NCBI RefSeq assembly: GCF_021283545.2
Contig: NZ_CP128540.1
Span: forward strand, 5,367,501 to 5,431,500
Direction of reading: 5' to 3'
Source: Pseudomonas alloputida
GTDB lineage: Bacteria > Pseudomonadota > Gammaproteobacteria > Pseudomonadales > Pseudomonadaceae
DNA: 64,000 nucleotides
Positions 1 through 64,000 of this stretch are shown here, one piece after another (the stretch's first letter is position 1; each line of letters starts with the position of its first letter). Position numbers and translations under genes: made by a program. The notes under the pieces are model-generated. The model made no database searches. It was not told where the DNA came from and saw only the letters and a program-made list of their open reading frames with translations.

Positions 1-917
1 TCATCCCGATCCTCGAAGACTGCTCGGGCAAGAAGGCCGGCGTCGACTTCGGCGTGGCGGTCAACCCGGAATTCCTGCGTGAAAGCACCGCGATCAAGGA
101 CTACGACCAGCCACCGATGACAGTCATCGGCGAACTGGACAGCGCCAGCGGTGACATCCTCCAGGCCCTGTACGAAGAGCTCGACGCCCCGATCATCCGC
201 AAGCCGATCGAAGTGGCCGAAATGATCAAGTACACCTGCAACGTTTGGCACGCCACCAAGGTCACCTTCGCCAACGAAATCGGCAACATCGCCAAGGCCG
301 TGGGCGTCGATGGCCGCGAAGTGATGGACGTGGTCTGCCAGGACAAGGTCCTCAACCTGTCCCAGTACTACATGCGCCCTGGCTTTGCCTTCGGCGGCTC
401 TTGCTTGCCCAAGGACGTACGCGCCCTCACCTACCGCGCCGCCAGCCTCGATGTCCGTGCACCGCTGCTCGACTCGCTGATGCGCAGCAACGAATCGCAG
501 GTGCAGAACGCCTTCGAGCTGATCGAAGCCCACGACAAGCGCAAGGTCGCCCTGCTGGGCCTGAGCTTCAAGGCCGGCACCGACGACCTGCGCGAAAGCC
601 CGCTGGTGGAACTGGCCGAGCGCCTGATCGGCAAGGGCTACCAGCTGGACATCTACGACGAGAACGTCCAGTACGCCCGTGTTCACGGCGCCAACAAGGA
701 CTACATCGAGTCGAAGATCCCGCACGTGTCGTCGCTGCTCAACGCCAACTTGCAGCAGGTGATCGACAACGCCGACATCATCGTCCTCGGCAACCGTGAC
801 GAGCAGTTCCGTGCGCTGGCCCTGCAAGCGCCAGCCGGCAAGCAGGTGATCGACCTGGTCGGCTTCATGAACAAACCGACCAGCACCACCGCCCGTACCG
901 AAGGCATCTGCTGGTAA
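1..917 (+). CDS. algD: GDP-mannose 6-dehydrogenase, 5'-truncated by window edge
   Basis: This enzyme oxidises GDP-mannose to GDP-mannuronate, the committed cytoplasmic step of alginate synthesis. The reading frame is open from base 3, so only the central and C-terminal parts are present, about 304 residues. The early segment [10 protein letters not shown] and the GGSCLPKD motif around the catalytic cysteine identify the UDP/GDP-sugar dehydrogenase family. The C-terminal domain has the [12 protein letters not shown] segment typical of AlgD. The stop is TAA at 915-917. It is the first gene of the alginate operon, so the operon's main promoter lies outside the window. About 86 bases separate it from alg8. 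Confidence 0.97.
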
Positions 918-1003
918 GTGCCCGGCCGGGCAGCGATGAGGCACTCGACAAGAGCCGCCTCCTCGCTGCCCACCCTTTCCCGAATTCTCGACGGATGCTG
1001 AAC

Positions 1004-2485
1004 ATGCAAAGGCTCCAGACAGTGCTGTTGCAGTGCGCCGGGTGGCTGCTCTACATGAGCCTGCTCATGCTGATCGCCCTGGCCCAGCCAGCTGATATCT
1101 TCGACTCGCAGTCTAAGCACTTCATCTTCCTGGTCGGCGCAGTCGGCATCTGGCGCTACTCCATGGGCGCCACCCATTTCATCCGCGGCATGATCTTCCT
1201 CTACGGCGTGTACCCGTACCTGCGCCGCAAGGTGCAGAAAATGGGTAATGCCACCGACCCGTCGCATGTCTACCTGATGGTCACCAGCTTCCGTATCGAA
1301 GCGCTGACCACCGCCCAGGTGTACAGCTCGGTGATCCGCGAGGCGATCAACTGCGGCTTCCCCACCACCGTGGTCTGCTCGCTGGTGGAAATGTCCGATG
1401 AACTGCTGGTGAAGAGCCTGTGGGCCAAGTACAACCCGCCGGCCCACGTGAAGCTGGACATCGTGCGTATCGCCGGTACCGGCAAGCGTGATGGCCTGGC
1501 CTACGGCTTCCGCGCCATCTCGCGCATGCTGCCGGACGAGAACGCCGTGGTGGCGGTGATCGACGGTGACACCGTGCTGGCCGACGGCGTGGTGCGCAAG
1601 ACCGTGCCGTGGTTCAAGCTGTTCCCCAATGTAGGCGGCCTGACCACCAATGAATTCTGCGAAGTGCGTGGCGGCTACATCATGAGCGAGTGGCACAAGC
1701 TGCGCTTCGCCCAGCGCCACATCAACATGTGCTCGATGGCCCTGTCCAAGCGCGTACTGACCATGACCGGGCGCATGTCGATGTTCCGCGCCAGCGTGGT
1801 GACCAACCCCGAGTTCATCGCCGACGTCGAAAGCGACTCGCTGATGCACTGGCGCCTGGGCCGCTTCAAGTTCCTTACCGGGGACGACAAGTCCAGCTGG
1901 TTCAGCCTGATGCGCCTGGGCTACGACACCTTCTACGTGCCGGACGCCGCCATCAACACGGTCGAGCATCCGCCGGAAAAAAGCTTCCTCAAGGCCAGCC
2001 GCAAGCTGATGTACCGCTGGTACGGCAACAACCTGCGGCAAAACTCACGGGCACTGGGCCTTGGCCTGCGTCGCCTGGGGCTGTTCACCAGCATCGTGTT
2101 GTTCGACCAGCGCGTGTCGATGTGGACCAGCCTGCTGGGCCTGACCGTGGCGGTAATCGCCAGCCTCAAGTTCGGCATGGCCTTCTTGCTGGTGTACCTG
2201 CTGTGGATCGGCATTACCCGCCTGATCCTCACCATCATGCTGCTGTGCTCCGGCCACAACGTAGGCCCGGCCTACCCGCTGATTCTCTATTACAACCAGA
2301 TCATCGGCGCGCTGATGAAGATCTACGTGTTCTTCCGCCTCGACAAGCAGTCGTGGACGCGTCAGCCCACTGCCCTCAAGCGTGACCTCGCCAGCTTTCA
2401 ACAATGGTTCAACACCTGGTCCTCGCGGACCATGACCTTCTCGGCTGCCAGCATCTTCGTTGCTGTGCTGTTCATGGTCGTGTGA
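1004..2485 (+). CDS. alg8: Alginate polymerase glycosyltransferase Alg8
   Basis: This is the inner-membrane family 2 glycosyltransferase that polymerises GDP-mannuronate and works with Alg44. There are N-terminal membrane helices, a cytoplasmic GT2 domain with the acidic motifs IDGDTV and GDDKSS and a YRWYGNN segment, then C-terminal helices. It has 493 residues, the usual family length. Two in-frame ATGs exist at 995 and 1004. The second gives the usual start of Alg8 proteins (MQRLQ...) and has a GGA about eight bases upstream, so 1004 is preferred. The gene lies between algD and alg44 in the conserved order. Confidence 0.96.
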
Positions 2486-2522
2486 GCCCAACCCGGATCG
2501 GATCTAACAGGAACAAACCACC

Positions 2523-3689
2523 ATGAATACCGCCGTGAACGTCAATGTCGTGCATGAGTCCGAAGCCCAGCGCCAACACGCCCGGGTACGCATTCCCGCC
2601 AAGCTGCGGTTCCTGGACGCCCAGCGCCAGGTCCACGAAGTCAAGGTCGAAGACCTTTCTGCCGGCGGTCTGAGCTTCCACACCAAGCAACCGCAGTCGG
2701 TGGGCGATGTGCTGCGCGGGCGCCTGCAGTTCGTGGTCGACAACCTGGGCCTGTCGATCGACATCGAGTTCCAGGTGCGCTCGTACAACCCGGACAATGG
2801 CCGTATCGGTGCGCAGTTCCAGAACCTTGAACCTCGCGACATCGCCACGTTGCGGCACATCATCACCAGCCACCTGTCGGGTGAGCTGATCAGCATCGGC
2901 GACGTCCTCAGCACCCTGCAGCGTGACAACTTCACCAAGGCGCGCAAGCAGAAGGACGGTGGGTCGGGCCTGAGCGCCTTCGGCCGCTTCAAGGCAGTCA
3001 CCGTCACTCTGGGCGTGTTCGTGGTCGGCGTTGCGGCCTTCGGCTTCGTCGCCAAATCGTTGTATGGCATGTATTTCGTCAGCCACGCCGAAGCCGGTGT
3101 GGTCGCAGTGCCGACCACCAACGTCACCATGCCGCGCGACGGTACCGTAAGCAGCCTGGTCGAAAGCGGTGGGCAGATCGCCAAGGGCGCGCCATTGGCC
3201 AGCTTCACCACCAGCATGCTGGACATGCTCAAGGGCAACCTTGAAGACGCACAGCTGGAGCCGGCGAAGATCGAGGAACTGTTTGGCAAGCAGCTGTCCG
3301 GCACCCTCACCAGCCCCTGCGATTGCGTGGTCGCGCGCCAGTTGGTGGACGACGGCCAGTACGCCGCCAAGGGCCAGCCGATCTTCCAGCTGATCCCACG
3401 CACCACCACCCCGATGGTCGAGGCGCGCTTCAGCTACCGCCAGTTCGACGAGGTCAAGCCGGGTACCCGGGTCAACTTCCAGGTGGCCGGCGAAGACGAA
3501 GTGCGCACCGGTCAGATCGTCAGCAGCGCCAGCCTCAACAGCGAAGACCTGTCCTCCGACATCCGCGTGCAGATCAAGCCAGACACTGGCCTGCCCGCCG
3601 AACTGGCCGGCCGCCCGGCCTCGGTCAACAGCGACCGCGGCCCATCGCTGAACTGGCTGATCGACAAAGCCGTGGCCCGTGGCCTGTGA
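2523..3689 (+). CDS. alg44: Alginate co-polymerase Alg44 with PilZ c-di-GMP receptor domain
   Basis: Alg44 gates polymerisation by binding cyclic di-GMP. The N-terminal PilZ domain has both binding motifs: R17xxxR21 (QRQHAR) and D44xSxxG (DLSAGG). One transmembrane helix lies at about residues 157-182. It is followed by a periplasmic membrane-fusion-like domain of about 200 residues thought to link the polymerase to the export machinery. It has 388 residues, normal for the family. It is 37 bases downstream of alg8, and algK begins 10 bases after its stop. Confidence 0.96.
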   Translation: MNTAVNVNVVHESEAQRQHARVRIPAKLRFLDAQRQVHEVKVEDLSAGGLSFHTKQPQSVGDVLRGRLQFVVDNLGLSIDIEFQVRSYNPDNGRIGAQFQNLEPRDIATLRHIITSHLSGELISIGDVLSTLQRDNFTKARKQKDGGSGLSAFGRFKAVTVTLGVFVVGVAAFGFVAKSLYGMYFVSHAEAGVVAVPTTNVTMPRDGTVSSLVESGGQIAKGAPLASFTTSMLDMLKGNLEDAQLEPAKIEELFGKQLSGTLTSPCDCVVARQLVDDGQYAAKGQPIFQLIPRTTTPMVEARFSYRQFDEVKPGTRVNFQVAGEDEVRTGQIVSSASLNSEDLSSDIRVQIKPDTGLPAELAGRPASVNSDRGPSLNWLIDKAVARGL

Positions 3690-3699
3690 GGGACGGACA

Positions 3700-5133
3700 A
3701 TGATCTCTGATACCTACAAGGTCCGCGTGAACCTGGGGTTGTGTGCACTGGCCGCCGCCATCACCCTGGCCGGCTGTGCCGGCCTGCCCGACCAGCGCCT
3801 GGCCAACGAGGCCCTGAAGCGCGGTGACACGGCATTGGCCGAGCGCAACTACAAGGCGCTGGCCGACCTGGGCTACAGCGAAGCGCAAGTCGGCCTGGCG
3901 GACATCAAGGTGGCCACCCGCGACCCCTCGCAAATCAAGGAAGCCGAGGCCACCTATCGCGCTGCGGCCGCCACGTCGCCACGCGCCCAAGCGCGCCTTG
4001 GCCGCCTGCTGGTGGCCAAGCCGGACAGCACCCAGGCCGAACGTGAGGAAGCCGAAACCCTGCTCAAGCAGGCCGCGAAACAGGGCCAAAGCAATACCCT
4101 GATTCCGCTGGCAATGCTCTACCTCAGCTACCCGCAGAGTTTCCCCAAGGTCAACGCGCAGCAGCAGATCGACCAGTGGCGCGCCGCCGGCAACCCGGAA
4201 GCGGGCCTGGCCCAGGTGCTGCTGTACCGCACCCAGGGCACCTATGACCAGCACCTGGGTGAAGTGGAAAAGATCTGCAAGGCCGCGCTGAACACCACCG
4301 ACATCTGCTACGTCGAACTGGCCACCGTGTACCAGAAACGTGGCCAGGCCGATCAGCAAGCCGCCCTGCTCGGCCAGCTGAAATCCGCCTATGCCCGTGG
4401 CGCCGTACCGGCCACCCGGGTTGACAGCGTGGCCCGGGTGCTGGCCGATCGCAGCCTTGGCCAGACCGACGAAAAAACCGCCAAGGAGCTGCTCGAGCAA
4501 GTAGCCCCGGCCAACCCGGCGTCCTGGGTCAGCCTGGCACAGCTGGTATACGACTTCCCCGAACTGGGCGACACCGACCAGTTGATGGCTTACATCGACA
4601 AAGGCCGCGAAGCTGAACAACCCCGCGCCGAACTGCTGCTGGGCCGTCTGTACTACGAAGGCAAAACCCTGCCAGCCGACGCTCAAAAAGCCGAGCAGCA
4701 CCTGCAAGCTGCTGCCGAAGCCGGTGAGATCAGCGCCCATTACTACCTGGGCCAGCTTTACCGCCGCGGCTACCTGGGCAATGTCGAGCCGCAGAAGGCC
4801 GTCGACCACCTGCTGGCCGCCGCCCGTGGCGGGCAGAACAGCGCCGACTATGCCCTGGCCCAGCTGTTCAGCGAGGGCCACGGCATCCGCCCGCAACCGG
4901 GCAACGCCTGGGTGTTCGCCCAGCTGTCGCAGGCCAACCCGACGCCGCAATCAGCCGAACTGCTGCAGCAGCTCGACCAGCAACTGACACCTGATCAGCG
5001 CAACCAGGCCCAGCAACTGCTGGACCAGGAAAAGCGTGCACGCGGCAGCCTGGCGCAGGGCGCGAATAGCACCCTGGCCCTCGAAGCCCTGCAAGACGAC
5101 GAAAAAGAAGTAGACGGTGAGGACTCGCTATGA
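3700..5133 (+). CDS. algK: Alginate secretion lipoprotein AlgK (Sel1/TPR repeats)
   Basis: This is a periplasm-facing outer-membrane lipoprotein that scaffolds the export complex and helps place the AlgE porin. Residues 22-26 read TLAGC, a lipobox that puts the lipidated cysteine at C26. The rest is alpha-helical TPR-like and Sel1-like repeats (for example [20 protein letters not shown]). An upstream in-frame GTG exists at 3679. The ATG at 3700 has GAGGG about eight bases before it and gives a proper lipoprotein signal, so it is chosen (477 residues). The stop overlaps the algE start in an ATGA. Confidence 0.95.
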
Positions 5134-6608
5134 CGCTCAATCCCTTCGTGAAAGCCGGCATCGGCCTGAGCTTCGCCCTGCTGTGGTCCTGCCCGACCCT
5201 GGCGGAAATGACCGCTGAAAAAAACTTCGGCCTGGACGTGAAAATCACCGGCCAGTCGGAAGACGACCGTGACCTCGGCACCCGCTCTGGCGGCGACGTC
5301 AACGGCCTGGGCCTGGATCTGCGCCCGTGGGTGTATGGCGAGCGCGGTAACTGGAGTGCCTACGCCATGGGCCAGGCGGTCGCTGCGACCGACACCATCG
5401 AAACCGACACCTTGCGCCAGAACGACGACGGCACCAGCACCGACACCGGCGACGACAGCCGTCAACCAGACAAAAGCTACCTGGCCATGCGCGAGTTCTG
5501 GGTCGGCTACAGCGGCCTTACCGCCTACCCAGGCGAGCAACTGCGCTTCGGTCGCCAGCGCCTGCGCAGCGACGATGGCATGTGGCGCGATACCAACATC
5601 GAAGCGCTGAACTGGACCTTCGATACCACCTTGCTCAAGGCCGACCTGGGCGTCGCCCAGCGATTCAGCGAATACCGCACCGATCTCACCGAACTGGCGC
5701 CGGAAGACAAGGACCGCACCCACATCTACGGCAACGTCGCCACACAGTGGACCCCTGGCCACTGGGTTGGCCTGCGCGCTCACCACACACATGACAGCGG
5801 CAGCCTGAAGAACCCCGGCGAAACGGTCGACGCGCTGGACAAGACCCGCACTGGCGACCTTACCTGGCTGGGCCTGGAGGCCAACAGCGACGCCTACAAC
5901 TGGCGCAACGACCACACCGTGAATTACTGGGGCAGCGTCACCTGGCTGACCGGTGACCGCGACAAGCTGAGCACCCAGCAGGTGGGTGACGACCAGGTCG
6001 CCACCGGCAAGCAGAGCGGTGACGTCAACGCCTGGGCAACCGACCTCGGTATCCGCCTGCGCCTGGACCCGCAATGGCAGGTCGGCGCTGCGTACGCCCG
6101 CGGTAGCGGCGGCGGCGGCGATGACGGCTCGAACAACTTCGAGCAGACCGGCCTGGAGAGCAACCGCTCCAACTTCACCGGCACCCGCTCGCGCGTGCAC
6201 CGCTTCGGCGAAGCGTTCCGCGGCGAACTGGGCAACCTGCAGGCCGCCACCCTGTTCGCTTCGTGGCAGCTGCGCGACGACTACGACGCCAGCCTGATCT
6301 ACCACAAATTCTGGCGGGTCGATGGCAACCAGAACATTGGCTCCAGCGGCATCAACGCGGTGGTCGACGACAACGGCGTGAACCGTCAGCTGGTCGACGG
6401 CGAGAAGGACCTTGGCCAGGAAATGGACGTGGTCGTGACCAAGTACTTCAAGCAAGGCCTGCTGCCGGCTTCGATGAGCCAGGCAATCGACGAGCCGTCA
6501 GCCCTGGTGCGCCTGCGTGCCGGTGTATTCAAGCCGGGCGACGCCTACGGCAAGGAAACGGACTCGTACATGCACCGCGCCTTCGTCGACGTCATCTGGC
6601 GCTTCTGA
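5130..6608 (+). CDS. algE: Alginate export outer-membrane porin AlgE
   Basis: AlgE forms the anion-selective beta-barrel through which alginate leaves the outer membrane. A signal peptide ends near residue 25 (TLAEM). It is followed by alternating amphipathic strands rich in aromatic and Arg residues, ending in IWRF with the terminal phenylalanine typical of outer-membrane barrels. It has 492 residues, as expected. An ATGA overlap with algK suggests translational coupling. algG starts 22 bases downstream. Confidence 0.95.
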
Positions 6609-6630
6609 GGCCGGTAGGGGACTGACCGTG

Positions 6631-8190
6631 ATGAACCTTCACCCGCACTTACGTCACAGCCTGTTGGCCAGTGCCTTGCTGCTGGCAAGCGGCCTGGCCA
6701 CTGCCGCAGAGCCCCAGGTGATCGCCAAGGAGCTGCAGCAGGCCAAGACCTATACGGTGGCCAGCGCACCGATCGAACCGCTGCAGATGGACCCGCCAAA
6801 GCTGCCCGACCTCACCGGTTTCACGGCCGAGGCGGTGCAGAAGAAAATCGACCGCCGCCACAAGGGCAAGGTCAGCCTGCGCCGTATGTTCCAGGAGGAC
6901 ACCCTCAAGGAGTTCGTCGGCGGCGACAACAAGGCCGCCGAGTGGGTGCAGCGCCAGCACGGCATTCCGCAGGCGATCTTCGTCGATGACGGCCATGTCG
7001 ACCTGACCGAGTTGAGCAAGAAGGTGCCCAAACAGTACTTCAGCGAAGTCGAGCCAGGGGTTTACCTGGCCCGCCTGCCGATCGTGGTCGGGCAAAAGGG
7101 CATCCTCGAGATCGACGGCAAGGTCAAACAGCTGCGCCTGTCCCAGGAGGGCGGCGCATTTCTGGTCAATGACGGCAAGCTGTTCGTAACCGACACCCAG
7201 GTGACCGGCTGGCGGGAAAAGGACAACGGCCCGGCGACCTTCCGCTCGCCCAAGGAATTCCGCCCGTTCCTGCTGTCGTGGGGCGGCACCGAGACCTACA
7301 TCGTCAATACGAAGATGGCCAGCTTCGGCTACGCCAAGTCCAAGTCGTATGGCGTGAGCATCTCGCAGTACACGCCGAACATGGCCAAGCGCATGGGCCG
7401 CCCGGAGCCCACCGGCTGGATCATCGGTTCGGAGTTCAGCGACATGTGGTACGGCTTCTACTGCTACGAAACCCAGGACTTCGTGATCAAGGACAGTACC
7501 TACCGCGACAACATCGTCTACGGCATCGACCCACACGACCGTTCGCATCGCCTGATCATCGCCGGCAACACGGTGTACGGCACCAAGAAGAAGCACGGCA
7601 TCATCGTTTCGCGTGAGGTCAACGACAGCTGGATCATCAACAACAAGAGCTACGACAACAAGCTCTCAGGCGTGGTGATCGACCGTAACAGCGTCAACAA
7701 CCTGGTGGCCTACAACGAGATCTACCGCAACCACACCGACGGCATCACCCTGTACGAAAGCGGCGACAACCTGATCTGGGGCAACAAGCTGGTCAACAAC
7801 CGCCGCCACGGCATCCGCGTGCGTAACAGCGTGAACATCCGCCTGTACGAAAACGTCGCCATGGCCAACGGACTGGTCGGCGTATACGGCCACATCAAAG
7901 ACCTGTCCGACACCGACCGCGACATCGCCCTCGACCCGTTCGACACCAAGGTGTCGCTGATCGTGGTGGGTGGCGAGCTGTCGGCCAACGGCTCCGGCCC
8001 GCTGTCGATCGACTCGCCGCTGTCGGTCGAGCTGTACAAGGTGTCCATGCTCGCCCCGCGCAAGGCCAGCGGCATCAGCCTCAATGGTGTGCTGGGCGAG
8101 CGCCAGGACGAAATCCTCGACCTGCTGGTACGCCAGCAGAAGGCTGTGCTGATCGACCCGGTCGAACGCCAGACCGAAATGATCGATTAA
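6631..8190 (+). CDS. algG: Periplasmic mannuronan C5-epimerase AlgG
   Basis: AlgG converts mannuronate to guluronate within the polymer in the periplasm. A signal peptide is cleaved near ATAAE (about residue 26). The C-terminal half is a right-handed parallel beta-helix. The conserved DPHDRS motif lies at residues 300-305 and carries the histidine and aspartate implicated in catalysis. A longer in-frame extension from 6517 lies inside algE. The ATG at 6631 follows TAGGGG and starts a proper signal peptide, so it is used (519 residues). Confidence 0.95.
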   Translation: MNLHPHLRHSLLASALLLASGLATAAEPQVIAKELQQAKTYTVASAPIEPLQMDPPKLPDLTGFTAEAVQKKIDRRHKGKVSLRRMFQEDTLKEFVGGDNKAAEWVQRQHGIPQAIFVDDGHVDLTELSKKVPKQYFSEVEPGVYLARLPIVVGQKGILEIDGKVKQLRLSQEGGAFLVNDGKLFVTDTQVTGWREKDNGPATFRSPKEFRPFLLSWGGTETYIVNTKMASFGYAKSKSYGVSISQYTPNMAKRMGRPEPTGWIIGSEFSDMWYGFYCYETQDFVIKDSTYRDNIVYGIDPHDRSHRLIIAGNTVYGTKKKHGIIVSREVNDSWIINNKSYDNKLSGVVIDRNSVNNLVAYNEIYRNHTDGITLYESGDNLIWGNKLVNNRRHGIRVRNSVNIRLYENVAMANGLVGVYGHIKDLSDTDRDIALDPFDTKVSLIVVGGELSANGSGPLSIDSPLSVELYKVSMLAPRKASGISLNGVLGERQDEILDLLVRQQKAVLIDPVERQTEMID

Positions 8191-8203
8191 GGAAGCCCAG
8201 ACC

Positions 8204-9643
8204 ATGACTCCACACCTGATGAAACTGCTGGGCCTGTCCGCCGCCCTTCTGGCAATCAGCCAGGGCGTGCGCGCCGAAGACGTCAAGGCCCCGACCTTCA
8301 GCGCCGAGCCCTGCTGCCAGTTGTGCCCTGAAGCGCACGATGCAAGCCGCTACACCACCCGCTATCAGCAAAACTTCACCACGCTGGTGCAGGCCCAGGG
8401 CGACTGGCTGTTCCGCACCCGCGAAGACCTGCGCACCGAGTTCAACACCACCCCAGCCGGCTACAAACGCCTGCAGCAAGTGCACGACGCGTTCAAGAAA
8501 CGTGGCGTGGAACTGGTGGTGGTGTACCAGCCGACCCGCGGCCTGGTGAACCGCAACATGCTCAACCCGGCGGAAAAAGCCGCGTTCGACTACCAGAAGG
8601 CCCTGGGCAACTACCAGGCCATGCTCAAGCGCTTCGCCAGCATGGGTTACAACGTGCCCGACCTGTCACCGCTGACCAACGAGCAACTGGCCGCCGCTGA
8701 CCAGGGCAAGGACTTCTACTTCCGTGGCGACCAGCACTGGACGCCGTACGGTGCCGAGCGCGCGGCGAAGATCGTGGCCGACACCGTGCACAAGATGCCG
8801 GCCTTCGAAGGCATCCCGCGCAAGGAATTCGAGACCAGGAAGTCCGGGCGCATGGGCAAGACCGGCACCCTGCACAACGTTGCCGGCCAACTGTGCGGCA
8901 CCAGCTACGCCGTCCAGTACATGGACCAGTTCGCCACCGAGCCGAAAGGCGCGAGCGGTGGCGACGACCTGTTCGGTGACAGCGGCAATGCGCAGATCAC
9001 CCTGGTCGGTACCAGCCACAGCGGCAAGAACTACAACTTCTCGGGCTTCCTCGAGCAATACATCGGCGCCGACGTGCTCAACGTCGCCTTCCCAGGCGGT
9101 GGCCTGGAAGGGTCGATGATCCAGTACCTGGGCAGCGAGGAATTCCAGAAGAACCCGCCGAAGATCCTGATCTGGGAATTCTCCCCGCTGTACCGCCTGG
9201 ACCAGGAAACCATCTGGCGGCAAATCCTTGGCCTGCTCGACGACGGCTGCGACGACCGCCCAGCCCTGATGAGCGCCAGCACCACCCTCAAGCCTGGCAA
9301 GAACGAGCTGATGGTCAACGGCAAGGGCGGCGTGATCAAAGACCTGATCAACCGCAACCTGCAGATGGACGTCAAGTTCGAAGATCCCTCGGTGAAGGTG
9401 TTGCAGGCCACCCTCTGGTACCTCAACGGCCGCCACGAGGACATCAAGCTGGAAAAACCGGAAACCTCCGACACCGACGGCCGCTTCGTCTTCCAGATGC
9501 GCGAAGACGAGGACTGGGCCAGCCAGCGCCTGCTCGCGTTCGAGGTACAGGGGCCGGAAAGCGGCACCCAGAAGGTCGAAGCCAAGCTCTGCAAACGCAA
9601 CAACTTCGCCGTGCCTGCGCAGACCGCGCAGGCAGGCCAGTGA
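8204..9643 (+). CDS. algX: Alginate O-acetyltransferase AlgX (SGNH domain plus carbohydrate-binding module)
   Basis: This is the periplasmic enzyme that transfers acetyl groups to mannuronate residues. A signal peptide ends near residue 24 (VRAED). The SGNH-like catalytic residues are visible: D176 and H178 in the DQHW motif, and S271 in GTSHS. This is a two-residue offset from the known P. aeruginosa triad. The C-terminal part corresponds to the alginate-binding module. It has 479 residues. The start lies 13 bases after algG. Confidence 0.95.
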
Positions 9644-9651
9644 GGCGACCC

Positions 9652-10755
9652 ATGACCCTTTTCAAACGAATTTCCAGCCCCGCCCTGCTCGCGTTGGCCT
9701 TGTTTGGTGGTGCCGCGCACGCCGCGCTGGTACCGCCGCAGGGTTACTACCAGGGGATCGAAAAGCTCAAGGCCGGTGATGGTAATTTCCGCTGCGAAGC
9801 GGCGCCCCAGCCATACACCGGCCCGCTGCAGTTTCGCAGCAAGTACGAAGGCTCGGACAAGGCACGGGCAACGCTCAACGCTGCCTCGGAAAAGGCCTTC
9901 CGCAAGTCGACCGAAGACATCACCACGCTGGAGAAAGGCGTGAGCAAGATGGTCGGCCAGTACATGCGCGACGGCCGCCCGGCGCAACTCGACTGCACCC
10001 TGACGTGGCTGGGCACCTGGGCACGCGCCGGTGCATTGCTGTCCACCGACTACAACCATACCGGCAAGTCGATGCGCAAATGGGCGCTGGGCAGCATGAG
10101 CGGTTCATGGTTGCGGCTGAAATTCTCCAACTCGCAGCCGCTGGCCGCACACCAGGCCGAGGCCGACCTGATCGAAAAATGGCTCACCCGCCTGGCCGAG
10201 CAGACTGTGCGTGACTGGAGCGACCTGCCGCTGGAGAAGATAAACAACCACAGCTACTGGGCGGCCTGGTCGGTCATGGCTACCGCCGTCGCCACCGACC
10301 GTCGCGACCTGTTCGACTGGGCCGTGAAGGAATACAAGGTCGGCGCCAACCAGGTGGATGACCAGGGCTTCCTGCCCAACGAAATCAAGCGCCAGCAGCG
10401 CGCGCTGGCCTATCACAACTACGCCTTGCCGCCGCTGGCGATGATTGCCAGCTTCGCCCAGGCCAATGGCGTCGACCTGCGCGCCGAGAACAACTTCGCC
10501 TTGCAGCGCCTGGGTGAAGGCGTGCTGGCCGGCGCCCGCGACCCCAGCCACTTCAAGGCGCGGGCGGGCAAGAAACAGGACATGACCGACCTCAAGGTTG
10601 ACAGCAAGTACTCCTGGCTCGAGCCCTGGTGTGCGCTGTACCACTGCGTTGGCGACACGCTTGAGCGCAAGCACGACATGCAGCCGTTCAACAGCTTCCG
10701 GCTGGGCGGCGATGTGACGCGGGTCTACGACCCGAGTGCAGAGAGCAAGAAATGA
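9652..10755 (+). CDS. algL: Periplasmic alginate lyase AlgL
   Basis: This PL5 polymannuronate lyase clears alginate that accumulates in the periplasm. A signal peptide is cleaved around AAHAAL (residues 21-26). The active-site set is present: N199 and H200 in NNHSYW, R247, and Y254 in LAYHNY. A GTG at 9640 overlaps the algX stop. The ATG at 9652 follows GAGG at good spacing and fits the signal peptide, giving 367 residues. A REP hairpin follows the gene before algI. Confidence 0.95.
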
Positions 10756-10780
10756 ATTGACCCCCATTGCGGGGGCGGAA

Positions 10781-10812
10781 CCTGTGGGAGCGGGCTTGCC
10801 CGCTCCCACAGG
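10781..10812. repeat. REP-type perfect palindrome between algL and algI
   Basis: The arms CCTGTGGGAGCGGGC and GCCCGCTCCCACAGG flank a two-base TT centre, a 15-bp perfect stem. A small CCCCC/GGGGG inverted repeat lies just before it at 10761-10775. No T-tract follows, so it is better read as a REP element that may stabilise or attenuate the operon transcript than as a full terminator. Confidence 0.85.
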
Positions 10813-10896
10813 GATCTAAGTTGCCTTCCAGCCTTGCACTGGGGGGTTTGGGGGGCGCTTTGCCCTGGATGCTGTGAACAAATTAGGAGAACCGGG

Positions 10897-12354
10897 ATGG
10901 TCTTCTCGTCCAACGTGTTCCTGTTCCTGTTCTTGCCGATCTTCCTCGGCCTGTACTACTTGAGCGGGCAACGTTATCGCAACCTGCTGCTGCTGGTCGC
11001 CAGCTACATCTTCTACGCCTGGTGGCGGGTGGACTTCCTGGCACTGTTCGCCGGCGTCACCCTGTGGAACTACTGGATCGGCCTGAAAGTCGGTGCCGCC
11101 GGTGTGCGCACCAAGCCTGCGCAGCGCTGGCTGCTGCTCGGCGTGGGTGTCGACCTGGCAATCCTCGGCTACTTCAAGTACGCCAACTTCGGCGTCGACA
11201 GCCTGAACGCGATCATGACGTCGTTTGGCCTGGAGCCATTCATTCTGACCCACGTGCTGCTGCCGATCGGTATCTCGTTCTACATCTTCGAGTCGATCAG
11301 CTACATCATCGACGTATACCGCGGTGACACCCCGGCTACCCGCAACCTGATCGACTTCGCAGCGTTCGTGGCGATTTTCCCGCACCTGATCGCAGGCCCC
11401 GTGCTGCGCTTCAAGGATTTGGTCGACCAGTTCAACAACCGCACCCACACCCTGGACAAGTTCTCCGAAGGCTGCACCCGCTTCATGCAGGGCTTCATCA
11501 AGAAAGTGTTCATCGCCGACACCCTGGCCGTGGTCGCCGACCACTGCTTCGCCCTGCAAAACCCCACCACGGGCGATGCCTGGCTCGGCGCCCTGGCCTA
11601 CACCGCACAGCTGTACTTCGACTTCAGCGGCTACAGCGACATGGCCATCGGCCTGGGCCTGATGATGGGCTTCCGCTTCATGGAAAACTTCAAGCAGCCC
11701 TATATCAGCCAGTCGATCACCGAGTTCTGGCGGCGCTGGCATATCAGCCTGTCGACCTGGCTGCGCGACTATCTGTACATCACCCTGGGCGGTAACCGCA
11801 AAGGCACCTTCAATACCTACCGCAACCTGTTCCTGACCATGCTGCTGGGCGGCCTGTGGCACGGTGCAAACTTCACCTACATCATCTGGGGCGCCTGGCA
11901 CGGCATGTGGCTGGCCATCGAGCGCGCGTTGGGCCTCGACACCAACCCGCAGCGCTTCAACCCGGTGAAGTGGGCCTTCACCTTCCTGCTGGTGGTAGTC
12001 GGTTGGGTGATCTTCCGCGCCGAAAACCTGCATGTGGCCGCCCGTATGTACGGCGCGATGTTCAGCTTCGGCGACTGGCAGCTGTCGGAGCTCAACCGCG
12101 CCCAGCTCACCGGTCTGCAGGTGGCCACCCTGGTCATCGCCTACCTCACCCTGGCGTTCTTCGGCCTGCGCGACTTCTACCGCAATGCCAGGCCGACGCC
12201 CAAGGCGACCCCGGTGCAGGTCAACGCTGACGGCTCGATCGGCCTGGACTGGACCCGGGTGATGACCCGCGCACTGATCCTGCTGCTGTTCGTCGCCTCG
12301 ATCCTCAAGCTTTCGGCGCAAAGCTACTCGCCGTTCCTTTACTTCCAGTTCTGA
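10897..12354 (+). CDS. algI: Alginate O-acetylation membrane protein AlgI (MBOAT)
   Basis: This membrane-bound O-acyltransferase passes acetyl groups across the inner membrane to AlgJ and AlgX. It is polytopic, and the invariant MBOAT histidine is H322 in LWHGANF. The frame is open from 10834. The ATG at 10897 has AGGAGA seven bases upstream and begins the typical MVFSSNVFLF sequence, so it is the start (485 residues). It is separated from algL by 141 bases that include the REP hairpin, so it may be partly uncoupled from the upstream genes. Confidence 0.95.
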   Translation: MVFSSNVFLFLFLPIFLGLYYLSGQRYRNLLLLVASYIFYAWWRVDFLALFAGVTLWNYWIGLKVGAAGVRTKPAQRWLLLGVGVDLAILGYFKYANFGVDSLNAIMTSFGLEPFILTHVLLPIGISFYIFESISYIIDVYRGDTPATRNLIDFAAFVAIFPHLIAGPVLRFKDLVDQFNNRTHTLDKFSEGCTRFMQGFIKKVFIADTLAVVADHCFALQNPTTGDAWLGALAYTAQLYFDFSGYSDMAIGLGLMMGFRFMENFKQPYISQSITEFWRRWHISLSTWLRDYLYITLGGNRKGTFNTYRNLFLTMLLGGLWHGANFTYIIWGAWHGMWLAIERALGLDTNPQRFNPVKWAFTFLLVVVGWVIFRAENLHVAARMYGAMFSFGDWQLSELNRAQLTGLQVATLVIAYLTLAFFGLRDFYRNARPTPKATPVQVNADGSIGLDWTRVMTRALILLLFVASILKLSAQSYSPFLYFQF

Positions 12355-12365
12355 GGTTGATGACC

Positions 12366-13523
12366 ATGACCCGGACATTACGCATCACCTACTCCCTGTC
12401 GTTCCTCGGCCTGCTGGTCGGCATGGGCGCCTGGTCCACCGGTGGCCTGCAGAGTTTCCAGCGCACCGAGCAGATGACCCTGCTCAACGGCAAGCTGGCC
12501 AAGGCCGCCGAGACCCACTACGACGCCGAGTTCCCGATCAAGCGCCTGGGCACCAACGTGTGGGCGGCCATGGACTTCAAGCTGTTCAACGAAGGCCGCC
12601 CAGGTGTGGTACTGGGCCGCGACCAGTGGTTGTTCAGCGACGAAGAGTTCAAGCCCACCGCCGGTGCCGAGCAATTGATGCAGGAAAACCTGGCACTGAT
12701 CCGTGGCGTACGCGACACCCTGCAGCAACACGGTAGCCAGCTGGTGCTGGCGATCGTGCCGGCCAAGGCACGGGTCTACACCGAGTACCTGGGCAAAGAG
12801 CGGCCTGCCAGCCTGCATGACGACCTGTACAACCAGTTCCATGCCCAGGCACGCCAGGCCAACGTGTTCGCACCGGACCTGATGGCACCGATGGAGCAGG
12901 CCAAGGCCCGCGGCCAGGTATTCCTGCGTACCGATACCCACTGGACGCCTATGGGTGCCGAAGTGGCGGCGCAGGCGCTGGCCGAAGCGGTCAGCCGCCA
13001 GAGCCTGCTCAACGGCGACCCACAAGCCTTCATCACCGAAGCCGGCAACACCGCCCCCTACAAGGGCGACCTGACCAACTTCCTGCCACTGGACCCCTTG
13101 TTCAGCAACCTGCTGCCGGCCCCGGACAACCTGCAGAAACGCACCACCCGGCCGGTCGATGCCGAGGGTGACGCCGGCGACGCGTTGTTCGCCGACAAGC
13201 AGATCCCGGTTGCACTGGTAGGCACCAGCTACAGCGCCAACCCGCACTGGAACTTCCTTGGCGCGCTGCAGCAGGCCCTGCGCAGCGACGTCGCCAACTA
13301 CGCCGAAGACGGCCATGGCCCGCTGCTGCCGATGCTCAAGTACCTGCAAAGCGATGCCTTCAAGAACGCCGCACCACAAGTGGTGGTGTGGGAATTCCCC
13401 GAACGTTATCTGCCAATGAAAAACGACCTCAGCAGCTTCGATCCGCAGTGGATCGCGCAGCTGAAAAACTCCCGTAAATCCGAAGAAAACCTGGCCTTGT
13501 CGTCCACCCGGACAGACCACTGA
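12366..13523 (+). CDS. algJ: Alginate O-acetyltransferase AlgJ (SGNH-like)
   Basis: AlgJ is a membrane-anchored periplasmic acetyl-transfer protein acting with AlgI and AlgF. One N-terminal helix (about residues 8-25) is followed by an AlgX-like SGNH domain with D190 and H192 in DTHW and S288 in GTSYS, the residues known in P. aeruginosa AlgJ. ATGs at 12360 and 12366 are both possible. The second has GAGG at nine-base spacing and matches the family's MTR start (385 residues). Confidence 0.93.
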   Translation: MTRTLRITYSLSFLGLLVGMGAWSTGGLQSFQRTEQMTLLNGKLAKAAETHYDAEFPIKRLGTNVWAAMDFKLFNEGRPGVVLGRDQWLFSDEEFKPTAGAEQLMQENLALIRGVRDTLQQHGSQLVLAIVPAKARVYTEYLGKERPASLHDDLYNQFHAQARQANVFAPDLMAPMEQAKARGQVFLRTDTHWTPMGAEVAAQALAEAVSRQSLLNGDPQAFITEAGNTAPYKGDLTNFLPLDPLFSNLLPAPDNLQKRTTRPVDAEGDAGDALFADKQIPVALVGTSYSANPHWNFLGALQQALRSDVANYAEDGHGPLLPMLKYLQSDAFKNAAPQVVVWEFPERYLPMKNDLSSFDPQWIAQLKNSRKSEENLALSSTRTDH

Positions 13524-13543
13524 CTGATAGAGAGGAAACGCAC

Positions 13544-14191
13544 ATGACTACCAAGACTTCCATTGCCAAAGCCCTCACCCTCGCGGCCGGCCTTTCCCTT
13601 GCTTCGATGCAGGCCTTCGCTGGTGCCGACGCCGCACTGTATGGCCCAAGCGCGCCGAAAGGCTCGACCTTCGTACGCCTGTACAACGCGACCAGCGCAC
13701 CGGCCGCCGCGTCGGTCGGCAACACCCAGATCAAACAGGTGGGCGCACAGGCCAGCAGCGACTTCAGCTTCCTGCCAGGCGGCGACTACACCGCCCAGGT
13801 CGGCGGCAAGAGCGTGCCGGTCAAGCTGGCCTCGGACAAGTACTACACCCTGGTCAACAGCAACAGCGGCAGCCCGAAACTGATCGAAGAACCACCGTTC
13901 AAGAACAAGCAGAAAGCCCTGGTGCGCGTGCAGAACCTGAGCGACCAGCAACTGACCCTGAAAACCGCCGACGGCAAGACCGAAGTGGTCAAGCCGGTGG
14001 CCGCCAACGGCCGTGGCGAACGCGAAATCAACCCGGTCAAGGTCAACCTGGCGCTGTACCAAGGAGACAAGAAAGTGGGTGACGTGAAACCCGTCGCCCT
14101 GGAGCGCGGCGAAGCCGCAGTGCTGTACGTAACGGGTTCCGGCAACGCCTTGTCGCCGGTGTGGGTAACTCGCCCCGTGGCTAGCAACTGA
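13544..14191 (+). CDS. algF: Alginate O-acetylation adaptor AlgF
   Basis: AlgF is a small periplasmic protein needed for O-acetylation, acting as an adaptor between AlgJ and AlgX. It has 215 residues with a signal peptide cleaved around AFAGA (residues 24-28) and two beta-rich domains. GAGG lies 8-11 bases before the ATG. It sits between algJ and algA in the conserved order. Confidence 0.94.
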   Translation: MTTKTSIAKALTLAAGLSLASMQAFAGADAALYGPSAPKGSTFVRLYNATSAPAAASVGNTQIKQVGAQASSDFSFLPGGDYTAQVGGKSVPVKLASDKYYTLVNSNSGSPKLIEEPPFKNKQKALVRVQNLSDQQLTLKTADGKTEVVKPVAANGRGEREINPVKVNLALYQGDKKVGDVKPVALERGEAAVLYVTGSGNALSPVWVTRPVASN

Positions 14192-14226
14192 TTCCCCTGC
14201 CTCTCAACGACTATTGGAGAAACATG

Positions 14227-15681
14227 ATGATCCCGGTAATTCTTTCTGGTGGTAGCGGTTCCCGTCTGTGGCCTCTGTCGCGCAAGCAGTTTCCCAAACA
14301 GTTCCTGGCCCTGACCGGTGAACATACGCTGTTCCAGCAAACCATCGAGCGCCTGGTATTCGAGGGCATGGACACCCCGATCGTGGTCTGTAACAAGGAC
14401 CACAAGTTCATCGTCCAGGAGCAACTGGCCGCACTGAAGCTGGAAACCCAAGGCATCCTCATGGAACCGTTCGGCCGCAACACCGCGCCGGCCGTGGCCA
14501 TGGCTGCCATGAAGCTGGTCAACGAAGGCCGCGACGAGCTGATGCTGGTGCTGCCTGCCGATCATGTGATCGATGACCAGAAAGCCCTGCAACGTGCCTT
14601 GGCCTTGGCCACCGTGGCCGCCGAGCGTGGCGAGATGGTGCTGTTCGGCGTGCCGGCGACCAAGCCGGAAACCGGCTACGGCTACATCCGTTCCAGCCAG
14701 GATGCGCTGCTGCCCGAAGGCGTGGCGCGGGTTGCGCAGTTCGTCGAGAAGCCCGACGAGAAACGCGCGGCCGAGTTCGTCCAGGCCGGTGGTTACTTCT
14801 GGAACAGCGGTATGTTCCTGTTCCGCGCCAGCCGCTTCCTCGAAGAGCTGAAAAAGCACGACGGCGACATCTACGACACCTGCGTACTGGCCCTGGAGCG
14901 CAGCCAGGAAGACGGCGATGTACTGAGCATCGACGAAGCCACCTTCGCCTGCTGCCCGGACAACTCCATTGACTATGCGGTGATGGAGAAAACCCAGCGT
15001 GCCTGCGTGGTGCCGATGTCGGCCGGCTGGAGCGATGTAGGCTGCTGGTCGTCGCTGTGGGAAGTGCACGAGAAAGACGACAACGGCAACGTCACCAAGG
15101 GCGACGTGGTGGTTCAAGACAGCCGCAACTGCATGATCCACGGCAACGGCAAACTGGTGTCGGTGATCGGCCTGGAGAACATCGTGGTGGTCGAGACCAA
15201 GGATGCCATGATGATTGCCCACAAGGACAAGGTCCAGGGCGTCAAGCAGATGGTCAAGACCCTCGACGAACAGGGCCGCACGGAAACCCAGAACCACCTG
15301 GAAGTGTATCGCCCGTGGGGCTCGTACGACTCGGTGGACATGGGCGGCCGCTTCCAGGTCAAGCACATCACCGTCAAGCCGGGCGCCAGCCTCTCGCTGC
15401 AGATGCACCACCACCGCGCCGAACACTGGATCGTGGTATCCGGTACCGCCGAGGTGACCTGCGACGAGAACGTGTTCTTGCTGACCGAAAACCAGTCGAC
15501 CTACATCCCCATCGCTTCGGTGCACCGTTTGCGCAACCCGGGCAAGATCCCGCTGGAGATCATCGAGGTGCAGTCCGGGAGCTACCTGGGCGAGGATGAC
15601 ATCGAGCGCTTCGAGGATGTGTATGGGCGCACGTCCACCCCCATCGAGCGCGGCGTTTCGGTGAAGACCATCGCGCAGTAA
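14227..15681 (+). CDS. algA: Bifunctional mannose-6-phosphate isomerase / mannose-1-phosphate guanylyltransferase AlgA
   Basis: AlgA makes mannose-6-phosphate from fructose-6-phosphate and GDP-mannose from mannose-1-phosphate, feeding AlgD. The N-terminal nucleotidyltransferase signature is ILSGGSGSRLWPLSRK. The C-terminal cupin isomerase domain has QMHHHRAEHW and the ENQSTYIP segment. It has 484 residues from the ATG at 14227. An adjacent ATG at 14224 is possible, but GGAG spacing and the family start (MIPVIL) favour the second. It is the last gene of the operon and is followed by a hairpin. Confidence 0.96.
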   Translation: MIPVILSGGSGSRLWPLSRKQFPKQFLALTGEHTLFQQTIERLVFEGMDTPIVVCNKDHKFIVQEQLAALKLETQGILMEPFGRNTAPAVAMAAMKLVNEGRDELMLVLPADHVIDDQKALQRALALATVAAERGEMVLFGVPATKPETGYGYIRSSQDALLPEGVARVAQFVEKPDEKRAAEFVQAGGYFWNSGMFLFRASRFLEELKKHDGDIYDTCVLALERSQEDGDVLSIDEATFACCPDNSIDYAVMEKTQRACVVPMSAGWSDVGCWSSLWEVHEKDDNGNVTKGDVVVQDSRNCMIHGNGKLVSVIGLENIVVVETKDAMMIAHKDKVQGVKQMVKTLDEQGRTETQNHLEVYRPWGSYDSVDMGGRFQVKHITVKPGASLSLQMHHHRAEHWIVVSGTAEVTCDENVFLLTENQSTYIPIASVHRLRNPGKIPLEIIEVQSGSYLGEDDIERFEDVYGRTSTPIERGVSVKTIAQ

Positions 15682-15688
15682 ATGCTGA

Positions 15689-15715
15689 CTCGCCCCTGGG
15701 CTGACCAGGGGCGAG
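15689..15715. terminator. Hairpin terminator between algA and a convergent gene
   Basis: An 11-bp perfect stem (CTCGCCCCTGG / CCAGGGGCGAG) with a 5-base loop lies eight bases after the algA stop and just beyond the stop of the opposing small gene. Only a weak T-rich tail follows. Its position between convergent genes suggests it works in both directions. Confidence 0.7.
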
Positions 15716-15720
15716 CCTGC

Positions 15721-16173
15721 TTATTCAACGCTCGGGGCTATGACGTAGATGTCGAATGGGCCACCCACCACCCTGAAAGGTCGCTGCAAATCATCCTCCC
15801 CTTCAAATTCGAAGGATTCAGCCCTGATGCTTGTGGCAGTCATTTCGAGTTTCCGGATACGCCCGGATTTCGCATAGCCGCCATAGGTTGTGCCGCGCTT
15901 GTGAACAAGCGCCCGGTTCGCCTCACCCCCGATGACGACATCCCGCACGCCCTCCTGTAGTTCCAGATCGAAGTCAATGTAGACGTCCGCATCTTCGGCC
16001 TGCCCCTTGTACGCGTACAACCACGCTGATTTTTCGGCGCTCCCGTAGTCCACCCCCTCGGAAACGAAATCCTCCTTTTGACCCGCAAGGCTGATGACAG
16101 CCGTAACGTTGCCCTTGGCAGGTGTTTTTTTCATTTCTTGCGCAAGCTTTTGCTCAACCGATGTGTCACTCAT
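15721..16173 (-). CDS. Unrecognised small acidic protein
   Basis: No family was recognised. It encodes 150 residues with no signal peptide or membrane segment. The N-terminus is charged and helical, then comes a beta-rich body with alternating acidic and hydrophobic residues (for example VYIDFDLELQEGV) ending in PFDIYVIAPSVE. Of two in-frame ATGs, the inner one at 16173 has AAGGAG seven bases upstream; the outer one would leave only one base of spacing. By eye its base composition is less G+C-rich than its neighbours. It is convergent with algA. Confidence 0.6.
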   Translation of the reverse strand: MSDTSVEQKLAQEMKKTPAKGNVTAVISLAGQKEDFVSEGVDYGSAEKSAWLYAYKGQAEDADVYIDFDLELQEGVRDVVIGGEANRALVHKRGTTYGGYAKSGRIRKLEMTATSIRAESFEFEGEDDLQRPFRVVGGPFDIYVIAPSVE

Positions 16174-16342
16174 GGCCATGCTCCTTTTGAATTGGCATGG
16201 CGGAATCTAGAATGGATGTACCTTTTCCAACACTCGCAGCACTGCTAGGTCTGGCTTCTGGCACAGTGACTCACCGGTGACATGACCGCTGGGTTCTCGA
16301 TAGGCTGTAGCCATCCATCCGCGCGAATGAGGCGATTACGCG

Positions 16343-16807
16343 ATGCTGATCGGTGCCCTGCTGATCCTCACCTGGCTGGTGTTGTTGTTGCGTTACCCAG
16401 CCAAGGCTCTTCCCATCTCCCTGGCGGCTGTGTGTGGCCTGGGCCTGGTGGCCTTGTTCGTGGTCTGGCAAGACAGCCGCGAAAGCAGTCGACTGGCGCG
16501 CCTGGACCTGCGTCTGACCTACGCCCCCGAACACTGTCCCGCCGACCGTGCCTTGCAGGTACGCATGAAGAACGGCAACGACGTGCCGCTGACCGAACTG
16601 CGCTGGCGCGTGGCGGCGTACGCACCGGGCGATACCGTGAACCTGGCCGAGAACACCTACAACGCCCCGCGATACCGCGGGCCAGGTGAATTGCAGCCGG
16701 GGGCCGAGTGGCAAGACTGCCTGCCATTGCCGCCGCTGCGTTCCGGCTATCGGCCGCAGACCCTGGAATTCCGAGCCGAGCACCTGCAAGGTACGTTTGC
16801 CAATTGA
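16343..16807 (+). CDS. Small membrane protein with two N-terminal helices and a periplasmic domain
   Basis: It encodes 154 residues. Two hydrophobic helices occupy about residues 2-16 and 23-41. The soluble remainder (about 110 residues) contains cysteines in EHCPAD and QDCLPL that could form a disulfide, which fits a periplasmic location. No catalytic motif was seen and the function is unknown. It precedes the short-chain dehydrogenase by 31 bases on the same strand, so the two may be co-transcribed. Confidence 0.7.
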   Translation: MLIGALLILTWLVLLLRYPAKALPISLAAVCGLGLVALFVVWQDSRESSRLARLDLRLTYAPEHCPADRALQVRMKNGNDVPLTELRWRVAAYAPGDTVNLAENTYNAPRYRGPGELQPGAEWQDCLPLPPLRSGYRPQTLEFRAEHLQGTFAN

Positions 16808-16838
16808 TGTGTTTCCTCCATGACAACAGGCCCCTACC

Positions 16839-17651
16839 ATGCCCACCGTCCTGATCACCGGTTGTTCCAGCGGCATCGGCCGCGCCCTGGCCGACGCCTT
16901 CCGCGATGCGGGCCACCATGTCTGGGCCACCGCCCGCAAGCCTGAGGATGTCGAGAAACTGAGTGCCGCCGGCTACACGGCTCGGCAGCTGGATGTAAAC
17001 GATGGCGAGGCGCTGGCCCGCCTGGCAGAGGAACTTGATACCCTCGATATCCTGATCAACAACGCCGGCTACGGCGCCATGGGCCCACTGCTCGATGGTG
17101 GCGTCGACGCCCTGCGCCAGCAATTCGAAACCAACGTCTTCGCCGTGGTCGGCGTTACCCGGGCGCTGTTCCCGCTGCTACGCCGCTCACGCGGCCTGGT
17201 GGTGAATATCGGCAGTGTATCGGGCGTACTGGTCACGCCATTCGCTGGCGCGTACTGCGCCTCGAAGGCGGCTGTGCATGCCCTGAGCGATGCCTTGCGC
17301 CTGGAACTGGCGCCGTTCGGTGTACGGGTAATGGAAGTACAGCCGGGCGCAATCGCCTCGCAGTTCGCCAGCAATGCCCAGCGCCAGGCCGAGCAGGTGC
17401 TGGCGGCAGACTCGGCGTGGTGGCCTTTGCGTGAGCATGTGCAGGCGCGGGCGCGGGCATCGCAGGACAAGCCAACGTCGGCGGCGGTATTTGCCCAAGG
17501 CGTGCTGGCAGCCGTCGGCAAGTCGCCGGCGCCCGCGGTGGTACGTTTGGGGAATGGCAGTACAGCCTTGCCGCTGATGGCACGGTTGCTGCCGCGGCGG
17601 TTGCTGGACTGGGTGCTGCGCAAGCGCTTTGGCCTGCTGCGCCCGCTCTGA
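16839..17651 (+). CDS. Short-chain dehydrogenase/reductase (SDR)
   Basis: This is a classical NAD(P)-dependent SDR of 270 residues. The cofactor motif TGCSSGIG begins at residue 7, NNAG is at 74-77, and the catalytic residues are S126 with Y139 and K143 (YCASK). The C-terminal extension is basic and hydrophobic, as in SDRs acting on lipid-like substrates. The substrate cannot be read from sequence. A cluster of REP sequences follows the stop. Confidence 0.88.
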   Translation: MPTVLITGCSSGIGRALADAFRDAGHHVWATARKPEDVEKLSAAGYTARQLDVNDGEALARLAEELDTLDILINNAGYGAMGPLLDGGVDALRQQFETNVFAVVGVTRALFPLLRRSRGLVVNIGSVSGVLVTPFAGAYCASKAAVHALSDALRLELAPFGVRVMEVQPGAIASQFASNAQRQAEQVLAADSAWWPLREHVQARARASQDKPTSAAVFAQGVLAAVGKSPAPAVVRLGNGSTALPLMARLLPRRLLDWVLRKRFGLLRPL

Positions 17652-17663
17652 GTGATCGCCTGC

Positions 17664-17832
17664 CTGTACCCGCGAAAGGGCCGGGCCTGCAGGACAATTT
17701 TCACCCGCCGTTCACCGTTGCCGCCGCTACCGTATTCGCGGGTAAACCCGCTCCTACACCAGATTGGTGGTGGACACACATCGGTGGTTGGACACAGGCC
17801 GCTGTAGGAGCGGGTTCACCCGCGAAGAGGCC
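17664..17832. repeat. Cluster of REP elements, including an inverted pair
   Basis: A half REP at about 17668-17685 is followed by two full copies in opposite orientation. One is at 17735-17759 (TTCGCGGGTAAACCCGCTCC...) and one at 17802-17832 (CTGTAGGAGCGGGTTCACCC...). They fill the gap between the SDR gene and the convergent efflux operon, the usual place for REP pairs. Confidence 0.85.
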
Positions 17833-17899
17833 AGTACAGGCTGTAAAGCATCATGCCATGGACCGCAGTACCCCGCCCTCCAGATACTGCGCGTCCTCT

Positions 17900-19354
17900 C
17901 TAACCGTGAGCATTCGGCGGCGGCTCATCAAACGCCTGCCAGCCTCCACCCAGCGCCTTGTACAGCCCCACCAGCGCCTGCGACACCGCGGCCGAGCTGT
18001 CGATCCATTGCTCCTCGCTGGCCAGCAGCGCACCTTGCACCGTCAGCACATTGAGAAAGTCCACCGCCCCTTCCACATACTGGCGCTGGGCGGTTTCCAG
18101 GGCGATTCGGTTTTGCCGCACGGCCTCGGCAAGGTGATCACGGCGCAACTGACTGGCGTTGTACAGGCGTAGCACATCGTCAATTTCATGCCAGGCCCCC
18201 AGCACCACCTTGCGATAGTTCAGCGCGGCTTCCTGCTGTTGCGCCTCGCGCAGTTCCAGGGTGCCCTTGAGCCGGCCACCTTCGAAAATCGGCAGCGACA
18301 TCTGTGGACCGAAGGCAAACCGGCGCGAATCCCAGCCACCGAAATCCGACAGCTGCAGGGCCTGGAAGCCGACACTGCCCGACAGGCGGATGCTGGGGTA
18401 AAAATCCGCCTTGGCCACGCCAATGCTGGCGGTGGCGGCATGCAGGCGGGCCTCGGCCTGGCGGATGTCCGGGCGGCGCTCGGCCAGTTCGGACGGCAAG
18501 CCGATGGCAAACTTCTGCTGCGGCGCAGGCAGCTCGCCGCCTTGCAGCAATTCGGCCTGGAGACTGCGCGGCGGCTCGGCAGCGAGCAGGCTGAGGGCAT
18601 TGATCAGGTCATCACGCTGCGCTTCCAGGCTTGGCAGGCGCGACTCGATAGACGCGACCTGGGCGCTGGCCTGGGCCACATCCAGGCGCGTGGCAACGCC
18701 TTCGGCCTGGCGGTCCTGGGACAGCTTCAGGCTGTGCCGGGCGACCCTGAGGTTATCCTGCGTCACATCGAGGGTGTGCTGCACGGCACGCAGCTGGATG
18801 TAATTGCCGGCGGTTTCCGAAAGCAGTGCCAGCAGCACACCGCGGCGGTCATTCTCGGCCACTTCGACCGTGGCATCGGCAGCCTCGACCTGACGCCGCA
18901 CACGGCCCCACAGATCCAGTTCCCAACCGGCCACCAGGTCGCCCTGCCAGAGGTTGAAGGCTTCTTTCCCGGCCTTGCCGGACGGATCGCTCAAACCATC
19001 GGCGCTGTTACGAGCACGGCTGTAACCGGCGTTCACGTCCACCGACGGTACTTCGTCGGCAGCCAAGGTACTGCGCAGGGCACGGCTTTGCAGCAACCGC
19101 GCGCTGGCCATCTGCAGGTCGAGGTTGCGTTCGGCAACGCGCTGGATCAACGCGCTCAGGCGGGCATCGTGGAACGTTTCCCACCAGCGCAGTTCAAGCG
19201 GTTCGGCCTGCGGCTGACTGGCCGCTGCCTCGCCTTGCAGCGGCGCCCACTGCTGCGGGGCCTGGCTATCTGGGCGCTGGAAATCCGGGCCCAGGGTGCA
19301 ACCGGTCAGCAGCACAGCCAGCAGCAAAGGGCTCAAGCGTAATCCCGGTTTCAT
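17900..19354 (-). CDS. NodT-family outer-membrane efflux lipoprotein
   Basis: This is the TolC/OprM-like outer-membrane channel of a tripartite pump. LLTGC at residues 15-19 is a lipobox, so the mature protein begins at C19. It has 484 residues with the two repeated outer-membrane efflux domains, rich in coiled-coil helices and containing the SRLPSLEAQRDDLINALSLL type of repeat. It is the last gene of an emrB-emrA-nodT operon. Its ATG overlaps the emrA stop (ATGA). Confidence 0.9.
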   Translation of the reverse strand: MKPGLRLSPLLLAVLLTGCTLGPDFQRPDSQAPQQWAPLQGEAAASQPQAEPLELRWWETFHDARLSALIQRVAERNLDLQMASARLLQSRALRSTLAADEVPSVDVNAGYSRARNSADGLSDPSGKAGKEAFNLWQGDLVAGWELDLWGRVRRQVEAADATVEVAENDRRGVLLALLSETAGNYIQLRAVQHTLDVTQDNLRVARHSLKLSQDRQAEGVATRLDVAQASAQVASIESRLPSLEAQRDDLINALSLLAAEPPRSLQAELLQGGELPAPQQKFAIGLPSELAERRPDIRQAEARLHAATASIGVAKADFYPSIRLSGSVGFQALQLSDFGGWDSRRFAFGPQMSLPIFEGGRLKGTLELREAQQQEAALNYRKVVLGAWHEIDDVLRLYNASQLRRDHLAEAVRQNRIALETAQRQYVEGAVDFLNVLTVQGALLASEEQWIDSSAAVSQALVGLYKALGGGWQAFDEPPPNAHG

Positions 19355-20412
19355 CGCGCGCTTACCTCTTTGCCGTCCAGCTTGTCGCCACGCGTGTCGA
19401 TGGTGGCTTCGACCGACATGCCCACACGCAGGCGGGTGAGCAGTGGCTGGCCATCATCGAGAACGATCTTGACCGGAATGCGCTGCACCACCTTGGTGAA
19501 GTTGCCGGTGGCGTTGTCTGGCTTGACTGCGGCGAAGGTGACGCCGGTAGCCGGGGCAATGCTTTGCACATGGCCTTGCAGGGTTTCGCCGGAGAAGGTG
19601 TCGACGCTGATGCGCACCGGCTGGCCCGGCTGTACGTGGGTCAGCTGGGTTTCCTGGAAGTTGCCGACCACATAGGCCTGCTGCAACGGCACCACCGACA
19701 GCAGGCGAGCGCCCGGGTTGACGTAGGCCCCCACGCGCAGGGCGCGTTCGCCGACCATACCGTCCACCGGCGCTGTGATGCGGGTGTAGGACAGATCGAG
19801 CTGGGCCTTTTCCAGGCCTGCTTCGGCACGCTTGAGCTGGCCATCGGCGCTGGCCACTTGAGCCGTGAGGATGTCCACCTGCTTGCGCGCCGCCACCCGC
19901 GCAGCTTGAGCGTTGGCCAGGCGAGCACGGGCTTGATCGACAGCGCTGCGCGCCTGCTGGGCGTTCTGCACGGTACCCGCGCCCTGCTCGGCAAGGCGGC
20001 TGTAGCGGTTGACTTCATGGTCGGCGAACGCCACCTCAGCCTGGGCCGCCTTCACTGCCGCTTCGGCCTGGGCAATCAGCGCGTCCTGGCGTTCAAGCGT
20101 GGCGCGGGCATCGGCGCTTTGTGCCTGGGCTACCAGCAACTGCGCCTGCGCAGCATCCAGCGCGGCCTGGTAGTCACGCGCGTCGATGGTCGCCAGCAAC
20201 TGGCCAGCTGTGACCTGCTGATTGTCTTCCACCAGCACTTGCTTGATGAAACCGGCGACTTTGGGCGCGACCACGGTGTAGTCGGCGGTCACATAGGCGT
20301 CATTGGTGCTCTGGCGGTGATCGCTGCCAAACATCCAGGGGCCGACGATGCCGGCCAGGACGGCCACGGCCAGCACCGAGCCGATGAAAAGGGTTTTGCG
20401 GTTGTTGGTCAT
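19351..20412 (-). CDS. EmrA/HlyD-family membrane fusion protein
   Basis: This periplasmic adaptor links the MFS pump to the outer-membrane channel. There is one N-terminal helix (about residues 7-25), a lipoyl-like segment (VVAPKVAGFIKQVLVEDNQQ), a long alpha-hairpin rich in Ala, Gln and Arg, then the second lipoyl half and a beta-barrel. In-frame ATGs also exist at 20454 and 20433. Starting at 20412 avoids overlap with emrB and gives the family-typical short cytoplasmic tail (353 residues). Confidence 0.9.
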   Translation of the reverse strand: MTNNRKTLFIGSVLAVAVLAGIVGPWMFGSDHRQSTNDAYVTADYTVVAPKVAGFIKQVLVEDNQQVTAGQLLATIDARDYQAALDAAQAQLLVAQAQSADARATLERQDALIAQAEAAVKAAQAEVAFADHEVNRYSRLAEQGAGTVQNAQQARSAVDQARARLANAQAARVAARKQVDILTAQVASADGQLKRAEAGLEKAQLDLSYTRITAPVDGMVGERALRVGAYVNPGARLLSVVPLQQAYVVGNFQETQLTHVQPGQPVRISVDTFSGETLQGHVQSIAPATGVTFAAVKPDNATGNFTKVVQRIPVKIVLDDGQPLLTRLRVGMSVEATIDTRGDKLDGKEVSAR

Positions 20413-20440
20413 TTCAATGGTTCTCGAAATCATCCAGGGT

Positions 20441-21982
20441 TCAAGCCACCGCACGCGGCGGATAGACCCGGGTAGGCACGAAAGGAATCAGGCAGATCAG
20501 GGCCACGGCGATACAGGCCAGCACCAGATAGAGGTCAGCCGAGGTCAATACCTGCGCCTGGTCGTGAATGCGCTTGGCCAGGCCAGCGGCGTTGCCGTCG
20601 ACCAGCGGGGCGTTGCCCAGGCTGTCCACCAGGTGATTGGAATGGAAATGCCGGCGCAGGGTGCCAAGAACATCCAGCAGGCCGCCGGCGATGACGGCGG
20701 CCAGGCCCTTGACGGTGTTGAACCAGCTGGAGGCGAACGGGCCCTCCTGCGGGGTCATGCCATTGGTGGACAGCATCAGCAACGGCAGCACTGCCATCGG
20801 CTGGCCGAACACCTGCAGCAGGTAGAACGGGTAGAAGTCGCCACGGATCCACTCGCTGGTCAGCAGGCTGCTGCCAACACAGGACACCGCCAGCATCGCC
20901 AGGCCAATGCCCAGCACCCAGCGGCAGTCCACTGCGCGGATGTTGCACAGTGCCGCCGTCAGCGGCAGGGCGATCAGTTGCGGCATGGCCACCAGCATCA
21001 TCAACGGGCTGGTCTGCGCCGGGCGGTAGCCCTGGATCTGCGCAAGGTAGGCCGAGGGGATGCTGCCCACACCCGAAAGCACGACCAGCACGCCGGCCAG
21101 GGTCACCAGGGCGAAACTCAAGTTGCGCCGCTGCAATAAGCGCAACTGGAAAAACGGCAACGGCTCGGACCACTCGTTGTACATGAACAACACCAGCAAC
21201 AGCAGGCCACCGCCCAGCAGCCAGCAGATCAGCGGCGAGTCGAACCAACCCCAGCGGTCGCCCAGCGACAGGCCCAGCACAGTGCAACTGATGGCGGGCA
21301 GGCCCAGCAGTACGCCCCGCCAGTCGAACTGTTTGAAACGCTCCAGGCGCAGCGGGTCCTGCGGCAGCCCCCAGCCTACGCAGACCATGGCCAGCAGCGA
21401 GGGCAGGATGATCTGCCAGAACGCCCATTGCCAACCGACGTATTCGGTCCACAACCCCGCCAGCGGCGTGCCGAGGTTGGGGCCAAAGGTGGCGGTCAGG
21501 GCGTAGCAGGCCAGGCCATAGACCTTGATACCTGGCGGCAGAAAGCGCAGGGCCACGCTCATCAGCATCGGCGGCAAGGCGCCAGCGGCAAAGCCCTGCA
21601 GTACGCGCAGCAACATCAGGCTGTGCAGGTTGGGGGCGAACGGCTGCAGCAGGCCAAGCACGGCGAACAGACCCACTGCGCTCATGGTGAAGCGCCGCAG
21701 CGAGAAGGTCGTGGCCAGCCACGGCGCAAAGGCCATGGCCGAGACCGAAGCGGCGCTGTATACCGCCAGCAACCAGGCACCTTCGTCGGCACCGATGCCC
21801 ATGGCGCCGCGGATATCGGCCAGGGAAATCTTGGTTACCGACTCGTTGAGGCCGGCGCACAGCACAGCCAGCAACACACCGAACAGCCCGACCACCACCT
21901 GCAGGCCAAACGCCGTCTGCGCAGGCGCGGCCGGCGCGGGTGCGGCGGCCAGCGCCGCAGAGGGCGCCGTCAGGGAAGTCAT
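20441..21982 (-). CDS. EmrB-type MFS drug transporter (DHA2 family)
   Basis: This is a proton-driven exporter of 513 residues with about 14 hydrophobic segments, as expected for DHA2. The segment RVLQGFAAGALPPM resembles motif C-like regions of the family, and the DIRGAMGIGADEGAWL segment is typical of EmrB proteins. It is the first gene of the efflux operon. A 17-bp palindrome lies 89 bases upstream of the start and is shared with the region before the LysR gene. Confidence 0.9.
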   Translation of the reverse strand: MTSLTAPSAALAAAPAPAAPAQTAFGLQVVVGLFGVLLAVLCAGLNESVTKISLADIRGAMGIGADEGAWLLAVYSAASVSAMAFAPWLATTFSLRRFTMSAVGLFAVLGLLQPFAPNLHSLMLLRVLQGFAAGALPPMLMSVALRFLPPGIKVYGLACYALTATFGPNLGTPLAGLWTEYVGWQWAFWQIILPSLLAMVCVGWGLPQDPLRLERFKQFDWRGVLLGLPAISCTVLGLSLGDRWGWFDSPLICWLLGGGLLLLVLFMYNEWSEPLPFFQLRLLQRRNLSFALVTLAGVLVVLSGVGSIPSAYLAQIQGYRPAQTSPLMMLVAMPQLIALPLTAALCNIRAVDCRWVLGIGLAMLAVSCVGSSLLTSEWIRGDFYPFYLLQVFGQPMAVLPLLMLSTNGMTPQEGPFASSWFNTVKGLAAVIAGGLLDVLGTLRRHFHSNHLVDSLGNAPLVDGNAAGLAKRIHDQAQVLTSADLYLVLACIAVALICLIPFVPTRVYPPRAVA

Positions 21983-22070
21983 GAGAATACATCTCCAGCA
22001 ACAATTTCAGGGCTGGGGCAAGTTTAAGAAGGTCGAATGCTGACGAAAACTGACTTGTCGGTAGTTTTAT

Positions 22071-22087
22071 ATTGCGTCAGACGCAAT
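22071..22087. promoter_or_regulatory. Palindromic operator upstream of emrB
   Basis: ATTGCGTC-A-GACGCAAT is a perfect 17-bp palindrome in the gap between emrB and the LysR gene. A near-identical copy lies before the LysR gene. It fits a LysR-type site, and regulation of both units by this regulator is inferred. Confidence 0.7.
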
Positions 22088-22098
22088 CCATGCCTGAA

Positions 22099-23004
22099 TC
22101 ACGGATCGATGCGGCCACACGCTTTCAACGTCTGGCGCAACCAACGGTGCGCGGGGTCGTTGTCGAAGCGCGGGTGCCACGCCTGCATTACATTGACCGT
22201 CTCCAACGGCACCGGGATCTCGAACGAGCGCAATGGCAACTTCAACCGCTGCACACTGTTGAGGATATTGGCGGGTATCGGCAGGATCAGGTCCGAATCC
22301 GGCAGCGAGAACATCGCCGAGTGGAAGCTGGTGGTGATCAGGGCCACGCGCCGCTCCACCTTGTGGTTGGCCAACGCCACATCGATCGGCCCGTTGGCAC
22401 GGCCGCGTCGAGACACGCTGATCTGCGGGTAGGCGGCAAAACGCTCAGGGGTGATCGGGGCATCGAAGATAGGGTGGCCCACACGCGCCAGGCCTACAAA
22501 GTAAGTATTGAACAGGCTCTGCACCTTGATTTCCGGGCCCAGTTCAATGGCCGAGCTGATGATCAGGTCGATATGCCCGTTGCGCAGCACTGCATCATCG
22601 TCACCACTGCCCTCCGGGACAAACCGCAACACCGTACGCGGCGCCTGGGCCAGCATCATGCGCAGCAGCTGGGCGCCGTAAAGGGCAATGAACAAATCAT
22701 TGGTGCGGATGTTGAAGGCACGGTCCAGGTTCACCAGGTCGACATCGTCACGGCTGCGGAACACCTGCCCGGCCTGCTCCACCAGGCCATGCACCTGCTC
22801 GCGCAGGGCCAACGCACGGGGCGTAGGCACCAGGCCACGGCCGGCGCGCACCAGGATCGGGTCACCCAAGGCATCGCGGATACGCCCCAATGTCCGGCTC
22901 ATGGCCGCCGGGCTCAGGTTCATGCGCTGCGCTGCGCCCACCACGCTGCCCTCGTCGAGCAAGGCATCGAGGGCGACGAGCAGGTTCATGTCCGGGAGTT
23001 GCAT
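22099..23004 (-). CDS. LysR-family regulator, probably of the adjacent EmrAB-NodT operon
   Basis: It has 301 residues with an N-terminal winged helix-turn-helix (about residues 5-65; GSVVGAAQRMNLSPAAMSRTLGRIRDALGDPI) and a C-terminal effector domain. It lies directly upstream of emrB in the same orientation, with a 116-base gap. The same palindrome occurs before this gene and before emrB, which suggests it controls both itself and the pump. The inducer is unknown. Confidence 0.88.
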   Translation of the reverse strand: MQLPDMNLLVALDALLDEGSVVGAAQRMNLSPAAMSRTLGRIRDALGDPILVRAGRGLVPTPRALALREQVHGLVEQAGQVFRSRDDVDLVNLDRAFNIRTNDLFIALYGAQLLRMMLAQAPRTVLRFVPEGSGDDDAVLRNGHIDLIISSAIELGPEIKVQSLFNTYFVGLARVGHPIFDAPITPERFAAYPQISVSRRGRANGPIDVALANHKVERRVALITTSFHSAMFSLPDSDLILPIPANILNSVQRLKLPLRSFEIPVPLETVNVMQAWHPRFDNDPAHRWLRQTLKACGRIDP

Positions 23005-23054
23005 GGCCGTTTTCCGTTACAGCTGCGGGAAACGCGATGGTAGCAGGTTGGTGG

Positions 23055-23071
23055 ATTGCATCAGACGCAAT
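23055..23071. promoter_or_regulatory. Second copy of the palindromic operator, upstream of the LysR gene
   Basis: ATTGCATC-A-GACGCAAT differs from the copy before emrB at one base. It is centred about 60 bases before the LysR start codon, in its promoter region. Confidence 0.7.
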
Positions 23072-23140
23072 GCGCTCTTGCGTGGTGGGGCATTTATTCA
23101 CTGGGCGTATTCGGCCTTAAATGAAGCATTGGCAGGTCTG

Positions 23141-23236
23141 GCCTTTTCGCGGGCGCGCCCGCTGCCACAGGCCCCCCCACAATTCCCGAATGTTGTGCGA
23201 CACACCTGTGGGAGCGGGCATGCCCGCGAAAGGGCC
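23141..23236. repeat. Inverted pair of REP elements
   Basis: One copy at 23141-23170 (...TTCGCGGGCGCGCCCGC...) and one in opposite orientation at 23205-23236 (CCTGTGGGAGCGGGCATGCC...) lie between the LysR gene and the universal stress protein gene. Confidence 0.85.
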
Positions 23237-23277
23237 GATCCTGCAGCCACACAAGCCAGCCTCTGCCAAGGATTCCA

Positions 23278-23724
23278 ATGCCCAGCCCCGTCCTGATCGC
23301 CATCGACGCCTCCCCCGCCTCCAGCACCCTGCTCACCCTCGCCCGCCGCTACTGCCGCCCCGGCGAACACGAACTGCACGTGCTGCTGGCCATCGATTCC
23401 ACCTTCGCCGTGCATGAGCAACCTGCGCCCTACACCGCCGAGGAACTGGAAGAATACCCCGCCGCCTGCCAGGAACAGCAGCATGCCGACCACGCCGTAG
23501 CCGAGGCCGTGCGCGAACTGCAGCAAGCCGGCTTCGCCAGCCAGGGCTGCATGGTGGCCGGGCTGCCGGTTGAAGCGATTGTGACCAAAGCGCAGGAATT
23601 GAACTGCGAACTGATCATCATGGGCCACCGCCACCTGTCGCGGTTGGGGCGGTTGCTGGACCCGTCAATCAGCGCGAAGGTGATTGACCGGGTAGACATG
23701 CCAGTGTTGGTGGGCTCTGCCTGA
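23278..23724 (+). CDS. Universal stress protein (UspA family)
   Basis: It has 148 residues with a single Usp domain. It starts with VLIAIDASPASSTLL, the beta1/alpha1 segment with the nucleotide-contacting aspartate, and ends with IIMGHRHLSRLGRLL...VLVGSA. The C-terminal G-x2-G-x9-G(S/T) ATP motif is imperfect, so ATP binding is uncertain. AAGGA lies about six bases before the ATG. Stand-alone gene downstream of a REP pair. Confidence 0.87.
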   Translation: MPSPVLIAIDASPASSTLLTLARRYCRPGEHELHVLLAIDSTFAVHEQPAPYTAEELEEYPAACQEQQHADHAVAEAVRELQQAGFASQGCMVAGLPVEAIVTKAQELNCELIIMGHRHLSRLGRLLDPSISAKVIDRVDMPVLVGSA

Positions 23725-23738
23725 CCGCTCATCACCGT

Positions 23739-23780
23739 GGTAATGCACCTGCATTGACAAGGCAATGCAATCGCATTACC
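23739..23780. promoter_or_regulatory. Extended inverted repeat, probable autoregulatory operator of the prlF-yhaV pair
   Basis: GGTAATGCACCTGCATTG and CAATGCAATCGCATTACC are inverted copies (15 of 18 positions match) around a 6-base spacer, ending 36 bases before the antitoxin start. A consensus TTGACA (23754-23759) sits at its centre. The -10 candidate, TACCTT at 17-base spacing, is weak. Binding here would block RNA polymerase. Confidence 0.7.
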
Positions 23781-23816
23781 TTGAGTTGTATCGCTGTCAC
23801 CCACAGGACATTACTC

Positions 23817-24143
23817 ATGGCTGCCACCTTCGACGTCGAGTCCACGCTGACCGATCGCTATCAAACCACTGTTCCCGAAACGGTGCGGCGCGCCTTGGGC
23901 TTGAAAAAACGTGACAAGATCCATTACTCGATTCGCCCCGACGGTGGGGTGATACTCACCCGCGCAGAGGCAACCGAGGACGATCCGGTACTGGGCAAAT
24001 TTCTGGATTTCCTGGCACACGATATCGCTACCAACCCTCAACGGCTGCAGGTTGTCGATGCTGGCCTCATCGCGCGCCTCGACAAGCTTGTCGGCGACGC
24101 GGAGGTCGACCTGGATCAACCTCTGTCGGCGGACGATGAATGA
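23817..24143 (+). CDS. prlF: PrlF-type antitoxin (AbrB-like DNA-binding domain)
   Basis: This is the antitoxin of a type II pair and its likely repressor. The N-terminal swapped-hairpin AbrB domain shows ESTLTDRYQTTVPETVRRAL then GLKKRDKIHYSI. The C-terminal part (FLDFLAHDIATNP) resembles PrlF/SohA. The open frame extends upstream to 23754, but the ATG at 23817 follows AGGA and starts the domain cleanly (108 residues). Its stop overlaps the toxin start in an ATGA. Confidence 0.88.
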   Translation: MAATFDVESTLTDRYQTTVPETVRRALGLKKRDKIHYSIRPDGGVILTRAEATEDDPVLGKFLDFLAHDIATNPQRLQVVDAGLIARLDKLVGDAEVDLDQPLSADDE

Positions 24144-24607
24144 GTGATGCGAGCAGGAAGCCTCTGGTTATTCATGGATGGACTGTAATTGCCCACCCGC
24201 TGTTCCTGGCCAAACTGGACGCGCTAAGCGCTCAAGTCGAGGCTCAACGGGACAAAGACCCAACGGGTTATACGAAAAGAAATACCTTTAAAAGGCTGGC
24301 CGCCATCCGGCGGTTGGCGTTCGATGTAATCCCTCAAGACCCGACCAAACCCGAATACCGGCAAGGGGCAACACTTGGCGGTGACCACAAGCACTGGTTC
24401 AGAGCAAAGTTCTTCCAGCAGTACCGGTTGTTCTTCCGCTACCACACCCCCAGCAGGATCATCGTGCTGGCCTGGATCAATGACGAGTCGAGCAAGCGGG
24501 CCTATGAAAGTAGCGACGATGCTTACAAGGTCTTTCAAAAGATGTTGCATAGCGGCAACCCACCGGACGATTGGGACCAGTTGCTGCAAGAGGCTGCCGC
24601 AGATTGA
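24140..24607 (+). CDS. yhaV: YhaV-type mRNA interferase toxin
   Basis: This is a ribosome-associated RNase of the RelE superfamily that the preceding antitoxin would neutralise. It has 155 residues, the family length. The N-terminal GWTVIAHPLFLAKLDAL and the central block LGGDHKHWFRAKFFQQYRLFFRY are characteristic of YhaV and include the basic and aromatic residues of its active face. ATGA overlap with prlF. Confidence 0.9.
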   Translation: MSDASRKPLVIHGWTVIAHPLFLAKLDALSAQVEAQRDKDPTGYTKRNTFKRLAAIRRLAFDVIPQDPTKPEYRQGATLGGDHKHWFRAKFFQQYRLFFRYHTPSRIIVLAWINDESSKRAYESSDDAYKVFQKMLHSGNPPDDWDQLLQEAAAD

Positions 24608-24679
24608 GCCGACTGGCTAATACGCATGCATCAGCAGGGCTCCCACAGATGATGCGGGAGGCCGGGATGGTCGCGAAGG

Positions 24680-25540
24680 TCAACCTTCGCCAGGCTTGAC
24701 TACCACCGTACACGTCGTCCCCGCCGCCAGCAAAAACCCTTCCGGCACTTCATCGATGTGAATGCGCACCGGCACCCGCTGTGCCAGCCGCACCCAGTTG
24801 AAGGTCGGGTTCACGTCGGCGATCAGCTCGCGGCTCTGTGGGTTGTCGCGGTCATAGATGCCGCGGGCGATGCTCTCCACATGCCCCTTGAGACGCTCGC
24901 CGCTCATCATCTGCAATTCGGCCTGGTCACCCACCTTCACATGCGGCAGCTTGGTCTCCTCGAAGAACCCGTAAACCCAGAACGAATTCTCGTCGACCAC
25001 CGCCATCACCGCTTCACCGGTACGCGCATAGTCGCCCTTGTGGATATTCAGGTTGGTCACATAGCCGTCAACCGTCGCCACGATGTGCGTACGCTTGAGG
25101 TTCAGCTCGGCTGCGGCCAACTCGGCAAGGGCTTGTTGATAATCGGCTTGGGCGGAATTGGCGATGTTGCTGGCGTCGTCGCGGTTTTCCTTGGAAATCA
25201 CCAGGTTGTCCATGTCGGCACGGCGCTTGGCATTGACCTTGCGCATTTCCCAGGTGGCCTTGCGCGAGGCGACCAGTGCCTTGGCCTGGTCGACGGCCAA
25301 CTGGTAGTGCTCAGGGTCGATCTGGATCAGCAGGTCGCCCTTCTTCACCCGCTGGTTGTCCTTGACCGGTACATCCACCACGTAGCCGGGCACGTCGGCT
25401 GCGACGTTGATGATGTCGGCACGCACACGGCCATCACGGGTCCATGGCGTGGTCATGTAGTGCAGCCACAACTGGCGACCGATGGCCACGGCAGCGACCA
25501 GCACCAGCAGGGTGGCGATCAGGCTGAAGAACTTTTTCAT
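24680..25540 (-). CDS. HlyD/AaeA-type membrane fusion protein
   Basis: This is the adaptor subunit of a tripartite efflux system. It has 286 residues with one N-terminal helix (about residues 5-25), the motif TPWTRDGRVRADIINVAADVPGYV typical of AaeA-like adaptors, a short alpha-hairpin and a C-terminal barrel. It is the last gene of a nodT-FUSC-DUF1656-hlyD operon and starts 10 bases after the DUF1656 gene. Confidence 0.9.
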   Translation of the reverse strand: MKKFFSLIATLLVLVAAVAIGRQLWLHYMTTPWTRDGRVRADIINVAADVPGYVVDVPVKDNQRVKKGDLLIQIDPEHYQLAVDQAKALVASRKATWEMRKVNAKRRADMDNLVISKENRDDASNIANSAQADYQQALAELAAAELNLKRTHIVATVDGYVTNLNIHKGDYARTGEAVMAVVDENSFWVYGFFEETKLPHVKVGDQAELQMMSGERLKGHVESIARGIYDRDNPQSRELIADVNPTFNWVRLAQRVPVRIHIDEVPEGFLLAAGTTCTVVVKPGEG

Positions 25541-25550
25541 CGAAGGATTC

Positions 25551-25751
25551 TCACCAGTAGACAGACAGCGCCATGGCGCCGAACAAGCAGACGAACAGGC
25601 TCAGGCGCAGCAGCGCCGGGTGCCAGAAGAAGCGGTAGCCATCATGGCTGGCAATGAACCGGTCCAGGCCCCAGGCCAGGCCCAGGGCAAACAGGAACAT
25701 CAAGGTCATGGTGGGCATGTACACGCCATGGAAGGCGATCTCACGGGGCAT
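25551..25751 (-). CDS. DUF1656 small inner-membrane protein (AaeX-like)
   Basis: It has 66 residues with two transmembrane helices (about 12-30 and 45-64) and the conserved N-terminus PREIAFHGVYMPTM. DUF1656 proteins regularly accompany FUSC pumps with an HlyD adaptor, and their exact role is not established. The ATG is preceded by AGGA at seven bases. It overlaps the end of the FUSC gene by 11 bases. Confidence 0.9.
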   Translation of the reverse strand: MPREIAFHGVYMPTMTLMFLFALGLAWGLDRFIASHDGYRFFWHPALLRLSLFVCLFGAMALSVYW

Positions 25752-27918
25752 GGTGCAATCCTTTCGCCGGTGCCAGTGGCGACTGTGGGTCCAGCAGGGA
25801 AGTACGGATGAAGTGCAGGTAGCTTTGCACGCGGCGCAGCACCGAGGTGTCGAAGTGCCGGGCGAATGGCTCGTCGGTGGCCTGCACGCGGGCGATGGCG
25901 TGGTCCACGGCCACCAGTGCGCGCTCGTGGTTGCTGGCGCTGGGCTGCAGGAACAGCCGGGTCAGCGCACGGCCCATGACACGGATTGCCTGGCGCCACG
26001 GCTGCGACTCGGCATAGGCCGGGTGCACCGGGGCGCGGGCTTGCTCCTTGCGCAGCTCGATGACGGCGTGGCCGATCTCCAGCACGGTGAACATCCAGCC
26101 CATCAGCTGGCTCTGCACCTGCGGCTTGCCGGCCGCCAGGCCATAGGCCTGGTGCAGCAGGTCGCGGGTGCGGCTTTCGAAGGCCGAGCCCAGGCCGCGC
26201 AGGCGGCCGCTGATGGCGAACAGCACCTGCTCGCGCAACGCCTGCTCCAGGCGGCTCCACAACCAGCGGCTGTTGGGCGGCAGGATGATCGCCCCGGCGG
26301 CGGCACAGACGAACATGCCGATCACCATGCCGATGTAGTCGTTGATGAAGGTGTACGGGTCATAAACGGTGAGGTTGTTCGGCACCGAACCAATCGCGAA
26401 GAACACCAGCAGGCCAATGCCATAACCGGCGTAGGCAGGGCGCGACGAAAGAAAAGCGCCCAGCACGAACACGGGCGCCAGCACCATGCACAGCAGCGGG
26501 AAACCGTCGATCCAGGGGAACACGAAGAAGGTTTCGAAGAAGCCGACAAAAGCGCCGATGGCCGTGCCGCAAGCCATCTGGAACGACATGCGCTTGGGGT
26601 TGGGTGACGCTGCAGAAAGGCATACGGTGACCGTGGCGATCAGGGTCATCATGGCGCCGCTGGGCCAATCGCTGAGCAGCCAGTAGCTGCCCAGCAGCAA
26701 CAGCACTGCCGAAGCGCGCACACCGGCCGCCAGCGATACCAGCCAGCTGGTCTGCGCCACGTAGGGTTCGTCCCACTGCTCGCGCTCATGCTTGTGCGCG
26801 GCCAGCGAGGCATGGGTTTCGGCGTAGCTCAACATCTCGTCGACGAAGCGGTACAGCAGCTCGAACGCGGTATGGAAATCGAGCAGGTCGGATTCGCTGG
26901 GGTCCGTTGCCAGGTACTCCGCCCGCAGCCCCCGCACCTGGGCCTGCAGGCCTTCCTTGTAGGCGGCCAGCTCCAGGGTCAGGCGCAGCGCATCGGCGTC
27001 AGTCAACGCCCGGCCCACATAGGGCTGCAGCAACTCCACCAGGGTATTCAGGCCCGGTTCGATAGCGCTGACAATTTGCAGCGGGCCACGGGCACGCAGG
27101 CGCTCCAGCAAGCGGTGCAAGGCATTGAAGCGGGTGGTGATGGCCATGAACTCGCTGTTCATGCGCACCAGCCGGCCACTGCGACGGCGCATATGCGGGT
27201 CTTCGAAAGCGGTGACGTTGCGCAGGCTCTCGAGGCCCACTGCCTCTGCCACGAAGCGCACGTTGCTGCTCTCGAAGCGGTCCTTTTGACTGTCGCCACG
27301 CAGGGCCTCGACCACCACCCCGGCAAACACGCCAAAGCGCTGGTACAGGGCGTTGCGCATTGCGGCACTGGCCGACTGCGGCAGGATCGCGGCACTGACG
27401 AAGGTCGACACCAGAATACCCAGGGCGATTTCCAGCGCCCGCCATACCGCTGCCATGAACGCCTGGTCGGGGTGTTGCAGCACCGGCAGGCCGATCATCG
27501 CTGCGGTGTAGCCAGCCAGCACGAAACCATAGGCGCGGAAGGTGCGGTAGCGCATGGCACCGGCCGAGCACAGGCCCACCCACAGCGCCAGGCTGGGCAG
27601 AAACAGCTCGGTGTTCTGCGGGAAGATGGCGATCAGCGCCACCATCATCGCCGAACCCGCCAGGGTGCCTAGCACCCGGTAGAAGCTTTTCGCGAACACA
27701 TGCCCGCTTTGCGGCTGCATGACGATGAAAACAGTGATCATCGCTGTACGCGGTTGCGGCAGCTCCAGGCGCATGGCCAACCACAAGGTAATGAACGCGG
27801 CGGCCAGCACCTTGAAGATGTACACCCAGGTCACGCCGTCGGTGCGTGCCCAGGCAAAGAAGCCCCGGCGCCATTCCAGGCTTTGCAGCCAGCGCACGGG
27901 CAAACTGGAAGTGCTCAT
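25741..27918 (-). CDS. FUSC-family inner-membrane efflux protein (AaeB-like)
   Basis: It has 725 residues with the duplicated fusaric-acid-resistance architecture. Two sets of about five or six helices (roughly residues 30-190 and 385-540) alternate with two cytoplasmic regions. AaeB-like pumps export aromatic carboxylic acids, and that substrate class is inferred here from family and operon only. The start overlaps the nodT stop (ATGA). Confidence 0.9.
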   Translation of the reverse strand: MSTSSLPVRWLQSLEWRRGFFAWARTDGVTWVYIFKVLAAAFITLWLAMRLELPQPRTAMITVFIVMQPQSGHVFAKSFYRVLGTLAGSAMMVALIAIFPQNTELFLPSLALWVGLCSAGAMRYRTFRAYGFVLAGYTAAMIGLPVLQHPDQAFMAAVWRALEIALGILVSTFVSAAILPQSASAAMRNALYQRFGVFAGVVVEALRGDSQKDRFESSNVRFVAEAVGLESLRNVTAFEDPHMRRRSGRLVRMNSEFMAITTRFNALHRLLERLRARGPLQIVSAIEPGLNTLVELLQPYVGRALTDADALRLTLELAAYKEGLQAQVRGLRAEYLATDPSESDLLDFHTAFELLYRFVDEMLSYAETHASLAAHKHEREQWDEPYVAQTSWLVSLAAGVRASAVLLLLGSYWLLSDWPSGAMMTLIATVTVCLSAASPNPKRMSFQMACGTAIGAFVGFFETFFVFPWIDGFPLLCMVLAPVFVLGAFLSSRPAYAGYGIGLLVFFAIGSVPNNLTVYDPYTFINDYIGMVIGMFVCAAAGAIILPPNSRWLWSRLEQALREQVLFAISGRLRGLGSAFESRTRDLLHQAYGLAAGKPQVQSQLMGWMFTVLEIGHAVIELRKEQARAPVHPAYAESQPWRQAIRVMGRALTRLFLQPSASNHERALVAVDHAIARVQATDEPFARHFDTSVLRRVQSYLHFIRTSLLDPQSPLAPAKGLHHAP

Positions 27919-29444
27919 TCGGCGTTATCCGGCTTCTTGTCGAAAATGGCCAGGGTGGCCGGGGTCTTCGGTGCTGCCTGGCGTTCCTCTTTCGGCACAT
28001 CCTGACCGGCCTGCAGGCCACCACCCAGGGCGGTGACCAGCTCGGCATGGGCAATCAGGCGGGCGGCCTGCACCTGCTGCTGCACCTGCTGCTGGCGGAA
28101 CAGCAAGGTCTGCGCGTTGAGTACGTTCAGGTAGTCGGTAAGGCCGCGCTGGAACGCGACCATGGCGATGTCGTAGGTTTTCTGTGCGGCAGCAACCGAT
28201 TCGGCGGCGAAGTGCGACTGTTCTTTCATCGACTCGCGGCGGATCAACTGGTCGGAGATGTTCTTCAGTGCACCAACCACGGTCTGGTTGTAGCGGGCCA
28301 CCGCCACGTCATACCCCGCCGAGGCCACGCCCAGTTCTGAGCGCAGGCGCCCACCGTCAAAGATCGGCAAGCTGATGGCCGGGCCGACGTTGTAGTTGAA
28401 CTTGCGCCCGGTCAGGAATTCCAGCGGGCCACCCCCGGTGGCCATGAAGCCCAGGCTGCCGACCAGGTCGACGTTGGGGAAGAAGCCGGCGTGAGCGACG
28501 TCGATGCCACGCGCCTGGGCAGCCACCTGCCAGCGGCTGGCAACCACATCAGGCCGCTGGCCGACCAGTTCGGCGGGCAGGTTCGAAGGCAGTTTCAGCG
28601 GCGCGGCCAAGGCCAGGACCGGGCGTTGCAACTGCGCGCCTTCCCCCGGGCCCTTGCCGGCCAGTGCGGCCAGCTGGTTGCGGGTCAGGGCAATTTCTTC
28701 GTCGAGGCTGTCGAGCTGACGGTGGGTTTCCGGCAGCGGCGCTTCGGCCTGGCTGACTTCGAAATGGGTGCCGATACCGGCATCCAGGCGACGCTTGGCC
28801 AGGGCCAGGATCTGCTCCTGCTGTTCCAGTTCGGCCTTGACGATATCGCGCTGGGCAAAATGCAGGCTCAGCTGGATGTAGGCACGCACCACATTGTTCT
28901 GCAGTTCCAGCTGCGCCTGGCGGGCTTCGGCCACGCTCATGTGCGCCTGGTCCACGGCCTGCTCGCTGGCATTGCGTTCACGGTCCCACAAGTCGAGGGC
29001 GTAGCTGAAGCCGATGGCAGCGTTGTTGTCCCAGGTGTTGGCACCGGACAGCGCGCCAGGGCCATAGAACTGGTCTTCCGGCCAGTTGTGGCGCTTGAGC
29101 GTGGCCTGGCCGTTGGCCTGGAGCTTTTCCGCCGACTCGACCACACCGGCCATGGCCTTGGCTTCGCGCACCCGCGCTGCGGCCATGGCCAGGCTTGGGC
29201 TACCGGCCACGGCCAGGGTAACCCAGCGGTCCAGCTGAGGGTCACCATAGGCGTGCCACCACTGCTGGTCGGGCCAGTGAGCGTCAGTCGCGGCTTCGCG
29301 AATGGCCGCGTCGGTGGTCAAGGTATTGGCTTGCAGCGTCTTGCTTTGCGGGGCAATGCCCCAGGTTCCGATACAGCCGCTCAAGGTGAGGGCAAGGGCA
29401 CAGGCACTGAACGCCTTGAGCGTTCTGATGATGCGACGCGGCAC
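27915..29444 (-). CDS. NodT-family outer-membrane efflux lipoprotein (second system)
   Basis: This outer-membrane channel has 509 residues with LTLSGC at residues 19-24 giving lipidated C24, followed by two outer-membrane efflux domains (the DLWDRERNASEQAV segment is typical). The start codon is GTG, with GGGAA about ten bases upstream. It is the first gene of the AaeAB-like operon and divergent from a LysR gene across 191 bases. Confidence 0.9.
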   Translation of the reverse strand: MPRRIIRTLKAFSACALALTLSGCIGTWGIAPQSKTLQANTLTTDAAIREAATDAHWPDQQWWHAYGDPQLDRWVTLAVAGSPSLAMAAARVREAKAMAGVVESAEKLQANGQATLKRHNWPEDQFYGPGALSGANTWDNNAAIGFSYALDLWDRERNASEQAVDQAHMSVAEARQAQLELQNNVVRAYIQLSLHFAQRDIVKAELEQQEQILALAKRRLDAGIGTHFEVSQAEAPLPETHRQLDSLDEEIALTRNQLAALAGKGPGEGAQLQRPVLALAAPLKLPSNLPAELVGQRPDVVASRWQVAAQARGIDVAHAGFFPNVDLVGSLGFMATGGGPLEFLTGRKFNYNVGPAISLPIFDGGRLRSELGVASAGYDVAVARYNQTVVGALKNISDQLIRRESMKEQSHFAAESVAAAQKTYDIAMVAFQRGLTDYLNVLNAQTLLFRQQQVQQQVQAARLIAHAELVTALGGGLQAGQDVPKEERQAAPKTPATLAIFDKKPDNAE

Positions 29445-29516
29445 AGCTGCGATTTCCCGAGGAAGAGGTGAAGGGGCCGGGCAATTCTAGGGGGCAGCAG
29501 CACTGGCGATAAGCAC

Positions 29517-29532
29517 AGATTCCTGCGAATCT
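29517..29532. promoter_or_regulatory. Palindrome in the divergent efflux/LysR intergenic region
   Basis: AGATTC-CTGC-GAATCT is a perfect 6+6 inverted repeat, 73 bases from the efflux start and 104 bases from the LysR start. It is a candidate binding site for the divergent LysR regulator, proposed from position and symmetry alone. Confidence 0.45.
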
Positions 29533-29635
29533 TTGTTACCAAAACAGCGATAATCCGCCTTTGGTCGAAGGCAACTTTTTCTCTTTTCCAAGTTACTTCG
29601 TGACACAATTTTGTCCTCTACCTCGAGAGTGACCC

Positions 29636-30583
29636 ATGGACACCCTGCAAAACATGCGTGCTTTCAGTTGCGTAGCCCAACTCGGCAGCTTCACTGCCGC
29701 TGCGGCGCAACTGGATACGACCACCGCGAACGTGTCGCGGGCGGTCTCCAACCTGGAAGCCCATCTGCAAACAAGGCTGCTCAACCGTACCACCCGCCGC
29801 ATTGCGCTGACCGAAGCCGGCAAGCGTTACCTGATGCGTTGCGAACAGATTCTTACCTACGTCGAAGAAGCCGAGGCCGAAGCCAGCGACGCCCATGCGC
29901 GCCCGGCCGGGCAGTTGAAGGTGCATTCGATGACTGGGGTCGGCCAGCACTTCGTGGTCGATGCCATCGCCCGCTACCGCGAAACGCACCCGGACGTGAC
30001 CTTCGATTTGACCATGGCCAACCGCGTGCCCGATCTGCTCGACGAGGGTTATGACGTCTCCATCGTGCTGGCCACCGAACTGCCCGACTCGGGGTTCGTT
30101 TCGCAGCGCCTGGGCATCACCTACAGCATTGTCTGTGCCTCGCCCGCCTACATCGCCCAGCATGGCGTGGCGCACAAGCCTGCCGACCTGCTCAAGCACG
30201 CCTGCCTGCGCATGGTCAGCCCGGTGATACCGCTGGAGAAGTGGCTGTTCGATGGCCCGGAAGGCCAAGAGATGGTCAACATCACCAGTTCGCCGTTCAT
30301 GGTGAACACCGCCGATGCCATGAAGACTGCGATCCGCAGTGGCATGGGCGTAGGCGTGCTGCCGATCTATTCGGCTATCGAGGGCCTGCGGGACGGTAGC
30401 CTGGTACGGGTACTGCCGGAGTATCGCCTGCAGGAGTTGAACCTGTATGCCATCTATCCATCGCGGCAGTATCTGGATGCCAAGATCAAGACCTGGGTCG
30501 AGTACCTGCGCAACTCGCTGCCAGAGATTCTTGCCGCGCATGAGGCAGACCTGAAAACCCATCAGGTGCTGATCGCCAACTAA
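29636..30583 (+). CDS. LysR-family regulator divergent from the FUSC efflux operon
   Basis: It has 315 residues with an N-terminal helix-turn-helix (AFSCVAQLGSFTAAAAQLDTTTANVSRAVSNLE) and an effector domain of the CrgA/AaeR-like group. Divergent placement next to a FUSC efflux operon mirrors aaeR next to aaeXAB, so it probably activates the pump in response to an aromatic effector. That role is inferred. Confidence 0.88.
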   Translation: MDTLQNMRAFSCVAQLGSFTAAAAQLDTTTANVSRAVSNLEAHLQTRLLNRTTRRIALTEAGKRYLMRCEQILTYVEEAEAEASDAHARPAGQLKVHSMTGVGQHFVVDAIARYRETHPDVTFDLTMANRVPDLLDEGYDVSIVLATELPDSGFVSQRLGITYSIVCASPAYIAQHGVAHKPADLLKHACLRMVSPVIPLEKWLFDGPEGQEMVNITSSPFMVNTADAMKTAIRSGMGVGVLPIYSAIEGLRDGSLVRVLPEYRLQELNLYAIYPSRQYLDAKIKTWVEYLRNSLPEILAAHEADLKTHQVLIAN

Positions 30584-30650
30584 AAAGCTGCTGCAATGCG
30601 GGGGCGGACAATGGTAGGTTGCTAACCATTGATTTCGCCTGTTCCGGCAC

Positions 30651-30719
30651 CTTCGCGGGCAAGCCCGCTCCTACAAGGCACCGCGCCCCCCCGTAGGAGC
30701 GGGCTTGCCCGCGAAGGGA
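30651..30719. repeat. Inverted pair of REP elements
   Basis: CTTCGCGGGCAAGCCCGCTC (30651-30675 region) faces GTAGGAGCGGGCTTGCCCGC (30691-30719 region) across a short C-rich spacer, in the leader of the dehydrogenase gene. The pair could fold into one long hairpin. Confidence 0.85.
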
Positions 30720-30758
30720 CCAGCACAGCCCCACCCCGCCTTGCAGAGAAGTTGCCCG

Positions 30759-31733
30759 ATGAAAAAGACCGTCCTGGCCTTCAGCCGTATCACCCCGGCC
30801 ATGGCCGAACGCCTGCAGCAAGACTTCAACGTGATCCTGCCCAACCCCAAGCTCGGCGACATCAGCGCCCAGTTCAACGAAGCCCTGCCTGAAGCCCATG
30901 GTCTGATCGGCGTTGGTCGCAAGCTCGGCCGGGCGCAGCTTGAAGGCGCGGCCAGGCTGGAGGTGGTGTCCAGCGTGTCGGTCGGCTATGACAACTACGA
31001 CCTCGACTACTTCAACGAGCGCGGCATCGCCCTGACCAACACCCCCGACGTGCTGACCGAAAGCACCGCCGACCTGGGCTTCTCGCTGATCATGGGCTGC
31101 GCCCGGCGCACCGCCGAGCTGGATGCCTGGACCAAGGCCGGCAACTGGCAGGCCACCGTGGGCCCGGCCCACTTCGGCAGCGATGTGCATGGCAAGACCC
31201 TGGGCATCGTCGGCATGGGCAACATTGGTGCAGCAGTGGCACGCCGTGGCCGTTTCGGCTTCAACATGCCGATCCTGTACAGCGGCAACAGCCGCAAGAC
31301 CGCGCTGGAGAAGGAGCTGGGCGCGCAGTTCCGCAGCCTGGATCAGTTGCTGGCCGAAGCCGACTTCGTGGTCATCGTGGTGCCGTTGTCCGATGCCACC
31401 CGCAAGCTGATCAGCAGCCGCGAGCTGAAGCTGATGAAGCCGAGTGCGTTCCTGATCAACATTGCCCGTGGGCCGGTGGTGGATGAGGCGGCGCTGATCG
31501 AGGCGCTGCAGGCGGGCACCATTCGCGGCACAGGCCTGGATGTGTACGAGAAAGAACCGCTGAGCGACTCGCCGCTGTTCAAGCTGCCCAATGCGCTGAC
31601 CTTGCCGCACATTGGCTCGGCCACTGCCGAAACCCGTGAGGCCATGGCCAACCGGGCGATCGACAACCTGCGTGCGGCGCTGCTGGGCGAGCGGCCGCGG
31701 GACCTGGTGAACCCGCAGGTGTGGAAGGGCTGA
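30759..31733 (+). CDS. D-2-hydroxyacid dehydrogenase (glyoxylate/hydroxypyruvate or 2-ketogluconate reductase type)
   Basis: This NAD(P)H-dependent reductase of 2-ketoacids has 324 residues. The Rossmann motif GMGNIG is at 152-157. The catalytic residues are R237 (NIARGPVVDE), E266 (YEKEP) and H284 (LPHIGSAT). The frame is open from 30705 through the REP, but the ATG at 30759 gives the usual MKKTVLAFSR start. The exact substrate is not decidable. It is the last gene before the IS110/REP locus. Confidence 0.9.
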   Translation: MKKTVLAFSRITPAMAERLQQDFNVILPNPKLGDISAQFNEALPEAHGLIGVGRKLGRAQLEGAARLEVVSSVSVGYDNYDLDYFNERGIALTNTPDVLTESTADLGFSLIMGCARRTAELDAWTKAGNWQATVGPAHFGSDVHGKTLGIVGMGNIGAAVARRGRFGFNMPILYSGNSRKTALEKELGAQFRSLDQLLAEADFVVIVVPLSDATRKLISSRELKLMKPSAFLINIARGPVVDEAALIEALQAGTIRGTGLDVYEKEPLSDSPLFKLPNALTLPHIGSATAETREAMANRAIDNLRAALLGERPRDLVNPQVWKG

Positions 31734-31760
31734 CCGTTTGATGGTGCCTTTGCCGGCCCT

Positions 31761-31778
31761 TTCGCGGGTAAACCCGCT
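31761..31778. repeat. Left half of a REP interrupted by the IS110 tandem
   Basis: TTCGCGGGTAAACCCGCT ends at the CT dinucleotide 31777-31778. Joined to the sequence from 33824 (CCTACAGGGC...) it restores a REP with the same core seen elsewhere in the window (for example 34813-34841). This identifies the insertion target. Confidence 0.85.
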
Positions 31779-32124
31779 TCTATCAAACAAAAGATAACCC
31801 ACTGTTCTTTCTAGCGAAAAAAACAGGCGCGCGGGGTCAATGGCGGCGAAGTGTTCACTCTTCTATACGTGGTCACAGCAAGCTGTGCCGACAGGGATTA
31901 ACGCCGATGCCATTTGGGCCACTCTCTCATTCGGGAGCAAAGCAGCACACCAGTGCGGTCTACGGCCTCTTTCCCGCGCATTGGGAACCATAGCAAAGTA
32001 TTCGGCGGCTGACCTACCCGGATCAGTCGGCGAATGCTTTTCTAGATCTCGATGTCAGTGCAGATCTGACGTCATGCGCATCCTGTTTGCTGTGCGACAG
32101 CGCAGCCCGGAAGGGCTGGGTGAT
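31779..32124 (-). mobile_element. Transposase-less IS110-type derivative carrying only the element ends
   Basis: This 346-bp unit has CT on both sides (31777-31778 and 32125-32126). Its first ~35 bases (TCTATCAAACAAAA...) resemble the first ~35 bases of the neighbouring IS110 element. Its last ~300 bases align along their whole length with the non-coding region upstream of that element's transposase, near-identical in the last ~40 bases and clearly diverged in the middle. The transposase gene is absent. It is a MITE-like unit that could be mobilised by an IS110 enzyme acting in trans. Confidence 0.85.
31824..32040 (-). ncRNA. Candidate bridge-type RNA of the transposase-less derivative
   Basis: Read on the minus strand it has the same order as the copy in the full element. 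First a stem-loop region (32001-32034; TTCG/CGAA and CTGA/TCAG pairs), then a loop with heptamer CTCTCAT (31924-31930), equal to the sequence right of this unit (32125-32131). Then a second loop with CTTCTAT (31860-31866), equal to the unit's own first bases with the core (31777-31783). A short CACAGC-AA-GCTGTG hairpin follows. Transcript ends are not visible. Confidence 0.65.
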
Positions 32125-32164
32125 CTCTCATCAAACAAAATGCAACCCATTGTTTTCTAAGCAC

Positions 32165-33493
32165 TCAAGCGGCCACCAGTTGATACCCCAGTTTCCGGGC
32201 TTTGCGAAGCAAAGCCCGGACCTGCCGGTCTTGGCTTCTGGTTTCGAACTCCTCAAGACCTTGTTCAACATAAGCCTGCTTCTTGGTTAACAGGTTGTAC
32301 ACCAGACGTGCCAACTGATGCGCAGTGGCCTTGATGGCGCAGCTGGTATCCATTCGAGTCAGTCTGGCTCGGTGCGATGCGCCAATGAAACCCTTGTCGT
32401 TACGGGCATTGGATGCAGCCTGCTTGAGTGCTTGCGCTGCTCGATTGACTATTTTGGGCCCACCACCTGCCAGTCGATGACCGCCGGAAATTCGGGTAGG
32501 GGGAGCCAGTCCCAACCAAGAGCAGAAGTGCTGTGAGGACGGGAAGCGTGATAGATCTGTACCGATCTCCCCTGCCAGCACTAATGCAGTGTCCACCCCA
32601 ATGGTTGGAATTGCGGTTAGGTCCACGCCAAGAACTTTCCACAAAGTCTGATGCAATACAGTCTGTTGGGCGCCGTTTCGGTGTGGGCTCCGTAAAGGCT
32701 TCTTGGATGGCTCTGGCTTGTTTTGCAGCACCGGCAACTGCTCTAACGCGGCTTTTATGGCGTCGTCACAATCTGCAATTTGCTGCTCCAGGAAGTCATA
32801 GGCAGCCAATTCCTGAGTTAGCGCATGCAAATGCTCGCGCCGCCAATTGCCATGAAGACTCCGAGCGACAGCCTCCTTGCCTGCCTTGATGCGGCGGTCG
32901 GTTAGTTCAGCCAGTTGCACTGGGTCCCGTTCACCTGCGCAGATGGCCCGCAAAATCTTCATGCCAGTTACACCGGAAATATCACTGATGACATTGGCCA
33001 GCTGGATGTTCATTTGGCTCATGGCCTTTTGCATCCGGTTCAGCGTCTGCGCCTGGTCTTTCACTTTGGAAGCACGCTGCCTGACCAATGACCGGACGCA
33101 GCAGGTCAGATCATCGGGGCGGAATGCGCCTCTGAGCAGTCCATGAGTCATCAGCTGCCAGATCCACTGGCAATCCAGCACATCTGATTTACGGCCCGTG
33201 ATTTGCCGAGTTGCTCTGGCATTGACGAGATAAACGTCAAAACCGCGCTCGCTGAGAATCTCGTAAATTGGAATCCAATAAACCCCCGTGGATTCCATGG
33301 CAACGACCTTGATCCCCAGGCTTTCAAGCCAGTTAGCCATCTTGAGCAGGTCGTCAGTAAAGGACGTGAACGACTGGACGGGATTTTCGTGCCGGGGATC
33401 GACCGCCACGAAATGCTCTCGACCACCGACATCGATCGCCGCGCAATCGGGATGGACGACGGTAAAGCGTTGCTTGGAAGGCTTGCGCGCCAT
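32165..33493 (-). CDS. IS110-family DEDD transposase/recombinase
   Basis: It has 442 residues. The RuvC-like N-terminal domain has the full acidic set D21 (AIDVGG), E67 (AMESTG), D104 and D107 (KSDVLD). The C-terminal Tnp_IS116/IS110/IS902 domain carries the likely nucleophile S336 in PPTRISGG. The open frame begins at 33529, but the ATG at 33493 has GAGG at seven bases and starts MARKPSK. No frameshift or missing key residue was seen, so it may be active. Confidence 0.95.
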   Translation of the reverse strand: MARKPSKQRFTVVHPDCAAIDVGGREHFVAVDPRHENPVQSFTSFTDDLLKMANWLESLGIKVVAMESTGVYWIPIYEILSERGFDVYLVNARATRQITGRKSDVLDCQWIWQLMTHGLLRGAFRPDDLTCCVRSLVRQRASKVKDQAQTLNRMQKAMSQMNIQLANVISDISGVTGMKILRAICAGERDPVQLAELTDRRIKAGKEAVARSLHGNWRREHLHALTQELAAYDFLEQQIADCDDAIKAALEQLPVLQNKPEPSKKPLRSPHRNGAQQTVLHQTLWKVLGVDLTAIPTIGVDTALVLAGEIGTDLSRFPSSQHFCSWLGLAPPTRISGGHRLAGGGPKIVNRAAQALKQAASNARNDKGFIGASHRARLTRMDTSCAIKATAHQLARLVYNLLTKKQAYVEQGLEEFETRSQDRQVRALLRKARKLGYQLVAA

Positions 33494-33504
33494 GATGAAT
33501 CCTC

Positions 33505-33740
33505 GCAGGATAAAGGGCGCGCGGGGCACACGGTGGCGAAAGGGTTCACTCTCTCATACGTGGTCACAGCTGAATCAGCTGATGCCTACAGGGACTTCAC
33601 GCCGATACCGTGCGGATCACTCTCCTACGCGGGTGTGCAGACACACACCAGTGCTGGCTACGATCTCTGTCCCGCGCACACGAACCCTAACAAAGCAAAA
33701 GGCGGCTGGCCCTACCGGGCCAACCGCCTTTTCTTTTTCA
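33505..33740 (-). ncRNA. Candidate bridge RNA in the left end of the IS110 element
   Basis: On the transposase strand the order is as follows. A strong hairpin comes first (33697-33732; TGGCCC/GGGCCA inside AAAAGGCGG/CCGCCTTTT). Next is a loop with CTCCTAC (33622-33628) and GCGGGT (33629-33634), whose sequences match the REP on the two sides of the insertion. Then comes a second loop with CTCTCAT (33551-33557), which equals the element's own start with core (32125-32131). This matches the 5' stem-loop, target-binding loop and donor-binding loop order described for IS621. Transcript ends are guesses. Confidence 0.7.
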
Positions 33741-33823
33741 AAATGTCAGCGTCGCTGCGGAACTGAAGCCGTACACCTCATGTTTGCTGCGCGACAGCGC
33801 AGCCCGGAAGGGCTGGGTGATCT

Positions 33824-33860
33824 CCTACAGGGCGGTTTACCCGCGAAAGGGCCGGCCCAG
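33824..33860. repeat. Right part of the REP interrupted by the IS110 tandem
   Basis: CCTACAGGGCGGTTTACCCG and the following CGAAAGGGCCGG continue the REP whose left part ends at 31778. Together they form an inverted REP pair. Confidence 0.8.
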
Positions 33861-33871
33861 GCAACCATCAT

Positions 33872-34774
33872 CTATTTGGCTACCACAACACCCTCAGCCA
33901 CCCTGGCCCGGGGCTTGCGAAACACCAGCACATTCCCCGCCATTACCGCCACCAACCCGAGCAAGGCCGGCGCCGTCCACTGATAACCCTCGGCCACCGC
34001 CGACACATTCAACGCCACCAACGGGAACAGCACCGTGCAGTAAGCTGCCCGCTCCGGGCCCATGCGCCCGACCAAGGTCAGGTAGGCAGTAAAGGCAATC
34101 ACCGACCCCGGCACCACCAGGTACAGCAGTGAACCGATATAGCGCGCATTCCACTCCATGCTGAACGGCACGCCGCTGACCACACAGAACACCGCCAGCA
34201 TCACCGCCCCATAGACCATGCCCCAGGCATTGGTCGTCATCGGCTTGAGCCCGGCCTTCTGCTGCATGCTCGACAGCATGTTGCCGGCCGAGAAGCACAG
34301 CGTACCCAACAGGGCCAAGCCAAGGCCGTACAGGGTTTCGCGGCTGGCTGCGTGATGCGACAGCTCCGGCCAGAACAGCAGGCCCAGGCCAAGCAGGCCC
34401 AAGGCACCACCGCCAAGCACATTGCCGGCGATTCTCTGGCCGAAGAAAATGCGGGCGTTAAGCGCGTTCCACAGTGTGGCGGTTGAGAACACCACCGCGA
34501 TCAAGCCGCTGGCGATCCACTGGCTGGCGCTGAGGAAGCAGATGAAGTTGACGCAGAACAGGCACAGGCCCTGGGCCAGGCAGATCTGGTGGCCACGGCG
34601 GTTCATGGGTTGCAGCCGGCGGGTAATCAACAGGAAAGCAAACAGGATCAGGCCGGCCAGGGCGAAGCGGTAGACGATCGAAACCGGGATCGCGACCACG
34701 CCTAGCTGGAGTTTCAGGGCGATCCAGGTGGTGCCCCAGATCAGGACGGTGAGCAGGTAGAGTGACAGGTTCAT
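33872..34774 (-). CDS. EamA-family (DMT) membrane exporter
   Basis: It has 300 residues with about ten transmembrane helices from two EamA repeats. The N-terminus LYLLTVLIWGTTWIALKLQLG is typical of drug/metabolite transporters. The substrate is unknown. AAGGA lies about nine bases before the ATG. It is divergent from an AraC regulator across 185 bases containing a REP, and regulation by that AraC protein is plausible. Confidence 0.88.
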   Translation of the reverse strand: MNLSLYLLTVLIWGTTWIALKLQLGVVAIPVSIVYRFALAGLILFAFLLITRRLQPMNRRGHQICLAQGLCLFCVNFICFLSASQWIASGLIAVVFSTATLWNALNARIFFGQRIAGNVLGGGALGLLGLGLLFWPELSHHAASRETLYGLGLALLGTLCFSAGNMLSSMQQKAGLKPMTTNAWGMVYGAVMLAVFCVVSGVPFSMEWNARYIGSLLYLVVPGSVIAFTAYLTLVGRMGPERAAYCTVLFPLVALNVSAVAEGYQWTAPALLGLVAVMAGNVLVFRKPRARVAEGVVVAK

Positions 34775-34812
34775 GGTGGCGGTTCCTTGGGCCTTTGGAA
34801 ATCGGTGCCCGG

Positions 34813-34841
34813 CGCTTCGCGGGTAAACCCGCTCCTACAGG
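34813..34841. repeat. REP element
   Basis: CGCTTCGCGGGTAAACCCGC and following CTCCTACAGG form a single uninterrupted copy in the intergenic region. It is the intact reference for the REP broken by the IS110 tandem. Confidence 0.85.
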
Positions 34842-34959
34842 GATCACCAGTGTTCTTGCGATCGGCCTCTGGCTGCTTGCACAAACTTGCGCTTTTCTTG
34901 CGCCGGTAGCTGTCACTCGATCCAGGGCGCAGTAGGATGGCAGGCAAGAGGACCCGCCC

Positions 34960-35835
34960 ATGACGCCACTCACCCAGTTGCAAGTGTTCAACGCCATGCA
35001 TGCCTCGCCCAATGCCAGGCTGGAGCTGAGCGCGCACCTGGGCGACGGACTGGCGGCGGCGTTGTGGAGCAACCGTGACGATGCGCGCGACTACCAGGCG
35101 CCTAGCCATCACACCTTGTCGTGCTACATCGCCGACGGCACCGGCACCTTCCGCCGCCAGCGCCCGGCCGACAAAGGTGCGCCCGACAAGCTGTGCGTGA
35201 TGCCGGCCGGGCAGGAATCGAACTGGGTCGTCAATGGCGCGATCCGCCTGGCACACCTGTATGTCAGCGAGGCACAGTTCGCCCTGGGCTGTGTACGCCT
35301 GCTCGACCGGGAACCGCGCGAGCTGCAACTGCAGGAAGCGACCTTTCTGGACGACCCGCAGCAGGCTGGCCGCTTTCGTCAATTGATCCAGCTGGACTGG
35401 GACGAGCCCGGCGAGCGCCTGCTGGCCAGCAGCCTGGCGCACGAGATCGTGGACCATGCGCTGCTCAGCCAGGTCGGGTTGCGCCAAGGCCTGCGCCTGA
35501 AAGGCGGGCTGGCGCCAAACCTGCGCCGGCAGTTGGTCGACTACCTCGAGGCACACCTGGACCAGCCCATCACCCTGGACGAGCTGGCGCTGCGCTGCAA
35601 TCTGTCCGAATACCACTTTGCGCGCATGTTCCGCGCCAGTTTCGGGCTCCCGCCGCACCAGTATCTGCTGGCCCGGCGGCTGCACCGGGCGTGCCAGTTG
35701 TTGCGGCTGGGAGTAATGCCGCTGGGAGAGATTGCCTTATTGTGCGGGTTTGCCAGTGCCAGCCATTTCAGCAACCGGTTTCGCCAAGCCCTGGGGGCCA
35801 CACCTGGCGAATACCGCAAGGCCTTTTTCATCTGA
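34960..35835 (+). CDS. AraC-family transcriptional regulator
   Basis: It has 291 residues. The N-terminal ~180 residues are a sensor domain. The C-terminal ~100 residues hold two helix-turn-helix motifs (ITLDELALRCNLSEYHFARMFRASFG and GEIALLCGFASASHFSNRFRQALG) with the usual TPGEYRK ending. GAGG lies seven bases upstream of the ATG. It is divergent from the EamA exporter, the likely target. Confidence 0.88.
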   Translation: MTPLTQLQVFNAMHASPNARLELSAHLGDGLAAALWSNRDDARDYQAPSHHTLSCYIADGTGTFRRQRPADKGAPDKLCVMPAGQESNWVVNGAIRLAHLYVSEAQFALGCVRLLDREPRELQLQEATFLDDPQQAGRFRQLIQLDWDEPGERLLASSLAHEIVDHALLSQVGLRQGLRLKGGLAPNLRRQLVDYLEAHLDQPITLDELALRCNLSEYHFARMFRASFGLPPHQYLLARRLHRACQLLRLGVMPLGEIALLCGFASASHFSNRFRQALGATPGEYRKAFFI

Positions 35836-35864
35836 AACCGGGGGCGCTCTGCGGCCCCATTTGC

Positions 35865-38255
35865 CTAAAACTCGAAGGTGCTCGACAAACTGACCTGCCG
35901 CGCATCGCCAATCGCCACAAAGTACTGGTTCACCGCCGAGCTGTAATACACCTTGTCGAACAGGTTCTTCACGTTCAGTTGCAGGCGCACGTTGTGTTCG
36001 TCGAGTTTGGTTTCATAAGTGGCAAACGCATCGGCAACGGTATAGCTCGGCAGGTCGAAGGTATTGGTCGCGTTACCCGAACGCTCGCCCACATAACGGG
36101 CGCCGGCACCGAAGCGCAGCCGGTCACTCCCGAACAGGCTGCCAAAGTCATACACCGCCGACAGCGAGCCGCTGTGGCGGGCCACGTTCTGCAGGCGATT
36201 GCCCTCAAGATCAGGGTCCTTGGTGACCTTGGCATCGGTCAGTGCATAGCTGCCGATCAGGCTCCAGCGCTCGCTGAGCTGGCCGGTCACGTCGAGTTCC
36301 ACACCGCGTGAACTGACCTCACCCGCATTGCTGTAGACCGTCTCGCTTGTGACGGCGTCAAAGTTCGAGACCAGTACATTGCGCTTGGTGATATCGAACA
36401 ATGCCAGGGTGCCTGTGATGCGGCCTGGCATGTCGAGCTTGGCGCCCAGCTCCCACGCCTTGCCCTCCTCAGGTGCCACCGAGGAGTCGAGCACGACATT
36501 GCCGGTCAGCGGCGCGATGGTCGAGTTGGGCTTGAACGACTCGCTGTAGCTGCCATAGAACGAGAGCTGGTCGTCGACTTTGTAAACGATACCGGCGTGA
36601 GGTACCCAGGCCTGGCCACTGATGTCGGTATTGGCCTTGAACGGGCGACCGCGGCCAGCGTACTGGTCGTACTGCTGGAAACGCGCACCTGCTACAAGGA
36701 TCCAGTGCTCATCGAGGTGCAGCGCGTCCTGCACGAACAGCGCATCGGTGCGCAGCTTGTCGGTCTGGTCGCTGTCGCTGGCTCGCACGTTGGTGCCCTC
36801 CACTTCCTGCCCGTAGACCGGGTCCAGATAACTGAACGTGGACTGTGGTGTCTGGCGAATCAGGTCACCGCGAAAGATCTTGCGGTCTTCATGGTCAATG
36901 CCGAACAGCAGGTCATGCTGCATCCCCGCCAGCTCGACATTGCCATTGAGGCTCAGGGTCACGAACTGGTCACGGCTCATGGCGTTGTGGGTACCGTCGA
37001 TGCTGCGTGTCAGCGTGCCTTGGGTTTCGTTGACGCCGGTCACGCGAACCTGGCTGGCATCGTAGGTCTCACGATTGAAGCTGTAGCCGAAGTGCAGCTT
37101 CCAGTCATCGGCCAGCTGATGGTCGACTTCCAGGCGATACAGGTCGGAGCGCCCTTCCATGTCGTTGAACGGCTCGTCCAGGCGGCGCGTGGCAGGGATG
37201 TTCAGCGGGTGGCCGTTGTTGCCGAACGCGGTGCCACGGTCGAACGGATAGAGAAATTCACGGTGCTCGTAGGCCAGCACCACCTGGGTGTCTTCGCCCA
37301 GCCAGGCCAGCGACGGCGCCACCAGCGATTCGCGGTGCACGCCGTAGTTACGCCAGTAGTCCTCGTCTTCGTGGTCGACGACCAGGCGGTAGGCGAAGTT
37401 GCTGTCACCCAGTGCGCCCGTGCTGTCGAGCCCGCCACCGCTGCCGTTCTTGCCGCTGCCATAGGTCGAGCCGCGCACGGTCAGGGCGTTGTACTGCTGC
37501 AACTGCGGACGCTTGCTGACCACGTTGATGACCCCACCCGGATCCTGGATACCGTACAGCAGCGAGGCAGGGCCCTTGAGCACTTCGACCCGCTCGGTGC
37601 TGGCGTTGAGGTTGCGACCCTGCACCACGGGCATGCCATCGCGCATGATCGAGCCGTCGCGGTTGTCGCCGAAGCCACGTTTCATAACCGTGTCGGATGT
37701 GCCGCCGAAGTTGTTGCCCTGGGTAATGCCACTGACGTTGGCCAGGGCATCATCGAGGTTGCGCGGGGCCTGGTCGCGGATGACCTGGGCCGGTACCACG
37801 TTGATTGCCTGGGGGATGTCCTGGTTCGGGCCCTGGCCGCGCATGATCGAAGCGCTGGCCGGGGGCTGGTAGCTGTAGTCGTCCAGTTGCGAGGTCACGG
37901 TGGTGGCCTGCAGGCTGAGGGCTCCGGAGGTGTCTGCTGGTTCGAGGGTCAGGGTACGTGCGTCGACGCGGCGCCAGGCCAGCCCAGCGTTGCCCAGCAG
38001 TTGTTGCAGCGCCTGCTCGGCGCTGAACCGGCCATTCAGCGCTGGCGCTTGCACGCCCGGCAGCTCGAGGGTGTAGACCACGCTCTGGCCAGTGGTACGG
38101 CTGAAGGCGTTCAGGGCCTGGGCCAAGGGTTGGGCCGGCTGGGCGAAGGCATAGGCCTGCAGCTGCTCGGCCGCGGTTGCCAGGGGGGCGACAGCGAAGG
38201 CCGGGAGCGCAGCAAGGCCGAACCAGAGAGGGACGCAACGCGGGGTGAACTTCAT
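35865..38255 (-). CDS. TonB-dependent ferrisiderophore receptor with N-terminal signalling (STN) domain
   Basis: It has 796 residues. A signal peptide is cleaved near residue 29. A secretin/TonB N-terminal signalling domain (about 30-108; PLAQALNAFSRTTGQSVVYTL...) is followed by a plug (NVVPAQVIRDQAPRNLDDALANVSGI, VEVLKGPASLLYGIQDPGG) and a 22-strand barrel ending in STFEF. The FoxA/FpvA-like pattern indicates a hydroxamate-type siderophore, but the ligand is not decidable. The signalling domain and the upstream sigma/FecR genes indicate cell-surface signalling. Confidence 0.92.
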   Translation of the reverse strand: MKFTPRCVPLWFGLAALPAFAVAPLATAAEQLQAYAFAQPAQPLAQALNAFSRTTGQSVVYTLELPGVQAPALNGRFSAEQALQQLLGNAGLAWRRVDARTLTLEPADTSGALSLQATTVTSQLDDYSYQPPASASIMRGQGPNQDIPQAINVVPAQVIRDQAPRNLDDALANVSGITQGNNFGGTSDTVMKRGFGDNRDGSIMRDGMPVVQGRNLNASTERVEVLKGPASLLYGIQDPGGVINVVSKRPQLQQYNALTVRGSTYGSGKNGSGGGLDSTGALGDSNFAYRLVVDHEDEDYWRNYGVHRESLVAPSLAWLGEDTQVVLAYEHREFLYPFDRGTAFGNNGHPLNIPATRRLDEPFNDMEGRSDLYRLEVDHQLADDWKLHFGYSFNRETYDASQVRVTGVNETQGTLTRSIDGTHNAMSRDQFVTLSLNGNVELAGMQHDLLFGIDHEDRKIFRGDLIRQTPQSTFSYLDPVYGQEVEGTNVRASDSDQTDKLRTDALFVQDALHLDEHWILVAGARFQQYDQYAGRGRPFKANTDISGQAWVPHAGIVYKVDDQLSFYGSYSESFKPNSTIAPLTGNVVLDSSVAPEEGKAWELGAKLDMPGRITGTLALFDITKRNVLVSNFDAVTSETVYSNAGEVSSRGVELDVTGQLSERWSLIGSYALTDAKVTKDPDLEGNRLQNVARHSGSLSAVYDFGSLFGSDRLRFGAGARYVGERSGNATNTFDLPSYTVADAFATYETKLDEHNVRLQLNVKNLFDKVYYSSAVNQYFVAIGDARQVSLSSTFEF

Positions 38256-38367
38256 GGACGCAGACCTGTGAGGGGGTGATTATTGCGAATCAATCGCACT
38301 TTCACTCATTACACGGATGCCACGTGCTGTTACCTCACCTGTGCCTGGAAATATTTTTGCTGTGGCG

Positions 38368-38418
38368 GCCTCTTCGCGGGTAAACCCGCCCCTACGGGGG
38401 GTTTACCCGTGAAGAGGC
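38368..38418. repeat. Long REP inverted repeat between fecR and the receptor gene
   Basis: GCCTCTTCGCGGGTAAACCC and GGGTTTACCCGTGAAGAGGC form a stem of about 20 bp with few mismatches around a CGCCCCTACGG loop. It lies just after the fecR stop and upstream of the receptor start, where it could end or dampen read-through. Confidence 0.85.
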
Positions 38419-38430
38419 TGGCACAGGCAA

Positions 38431-39411
38431 CTACCGAACCAGGGTCAAACGCCCCAACACGGTCTGCCGTGAAAAACCCATCACCTTGCCCAGCGAATCC
38501 AGCGCCAGCAGCGGCTCGGCCACCGGGAAGCTGCCGCTGACCTTGCGCTGCCCCAGGTCACCATCGAGCAACAGGATACGCCCCGGGTAATAACGCCCAA
38601 GGTCATCGATCACCTGCGCCAGCGGCACCTGGTAATAGTTCAGCCACCCCTGGCGCCAGGCCAGGCGGTTGTCACTGTCCACCGCCAAGGTGTCGCCTAC
38701 CCTACCTGCGCGGTAGGTCAGCTGCTGGTTGGCAGTCAGTTCTCGCGCCACAGTGCCCTGCGCGGGGCTGACGCCCACACGCCCGCTGCGCACCGTCACC
38801 TGGGCGCCCTCGCCTTGCTCACGCACCTCGAACTGGGTGCCGAGCACCCGCACTTCGCCGCCGGCAGCTTCCACCAGGAACGGCTCACCGGTATGGGTAA
38901 CCTCGAAGAACGCCGCGCCATGCAGCAACCGCACACGGCGCTCACCCTGGGCGAAATCGACCGCAATGGCGCTACCTGCATCAAGCGTCACCTGTGACTG
39001 GTCGGCCAAAATCACCTGGCGAATCTGCCCGGTACTGCTGTAGTCCGCCTGCAGGTCCTGCAACCAGTACCCCGGGTGCCAACCACCAGCGACGCCCACG
39101 GCCAGCACCAGGCAGGCTGCCAACGCCAGGCCTGCCACCCGCCGCCAGCCACCACGCGCCGGTGGTCTGGCCATGGCATCGAGGTAGCGCTGCAGGGCGT
39201 CCTGCTCTTCGTCCGCCAGCCGCGCCGCCGGGGCGGCGCTTTTCTGCCAAAGCACCTGGGCCTGGTCGTAGGCTGCGCGGTGTGCGGGGTCGGCCAGCAA
39301 CCAGCGCTTGAATGCCGCCCCTTCGGCTTGCCCGGGTTGCTCGTTGATCCGGTTGAACCATTGCAGGGCAGCCTGGAACTGCGCTTCGGTGATCGGCGGT
39401 AAACGGCTCAT
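38431..39411 (-). CDS. FecR-like anti-sigma regulator
   Basis: This membrane protein relays receptor occupancy to the ECF sigma factor. It has 326 residues: an N-terminal cytoplasmic DUF4880 domain (FNRINEQPGQAEGAAFKRWLL), one transmembrane helix at about residues 88-106, and a periplasmic FecR domain plus a secretin-like C-terminal end. The open frame runs upstream to 39471. The ATG at 39411 has GGAG upstream and overlaps the sigma stop in ATGA. Confidence 0.9.
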   Translation of the reverse strand: MSRLPPITEAQFQAALQWFNRINEQPGQAEGAAFKRWLLADPAHRAAYDQAQVLWQKSAAPAARLADEEQDALQRYLDAMARPPARGGWRRVAGLALAACLVLAVGVAGGWHPGYWLQDLQADYSSTGQIRQVILADQSQVTLDAGSAIAVDFAQGERRVRLLHGAAFFEVTHTGEPFLVEAAGGEVRVLGTQFEVREQGEGAQVTVRSGRVGVSPAQGTVARELTANQQLTYRAGRVGDTLAVDSDNRLAWRQGWLNYYQVPLAQVIDDLGRYYPGRILLLDGDLGQRKVSGSFPVAEPLLALDSLGKVMGFSRQTVLGRLTLVR

Positions 39412-39992
39412 CGACGGGCGCTCCCTGGCCGGCGTGGGGTGGACGCGGGCTCGGCAACACTCGCCTTGCACGCTTCAAGGGCGCGCATCATATGCTTTTC
39501 CACGGCGCTCTGTGACAGCTGCATGGCTTTGGCGATCTCGCTGTACTTGCAGCCGTGAATGCGGTTGAGCAGGAAGATCTGCCGGGTGCGCTCGGGCAAG
39601 GCACGCAAGGTGGCCTCGATACGCTGCAAGTCGTGGTCGACCTCCACGGCCTGCTCAGGGGCCTGGGCCAGGCTCGCCTCGCTCACCGGCACAGCGGCTT
39701 CGGCTACGCGTTCGCGGCTACTTTCGCTGCGCAGGTGGTCTATGGCCAGGTTGCCCGCGCAACGCAGCAGGTAAGTGTCCAGCGCCTCGACCTTGACCTC
39801 GGGGCGACGCCAGAAACGAAGGAACAATTCCTGGACCAGGTCCGAAGCGGTGGCGCGGCAGCCGACCCGACGGCTTACCAACGCCTCCATACGCGCACGC
39901 TGGGCCTGGAACACCTGGACGAAACGTGCACGTGCGCCTGCGCTGTCAGCGTGAGGCTCGATGATATCCCCTGGCTCGCTCACGGGGGTCAC
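39408..39992 (-). CDS. ECF sigma factor, FecI-like
   Basis: This iron-starvation sigma factor is predicted to drive the downstream receptor gene. It has 194 residues with region 2 (ATASDLVQELFLRFWRRPE...NLAIDHLRSE) and region 4 (LPERTRQIFLLNRIHGCKYSEIAKAMQLSQSAVEKHMMRAL). A GTG at 39992 overlaps the DUF3325 stop (GTGA). A second GTG at 39983 is possible. No strong ribosome site was seen, so translation is probably coupled. Confidence 0.88.
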   Translation of the reverse strand: MTPVSEPGDIIEPHADSAGARARFVQVFQAQRARMEALVSRRVGCRATASDLVQELFLRFWRRPEVKVEALDTYLLRCAGNLAIDHLRSESSRERVAEAAVPVSEASLAQAPEQAVEVDHDLQRIEATLRALPERTRQIFLLNRIHGCKYSEIAKAMQLSQSAVEKHMMRALEACKASVAEPASTPRRPGSARR

Positions 39993-40315
39993 ACGGCAAA
40001 CACGGCGAGCATCGGGCCCAGCACCACGCTGACGGCGGCCAGGCCCAGCAGCAGACGAGGCTGGTAGGGCAGGCCGAACACCCACAGTGTTACCCCGGCC
40101 ATCATCACCGCGGTCCACTCCACCAGGCCGAGGGCCCAGCCACGCTGGTGCACGCTGAGCACCAGCGACAGTATCAGCAGCAGCCAACCTGCAAAACGCA
40201 ACAGGTGCAAGTGGCGCGGGCGCGGCTTGCGCCCAAGCAAGTCGCTGAAATGCTTTTCCATCGCCAGGCAAAGGGCAACTAAGCCTGCAAAGGCGATCAG
40301 TGCGTTACCCAGCAT
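39989..40315 (-). CDS. DUF3325 small membrane protein
   Basis: It has 108 residues with three or four transmembrane helices and a basic loop (GRKPRPRHLHLLRF). DUF3325 proteins usually sit next to PepSY reductases in iron-uptake operons, and their job is unknown. The start overlaps the PepSY stop (TGATG) and the stop overlaps the sigma start. Confidence 0.85.
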   Translation of the reverse strand: MLGNALIAFAGLVALCLAMEKHFSDLLGRKPRPRHLHLLRFAGWLLLILSLVLSVHQRGWALGLVEWTAVMMAGVTLWVFGLPYQPRLLLGLAAVSVVLGPMLAVFAV

Positions 40316-41892
40316 CAGCTCGCCCCCAACGTTTCAATGCTCGGTTTTTTTGCCGCACGTGCCGCGCGCTTGGCTACGGGCGTGGGGCTGACCAGCATCT
40401 TGCGAGCCAGCCAGGCCAGAAACAGGCCGGTCCCCAGGGCTGTCAGATCGAAGCCGGCCATGGCCCAGTCGCCCTCCAGTACCGAATGGTTCAAGCCCCG
40501 GTCAGTCGTCAGGCCATTGGGCAACGGCAGCAGCGCGAAGGCCAGCGCCCCCAGCGCCAGTTGCTCGCCCCAGGCCTTGCGCCCGCTACGCAGCACGGCG
40601 TGCACCAGCGACAGGCCCCAGGCGATGAAGAAAGCATTGACCTCCCAGTCGGCGCGGCCTTCGACAGCCATGGGCACCAGGCGGTTGGCCCAGAAGAAGC
40701 TCGCCACCGCCAGCAACAAGCCGCTCATGCTGGCAATATTGAGCACTTCGACCAAACGCAGCTCACCTGGCATATGCCCGTTCTTGGCGTGCTTGAGCTG
40801 GCGCTTGCCCAACCACATCACCAACCCGGTACCAATCACCGCAGTACCGGCCACGCCAAAGAAGAAGTACAGCCAGCGCAGCCAAGGCCCGGCAAAGTTA
40901 CCCATGTGCAGGCCGGCGAAACTGAAGGCGGTCATCATTACCCCGCTCTCTGGCTTGCCCTGGCTCAACAGCGCACCACTGGCCCCATCGAATGTCCAGT
41001 TGGCGCTACGCCGATAAGCCACGTGGTCGGCTGCCGATTGGGTGAAGGTAACGCGGGCATTGCTGTCGCCCGGGTTCTGCACCTGGATGTTGCCGACACG
41101 CGCCCCCGGCTGCAGCTCCTGCACCTTGGCGTACAGGCTCGGCAGCGCTACCAGCGGCGTGGCCACCTGGGCCGCCTTGGGCGCATCGTTGCGGCCAAAC
41201 AGGTCGTTGAAGTACTTGTCGGTGTCATTGCCGTAGCTGGCCATGATGCCCGCCGGCATCACCATGTACATGAACAGCACCAGGCTGCTGTAGCTGATCA
41301 TCAGGTGAAACGGCAGCACCAGCACGCCGATGGCATTGTGCCCGTCCAGCCAGGAACGCTGCCCCTTGCCAGGGCGGAAGGTGAAGAACTCCTTGAAGAT
41401 CTTCTTGTGGGTAATGATGCCGGTGACCAACCCCAGCAGCATGATGAAAGCGCAGAACGTCGAGAGCCAACGGCCAACCGGGTAAGGCATCTGAAGCTGG
41501 AAGTGAAAGCGGTAGAAGAACTCACCACCGCGGCTGTCACGTGCTTCCACCGGCTGGCCGGTCTGGGTATCGAGGGTTTTCCTGACGAAGCCACGCGGGC
41601 CGCCACTGGGGTCGCGGTACCCCACACTCAAGGCGGCCTCCCGTTCGTTCGGCATGCGAATGAACCAGGTACTCGAATGCCCTGCATTGTCCTGCAGGTA
41701 ACGTTGAGCGACCGCCAGGCTATTGATCGGGTCCAGGGCATGGCTGCGCACTTCAGGTTGCGACCAATGAGTGATTTCTTCCTTGAAGTACGACAGCGTG
41801 CCGGTAAGGAAGATGGCGAACAACAGCCAGCCGAAGATCAGGCCGGTCCAGGTGTGCAGCCAGGCCATGGCCTGGCGGAAGCCTTCTTTCAT
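40315..41892 (-). CDS. PepSY-domain membrane protein, probable periplasmic ferrisiderophore reductase
   Basis: It has 525 residues with an N-terminal helix (HTWTGLIFGWLLFAIFLTG), a periplasmic PepSY domain, and several helices with conserved histidines (FHFQLQMPY, FAGLHMGNFAG). This is the layout of FoxB/FpvG/PiuB-type proteins that reduce ferric siderophores. The open frame upstream to 42240 lies in the DUF3649 gene. The ATG at 41892 overlaps the DUF3649 stop (ATGA). Confidence 0.9.
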   Translation of the reverse strand: MKEGFRQAMAWLHTWTGLIFGWLLFAIFLTGTLSYFKEEITHWSQPEVRSHALDPINSLAVAQRYLQDNAGHSSTWFIRMPNEREAALSVGYRDPSGGPRGFVRKTLDTQTGQPVEARDSRGGEFFYRFHFQLQMPYPVGRWLSTFCAFIMLLGLVTGIITHKKIFKEFFTFRPGKGQRSWLDGHNAIGVLVLPFHLMISYSSLVLFMYMVMPAGIMASYGNDTDKYFNDLFGRNDAPKAAQVATPLVALPSLYAKVQELQPGARVGNIQVQNPGDSNARVTFTQSAADHVAYRRSANWTFDGASGALLSQGKPESGVMMTAFSFAGLHMGNFAGPWLRWLYFFFGVAGTAVIGTGLVMWLGKRQLKHAKNGHMPGELRLVEVLNIASMSGLLLAVASFFWANRLVPMAVEGRADWEVNAFFIAWGLSLVHAVLRSGRKAWGEQLALGALAFALLPLPNGLTTDRGLNHSVLEGDWAMAGFDLTALGTGLFLAWLARKMLVSPTPVAKRAARAAKKPSIETLGAS

Positions 41893-42194
41893 GCGTTTTT
41901 CATCCAGTAGGCAACGCCGCTGATCACGCCCAGCAGCAGGCTTGGCGCCAATACGCCCAACCAGGCACGCCAGGCGCTGCGGCAGGCGAAACACCAGATG
42001 AACGCCAGCAGGTAGAAGACGAACGACAGCAGCAGGCCGGTGAGCGTGGCATCGACCTTTGGCAACGGCGCCAGCAAGGCAATACAGACACTGGCCATCG
42101 ACGCCAGCAAGTAGCCGCCCAGCAGCGCGGCCAGGCTGCGTGAGGCAACGCCCAGCCGGTAACTGAACGGGAGGCCGGCGGTTTTGCGCGTCAT
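41889..42194 (-). CDS. DUF3649 small membrane protein
   Basis: It has 101 residues with three transmembrane helices and a short cytoplasmic N-terminus (MTRKTAGLPFSYRLGVASRS). DUF3649 proteins accompany PepSY and DUF3325 proteins in iron operons, with unknown function. It is the first gene of the minus-strand unit, downstream of the Fur-box-like site. Confidence 0.85.
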   Translation of the reverse strand: MTRKTAGLPFSYRLGVASRSLAALLGGYLLASMASVCIALLAPLPKVDATLTGLLLSFVFYLLAFIWCFACRSAWRAWLGVLAPSLLLGVISGVAYWMKNA

Positions 42195-42229
42195 GGCGAA
42201 GGTCCGGGCGTTTTCGGGGTTGCAATACT

Positions 42230-42248
42230 AATGATTTCAATTCTCATA
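42230..42248. promoter_or_regulatory. Fur-box-like site between the two iron-signalling operons
   Basis: AATGATTTCAATTCTCATA resembles the Fur consensus built from NAT(A/T)AT units. It lies 36 bases from the DUF3649 start and about 104 bases from the fecI start, so it could repress both divergent promoters when iron is plentiful. Confidence 0.65.
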
Positions 42249-42351
42249 AGCAAAGCCTGCTGACAGGTGACGATTGCCGAAACAGACGGCCACCCATACA
42301 ATGCGAACAATTCTTACTACCAGTTGCGCTGTCATGCGCCGGAGTATCACG

Positions 42352-42846
42352 GTGACCAGCGCGCTTACATCGACGGTCGAAGGCCTTTACCACGCACACC
42401 ACAACTGGCTCACCGGCTGGTTGCGTCGCCGTCTGGGCTGCCCGCACAGCGCCGCCGATCTGGCCCAGGACACCTACATGCGCCTGCTCCAGGCGCGCGA
42501 GGCGCCCCAGTTGGTGGAGCCGCGTGCGTTTCTTGCCACCGTAGCCAAACGCGTATTGTGTAACCACTTCCGCCGCCAGGAACTGGAGCGTGCCTACCTG
42601 CAAGCGCTCGCACAGGTCCCGGAAGAGGTCGCGCCGTGCGAGGAACAGAAGGCGATCATCTTCGAGACATTGCTAGCGCTCGACCACTTGCTGGACGGCC
42701 TTCCACCGTTGGTCAAACGCGCCTTCCTGCTGGCCCAGGTCGACGGCCTGGGCCAAGGCGAAATCGCTCGCGAACTGGGCATTTCGCTGGCCACGGTCAA
42801 GCGCTACCTGAACAAGGCAGCCATGCGCTGCTACTTCGCGCTGTGA
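42352..42846 (+). CDS. fecI: ECF sigma factor FecI
   Basis: This iron-starvation sigma factor has 164 residues: region 2 (AADLAQDTYMRLLQ...FLATVAKRVLCNHFRRQELE) and region 4 (LPPLVKRAFLLAQVDGLGQGEIARELGISLATVKRYLNKA), the closest match being FecI. In-frame ATGs upstream at 42274 and 42334 lack ribosome sites. The GTG at 42352 has GGAG at seven bases and gives the usual short N-terminus. The stop overlaps the fecR start (GTGA). Confidence 0.9.
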   Translation: MTSALTSTVEGLYHAHHNWLTGWLRRRLGCPHSAADLAQDTYMRLLQAREAPQLVEPRAFLATVAKRVLCNHFRRQELERAYLQALAQVPEEVAPCEEQKAIIFETLLALDHLLDGLPPLVKRAFLLAQVDGLGQGEIARELGISLATVKRYLNKAAMRCYFAL

Positions 42847-43769
42847 ACGCCTCGTTTTCCCCGCTGGTGGCGGAACAGGCCGTGCATTGGTTGATCGAGT
42901 CGCAAGGTGATGACTTCGGCCAGGCGCAACAGCTGGCGTTCGACCACTGGTTGCAGGCCGACCTGGAGCATCAGCGGGCCTGGGCGCATATCCAACAGGT
43001 CAACCAACGCTTGCGTGGGGTGTCCTCGCCGGTGGTGCACGCAACGCTGCAAGCCCCGCAATCTTCAGCCCGGCGTCGGGCGCTCAAGGCCTTGCTGCTG
43101 GTCGGTATGGCCAGTGCCACGGGGCTTGGCCTGCAACAGCACAACCCCCTTCCCGGGATGATGGCCGACTACCGCAGCCCGGTCGGTCAGCGCCGACGCA
43201 TGCAACTGGGCGACGGCAGCGTGCTGCAACTCAACACCCGCAGCGCCGCCGATGTGCGTTTCGACGGGCAGCAGCGGTTGGTGCACCTGTTCGAGGGCGA
43301 ACTGGCACTGCAAGTGGCCAGCGATGCACGGCCGCTGCAGCTACGTACTGGTGAGGGTGTATTGTACCTGGACAGCGGGCGCTTCAACGTACGCCAGTTC
43401 GACGGGTATAGCCTGGTGTCGGTGTTCGAAGGCGGGGCCAGCGCACATGGGCAGCCGCTCATGGCCGGGCAACAGGCACGCTTCACCGGCGCCTGGCGCT
43501 CGGTGTCGGCACTCGACCGCAATGTCGGCGCCTGGGTCGACGGCATGCTGGTGGCCTCGCAGATGCGCCTGGCAGACTTCCTTGCCGAACTCGGGCGCTA
43601 TCGCCATGGGCAGTTGGGGTGCAGCGAGCAGGTTGCCGACTTGCGCATTTCTGGGTCGTATCCGTTGGATGACAGTGAGCGCATCCTGCAAATGCTGGAA
43701 GTGGCGTTGCCGGTGCGTGTGAAGCAGTTCACCCGCTACTGGGTGACGGTCGAGCCCAAAATCAGTTAG
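42843..43769 (+). CDS. fecR: FecR anti-sigma regulator
   Basis: It has 308 residues: an N-terminal DUF4880 domain (HWLIESQGDDFGQAQQLAFDHWL), a membrane segment at about residues 82-95, then a periplasmic FecR domain (RRRMQLGDGSVLQLNTRSAADV) and a C-terminal STN-like end. It starts with GTG overlapping the fecI stop. The open frame upstream from 42636 is only a shadow within fecI. Confidence 0.9.
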   Translation: MNASFSPLVAEQAVHWLIESQGDDFGQAQQLAFDHWLQADLEHQRAWAHIQQVNQRLRGVSSPVVHATLQAPQSSARRRALKALLLVGMASATGLGLQQHNPLPGMMADYRSPVGQRRRMQLGDGSVLQLNTRSAADVRFDGQQRLVHLFEGELALQVASDARPLQLRTGEGVLYLDSGRFNVRQFDGYSLVSVFEGGASAHGQPLMAGQQARFTGAWRSVSALDRNVGAWVDGMLVASQMRLADFLAELGRYRHGQLGCSEQVADLRISGSYPLDDSERILQMLEVALPVRVKQFTRYWVTVEPKIS

Positions 43770-43863
43770 CGCCAGCAAAGGCGAAATATTTTCATATCGA
43801 CTGAGCCATTTTCCCAACCTCGCGTGACAGACACGGCAGAAGCCCTCTCTCAGGACCCGACCC

Positions 43864-46188
43864 ATGCCGTTGCGCCCCAACCCGTTCGTTCACGCCCTGC
43901 TGCTCACCACCACCCTCGGCCTGGCCATGCCCGCCGCCCAGGCCGAAACCCGCAGCTACCACATCGCCGCCGGTTCTCTTGAAGACGCCCTCAACCAGTT
44001 CGGCCGCGAAAGCGGTGCACTGATCTCGTTCGGCTCGCAACTGACCCAGGGCATGAGCACTCAAGGCCTGGACGGCCAGTACGACACGCGCCAGGGGCTC
44101 GACGCCCTGCTGCGCGGCAGCGGCCTGCAAGCACGCCAGGAAACCGACAACGCGTTCAGCCTGCAACCCATCACAGCCCCTGCTGCTGGCGCAGCAGTCG
44201 AGCTAGGCGCCTCCACCGTGGTCGGCGACTGGCTGGCCGAGGCGCAGCAGGACAACGTATTCGAGCACCCCGGCGCCCGCGACGTAGTGCGCCGTGAGGA
44301 ATTCGAACGCAACGGTGCTACCACCGCCCGCGAAGTGCTCAACCGCATCCCCGGGGTCAACGCCCCCGACAACAACGGTACCGGCAGCCATGACCTGGCG
44401 CTGAACTTCGGCATCCGCGGCCTCAACCCGCGCCTGGCATCGCGCTCGACCGTGCTGATGGATGGCATCCCGGTGCCCTTCGCGCCGTACGGCCAGCCGC
44501 AGCTGTCGCTGGCCCCGCTGAGCATGGGCAACATGGACGCAGTGGACGTAGTGCGCGGTGGCGGCGCGGTGCGCTACGGCCCGCAGAACGTCGGCGGCAT
44601 CGTCAACTTCGTCACCCGGGCGATCCCTGAACAGGCCACGTTCAAGGCCGCCATGCAAAACCAGATCAGCCCGTCTTCGAGCCACGAAGGTTTCAAGAAC
44701 AGCGCCAACCTGCTGGTCGGTGGCACCAACGACAACGGTCTGGGCGGCGCCCTGTTGTACTCCGGCACCCGCGGGGGTGACTGGCGCGAACACAGCGACA
44801 CGCAGATCGACGACCTGATCCTCAAGGGCAAGCTGCAACTGGACGAAGCCAACAGCCTGCACGCCATGGCCCAGTACTACGAGGGCGAGGCCGACATGCC
44901 CGGCGGCCTGAGCACCGCCGATTTCGATGCCGACCCGTACCAGTCCACGCGCCTGAAAGACAAGTTCTGGGGCCGCCGCACGCTGTTCAACTTCGGCTAC
45001 GACTACAAGCAGGATGACCGCCAGTTCAGCGTCAACAGCTTCTTCACCAAGACCCTGCGCAGCGGCTACCTGGACCAAGGCAGCTTCGTCTCGCTGTCGC
45101 CACGCGAGTACTGGGTGCGCGGCATCGAAACCCGCTTCTCGCAGGGCGTGGCCCTGGGTGACAGCTGGCACGAGCTGGGCATCGGCTACCGCTACGTCAA
45201 CGAAGCCGGCCACGAACTGCGCTTCCGCGAGCCGGTGAACGGCAGCCTGCCCACCACCGCCAGCCGCAACGACCGCGACACCCGTGGCAGCACCGAAGCC
45301 CATGCCATCTACCTGGATGACCGCATCGACATCGGCCGCTGGACCATCACCCCGGGCGTGCGCTACGAGATGATCGACTCCGAGCAGAGCAACAAGCTCA
45401 ACGGCCAGCGCTACCAGGGCAGCTACAACACTGCACTGCCAGCCCTGAACGTGATGTACCACCTGACCGACAGCTGGAACCTGTACGCCAACACCGAAGG
45501 ATCGTTCGGCAGCGTGCAGTACAGCCAGATGCCCAACCGGGTCAGCAGTGGCGAAGTGAAACCGGAAAAAGCGCGCACCTGGGAAGTGGGTACCCGTTAC
45601 GACAACGGCGACTTGCAGGCCGAGATCGGCGCGTTCCTGATCAACTTCGACAACCAGTATGAAAGCAACCAGACCAACGACTCGGTGATCGCCCGTGGTG
45701 AAACCCGCCACCAGGGTATCGAGACCAGCGTCCGCTATGCGCTGGACGGCCTGAGCCCGGCCTTGGCCGGCTTCGACGTGCACGCCAGCTATGCGTTCGT
45801 CGACGCCACCATCCGTGAGGACGGGCCGAACAAAGGCAACCAGGTGCCGTTCTCGTCGCGCCACAAGGGCAACCTGGGCGTGGGCTACACCGAGGGCCCT
45901 TGGCAGCTGAACCTGGACGGCAGCTTCCAGAGCAGCCAGTACGCCGACAACGCCAACACCAGCACCGAAAGCGCCGATGGAAGCACCGGGCGCATTCCGG
46001 GCTACATGCTGGTCAGCACCCGTGCCGGGTACGACTTTGGCCCGCAGTTGTCGAACCTCAAGGTGGCAGTCGGGGTGAAGAACCTGTTCAACCGCGAGTA
46101 CTACACGCGTTCTTACGATGACAACAACAAGGGCAAGTATGTGGGTGAACCACGTACCTTGTATTTGCAGACGTCGGTGGAATTCTGA
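43864..46188 (+). CDS. fecA: TonB-dependent ferric-citrate-type receptor FecA with signalling domain
   Basis: It has 774 residues. A signal peptide ends near residue 27 (AQAET). A signalling domain follows (SLEDALNQFGRESGALISFGSQ), then a plug with GIRGLNPRLASRSTVLMDGI and VVRGGGAVRYGPQNVGG, and a barrel ending in SVEF. The FecI-FecR-FecA order and FecA-like plug support ferric dicitrate uptake; the ligand is inferred. It is preceded by 94 bases where the FecI promoter would lie; GAAATATTTT at about 43784 is a possible but unproven -35 region. Confidence 0.9.
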   Translation: MPLRPNPFVHALLLTTTLGLAMPAAQAETRSYHIAAGSLEDALNQFGRESGALISFGSQLTQGMSTQGLDGQYDTRQGLDALLRGSGLQARQETDNAFSLQPITAPAAGAAVELGASTVVGDWLAEAQQDNVFEHPGARDVVRREEFERNGATTAREVLNRIPGVNAPDNNGTGSHDLALNFGIRGLNPRLASRSTVLMDGIPVPFAPYGQPQLSLAPLSMGNMDAVDVVRGGGAVRYGPQNVGGIVNFVTRAIPEQATFKAAMQNQISPSSSHEGFKNSANLLVGGTNDNGLGGALLYSGTRGGDWREHSDTQIDDLILKGKLQLDEANSLHAMAQYYEGEADMPGGLSTADFDADPYQSTRLKDKFWGRRTLFNFGYDYKQDDRQFSVNSFFTKTLRSGYLDQGSFVSLSPREYWVRGIETRFSQGVALGDSWHELGIGYRYVNEAGHELRFREPVNGSLPTTASRNDRDTRGSTEAHAIYLDDRIDIGRWTITPGVRYEMIDSEQSNKLNGQRYQGSYNTALPALNVMYHLTDSWNLYANTEGSFGSVQYSQMPNRVSSGEVKPEKARTWEVGTRYDNGDLQAEIGAFLINFDNQYESNQTNDSVIARGETRHQGIETSVRYALDGLSPALAGFDVHASYAFVDATIREDGPNKGNQVPFSSRHKGNLGVGYTEGPWQLNLDGSFQSSQYADNANTSTESADGSTGRIPGYMLVSTRAGYDFGPQLSNLKVAVGVKNLFNREYYTRSYDDNNKGKYVGEPRTLYLQTSVEF

Positions 46189-46366
46189 CCGGTAGCAAAT
46201 GGGGGCCGCTTTGTAGCCCCCCTTTTGCAACAAGAAATTTATTTTCAAAAAGGGCTTGAATTCATTCCGCAGTTGCCTGACCTTAGAGTCAAGAGGCGCA
46301 GAAATTCCAAGGGTCTCAAGGGCCTAGGCGCGTCTCCATGCGAGCAAGCTGAATAAGGATTGAATC

Positions 46367-46714
46367 ATGCAAATCCAGGTCAACAGCAGCAACGATTTCG
46401 ATGGTAACGCCCGGCTCGACCAGTGGGTCCGCAGCACACTGCAGAACTCGCTGGAACGTTACGAAGAAGACCTCACCCGCATCGAGGTTCACCTGCGCGA
46501 CGAGAACGGCGTCAAGCCCGGACCGCATGACAAACGCTGCCAGATGGAGGCTCGCCCGAAAGGCCACCAACCGATTTCCGTGACCCACACCGCCAGTTCG
46601 CTGGACCAGGCAGTCGACGGTGCCGCCACCAAGCTCAATCACGCGCTGGAGCACTTCTACGGCAAGCTGCGCAGCAAGCGCGGCGCCTTGGAACTGAGTG
46701 ACCCGGACGCCTGA
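46367..46714 (+). CDS. HPF/RaiA-family ribosome-associated protein
   Basis: It has 115 residues with one S30AE/HPF-type domain (RIEVHLRDENG, CQMEARPKGHQPISVTHTASSLDQAVDGAATKL). Proteins of this family bind the 30S subunit under stress, and this short type may act as a hibernation factor. AAGGA lies eight bases before the ATG. It is followed by a strong terminator, so it is probably monocistronic. Confidence 0.85.
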   Translation: MQIQVNSSNDFDGNARLDQWVRSTLQNSLERYEEDLTRIEVHLRDENGVKPGPHDKRCQMEARPKGHQPISVTHTASSLDQAVDGAATKLNHALEHFYGKLRSKRGALELSDPDA

Positions 46715-46724
46715 TCGGCAATGC

Positions 46725-46753
46725 AAAACGCCCGGCCTTGAGCCGGGCGTTTT
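46725..46753 (+). terminator. Rho-independent terminator after the HPF-like gene
   Basis: AAAACGCCCGGC-CTTGA-GCCGGGCGTTTT: an 8-bp GC stem extended by A/T pairs, with a T-tract on the plus strand and an A-tract upstream that would allow activity on both strands. Confidence 0.9.
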
Positions 46754-46833
46754 CGTTTGTGCCGATCAATGGCGCTGAACCAACATGCGAACGTCCGGTC
46801 AACCTCTGCATCACTCACCGCAGAAGCAAGACC

Positions 46834-47124
46834 ATGAACAACCCATTCGAACGAATCAGTGCTGCATTCGCCCCCGAATACCGGGTGAACCTGAGCATTG
46901 CCAACCTCGACGGCAGCATCATGCTGACCCTGTCCGACGACGCCGGCGTGGTCGCCAAGCGCCTCATCACCCCGGCCCAACGCAATGACCCGGTGCGCCT
47001 GCAACGGGTGATCGACAGCATCCGCCTGGGCCTTGCGATCGAACTCAGCCAGAACCCCCTGCAAGTGCTGGCCGCGCTGACCCGTGACGCCCGCCACGAG
47101 CCGCGCCATTTTGTTGCCAATTGA
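46834..47124 (+). CDS. DUF3509 protein
   Basis: It has 96 residues starting MNNPFERISAAFAPEYRVNLS, a layout common to Pseudomonas DUF3509 proteins. It has no signal or membrane segment and its function is unknown. The open frame extends back to 46738 through the terminator. The ATG at 46834 is the first sensible start, though its ribosome site is weak. Its stop lies three bases from the stop of the convergent psiE gene. Confidence 0.78.
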   Translation: MNNPFERISAAFAPEYRVNLSIANLDGSIMLTLSDDAGVVAKRLITPAQRNDPVRLQRVIDSIRLGLAIELSQNPLQVLAALTRDARHEPRHFVAN

Positions 47125-47127
47125 GGG

Positions 47128-47598
47128 CTACTTGCCCTCCTCCACTGCCTTGCCGTTGGCGTCCAGCACCTTGGTCGAGGGGTAGCGGTACGAAGCGTAG
47201 CGCACCACCAGGATCGAGAACGCCAGCAACAGGATGCCGCCGCACAGGTACAGCAGCCCTTCATCGGGTGCCTTGTGGTGCGAAACATCGCCGATCAGCA
47301 GGCGAGTGAGCGCGGTGATTGCCACGTACAGCAGGAAGCGGATCGGCATGTGGTTGGTCTTGAAGTAGATCCCCACCATCGCCCCCAGCTCCAGGTAGAT
47401 GAACAACAGCAGGATGTCATCGACACTGATCCCGCCCTTGCCCAGCATGTCCAGGAACGTCACCACCGCCGCGTAGGCGGTGATGGCGCCAATGCCGAAC
47501 AGCGCCAGGTAATGGAACGCCTCGACGCACAGGTTGCCCAGCGAGTCGGCCGAGCCGTGCAGGCCCTTGCGCAGTTTTTCTGCCCATTTGATGTTCAC
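47128..47598 (-). CDS. psiE: Phosphate-starvation-inducible PsiE-family membrane protein
   Basis: It has 156 residues with four transmembrane helices (about 30-52, 60-78, 85-101 and 114-132) and the conserved GKGGISVDDILLLFIYLELGAMVGIYF stretch. The start codon is GTG. The function of PsiE is not known in detail. Convergent with the DUF3509 gene. Confidence 0.87.
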   Translation of the reverse strand: MNIKWAEKLRKGLHGSADSLGNLCVEAFHYLALFGIGAITAYAAVVTFLDMLGKGGISVDDILLLFIYLELGAMVGIYFKTNHMPIRFLLYVAITALTRLLIGDVSHHKAPDEGLLYLCGGILLLAFSILVVRYASYRYPSTKVLDANGKAVEEGK

Positions 47599-48110
47599 GA
47601 TGTTCCATTCCCCGATACGTCTTTAAGGATGATGCGTCGCTGATGTGACGCTTGTGCCATGCAGTTAAAGGGCCAAGCCCCTGTCTTGGAAGGCGACCGA
47701 TTGCCGCAAGGCACCTTGAGGCATGGCACGATGCATGAACTGGAGGCGCTGCGGCCTCTTCTTGAGTCGGCGCTGGTTCAGGTGCAGATGTCCGCTGAGC
47801 CCAGGAACTTCGCACTAAGGCTGGTTAACGTGCCGGAAGGGCCGGCCTCTTCGCGGGCTCGCCCGCTCCCACAGCGGTCACCACAGTAGTCAAGACTTGC
47901 ACAGTACCTGTGGGAGCGGGCGTGCCCGCGAAAGGGCCGGACCTGCCGACAAATATCCCCGGCCATGCACCGTCGCAGCCGCCACCCCATTCGCGGGCAA
48001 GCCTGTGCCTACAACTGTTTCGGGCAAATGGTTCCTGGCAAAGGCGCTCCCGCAGCGCTCGGTCTGTGCCACGCTACAATTTCTGCTTGCGAACCAACCA
48101 GTATTGCCAT
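47599..48110. repeat. Intergenic region with several REP copies, no gene supported
   Basis: Three REP sequences are visible: 47839-47875 (TTCGCGGGCTCGCCCGCTCC...), 47906-47940 in opposite orientation (CCTGTGGGAGCGGGCGTGCC...) and a decayed copy at 47989-48013. Short open frames here only read through the repeats. Nothing else was recognised before the LexA box. Confidence 0.75.
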
Positions 48111-48130
48111 TACTGTATATAGATACAGTA
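48111..48130. promoter_or_regulatory. LexA (SOS) box upstream of the YebG-family gene
   Basis: TACTGTATATAGATACAGTA has the CTG-N10-CAG core and near-perfect symmetry expected of a strong LexA site. It ends 39 bases before the start codon, overlapping the likely promoter. Confidence 0.9.
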
Positions 48131-48169
48131 AACCGCAACACAACCAGCAAAAAGGCATAGAGGTGATGA

Positions 48170-48433
48170 ATGGCCGTCGAAGTGGTGTACCGCAGCAGCC
48201 GCGACCCGGAGCGCTTGTTCATGGATAAGGCCGAAGCAGACCGTCACGACAAGATGCTCGAACTGGCCGAGCGCCTGGCCGAAGTGCTGCACAAGGCGGT
48301 GCCGTCGCTGACCGAGCAGCAGGTCGAGGAAGCCGGTATCTACATGGCGAAGAACCGCGATGTGTTCGCCCGGGCGTTCAAAAGCCAGCCGGATGCGCTG
48401 GCCGAATTGCTTGAGGGTACTGCTGCCGAGTGA
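48170..48433 (+). CDS. yebG: YebG-family SOS-induced protein
   Basis: It has 87 residues starting MAVEVVYRSSRDPERLFMDK, a characteristic YebG N-terminus, followed by a helical region. Its molecular role in the DNA-damage response is not established. GAGG sits six bases before the ATG, and a strong LexA box lies upstream, which confirms SOS control. A half REP follows at about 48447-48470. Confidence 0.9.
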   Translation: MAVEVVYRSSRDPERLFMDKAEADRHDKMLELAERLAEVLHKAVPSLTEQQVEEAGIYMAKNRDVFARAFKSQPDALAELLEGTAAE

Positions 48434-48491
48434 TATCGCTGGAGCTGTGCGGGTTTACCCGCGAAGTGGCCCACCACGCCATCATCAACCT

Positions 48492-49511
48492 TCAGCCATA
48501 CAACAACCGCTCCGCCAACATCTGCGCCACCCTTGCCGGCGAACGCTTCTCCGCCTGCGCATGGCCAAACACTTCGGTCAGCCGTGAAGGGATTCGCGCC
48601 AGGTGCGCAGTAATGGTGCGCTGGTCTTCGCCACGGTGGGTGAGTGCCACATAGATCAGCCCACCGGCATTGATCACGTAGTCAGGTGCATACAATATGC
48701 CGCGCGACTCCAGCTGGTCTGCCACCTGCAAGGTAGTCAGCTGGTTGTTGGCCGCCCCCGCCACTGCCGCACAACGCAGTTGCATCACGCTCTGCCCGTT
48801 CAGTACCGGGCCCACGCCGCAGGGTGCAAAGATATCGCAAGGGGTACTGATCAACGCATCGTTGGTCACCGGTTTGGCATCGAACTGCTCCATCGCCAGC
48901 CGCACCCGCCCCGGGTCCAAGTCGCTGACCAGCAGCTCCGCGCCCACCGCATGCAATTGCTCCGCCAGGGCATAACCAACATTGCCCAACCCCTGGACCG
49001 CTACCCGCAAGCCTCTCAGGTCATCGCTGCCCAGCCGGAACGAGGTTGTGGCACGTATGCCCGCGAACACCCCCATCGCCGCATGTGGCGATGGGTCGCC
49101 CGATGCAGTGGTGCTGGTCACGTAGGGCGTGCTGTGGGCAATGCAGTCCATGTCCAAGGTCGAGGTGCCACTGTCCACGGCGATGATGAAGCGCCCATGC
49201 AAGGTATCGATGAAGCGGCCAAAGGCCTCGAACAGCGCTGCGCGGTTTTCCACATGCGGGTTGCGCATGATTACCGCCTTGCCACCCCCCATCGGCAAGC
49301 CGGCCAGTGCTGCCTTGTAGCTCATGCCCTGGGCCAGGCGAATCGCGTCGGTCATGGCGCTTTCGTCATCGGCGTAAGGCAGGTAGCGGCACCCCCCCAT
49401 GGCCGGGCCCAAATGCTCACTGTGGATTGCCACAACGGCTTTCAGGCCCGTAGGCGGGTCATTGAACAGGTGCAGTGACTGGGTACGGGTGCTTTGCATC
49501 AGCGCGAACAT
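48492..49511 (-). CDS. Leucine/valine-type amino-acid dehydrogenase
   Basis: This NAD-dependent oxidative deaminase of branched-chain amino acids has 339 residues. Catalytic lysines K66 (MSYKAALAG) and K78 (PMGGGKAVI) are present, with a Rossmann motif in VQGLGNVGYAL. Length and spacing fit Leu/Phe/Val dehydrogenases rather than glutamate dehydrogenase. GGAG lies eight bases before the ATG. Stand-alone gene. Confidence 0.88.
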   Translation of the reverse strand: MFALMQSTRTQSLHLFNDPPTGLKAVVAIHSEHLGPAMGGCRYLPYADDESAMTDAIRLAQGMSYKAALAGLPMGGGKAVIMRNPHVENRAALFEAFGRFIDTLHGRFIIAVDSGTSTLDMDCIAHSTPYVTSTTASGDPSPHAAMGVFAGIRATTSFRLGSDDLRGLRVAVQGLGNVGYALAEQLHAVGAELLVSDLDPGRVRLAMEQFDAKPVTNDALISTPCDIFAPCGVGPVLNGQSVMQLRCAAVAGAANNQLTTLQVADQLESRGILYAPDYVINAGGLIYVALTHRGEDQRTITAHLARIPSRLTEVFGHAQAEKRSPARVAQMLAERLLYG

Positions 49512-49635
49512 CGACCGGCTCCCCTACGAGGTGCTCCTTCCAGTATAGGCACGGCCTCGGCCTTGACGCCGCCGCCGGACCACTGGACGAAACCACGCGC
49601 CACGGCTAATACTCAAACGTGTGTGGAGATACCCC

Positions 49636-50442
49636 ATGAAGCCACGTCAAGCCTGCCTGGCCTGCCTGGAACGCGAGCCTGTCGACCTGCTGGAAGCCGC
49701 ACTGTGGATTGCTGCCGAGCACGACCCTGGTGTCGAGCCCGCTGCCAGCCTTGCTGCGCTGCACGACCTGCAGCGCGAGATAAGCGCCAACCTGCCGATG
49801 CTTCCACTATGCGAACTGGCCCAGCCACTGCTGCGCCAGCTGAATGCGCTGGGCTTTCAGCAGGATGAATATCACCCCTTGCGCCCCCATGCGGCGATGA
49901 TGGACAAGGTACTGCAGCGCCGCCGCGGCCAACCACTGACCCTGGCCATCCTCGCTTTGGAACTGGCCAGGCGGCTGTCCATACCGCTGGAGGGTGTGGG
50001 CTTCCCTGGCCATTTCCTGCTGCGCGTACCGGGTGCCGACCACCTGCTCGATCCCTGCGGCGGCCGGCGCCTGTATCCCAGCGACTGCCGCGAATTGCTG
50101 GCGCGCCAGTTCGGCCCGCACCTGGCGCTGACAGCCGAGCACCTGCGCAGCGCCAGCCCGCTGCAGATGCTGCAACGCCTGTCACGCAACCTGCGCCAAC
50201 TGCACATCAGTAACGACAACCACCTGGCGGCATTGATCGATTCAGAGCGGATCATGCAGTTGGGCCCGGTGCAGGTGAGCGACTACATGACTCGCGCCTC
50301 TCTCTACCATCATCTGGATTGCCCGCAGGCCGAGCGCTTCGACCTGGAGCATGCATTGCTGCTGACGGAAGACCCGGTCCAGCGCCTGAAGCTGTCCGAG
50401 CGAATCGGCAAGCTTCCGGCGGCGAACCGTTCACTTCACTGA
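49636..50442 (+). CDS. SirB1-family (transglutaminase-like/TPR) protein
   Basis: It has 268 residues with the SirB1 hallmark RRGQPLTLAILALELARRLSIPLEGVGFPGHFLLR, a transglutaminase-like fold, followed by helical TPR-like segments. The family's function is poorly defined. The open frame begins at 49621; the ATG at 49636 starts MKPRQACLACLERE, which is more typical. It overlaps the convergent maiA stop by seven bases. Confidence 0.82.
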   Translation: MKPRQACLACLEREPVDLLEAALWIAAEHDPGVEPAASLAALHDLQREISANLPMLPLCELAQPLLRQLNALGFQQDEYHPLRPHAAMMDKVLQRRRGQPLTLAILALELARRLSIPLEGVGFPGHFLLRVPGADHLLDPCGGRRLYPSDCRELLARQFGPHLALTAEHLRSASPLQMLQRLSRNLRQLHISNDNHLAALIDSERIMQLGPVQVSDYMTRASLYHHLDCPQAERFDLEHALLLTEDPVQRLKLSERIGKLPAANRSLH

Positions 50443-51068
50443 GCCGGGCTGTCCGGCTGCTGGGCGGGATGGGCCTTGGCGAACGCCGGGTGCGCGGCCG
50501 CCAGTGCGGCAACCCGCAGGATGCGCGGGAAGCTGTCGAGGTCGATGTTGAAGCGTTCGGCCGCGTACAACTGCGGGATCAGGTACACATCCGCCAGCCC
50601 AGGCGTGTCGCCAAAGCAGAAACCGTGATCGCCAATCAGTTGCTCCACTGCCGCGAGCCCTTGGCTGATCCAGTGGCCGATCCACTGGTTGACCTGCCCC
50701 TCATCCTGACCGGCCTGGCGCAGCCGGTTGAGCACACTGACGTTGTGCAGCGGATGAATGTCGCAACCAATGATGGCCGCCACCCCCCGAACCCTGGCCC
50801 GTGCCTCGGCGGTGGCCGGCAGCAACGCAGGCTGTGGATAAACCTCTTCCAGGTACTCGATGATCGCCGGCGACTGCACCAGCACCTCACCACCGTCGGT
50901 GCGCAAGGCCGGTACGCGGCCCTGCGGGTTGACGGCTACATAGCCCTCGCCACGCTGCTCACCCTGCAGCAGGTTGACCGGCAGGGACTGGTAAGCCAGC
51001 CCCTTCAGTGCCAGGGCAATGCGCACCCGGTAGGACGAGGTGGAACGGTAATAGGTGTACAGCTCCAT
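50436..51068 (-). CDS. maiA: Maleylacetoacetate isomerase
   Basis: This zeta-class glutathione-S-transferase-fold enzyme isomerises 4-maleylacetoacetate to fumarylacetoacetate in tyrosine breakdown. It has 210 residues with the zeta-class N-terminal motif YYRSTSSYRVRIALALKG, carrying the Ser-Ser-Tyr active-site segment, and the QSPAIIEYLEE segment. GGAGG is seven bases before the ATG. It is third in the hmgA-fahA-maiA operon. Confidence 0.95.
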   Translation of the reverse strand: MELYTYYRSTSSYRVRIALALKGLAYQSLPVNLLQGEQRGEGYVAVNPQGRVPALRTDGGEVLVQSPAIIEYLEEVYPQPALLPATAEARARVRGVAAIIGCDIHPLHNVSVLNRLRQAGQDEGQVNQWIGHWISQGLAAVEQLIGDHGFCFGDTPGLADVYLIPQLYAAERFNIDLDSFPRILRVAALAAAHPAFAKAHPAQQPDSPAQ

Positions 51069-51080
51069 ACCCCTGCCTCC

Positions 51081-52373
51081 TCAGTTGGCTGCGATGACCG
51101 TGCCGCGGCACTCACCGAAACCGATGCTGGCCACGCCGTCACGTGTGCAGCGGGCACGCAGGATGATTTCGTCGCCGTCTTCGAGGAATTTGCGCACCTC
51201 GCCGCTGGCCAGCTCGACCGGCAGTTTGCCGCCTTCGGTGATCTCCAGCAGGCTACCGAACGATCCCGGCGTGGCGCCCGACAGCGTGCCCGACCCGAAC
51301 AGGTCACCTGGCTGCAGCTGGCAGCCGTTGACACTGTGGTGCGCCACCAGCTGCGCCACGGTCCAGTACATGCTGCGGGTGTTGCTCAGGGTCAGGCGGT
51401 GCGGGGCAATGCCCTGCTCACGCATGCGCTCGGTCAGCAGCAGCACTTCGAGTTCGATATCGAATGCACCGCTGGCCTGGTCGCGCTTGTCCAGCAGGTA
51501 CGAAAGCGGCTGCGGGTCACCTTCGGGACGAGCCGGCTGGGCACAGCGGAACGGCTCCAACGCTTCGGCGGTGACCACCCAGGGCGAAATGGTGGTGATG
51601 AAGCTCTTGGACAGGAACGGCCCCAGTGGCTGGTATTCCCAGGCCTGGATATCGCGCGCCGACCAATCGTTGAGCAGGCACAGGCCGGCTACGTGCTCGG
51701 CGGCATCGCCTACCGGAATTGCCTGGCCCATGTCATTGCCCTGGCCAATCCAGATACCCAGTTCCAGTTCGTAGTCCAGACGAGCGCAAGGGCCGAAGCT
51801 CGGCTCGGTGTGCCCCGCCGGCAGGGTCTGGCCCTTGGGCCGACGCACGTCGGTGCCGGACGGGCGGATGGTGGAGGCGCGGCCGTGATAACCGATCGGC
51901 ACGTACTTGTAGTTGGGCAGCAGTGGGTTGTCGGGGCGGAACAGTTTGCCCACGTTCTTCGCATGCTCGATACCAACGTAGAAATCGGTGTAGTCACCGA
52001 TCTGCGCTGGCACGTGCAGCTGGCAGTCGCTGGCCGGGAGCAGCGCCGGCTTCAGGGCTGCCTGGTGTTCGCTGTGCTCGCCCAGCAGCACCTGCAAACG
52101 CTCACGCAGGGCTACGCGGGCGTTGCGGCCCATAGCGAAGAATGCGTTCAGAGCCCCGCCGCGGGTGGCTTCAACTGCGGCCTTGGCCGCCCCGTCGAAC
52201 AGCCCGGCGGCCAGCACCGCCTCCAGGTCGAGGATCGCGTCGCCGATGGCCACGCCACAGCGCCTGGCTTCACCCGGCCGGCTGAAGATGCCCAATGGCA
52301 GGTTCTGCAGGGGGAAGTCGCTGTGCCCGTTGGCGTGCTCGACCCAGCTACGGGCATTGGCAGAGTGGTTCAT
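51081..52373 (-). CDS. fahA: Fumarylacetoacetase
   Basis: It hydrolyses fumarylacetoacetate to fumarate and acetoacetate, the last step of homogentisate breakdown. It has 430 residues. The N-terminal SH3-like domain is followed by the FAH fold with DYTDFYVGIEHAKNVG, the metal-site GYELELGIWIGQGN-like stretch (LDYELELGIWIG) and NDWSARDIQAWEYQPLGPF. Its start lies just after the hmgA stop, with GGAG at seven bases. Confidence 0.95.
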   Translation of the reverse strand: MNHSANARSWVEHANGHSDFPLQNLPLGIFSRPGEARRCGVAIGDAILDLEAVLAAGLFDGAAKAAVEATRGGALNAFFAMGRNARVALRERLQVLLGEHSEHQAALKPALLPASDCQLHVPAQIGDYTDFYVGIEHAKNVGKLFRPDNPLLPNYKYVPIGYHGRASTIRPSGTDVRRPKGQTLPAGHTEPSFGPCARLDYELELGIWIGQGNDMGQAIPVGDAAEHVAGLCLLNDWSARDIQAWEYQPLGPFLSKSFITTISPWVVTAEALEPFRCAQPARPEGDPQPLSYLLDKRDQASGAFDIELEVLLLTERMREQGIAPHRLTLSNTRSMYWTVAQLVAHHSVNGCQLQPGDLFGSGTLSGATPGSFGSLLEITEGGKLPVELASGEVRKFLEDGDEIILRARCTRDGVASIGFGECRGTVIAAN

Positions 52374-52376
52374 GGA

Positions 52377-53678
52377 TTATCTCCGGTTCGGGTTGAAGGT
52401 GCTCGGCAAAGTCGCCCAGCAACTATCGTAGTCGGCCTGCAATTGCGGGCATTCAAGGGCTTGCAGGCTCGGGCGCAACACTTGGCTGGTCTCGAACATG
52501 AAGGCCATGGTGTTGTCGATCTTGTGTGGCGCCAGGTCAGCGGCAATGGCCTTTTCACAGGTTTCGGCGTCGGGGCCATGGGCACTCATCACCCCGTGCA
52601 ACGAGGCACCACCCGGCAGGAAGCCCTCGGCCTTGGCGTCGTAGGCGCCATTGATCAGGCCCATGAACTCGTTCATCAGGTTGCGGTGGAACCATGGCGG
52701 ACGGAAGGTGTTCTCGGCCACCATCCAGCGTGGCGGGAAAATCACGAAGTCCATGTTGGCCATGCCATGCACGCTGGTTGGCGAGGTGAGCACGGTGAAG
52801 ATCGAGGGGTCCGGGTGGTCGAAGCTGACCGTGCCGATGGTGTTGAAGCGGCGCAGGTCATACTTGTACGGCACGTTGCTGCCATGCCAGGCCACAACGT
52901 CCAGTGGCGAGTGCTGCAGCTCGCAGGCCCAGTGCTCACCCAGGAACTTCTGTACCAGTTGCACCGGGCCTTCGGCTTCTTCGTAGTGGGCCACAGGCGT
53001 GAGGAAGTCGCGGGGGTTGGCCAGGCCGTTGCTGCCGATCGGGCCCAGGTCCGGCAGACGCAGCGGCGCACCGTGGTTTTCCGCGATGTAGCCACGGGCC
53101 TGGCCGTCGAGCAGTTCGACGCGGAACTTCATGCCACGTGGGATCACCGCAATTTCCAACGGTTCGACCTCCATCACGCCCAGCTCGGTGGCGATACGCA
53201 GGCGGCCCTGTTCCGGCACCAGTAGCAGCTCACCGTCTGCGTTGAAGAACACCCGTTCCATGGACCGGTTGGCGCGGTAGATGTAGATGCTCACGCCAGC
53301 CGGTTTTTCCGCTCCGGCGTTGGCAGCCATGGGCAGCCAACCTTCGATGAAATCGGTCGGTTCAGCAGGAATCGGCTGCGGGCTCCAGCGCAGGCGGTTG
53401 GGGTTGATGCCACCCAGTGGCCCGCCGAGCGGCTGGCGCGCCAGGCGCTCGAAGCGTGGGTGCAAGGCAGAAGGGCGAATGCGGTACAGCCAGGTACGGC
53501 GCAGCTCGCTGCGGGCCATGGTGAACGCCGTGCCCGACAGCAGCTCGGCATACAGGCCATACGGGGCCTTCTGCGGGGAGTTCTGCCCAACAGGCAGCGC
53601 CCCGGGCAATGCTTCGCTGGCGAATTCGTTGCCGAAGCCACTCAGGTAGTGAAGGTCGGGCGACGTGTCGCGGTTCAT
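52377..53678 (-). CDS. hmgA: Homogentisate 1,2-dioxygenase
   Basis: This Fe(II) ring-cleaving enzyme converts homogentisate to maleylacetoacetate. It has 433 residues with the family signature [19 protein letters not shown] near the N-terminus, the central [25 protein letters not shown], and metal-ligand regions with conserved histidines in [19 protein letters not shown] and [11 protein letters not shown] strong GGAGG precedes the ATG. It is the first gene of the operon, divergent from hmgR. Confidence 0.96.
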
Positions 53679-53703
53679 CGATGCCTCCGGATTTTGTTTT
53701 TAT

Positions 53704-53729
53704 CGTAATCAGATTACGAATAACGTAAT
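53704..53729. promoter_or_regulatory. Palindromic operator between hmgA and hmgR
   Basis: CGTAATC-A-GATTACG (53704-53718) is a perfect palindrome and a further CGTAAT half site lies at 53724-53729, all in the 112-base divergent gap. A palindromic HmgR operator is known in P. putida; this site fits it in position and symmetry. Confidence 0.75.
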
Positions 53730-53790
53730 TTGCTCCGCTCAAGGCGTCAAGCTATAAAGGCGACACGATAAATCCGGAACCTCCCCTCCC

Positions 53791-54624
53791 ATGGCCAAAG
53801 CCAGCTCCCCCACCGACACCGGCAAGCAGAAGGTCCGCTCGGCGGAAGTCGGCACCGACATCCTCAAGGCCCTCGCAGAACTCTCACCCTCGACGTCACT
53901 ATCACGCCTGGCCGAGCACGTGCAGATGCCTGCGAGCAAAGTGCATCGCTACCTGCAGGCGCTGATTGCCAGTGGTTTTGCCGAACAGGATGCGGCCACC
54001 AACCATTACGGGCTGGGGCGCGAGGCATTGCGGGTGGGGCTGGCGGCGCTGGGCAGCATCGATGTGCTGAAGGTGGCGGCGATGCCGTTGTCGCAGTTGC
54101 GAGATGAGCTCAACGAAAGCTGCTTCATCGCCGTGTGGGGCAACCAGGGGGCCACGGTGGTAAGCATCGAACCTGCCGTGCGCGCGGTCACCGTGGTGAC
54201 CCAGATCGGTTCGGTGCTGCCGTTGCTCAGTTCGTCCACCGGGCTGGTATTCGCCGCCTACCTGCCCGAGCGAGAAACCCAGGAGCTGCGCGACAGGGAA
54301 CTGGCCGCTTTGCAACAAACCGCCAGTGACTATCACACACTGCTGGCCGGCATCCGCGAAAAGGGCCTGCACCATGTGCATGGCCTGCTGATGCCGGGGG
54401 TGGATGCGCTGTCGGCGCCGGTATTCAACGCCATGGGGCAGATCGCCGCGGTGATGACCGTGGTCGGGCCGACGTCGATCTTCCATGCCGATGAACATGG
54501 GCCGGCGGCGCAGAGCCTGCTCACGGCCGCACGAACCGTGAGCTGGCGCATGGGTTACGCGGGCAACCCACACTGCGCTTCGACGTCTAGCGTTTCCTCC
54601 TCGACGAGCCAGAGCAGTTCCTGA
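53791..54624 (+). CDS. hmgR: IclR-family repressor of the homogentisate operon
   Basis: It has 277 residues: a winged helix-turn-helix (about 19-75; ILKALAELSPSTSLSRLAEHVQMPASKVHRYLQAL) then the GAF-like effector domain that binds homogentisate in known HmgR. The last ~19 residues (NPHCASTSSVSSSTSQSSS) are an odd Ser-rich tail encoded where the gene overlaps the 3' end of the opposing large gene by 70 bases, so the natural C-terminus may have been altered. The ribosome site is weak. Confidence 0.88.
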   Translation: MAKASSPTDTGKQKVRSAEVGTDILKALAELSPSTSLSRLAEHVQMPASKVHRYLQALIASGFAEQDAATNHYGLGREALRVGLAALGSIDVLKVAAMPLSQLRDELNESCFIAVWGNQGATVVSIEPAVRAVTVVTQIGSVLPLLSSSTGLVFAAYLPERETQELRDRELAALQQTASDYHTLLAGIREKGLHHVHGLLMPGVDALSAPVFNAMGQIAAVMTVVGPTSIFHADEHGPAAQSLLTAARTVSWRMGYAGNPHCASTSSVSSSTSQSSS

Positions 54625-57600
54625 GAGAAGCCGTCATAAAGGGCGGGCGCCACCTCACTCACCAGATCCCCGTAGTCATCGCATAGCCGCCCGATCACAC
54701 GCGAGAATGCCGTGGGCTGCGACACCTCTGCCCGGGAAAGCACGGTGATGTATTTCTGTGCGGCACCGAACAGCCGCACCAAGACCCCCGTGGAAGCCAC
54801 CGTTCCTGCAACCCCCGCCGCGAACGACAGCAAGGCGGCGGAACGGTCGCCATCGCTCCACGCGATGGCCCCGGTGATGAAGGACCTGGCCGCACAGAAC
54901 AGCCCGACGGCCATGGCCGCCGGCGGAAACGGCACGGTGAGGATGCCGGCCAGTACGATCCCCCACTCCACCACCACGGACGAAATACGCTCGGCAGCGT
55001 CGGCGCTGTCTTCAGCGGCTTCGTTGATCATCCGCCTGATACGTTTCTCCAGGTCCTGGACAGGATCCCCGATACGCCCGGTCTCCCCTATCGGCGGCCG
55101 CACGCCCCTGCCTCGGGCGACGGCATCCAGCACCACCCCAATGCCATCGCCGGCGCGCAGTTGCTCTTCGATCAATGCGTTCAAGCGCGACTGGCTCGAT
55201 AACGGCACGCGGTCTTGGCAATAACCTGCCAAGTCGTGCTCACGCCAAGTCCTTGCCAGCTCGCTGAGGGTCCGCAGCGTGGGGCCTTGCTCGATTTCTG
55301 GCAGATAGACCAAGGGCTCAAGCTCGCGGTCACGAGCATGCTTCAGCAGGTAGGCACCTTGAACGGGGCAATCGTCCATCCACAACGGATAAAGGTTGCA
55401 CGCCGCGTCGATCAAGGTCCCCGAAAAGCTGTCGCTCACCGACTCCAGCCACTGCGCATGGCGGCCCGACAAGCTTCCCTGAAGTTTCTCGCTGAGCACG
55501 GCACGCCTGATCTTCAAAGCAAAGAGCGTGCGATAACACTGCCTGAGCCTTTCATATTCCGGCCTGGAGCGGTCGAGTAACTGCGCTTTCACTTCTTCGA
55601 TGTACTTGTTGCCCAGGTCGGCAGCACGAATGTAGCTCCCTAGCAGCGCCGGGCTCAGGTGCGAGATATCCTGGCCGATAGCCGAGGTGATGCGGGCAAA
55701 GTCGGAGAAATTGTAATACGTGGGATAACCTTTGATGACAGTCTGTGTCAGTGTGCGAATGGCATCCTCTTCCAGCGTTATCAATACCTGATCCGGGTTG
55801 ATTGGGCCGCCGCGATTGCCCGGGTATGAATTGATCTTTTCCGTCACCTGTCGATGGGCGAAGGTGCGAAAGCTCGGCACCTTCATCAGCGACTGATACC
55901 TGGCCTGCGCCAGCTTGAGCAGTTGGTCGATATCAACCAGTGCCTGCTGCTCGGTACGACTGGCCTTGATGAACCAGCTTGGCGTGGTGGCCTGTTGATC
56001 CTCGATCAGGGCAAGGATCTTGCGCTTGGCCAGAGCTTTGAGCACATCCGGCCACTGCTGCGACTTGATCGGCGCGAGCGTCACGCTGTGCATGGACCAG
56101 TCAGTGGGTAGCAGCTCGACCTTGCGCAAATGGCGCTTGAGCGAATCATGCTGGGCCCGCGAGCATTGCCCCAGCAGGTATTCACTGCCTACCGGCCACA
56201 AGGTCCAGCTACCGATTTCGAGCGCCATTTTTTCGAGTGAGTCGAAAAGATGAAAATCGCCTCCCGGCGCCCCAGGGGCATAGAGCAGGTACTGATCGTC
56301 CTGCACCAGGCACAGCAGATCCTTCAAGGGCGTTTGCGCACCATTGAGGCAAACCAGACCGGCGCTGATGACATTGGCCTGCATTTTCCCCAGGCGTGCG
56401 TGGTGCAACAGATCGAACGCCGCCGGGTGAAAACCCTGATGACGAGCGGCCTGATTGGCCAGCGCCAGCCGTGCATCAAGCACCTCACACAGTGCGGCCA
56501 TGGTCAAAGTGTCGTCATAGAGCGTACGGATCTGCTTGACGTAGTTCACGCGCAAATCCAGTTTTTCGATCACGCTCTGGATAGAGGTACTCCCCAACAA
56601 GGAACGGTGCCGCTCACCCAGGACTTCGACCTTGAGCTGGCCCCCGCTGTAGCCACCACTCAGCGCCCAATCGAGCAGGGTGTGTTTCATCGCCTGTTCA
56701 GGGTCATCGACGTGACTGACACGCAGTCGTACCTGCTCGGGGTCGATATCCAGGCCAAGGGCTTGCTGGACCTGTTTCTTGGCGAAGCTGCGCAGGTCGC
56801 GCCATTGCGCCAGACGCTCGGTGCAACGCTTCTCCTTCACCTGCAGGTCATCTTCCAGCTGTCGATAGGCTTGCAGTTCCTCGCCCTGCATGAACCGCCG
56901 CCATTCGGGCAGCAGGCTGGTGCGGTACGCTCGCACATGCCGCGTCGCACGTTTCTGCAGCGTAGCCACCAGAGGCTCAAGCCGAGCCGCACTGTCGAGC
57001 TGGGCCAGACGCCGGGCGTCATCGACCTTGACCCGCAGGCTGCGCCGGGTGGCTTCAAGCTGGATAGCCTGCAGATCACGGATGAAATACCTGTGAAGTG
57101 GCACCTGCAGCGGCACGAAATCGAGTGTCAAACTCTCCGTAGACAACGCCGCCCGCTCTTGCGAAGACAACAGCCAACGCAACGGGCTGCCTTCAGCAAA
57201 GGCAGGGGCGAGTTCACGGGCTGCGCGCGCGCGTTCAGTGTCGAACCAGCAACCGCTGGCCAGGCTGTAGATCAGAAAATCCGCAGGTGCGTCCGGGTTC
57301 TGTTCGAGGTCATGACGGCTGGCGACGACACCCGGCAAACGAAAACGCAAATCTCCGGCAACCAGGTACACCTCATGCTTGTTTGCGTCCCCGTCCTGTT
57401 CGAGGGCCTCGATACCGGCTTCCCAGGCCTTGAACGTAAGGGCCTTGAGGCGCGTTTCGGCAAACATCAGCTGGATCAAACGGGACGCCAAAGTAAGTGG
57501 TTTCAAACTTAATCTGGACTGTTGCTCCCACCACTGGCCAAGCACCGCCTGCCTTTGCGGCACAAGCGACTCGACAACCGCCAACGGTAAACGCTTCTGC

Positions 57601-57779
57601 TCGGTGAACTGTTGTCGATGCGCCTCCGGTATCAGGCTGCCCAGTTGCGCAACCGTAGCCATCAGTTGTTGCAGCTCCTGGGCGTGAGCCATCATGGCCT
57701 TCACCTGTTCTTTCACAGAGCGTGGATCTGGGCACCCCTCACCGAGATTGGGGGTGCCAAAATTGAAATCGAAAGACAT
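54555..57779 (-). CDS. Large DUF6543 / dermonecrotic-toxin-like protein
   Basis: It has 1074 residues. The N-terminal and central regions resemble the DUF6543 (dermonecrotic toxin-like) proteins found in many pseudomonads, including RTSLLPEWRRFMQGEELQAY then LRSFAKKQVQQALGLDIDPE. No signal peptide was seen. Near residues 955-1030 there are two or three hydrophobic helices (WGIVLAGILTVPFPPAAMAVGLF, LLSFAAGVAGTVASTGVLVRLF) that could insert in a membrane. No adjacent immunity gene was seen. The ATG at 57779 has GGAG at eight bases; an upstream extension to 57857 is less likely. Toxin activity is inferred from family only. Confidence 0.7.
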   Translation of the reverse strand: MSFDFNFGTPNLGEGCPDPRSVKEQVKAMMAHAQELQQLMATVAQLGSLIPEAHRQQFTEQKRLPLAVVESLVPQRQAVLGQWWEQQSRLSLKPLTLASRLIQLMFAETRLKALTFKAWEAGIEALEQDGDANKHEVYLVAGDLRFRLPGVVASRHDLEQNPDAPADFLIYSLASGCWFDTERARAARELAPAFAEGSPLRWLLSSQERAALSTESLTLDFVPLQVPLHRYFIRDLQAIQLEATRRSLRVKVDDARRLAQLDSAARLEPLVATLQKRATRHVRAYRTSLLPEWRRFMQGEELQAYRQLEDDLQVKEKRCTERLAQWRDLRSFAKKQVQQALGLDIDPEQVRLRVSHVDDPEQAMKHTLLDWALSGGYSGGQLKVEVLGERHRSLLGSTSIQSVIEKLDLRVNYVKQIRTLYDDTLTMAALCEVLDARLALANQAARHQGFHPAAFDLLHHARLGKMQANVISAGLVCLNGAQTPLKDLLCLVQDDQYLLYAPGAPGGDFHLFDSLEKMALEIGSWTLWPVGSEYLLGQCSRAQHDSLKRHLRKVELLPTDWSMHSVTLAPIKSQQWPDVLKALAKRKILALIEDQQATTPSWFIKASRTEQQALVDIDQLLKLAQARYQSLMKVPSFRTFAHRQVTEKINSYPGNRGGPINPDQVLITLEEDAIRTLTQTVIKGYPTYYNFSDFARITSAIGQDISHLSPALLGSYIRAADLGNKYIEEVKAQLLDRSRPEYERLRQCYRTLFALKIRRAVLSEKLQGSLSGRHAQWLESVSDSFSGTLIDAACNLYPLWMDDCPVQGAYLLKHARDRELEPLVYLPEIEQGPTLRTLSELARTWREHDLAGYCQDRVPLSSQSRLNALIEEQLRAGDGIGVVLDAVARGRGVRPPIGETGRIGDPVQDLEKRIRRMINEAAEDSADAAERISSVVVEWGIVLAGILTVPFPPAAMAVGLFCAARSFITGAIAWSDGDRSAALLSFAAGVAGTVASTGVLVRLFGAAQKYITVLSRAEVSQPTAFSRVIGRLCDDYGDLVSEVAPALYDGFSQELLWLVEEETLDVEAQCGLPA

Positions 57780-57938
57780 GAACTGTGCTCCAAAATTACC
57801 GAAGCAGCAGAGTGAACGGATGATAAAGGCAATAGCGCAGGGAAGCTTACCCAGCACTTGGCACTGTTGCCTGATACGTAACGGTGAATGTCGACAGAAG
57901 CTATTTTTCCTGACGGATCAAGCGCTTATTCTTGACTC

Positions 57939-58062
57939 ACTGGCCGGCTTGAAGGGCTCTCCCCCCCGCCTTTCAAGCCTGCCAGGTTCACCGACGTAGA
58001 TTTTGAAGCTCCTTGATCTGACGTCTCGATTGGCCGCTGCGGCTTGCAGCGGCCTTTTTTTT
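57939..58062 (+). ncRNA. Candidate intergenic sRNA with a C-rich hairpin loop and terminator
   Basis: Between two minus-strand genes the plus strand holds a long hairpin. CTGGC (57940-57944) and GGCTTGAAGG (57946-57955) pair with CCTTTCAAGCC (57969-57979) and GCCAG (57981-57985), exposing a 13-base loop with seven consecutive C. It ends in a strong terminator at 58032-58062. A TATTCT at 57927-57932 is a possible -10; no convincing -35 was seen. No family was recognised. Confidence 0.6.
58032..58062 (+). terminator. Rho-independent terminator with no plus-strand gene upstream
   Basis: GGCCGCTGC-GGCTT-GCAGCGGCC followed by eight T: a 9-bp perfect GC-rich stem. The T-tract is only on the plus strand, where no protein gene precedes it. 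Confidence 0.92.
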
Positions 58063-58112
58063 GGCGTCTGAACATGCACCCTGGCTGCCAGGTGGCCGAC
58101 GCCGAAGCCTCG

Positions 58113-59018
58113 TCATGACCACGCCACTTTCGGCGGGTAGAAGCTCAGCGGCTGCTCACGAAAGGCCAGGTAGTGGCGCAGCACCTGCACCGGCGCCTCA
58201 GTATGCGGGTAATGGCCAATGCCCAGTAACTGCACGGTGTCCGGCTCCGGCACCAGTTGCCGGTAGCGCTCAAGCATGTGCGCGCCGGAAAGCGGGTCGA
58301 CCACGCCATTGATCAAGCGCAGCGGCACGCCTTTACGTTGCATCGCCCCGACCCAGCGTTCGCGGTGCAACCTGCGCTCCGGCATGTAGCCCACCAGCTT
58401 GTGCAGGATGCGCGTGCCCCGGTTGGCAGCGATCAGGCTCCAGAAATCATCCAGCGCGCTTTCACTGGGATGGGTGCAGGGGCCGTACACCTGCATCACA
58501 TTACGCACCAGGTCGTCACGCCCGAACGAGCGCCCGACCAGCCAGCCAAAGCGGCTGAGCAGCAGCTTCTGGATCAGTAGCATGCGGCAGCTTTCGGGGA
58601 ACAGCCCGCTGTTGAGAAACACGCAACTGGCGATGTCGGCACGCTGCTCATGGTGTCGCGCCAGCAGTTCCTGAGCCACGCTGCCGCCGTAGTCGTGGGC
58701 CAGCAGGTGCACGGGCTGCGCGACCTGCAGATGGACAAGCAATGCCTGCTGCAGGTCTGCCTGCTCCATCAGGCTGTAAGTGTGATCGACGGGCTTGTCC
58801 GAATCACCAAAGCCGAGCATGTCGCAAGCGATCACCCGGAAACGTTGGCTCAGAGGGCCCCACAGGTAGTGCCAGTCCCAACTGGCGGTGGGGAAACCGT
58901 GTAACAGAAGCAGAGGCTCTCCTTGCCCTGCGGTCCAGTAGCGGATGCTCTGGCCCCGGAACATGAAACTCTGTGCCCGGGTACGCCAGACGCACAATGG
59001 AATCTCGGCCATAGGCAT
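58113..59018 (-). CDS. Alpha/beta hydrolase with aspartate nucleophile elbow
   Basis: It has 301 residues with HGFPTASWDW (oxyanion region) and the nucleophile elbow AHDYGGS, where the nucleophile is Asp. This places it with epoxide hydrolase, haloalkane dehalogenase and MEST-like proteins rather than serine esterases. The C-terminal GIGHYPHTEAP carries the catalytic histidine. Start candidates are GTG 59081, ATG 59018 and ATG 59012; none has a clear ribosome site. The substrate is unknown. Confidence 0.8.
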   Translation of the reverse strand: MPMAEIPLCVWRTRAQSFMFRGQSIRYWTAGQGEPLLLLHGFPTASWDWHYLWGPLSQRFRVIACDMLGFGDSDKPVDHTYSLMEQADLQQALLVHLQVAQPVHLLAHDYGGSVAQELLARHHEQRADIASCVFLNSGLFPESCRMLLIQKLLLSRFGWLVGRSFGRDDLVRNVMQVYGPCTHPSESALDDFWSLIAANRGTRILHKLVGYMPERRLHRERWVGAMQRKGVPLRLINGVVDPLSGAHMLERYRQLVPEPDTVQLLGIGHYPHTEAPVQVLRHYLAFREQPLSFYPPKVAWS

Positions 59019-59194
59019 CAGATGGGTCCCGGTGTAGTGGTATTGGCGGAATAGGGCAAGGCTGCGGTCATTGCATGTCACCTCGGCACTTACATGTGCT
59101 CTCTATGTCGAGGCAAAGTCTAGCCAGCAGCCCATTGGCTGGAACTTGCGTTGCCAGCCAGCTTGATGACTGAGCGAGTCAGTGGCACGAACGG

Positions 59195-59866
59195 TCAGAG
59201 CAGCAAGGCCAACAAAGGCGCCGCGAACAGGTTAAGCAGCCCGGTCAGGACCATCACCAGGCCGGCCACCGAGCCTTCCTCACGGCCCACTTCCTGCGCC
59301 CGGCTGACCCCGGCACCATGCGCGCCAACACCGAACAGCGCCCCCCGTGCCAACGGCGTACGCAGCGGCAACCAACGCAACAGCACACCGCCGAACATGG
59401 CACCGAGCACGCCGGTGAACATCACGAACACCGCGGTCAGTTCTGGCACCCCACCCAGGTCATGGGCCAGGGGCATGGCAAATGGCGTGGTGATCGAACG
59501 CGGCACCAGCGACAGGCTGGTTGCGCTGTCCAGCGCCAACAGGTGCGCCAGCCCCCAGGAGCTGGCGATCGAGGCACTGCTGCCGGCGACCATGCCCACC
59601 ATCAGGGCCGGCCAATGACGCGCCAGCATGGCCCGCTGCTGCCAGATCGGCACCGCGAAGGCGACAGTCACCGGGCCGAGCACGCCCATCAACCAGTGGG
59701 TGTTGCGCGCATACTCGGCATAGGCCGTATGCAGCGGCACGGCCACAGCCAGCAGCAACACCGGCACCAGGATCAACGGCGACAGCAGGTAGCGCTGGCT
59801 ACGCCGATACAACCAACGGCTGCCCAGGTAAGCCAGCAAGGTCAAGGCCAACCAGAACAGCGGCAT
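59195..59866 (-). CDS. lrgB: LrgB/CidB-family membrane protein
   Basis: It has 223 residues with about seven hydrophobic segments and the LrgB signature RSITTPFAMPLAHDLGGVPELTAVFVMFTGVLGAMFG. LrgB works with LrgA in membrane processes linked to cell lysis or small-metabolite export. The ATG at 59866 lies four bases after the lrgA stop; upstream frame extension overlaps lrgA. Confidence 0.87.
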   Translation of the reverse strand: MPLFWLALTLLAYLGSRWLYRRSQRYLLSPLILVPVLLLAVAVPLHTAYAEYARNTHWLMGVLGPVTVAFAVPIWQQRAMLARHWPALMVGMVAGSSASIASSWGLAHLLALDSATSLSLVPRSITTPFAMPLAHDLGGVPELTAVFVMFTGVLGAMFGGVLLRWLPLRTPLARGALFGVGAHGAGVSRAQEVGREEGSVAGLVMVLTGLLNLFAAPLLALLL

Positions 59867-59870
59867 GGGT

Positions 59871-60257
59871 TCAAGGCTCACGACGCAGCCTCCAGCGGCA
59901 CACCATCTCAACGGTCATGGCGGTCACTATCATCACTATCAGCGTGCTCACGGCGATCACCAGCAAGATGCGCCAGCCCTCTTCACGGATCAATGCGCCA
60001 TAGTCGAGCAGGCTCATCAGCGCCGGGATGAAGAACAGCAGCATCTCAGCCATCAGCCAGCCGGCCCCCAATTGCAGCATGGCCGGTTTGAGCACACCCG
60101 AAGCGAACAGTATCAACAGCAGTGCCAGGCCCATCACACCACCGGGGATCGGCCAGCCCAGCCAACTGGCAATCTGGCCACCAAGCAGGAACAGCGCACA
60201 GAGAACCGCCAGCTCGACAAGCAGGCGCAGGGCTTTTTTCAATAATGCAGGTTTCAT
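59871..60257 (-). CDS. lrgA: LrgA/CidA-family holin-like membrane protein
   Basis: It has 128 residues with four transmembrane helices and the family core LGWPIPGGVMGLALLLILF. Partner of the downstream LrgB. Divergent from a LysR regulator across 97 bases that include a palindrome, an arrangement like CidR/cidAB. Confidence 0.88.
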   Translation of the reverse strand: MKPALLKKALRLLVELAVLCALFLLGGQIASWLGWPIPGGVMGLALLLILFASGVLKPAMLQLGAGWLMAEMLLFFIPALMSLLDYGALIREEGWRILLVIAVSTLIVMIVTAMTVEMVCRWRLRREP

Positions 60258-60332
60258 GGCGGGGTTCCTCGACAGGCCCTCATTTTAAGATTTGGCTGCC
60301 TAGGCCAGAAGCGAATTGTTAGACTGCTCACC

Positions 60333-60347
60333 ATTCCAAAATGGAAT
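60333..60347. promoter_or_regulatory. LysR-type palindrome between lrgA and its divergent regulator
   Basis: ATTCCA-AAA-TGGAAT is a perfect inverted repeat of the T-N11-A type, ending 7 bases before the LysR start codon. It probably mediates autorepression and lrgAB control. Confidence 0.6.
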
Positions 60348-60354
60348 CCGAAGT

Positions 60355-61236
60355 ATGGAATTCAAACAACTGCGCAGCTTCATCGAAGTGGTGCACCGCG
60401 GCGGTTTTACCCAGGCGGCACAGACCCTGCACATCAGCCAGTCGGCCGTGAGCAAGCAGGTGGCCCAGCTTGAGCAAGATGTGGGCCAGCCGCTGCTGGA
60501 GCGCCAGGCGTCACACCTGCACTTGACCGCTGCCGGGCGCATCGTGCTGGAGCGTGGCGAAGCCCTGCTGCGCCAGCGCCAGGCGCTGCTCAACGAGCTG
60601 GACGATCTCAGCCAGATGGAGCGTGGCGAACTACGCCTGGGCTTGCCGATGCTTGGCAGCGACACGCTGTTCGCCGGCTTGTTCGCCGAGTACCGGCGGC
60701 GCCATCCGAACATCGCCATCCAGCTGCTCGAAGGCGGCAGCCGCAGCGTCGAACAGGCCGTCAGAAGTGGCGAACTGGAACTGGGCGGCTGTTTGACGCC
60801 CACCGACGAGGCATTCGACTACCAGCCCTTCTGCAACGAACCGCTGGATGCCTTGCTGCCGGCTGGCCATGCTCTGGCGGGCCTGGACGCCGTGGGCCTG
60901 GGGCAACTGGCCGATACACCGTTCCTGCTGTACCAGCGCAGTTTCGTGCTCAACGACCGGCTGCTGAAGGCGTGCCAGCAGCAGGGCTTCACCCCCAAGG
61001 AAGGCGGGCGCAGCGGCCAGGCGGATTTTTTGGCGGCGCTGGTGGCGGCGGGCCAGGGCGTGGTGATGCTGCCCCGGGTGGTGGCAAAAGTGCTGGAGCG
61101 CCCCGGGGTGGTGCGTGTGCCGTTGCATGCGCAGGAGGATTTGCGTTGGGATATCGCGTTTATCTGGCGGCGTGGCGCCTACCTGTCACGAGCGGCGCAG
61201 GCGTGGTTGGCCTTGTTGCGCGAGCCCCACGGCTAA
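60355..61236 (+). CDS. LysR-family regulator, CidR-like
   Basis: It has 293 residues: a helix-turn-helix in FIEVVHRGGFTQAAQTLHISQSAVSKQVAQLE and a typical effector domain. The ATG at 60355 starts MEFKQLRSF, the common LysR N-terminus; the upstream open frame from 60316 crosses the palindrome and is rejected. Divergent from lrgAB, which it likely controls. Confidence 0.88.
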   Translation: MEFKQLRSFIEVVHRGGFTQAAQTLHISQSAVSKQVAQLEQDVGQPLLERQASHLHLTAAGRIVLERGEALLRQRQALLNELDDLSQMERGELRLGLPMLGSDTLFAGLFAEYRRRHPNIAIQLLEGGSRSVEQAVRSGELELGGCLTPTDEAFDYQPFCNEPLDALLPAGHALAGLDAVGLGQLADTPFLLYQRSFVLNDRLLKACQQQGFTPKEGGRSGQADFLAALVAAGQGVVMLPRVVAKVLERPGVVRVPLHAQEDLRWDIAFIWRRGAYLSRAAQAWLALLREPHG

Positions 61237-61257
61237 CACGCCTGCACAGGTGCCGGG

Positions 61258-61713
61258 TCAGGCGTTCAGTGCGCTCGCCAACTCAGCCAGCCAAGGCTCG
61301 GCATCCGCCTCCGGGGTCACCGTCTCGCTCGCATCCAGGCGCAGCATTGGCTGCACTTCGCGTACGCCCAGTTCGGCGAACAGCTCACGCATCTGCTCGC
61401 CACCCCCGCAATAGGTATCGCCGTAGCTGGAGTCGCCCAAGGCGATCACCGCGCCAGGCAGGCCGCGCCAGGCCGCAGGCAGTGTGTCACGAAGGGTGCT
61501 GTACAGCGGCATGAGGTTGTCCGGCAACTCACCCATGCCGGTGGTAGAGGTCACGGCCAGCAAGGCGTCGGGGGCAAAGCCCTGAAGATCCTGAAGGGTG
61601 GCACGCGCAGCATGCCAGGCCTCGAACCCCGCCGCCTTGAGCAGCGATTCAGCATGACGGGCGACTTCTTCGGCGGTGCCATAGACCGAGCCGGAAATAA
61701 TGGCGACTTTCAT
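61258..61713 (-). CDS. Flavodoxin (MioC-like)
   Basis: It has 151 residues. The FMN phosphate-binding loop is SGSVYGTAEEVA near the N-terminus, with TSTTGMGELPDNL and GDSSYGDTYCGGG as the further flavin-contact loops. It carries electrons to an unidentified partner. Convergent with the LysR gene and divergent from the LOV gene. Confidence 0.9.
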   Translation of the reverse strand: MKVAIISGSVYGTAEEVARHAESLLKAAGFEAWHAARATLQDLQGFAPDALLAVTSTTGMGELPDNLMPLYSTLRDTLPAAWRGLPGAVIALGDSSYGDTYCGGGEQMRELFAELGVREVQPMLRLDASETVTPEADAEPWLAELASALNA

Positions 61714-61828
61714 CGGGTAGAGGATTCCGAAACTGAGTGAAAACGTAGGATACTAGCATTCAACGCTGGCAAAAGGCCGCCGTTACCCACGTCGCCATCT
61801 TCCGTTTTTCTTTACCAATGGCCCGGAC

Positions 61829-62257
61829 ATGATCAACGCGCAATTGCTGCAATCGATGGTCGATGCGTCCAATGACGGCATCGTGGTTGCCGAAAAGGAA
61901 GGCGACGACACCATCCTGATCTACGTGAACGCCGCTTTCGAATACCTCACTGGCTACAGCCGTGACGAGATTCTCTACCAGGATTGCCGGTTCCTGCAGG
62001 GTGACGACCGTGACCAGCTTGGCCGCGCACGCATCCGCAAGGCCATGGCCGAAGGCCGCCCATGCCGCGAAGTGCTGCGCAACTATCGCAAGGACGGCAG
62101 CGCCTTCTGGAACGAGCTGTCGATCACGCCGGTGAAGAGCGACTTCGACCAGCGCACCTACTTCATCGGCATCCAGAAGGACGTCAGCCGCCAGGTCGAA
62201 CTGGAACGGGAGCTGGCAGAACTGCGCGCTCGTCCGAAACCCGACGAACGCGCCTGA
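61829..62257 (+). CDS. Short LOV blue-light photoreceptor (PpSB1-LOV type)
   Basis: It has 142 residues: one LOV/PAS domain with short flanking helices and no output domain. The photoactive cysteine is C53 in QDCRFLQ. Arg61 and Arg66, which slow dark recovery in PpSB1-LOV, are both present. It would bind FMN and form a long-lived cysteinyl adduct in blue light. The nearby LitR-type regulator is a likely partner. A coiled coil (VELERELAEL) near the C-terminus supports dimerisation. Confidence 0.93.
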   Translation: MINAQLLQSMVDASNDGIVVAEKEGDDTILIYVNAAFEYLTGYSRDEILYQDCRFLQGDDRDQLGRARIRKAMAEGRPCREVLRNYRKDGSAFWNELSITPVKSDFDQRTYFIGIQKDVSRQVELERELAELRARPKPDERA

Positions 62258-62316
62258 ACCAAGTCCGCCACGCACGGTCAATTCCGTTGAAGAAATCGCC
62301 ACCACCGAGTTCGATC

Positions 62317-62934
62317 ATGCAAGCAGACGCGCTCCTGACCCAGGACGAGCTGGATTTCATACAGAACATGCAGCATTCGCCGCAACTGAACCTGGCTGAC
62401 ACCATGTCGAGCCTGCTGGTCAATGGCGACCGCCGCATACAAAGCTTGCTCACCCGGTTGGTGGCTAATGAGCAGGTGACCTTGCAGGCCCAGTTCAACA
62501 ACCAGCAGATCAGTTTTCCCCTGCAGCTGGTAGAGGACGAGTTCCACGCCCTGCACCTGCAGCTGGGCTCACCGGAAATCTACGAAGACGGCCCCATGCT
62601 GCGCCCATGGCGCTTGTCGCTGGACCAGCCGAGCGCACTGCTCGATGCCCATGACGAGGCAAGTGGCCTGTGGGTGCGCGAGATTTCCTTCAAAGGCGTG
62701 CTGCTGGAAGTCCGTGATTTGCCAACAGCCCCTACCCGCTTCGAGCTGCGCTTCGCCCCCGGCGGCATCACCCCGATCGAACTGCATGGTGTGTTGGGCC
62801 GGCGCATCGGCACGGACCTGGCTGCCTACGACCTCGGCCAAAGCCCAGCCGAAGAAATCGAACGCCTGCGCGACTACATCCTCCAGGCCCACCGCCACGC
62901 CCACCCCGAACTGCACACTCAAGTATCGAGCTGA
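62317..62934 (+). CDS. Hypothetical protein, possibly PilZ-like
   Basis: It has 205 residues, no signal or membrane segment, with a helical N-terminus then a beta-rich domain. RPWR at about residue 93 and EISFKG at about 124 loosely resemble the two PilZ c-di-GMP motifs, with Glu in place of Asp/Asn, so binding is doubtful. Its start lies 60 bases after the LOV stop, so co-transcription is possible. It overlaps the convergent MerR gene by 16 bases. Confidence 0.65.
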   Translation: MQADALLTQDELDFIQNMQHSPQLNLADTMSSLLVNGDRRIQSLLTRLVANEQVTLQAQFNNQQISFPLQLVEDEFHALHLQLGSPEIYEDGPMLRPWRLSLDQPSALLDAHDEASGLWVREISFKGVLLEVRDLPTAPTRFELRFAPGGITPIELHGVLGRRIGTDLAAYDLGQSPAEEIERLRDYILQAHRHAHPELHTQVSS

Positions 62935-63854
62935 CGGGCCAGAAACTGCCGCAAGCGCTGGCGCATCACACTGCCCTGCGCGCCCAGGCAGGCTACAGGG
63001 CTGCCAGCCAGGCTGTCCTGTACCGCTTCCGCTGCTTCACCAGCCAGTAACAACGGGCATTCCAGCATCGACGCCAGGCGCTTGAAGTGCCTGGCGAGTT
63101 CTGCTGTGGGCGACTGATGGGAAAACAGCACCAGGGCGTCCGGCTTCAGCCGTTCGCAGACCAGCGCAAGCTCCTGCAGCGGCTGCCCGTTCGCCAGCGG
63201 GATCACGCGTGTTTCGTCGCTGCCCAGGATCAGGCTGGTTACCAGCAACTCAAGCTCATGGCACTGCCCCGGCAATGGCGCCAATAGCACGGTGCGGCTA
63301 CACGGCACACGGGCCAGCTGCAAGCGGGCGAAAACCCGACCGCGCAGGAACTGGTCATAGAACAGCCATTCGCTGGCCTGCCCATAGCCGCCTTGCCGAA
63401 CGACCATGTCATGCCAAACCGGCATGAACACATCGGCGAAAACCTGGTCCAGGGTGCTGGCCGCGAACACCTCGTCATAGAGGCGATTCAGGCTCGCCAC
63501 ATCGAAGTGCTGTACCGCCAGGCGAATCTGGTTTTGCCAGCGCAGGCAGGCGTCCACCGCGCCGCCAGCCTGCCCGGAGAGCGCATTGTCGCGAGCGAGA
63601 ATGCTGCTCACCTTGCTGACCGCCACGCCGCGCTCCAGCCACCCGAGGATACGGCGGATTTCATCGATATCAGCCAGGGAATACAGGCGGTGACCACTGT
63701 CGGTACGGATGGGCTGTATCAGCCCATAACGGCGTTCCCAGGCGCGAAGGGTCACGGCGTTGACACCGGTCAAGCGTGACACTTCACGAATCGGAAACAG
63801 CTCCTGCTGCTCGAAACTCGCATCGATCACCGGTTTACGTCCCTGCTCGTTCAT
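62919..63854 (-). CDS. MerR-family regulator, LitR-like (probable class II)
   Basis: It has 311 residues: an N-terminal MerR winged helix (FPIREVSRLTGVNAVTLRAWERRYGLIQPIRTDSGHRLY), then a helical domain and a Rossmann-like domain as in B12-dependent LitR/CarH. The cobalamin motif is degraded: the usual E-x-H-x-x-G reads Q-C-H-E-L-E (GQCHELELL). That fits class II LitR proteins, which pair with a LOV photoreceptor instead of B12. The ATG at 63854 is preferred over 63893. Confidence 0.85.
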   Translation of the reverse strand: MNEQGRKPVIDASFEQQELFPIREVSRLTGVNAVTLRAWERRYGLIQPIRTDSGHRLYSLADIDEIRRILGWLERGVAVSKVSSILARDNALSGQAGGAVDACLRWQNQIRLAVQHFDVASLNRLYDEVFAASTLDQVFADVFMPVWHDMVVRQGGYGQASEWLFYDQFLRGRVFARLQLARVPCSRTVLLAPLPGQCHELELLVTSLILGSDETRVIPLANGQPLQELALVCERLKPDALVLFSHQSPTAELARHFKRLASMLECPLLLAGEAAEAVQDSLAGSPVACLGAQGSVMRQRLRQFLARQLDT

Positions 63855-64000
63855 CTGCACGAAGTACCCTGAGTGCGTAAAAACTGTGCACATAGCTTAC
63901 TACGACTGTGTCGGTCTGTTGGACCCACCGTTTGCCAGCTGATAGTTGCCGAGGAACGCAACTTCGCGATAATGCGTGCCCGATTCTTGCATGCACGACT
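63855..64000. other. Right-edge intergenic region
   Basis: This is the upstream region of the LitR-like gene. A TGTGCACA palindrome lies at 63885-63892, a possible autoregulatory site. No further gene, hairpin or repeat could be supported before the window ends. Confidence 0.4.

Follow-up and report, generated by a model that had tools for sequence, protein, structure and literature searches.

A transposase-less IS110 unit of Pseudomonas alloputida with a predicted bridge RNA and guides of its own, likely moved by the ISPpu9 transposase

In the available text of the literature covered here, bridge RNAs belong to elements that encode the recombinase as well. For IS621, the accessible part of one study states that the two loops of one complex are thought to derive from two RNA molecules (PMC11208158). 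The IS110 element ISPpu9 has been located in REP sequences, with a two-base repeat, according to the text available of its report (PMC1525189). The available part of a 2021 study describes two small RNAs for ISPpu9 of P. putida KT2440, including Ssr9 of about 180 nt, and a sense RNA of that size is expressed from the place corresponding to the unit analysed here (PMC8450116). The Ssr9 segment lies downstream of tnp, has AG joints and end boxes common to ISPpu9, and is found at five of the seven ISPpu9 copies of KT2440 and in three orphan copies, with tandem copies in other strains (PMC8450116). As far as that text goes, the authors regarded Ssr9 as an RNA sponge acting on the antisense Asr9 and left independent movement open (PMC8450116). 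The bridge-RNA paper, in the part available, refers to the ISPpu9 RNAs as presumed modulators of recombinase expression. The sequence-only reading of our locus knew of no name for such a unit; its layout had in fact appeared in print in 2021, as that of the ssr9 segment next to ISPpu9, as the accessible text shows (PMC8450116). Our search of the open PMC literature returned no work that reads Ssr9 as a bridge RNA and none with a transposase-less IS110 unit carrying its own bridge RNA. What appears to be new is therefore the proposal that the ssr9-type unit may be a reprogrammed bridge RNA aimed at the end of its own helper.

The DNA analysed, hereafter the window, is a stretch of 64,000 nucleotides of Pseudomonas alloputida (contig NZ_CP128540.1). 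Loci and genomes are given by our L and G numbers, and guide, flank and end words are written in the direction of the transposase gene (minus strand). The window contains the following features, of which the ssr9-like unit is called the mini-element below:

31777..31778, minus strand: AG core at the right end of the mini-element
31779..32124, minus strand: mini-element (ssr9-like unit), 346 bp, without transposase; ends set by 17 copies and unoccupied sites
31829..31979, minus strand: predicted bridge RNA of the mini-element, outer stem GCGCGGG to CCCGCGC; from the fold and paired changes
31860..31866, minus strand: donor guide of the mini-element, ATAGAAG, equal to its own right end
31924..31930, minus strand: target guide of the mini-element, ATGAGAG
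31995..32040, minus strand: hairpin immediately upstream of the predicted mini-element bridge RNA, counterpart of the terminator-like hairpin of ISPpu9; from the fold only
32125..32131, minus strand: left target ATGAGAG of the mini-element, equal to the right end plus core of ISPpu9
32127..33821, minus strand: ISPpu9 (1695 bp), likely helper; transposase shares 99% identity over 97% with an ISPpu9 family record
32165..33529, minus strand: reading frame of the ISPpu9 transposase (IS110 family), with ATG at 33493; PF01548, PF02371, NF033542
33551..33557, minus strand: donor guide of ISPpu9, ATGAGAG, the same word as the target guide of the mini-element
33622..33628, minus strand: target guide of ISPpu9, GTAGGAG
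33697..33732, minus strand: terminator-like hairpin upstream of the ISPpu9 bridge RNA
33822..33828, minus strand: left target GTAGGAG of ISPpu9, within REP-like sequence

Read on the transposase strand, the mini-element consists of an AG core, a left end, a bridge-RNA-like fold and a right end, which is the IS110 layout. It lies directly 3' of the right end of ISPpu9 in the same orientation, starts with ATCACCC and equals ISPpu9 at 40 of its first 41 bases (the 41-nt A box). Its interior aligns with the non-coding RNA region of ISPpu9, its right end reads GTTTGATAGA, and AG flanks it on both sides. The DEDD transposase gene is absent from the mini-element, as there is no open reading frame of at least 120 aa inside 31779-32124, and is present in the neighbouring ISPpu9, whose transposase carries the Pfam domains PF01548 and PF02371 and matches NF033542; it matches the record 'IS110-like element ISPpu9 family transposase [Pseudomonas putida]' (99% identity, 97% coverage). 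The sequence-only reading had described a 346-bp unit that keeps both ends and the RNA region but has no transposase, and this description holds for 31779-32124. Among five inverted pairs found in the mini-element, none joins both ends. An Rfam search of the unit gave nothing at the gathering level and two weak sub-threshold matches to unrelated families, and no consensus sigma-70 promoter was found, including one created at the joint between ISPpu9 and the mini-element.

We consider it highly probable that this mini-element, which lacks a transposase gene but has a predicted bridge RNA and guides of its own, is moved in trans by the transposase of ISPpu9. The argument starts from the guides. 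At the aligned guide positions, ISPpu9 has GTAGGAG as target guide and ATGAGAG as donor guide, whereas the mini-element has ATGAGAG and ATAGAAG, respectively. In ISPpu9, GTAGGAG is the left flank and ATGAGAG the right end; in the mini-element, ATGAGAG is the left flank and ATAGAAG the right end. The four heptamers first pointed out in the sequence-only reading are located as it gave them (31860-31866 equals 31777-31783, and 31924-31930 equals 32125-32131), and the guides of the two elements differ as their flanks do, as it had claimed. It had also seen that the target-type heptamer matches the flank, and this part stands, but the flank needs to be read differently. An ISPpu9 copy without a mini-element (L038) ends with GTTTGATGAGAG followed by CGGC and runs into REP-like sequence, and ATGAGAG is therefore the right end of ISPpu9 and not made by the mini-element. 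Since the target guide of the mini-element and the right end of ISPpu9 are both ATGAGAG, the mini-element target guide equals the donor end of ISPpu9, and the helper's own right end is the target. ATGAGAG occurs three times in the 64 kb, as the mini-element target guide, as the mini-element flank and ISPpu9 right end, and as the ISPpu9 donor guide; this count is unremarkable (the mean of shuffles is 4.68), and all three are at the predicted places.

The same correspondence is seen across related elements. ISPpu9-like elements in other genomes have the target guides GTGGGAG or GAGGGAG and the donor guides ATGAGAG, ATAAGAG or ATAGGAG, each of which equals the element's own flank and right end wherever both sides lie in the locus. 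In nine elements (four minis, five full elements), mismatches affect 4 of the 63 bases of the target guides and 1 of the 63 of the donor guides, all of them in minis. Shuffled guide pairings equalled the observed fit in 0.005% (target) and 0.04% (donor) of 20000 trials, figures that ignore the relatedness of the elements and describe a pattern rather than strict probabilities. The imperfect guides belong to the P. guariconensis element (two of seven target bases and one donor base mismatched) and to the L107 copy (two of seven target bases). Left out of this test were G060 (L079) and G332 (L073), in which the target guide fits the flank but the right end or the donor guide lies outside the locus. 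Also left out were L077, L080 and L135 (fragments), L100 and L082 (truncated), L039 (deleted), and the plasmid mini-element together with other minis with the same guides. Among related elements, the guides thus change together with flanks and right ends, and the unit looks like the guide-carrying mini-element that the sequence-only reading had inferred. By eye, the alignment of 11 sequences described below gave no clear assignment of the right target and right donor guides.

In the source genome (assembly G000, 6.44 Mb, one contig), we found 17 full-length minis and 10 intact ISPpu9 copies, so that the arrangement in the window is not there by chance. All 11 ISPpu9 left ends (10 intact copies and one truncated) lie at GTAGGAG, while the left flank of the mini-elements is ATGAGAG in 16 of 17 cases and ATGGGAG in one. 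Mini-elements follow 13 of the 15 ISPpu9 right ends; at L038 REP-like sequence follows instead, and at the one remaining end a transposase fragment. The other four of the 17 minis (L031, L032, L036, L037) are not at an ISPpu9 right end, and L039 is an additional, internally deleted mini-element with the flank ATGAGCG. The source-genome copies are 99-100% identical and hence not independent in sequence; their independence lies in their sites. Two loci, L033 (G000 2629.5-2631.1 kb) and L035 (829.1-829.9 kb), hold tandem minis spaced by 3' fragments of the ISPpu9 transposase with AG joints, which suggests one-ended or aberrant recombination. G000 also holds two other IS110 types, with six copies containing 383-aa and four copies containing 393-aa open frames.

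The high number of pairs could also be explained if ISPpu9 and the mini-element hop as one composite, most pairs then stemming from few mini-element insertions. We regard this as possible but rather unlikely; it concerns the pairs and is compatible with trans-mobilisation of the mini-element. A mini-element is attached to nine of the 10 intact ISPpu9 copies, the mini copies are nearly identical, and the authors of the 2021 study suggested, in the text available, that ISPpu9 moves with or without ssr9 (PMC8450116). If loops come from two RNAs, as is thought for IS621 in the accessible part of that work, mixed complexes and composite hops are possible (PMC11208158), and the ISPpu9 target loop together with the mini-element donor loop could send a composite to REP sites. 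A hybrid short element, L075, which contains part of the mini-element donor loop (ATAGAAG) and ends with ATAAAAG, indeed lies at the REP target TGTGGGAG outside the source genome. However, common mixing predicts lone minis at REP sequences, and 0 of the 17 minis of the source genome have a REP left flank, which argues that loop mixing is not common. A composite would moreover account for the copy number only, but not for the lone minis.

Such lone copies are not limited to the source genome. Among 398 Pseudomonas genomes (best two candidates per genome), whole-unit matches were obtained in G000, G102, G124 and G214. A guide-free pattern led to nine stretches: the mini-element is present, whole or cut, in five of them (four Pseudomonas strains), a sixth (P. 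taiwanensis) holds a distant partial relative, and three show no similarity to the mini-element. One of 72,556 plasmid records holds a 100% identical copy; three patterns gave no match in viral contigs, and no copy was found in phages. Outside ISPpu9 right ends, we count 11 distinct sites: L031, L032, L036, L037 (the same as L070 and L106), L039, L071 (L103), L072 (L104), L082 (partial), L100 (truncated), L107 and L148; L075, L076 and L105 hold parts of the mini-element only and are not counted as sites. Compared with ATGAGAG, the flank agrees at seven of seven bases at six sites, at six at four sites and at five at one site. Deviating flanks seen among the copies include ATGGGAG, ATGAGCG, ATGAGGG and GTAAGAG. 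The check proposed from the window alone, whether the target heptamer tracks the flank of each further copy, turned out positive: independent copies were found within the one genome, in species other than this one and on a plasmid, and where their sites were read, ATGAGAG or a close variant stands to the left. At three of the 11 sites (L032, L082, L100), the mini-element lies at the right end of a short REPIN-bearing element ending with ATGAGAG or ATGAGCG, of which only the right half is visible at L032. L037 and L070/L106 (G102 and Pseudomonas sp. LB-090624) have the left flank in common and differ in their right flanks, suggesting a later rearrangement next to the element. From its open frames, we take the surroundings of L107 to be a rearranged group II intron region and not a clean site.

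The copy on a plasmid bears directly on a second explanation, namely that Ssr9 is a regulatory small RNA gene, which dampens the ISPpu9 transposase by pairing with Asr9 and moves as a passenger only. According to the available text, Ssr9 and Asr9 form duplexes in vitro and reporter activity is about 30% lower (PMC8450116). We nevertheless judge this explanation improbable as a full account. Lone copies occur at ATGAGAG away from ISPpu9, and one of them (L148, NZ_CP124659.1), 100% identical to the copy in the window, lies on a large plasmid of the clinical P. aeruginosa isolate 2022CK-00068, on which a near-identity search found no ISPpu9. In addition, a sponge does not need two guides that match a flank and its own end. 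Should Ssr9 have diverged from a copy of the ISPpu9 bridge RNA, partial complementarity to Asr9 would be expected in any case, Asr9 presumably being antisense to that region of ISPpu9. Guide and regulatory roles of Ssr9 could coexist.

There are 17 copies of the mini-element in G000, one each in G102, G124 and G214, and two in G419 (one truncated), a contrast that agrees weakly with helper dependence, as drafts lose IS copies. A close transposase was found in none of seven other genomes linked to the mini-element, a weak negative, since these are mostly drafts, which hide IS copies. A partial relative with 72% identity is listed from Pseudomonas sp. 10-1B, and none was found in its assembly.

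Unoccupied sites show that the target word exists before the mini-element arrives. On the plasmid, the mini-element is preceded by GTCCAATGAGAG and followed by GCCGGTC, and its left flank (401 bases) is present whole and 100% identical in eight other records. Three of these were read: in L149 and L151, GTCCAATGAGAGGCCGGTC is uninterrupted and continues as the right flank over the bases printed, and L150 has the same site and diverges thereafter. A 91% identical record, L152 (pCAR1), has ATGAGGC at this position. The plasmid insertion is a clean AG-core event with a perfect guide match. The gene at which the mini-element lies is annotated in sister records as hypothetical or as Xre/MbcA/ParS antitoxin-like. 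The L031 site, whose unoccupied form was found by protein searches and contains ATGAGA, is empty in G137 and G078, where the flanks agree fully over the printed 80 and 60 bases. The unoccupied form reads CTATGAGAAGCGG (ATGAGAAG), one base more than the occupied form, CTATGAGAG followed by the mini-element and CGG, so that the match is bulged and the event was not cleanly conservative. A GA core in place of AG would fit L031, but the plasmid site and ISPpu9 in REP sequence fit AG, and it was rejected. Homologs of the gene at L103 have TTCAATGAGAAC in four of 14 loci printed (the occupied L121 set aside), which supports a pre-existing ATGAGA without being a clean empty site. For five non-ISPpu9 sites, a joined-flank search of 57 relatives (best six candidates per genome) gave no intact unoccupied site among the matches listed; those spanning the L032 join turned out to be REP repeats, the longest of which (G009) lacks ATGAGAG. 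The target word thus lies outside the unit, as the sequence-only reading had assumed. That ATGAGAG is instead the left terminus of the mini-element, as its position in front of 16 of 17 copies would allow, is scarcely credible: it is refuted by the unoccupied plasmid site, which reads ATGAGAG, and is also at odds with the ISPpu9 copy that ends with ATGAGAG where no mini-element follows, with the ATGAGA of the empty L031 site and with the deviating flanks listed above.

The fold of the predicted bridge RNA is conserved. In an alignment of 11 sequences (four minis and seven full elements), the outer stem, target stem and donor stems are paired in 96% of 352 cells, compared with 33-49% in slid versions, in a structure that was partly derived from the same 11 sequences. 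Double-sided changes occur in eight of 32 pairs (4.3 in shuffles, 0 of 500 reaching eight), and three donor-stem pairs show a compensatory change between the minis and all seven full elements. Further pair types are not in excess (14 compared with 15.9 in shuffles), and the minimum energy of the mini-element fold is ordinary (z -0.73). The predicted order in the left end is a target loop followed by a donor loop, as in bridge RNAs. The minis form one clade with a support of 100/100 and are 68-76% identical to the seven full elements in the bridge-RNA region (72-76% for the mini-element of the window). There is next to nothing left for the idea that the mini-element, which retains both IS110 ends, is a decayed ISPpu9 copy that arose by in-place deletion and was then spread through homologous recombination: this identity and the separate clade refute an in-situ deletion of the neighbour, the outcome that the sequence-only reading had named as fatal to its proposal, and relatives are found in other species and on a plasmid.

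Taken together, we favour trans-mobilisation, a step suggested by the sequence-only reading, infer that the ISPpu9 enzyme carries it out, and propose the following mechanism. Most likely, the ISPpu9 enzyme binds the RNA of the mini-element, which would thereby act as a guide beyond mere regulation, and the donor loop selects the mini-element's own joint. Because the donor guide ATAGAAG matches the right end of the mini-element, the RNA would pick a mini-element circle, if one is formed, as donor. The target loop would select ATGAGAG, and since this word matches the right end of ISPpu9, the mini-element would be sent to ISPpu9 right ends. Further destinations could be short REPIN-bearing elements with the same end and occasional look-alike sites. 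Insertion at an ISPpu9 right end recreates ATGAG-AG-ATCACCC, presumably the expected joint of an ISPpu9 circle, which might in turn be used as a donor; this could account for the tandem arrays with transposase fragments at L033 and L035. More generally, we think it probable, if with somewhat less assurance, that Ssr9-type units are RNA-only transposon satellites, which consist of ends and a reprogrammed bridge RNA, enslave an IS110 recombinase and home to the donor end of their host element.

A different kind of short element was seen in the same searches. These elements of about 160-225 bp (L084, L086, L087, L092, L093, L095, L096, L180, L181, L183, L185, L186) have an ISPpu9-like left end and the right end ATGAGAG or a near match; several contain a REPIN-like palindrome, and they mostly lie at the REP targets TGTAGGAG or TGTGGGAG. 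No bridge RNA was found in those of the short ISPpu9-ended elements that were tested. G389 has at least 42 matches to the mini-element query, mostly to the left end (40 of 101 candidates scored); nine stretches were fetched and the right end was traced for L180 only. The short elements appear to be a second class of non-autonomous IS110 elements, one that lacks guides.

A natural unit with nothing but a bridge RNA would show that evolution parts the guide from its enzyme, that nature rewrites guides independently of the protein, and that transposons guided by RNA have parasites that are themselves RNA-guided. It also gives the published small RNA Ssr9 a second reading that can be tested. Two natural guide sets seemingly used by one enzyme in one cell would be useful for studying the mixing of target and donor loops between RNAs.

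Classical MITEs possess terminal inverted repeats and no guide RNA, whereas the mini-element has no terminal inverted repeats. In the accessible parts of the reports on MITEs of other IS families, these resemble the mini-element in being short, lacking a transposase and likely being mobilised by the parental IS (PMC9769881, PMC11578231). The closest match is the ssr9 A-B segment of KT2440, which likewise follows the ISPpu9 tnp on the same strand, has AG joints and a left end shared with ISPpu9, and occurs in orphan and tandem copies. It differs in that it was published as a regulatory RNA, with no guides, target or bridge RNA proposed in the text available (PMC8450116). According to the same text, the 41-nt A boxes and the 14-nt B boxes are each identical in KT2440 (PMC8450116), whereas here the A boxes of the mini-element and ISPpu9 agree at 40 of 41 bases and the right ends (31779-31792 and 32127-32140) at 11 of 14. 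As the B boxes differ in this way, the unit in the window is filed as ssr9-like and not as ssr9, and the KT2440 unit may be a sister variant of it, a likeness judged from the layout. The seekRNAs of ISEc11 and ISEc21 are comparable in that, in the part of the report available, guide RNA and transposase can work in trans and cargo with intact ends moves, but these were engineered constructs and not a natural transposase-less unit (PMC11187229). Similar to the mini-element, the IS621 bridge RNA system has, in the available text, an RNA in the left end with a target loop followed by a donor loop, guides that include the dinucleotide core, and left guides that pair with the bottom strand (PMC11208160, PMC11208158). 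IS621, as described there, has its own recombinase, whereas the mini-element has none and targets its likely helper.
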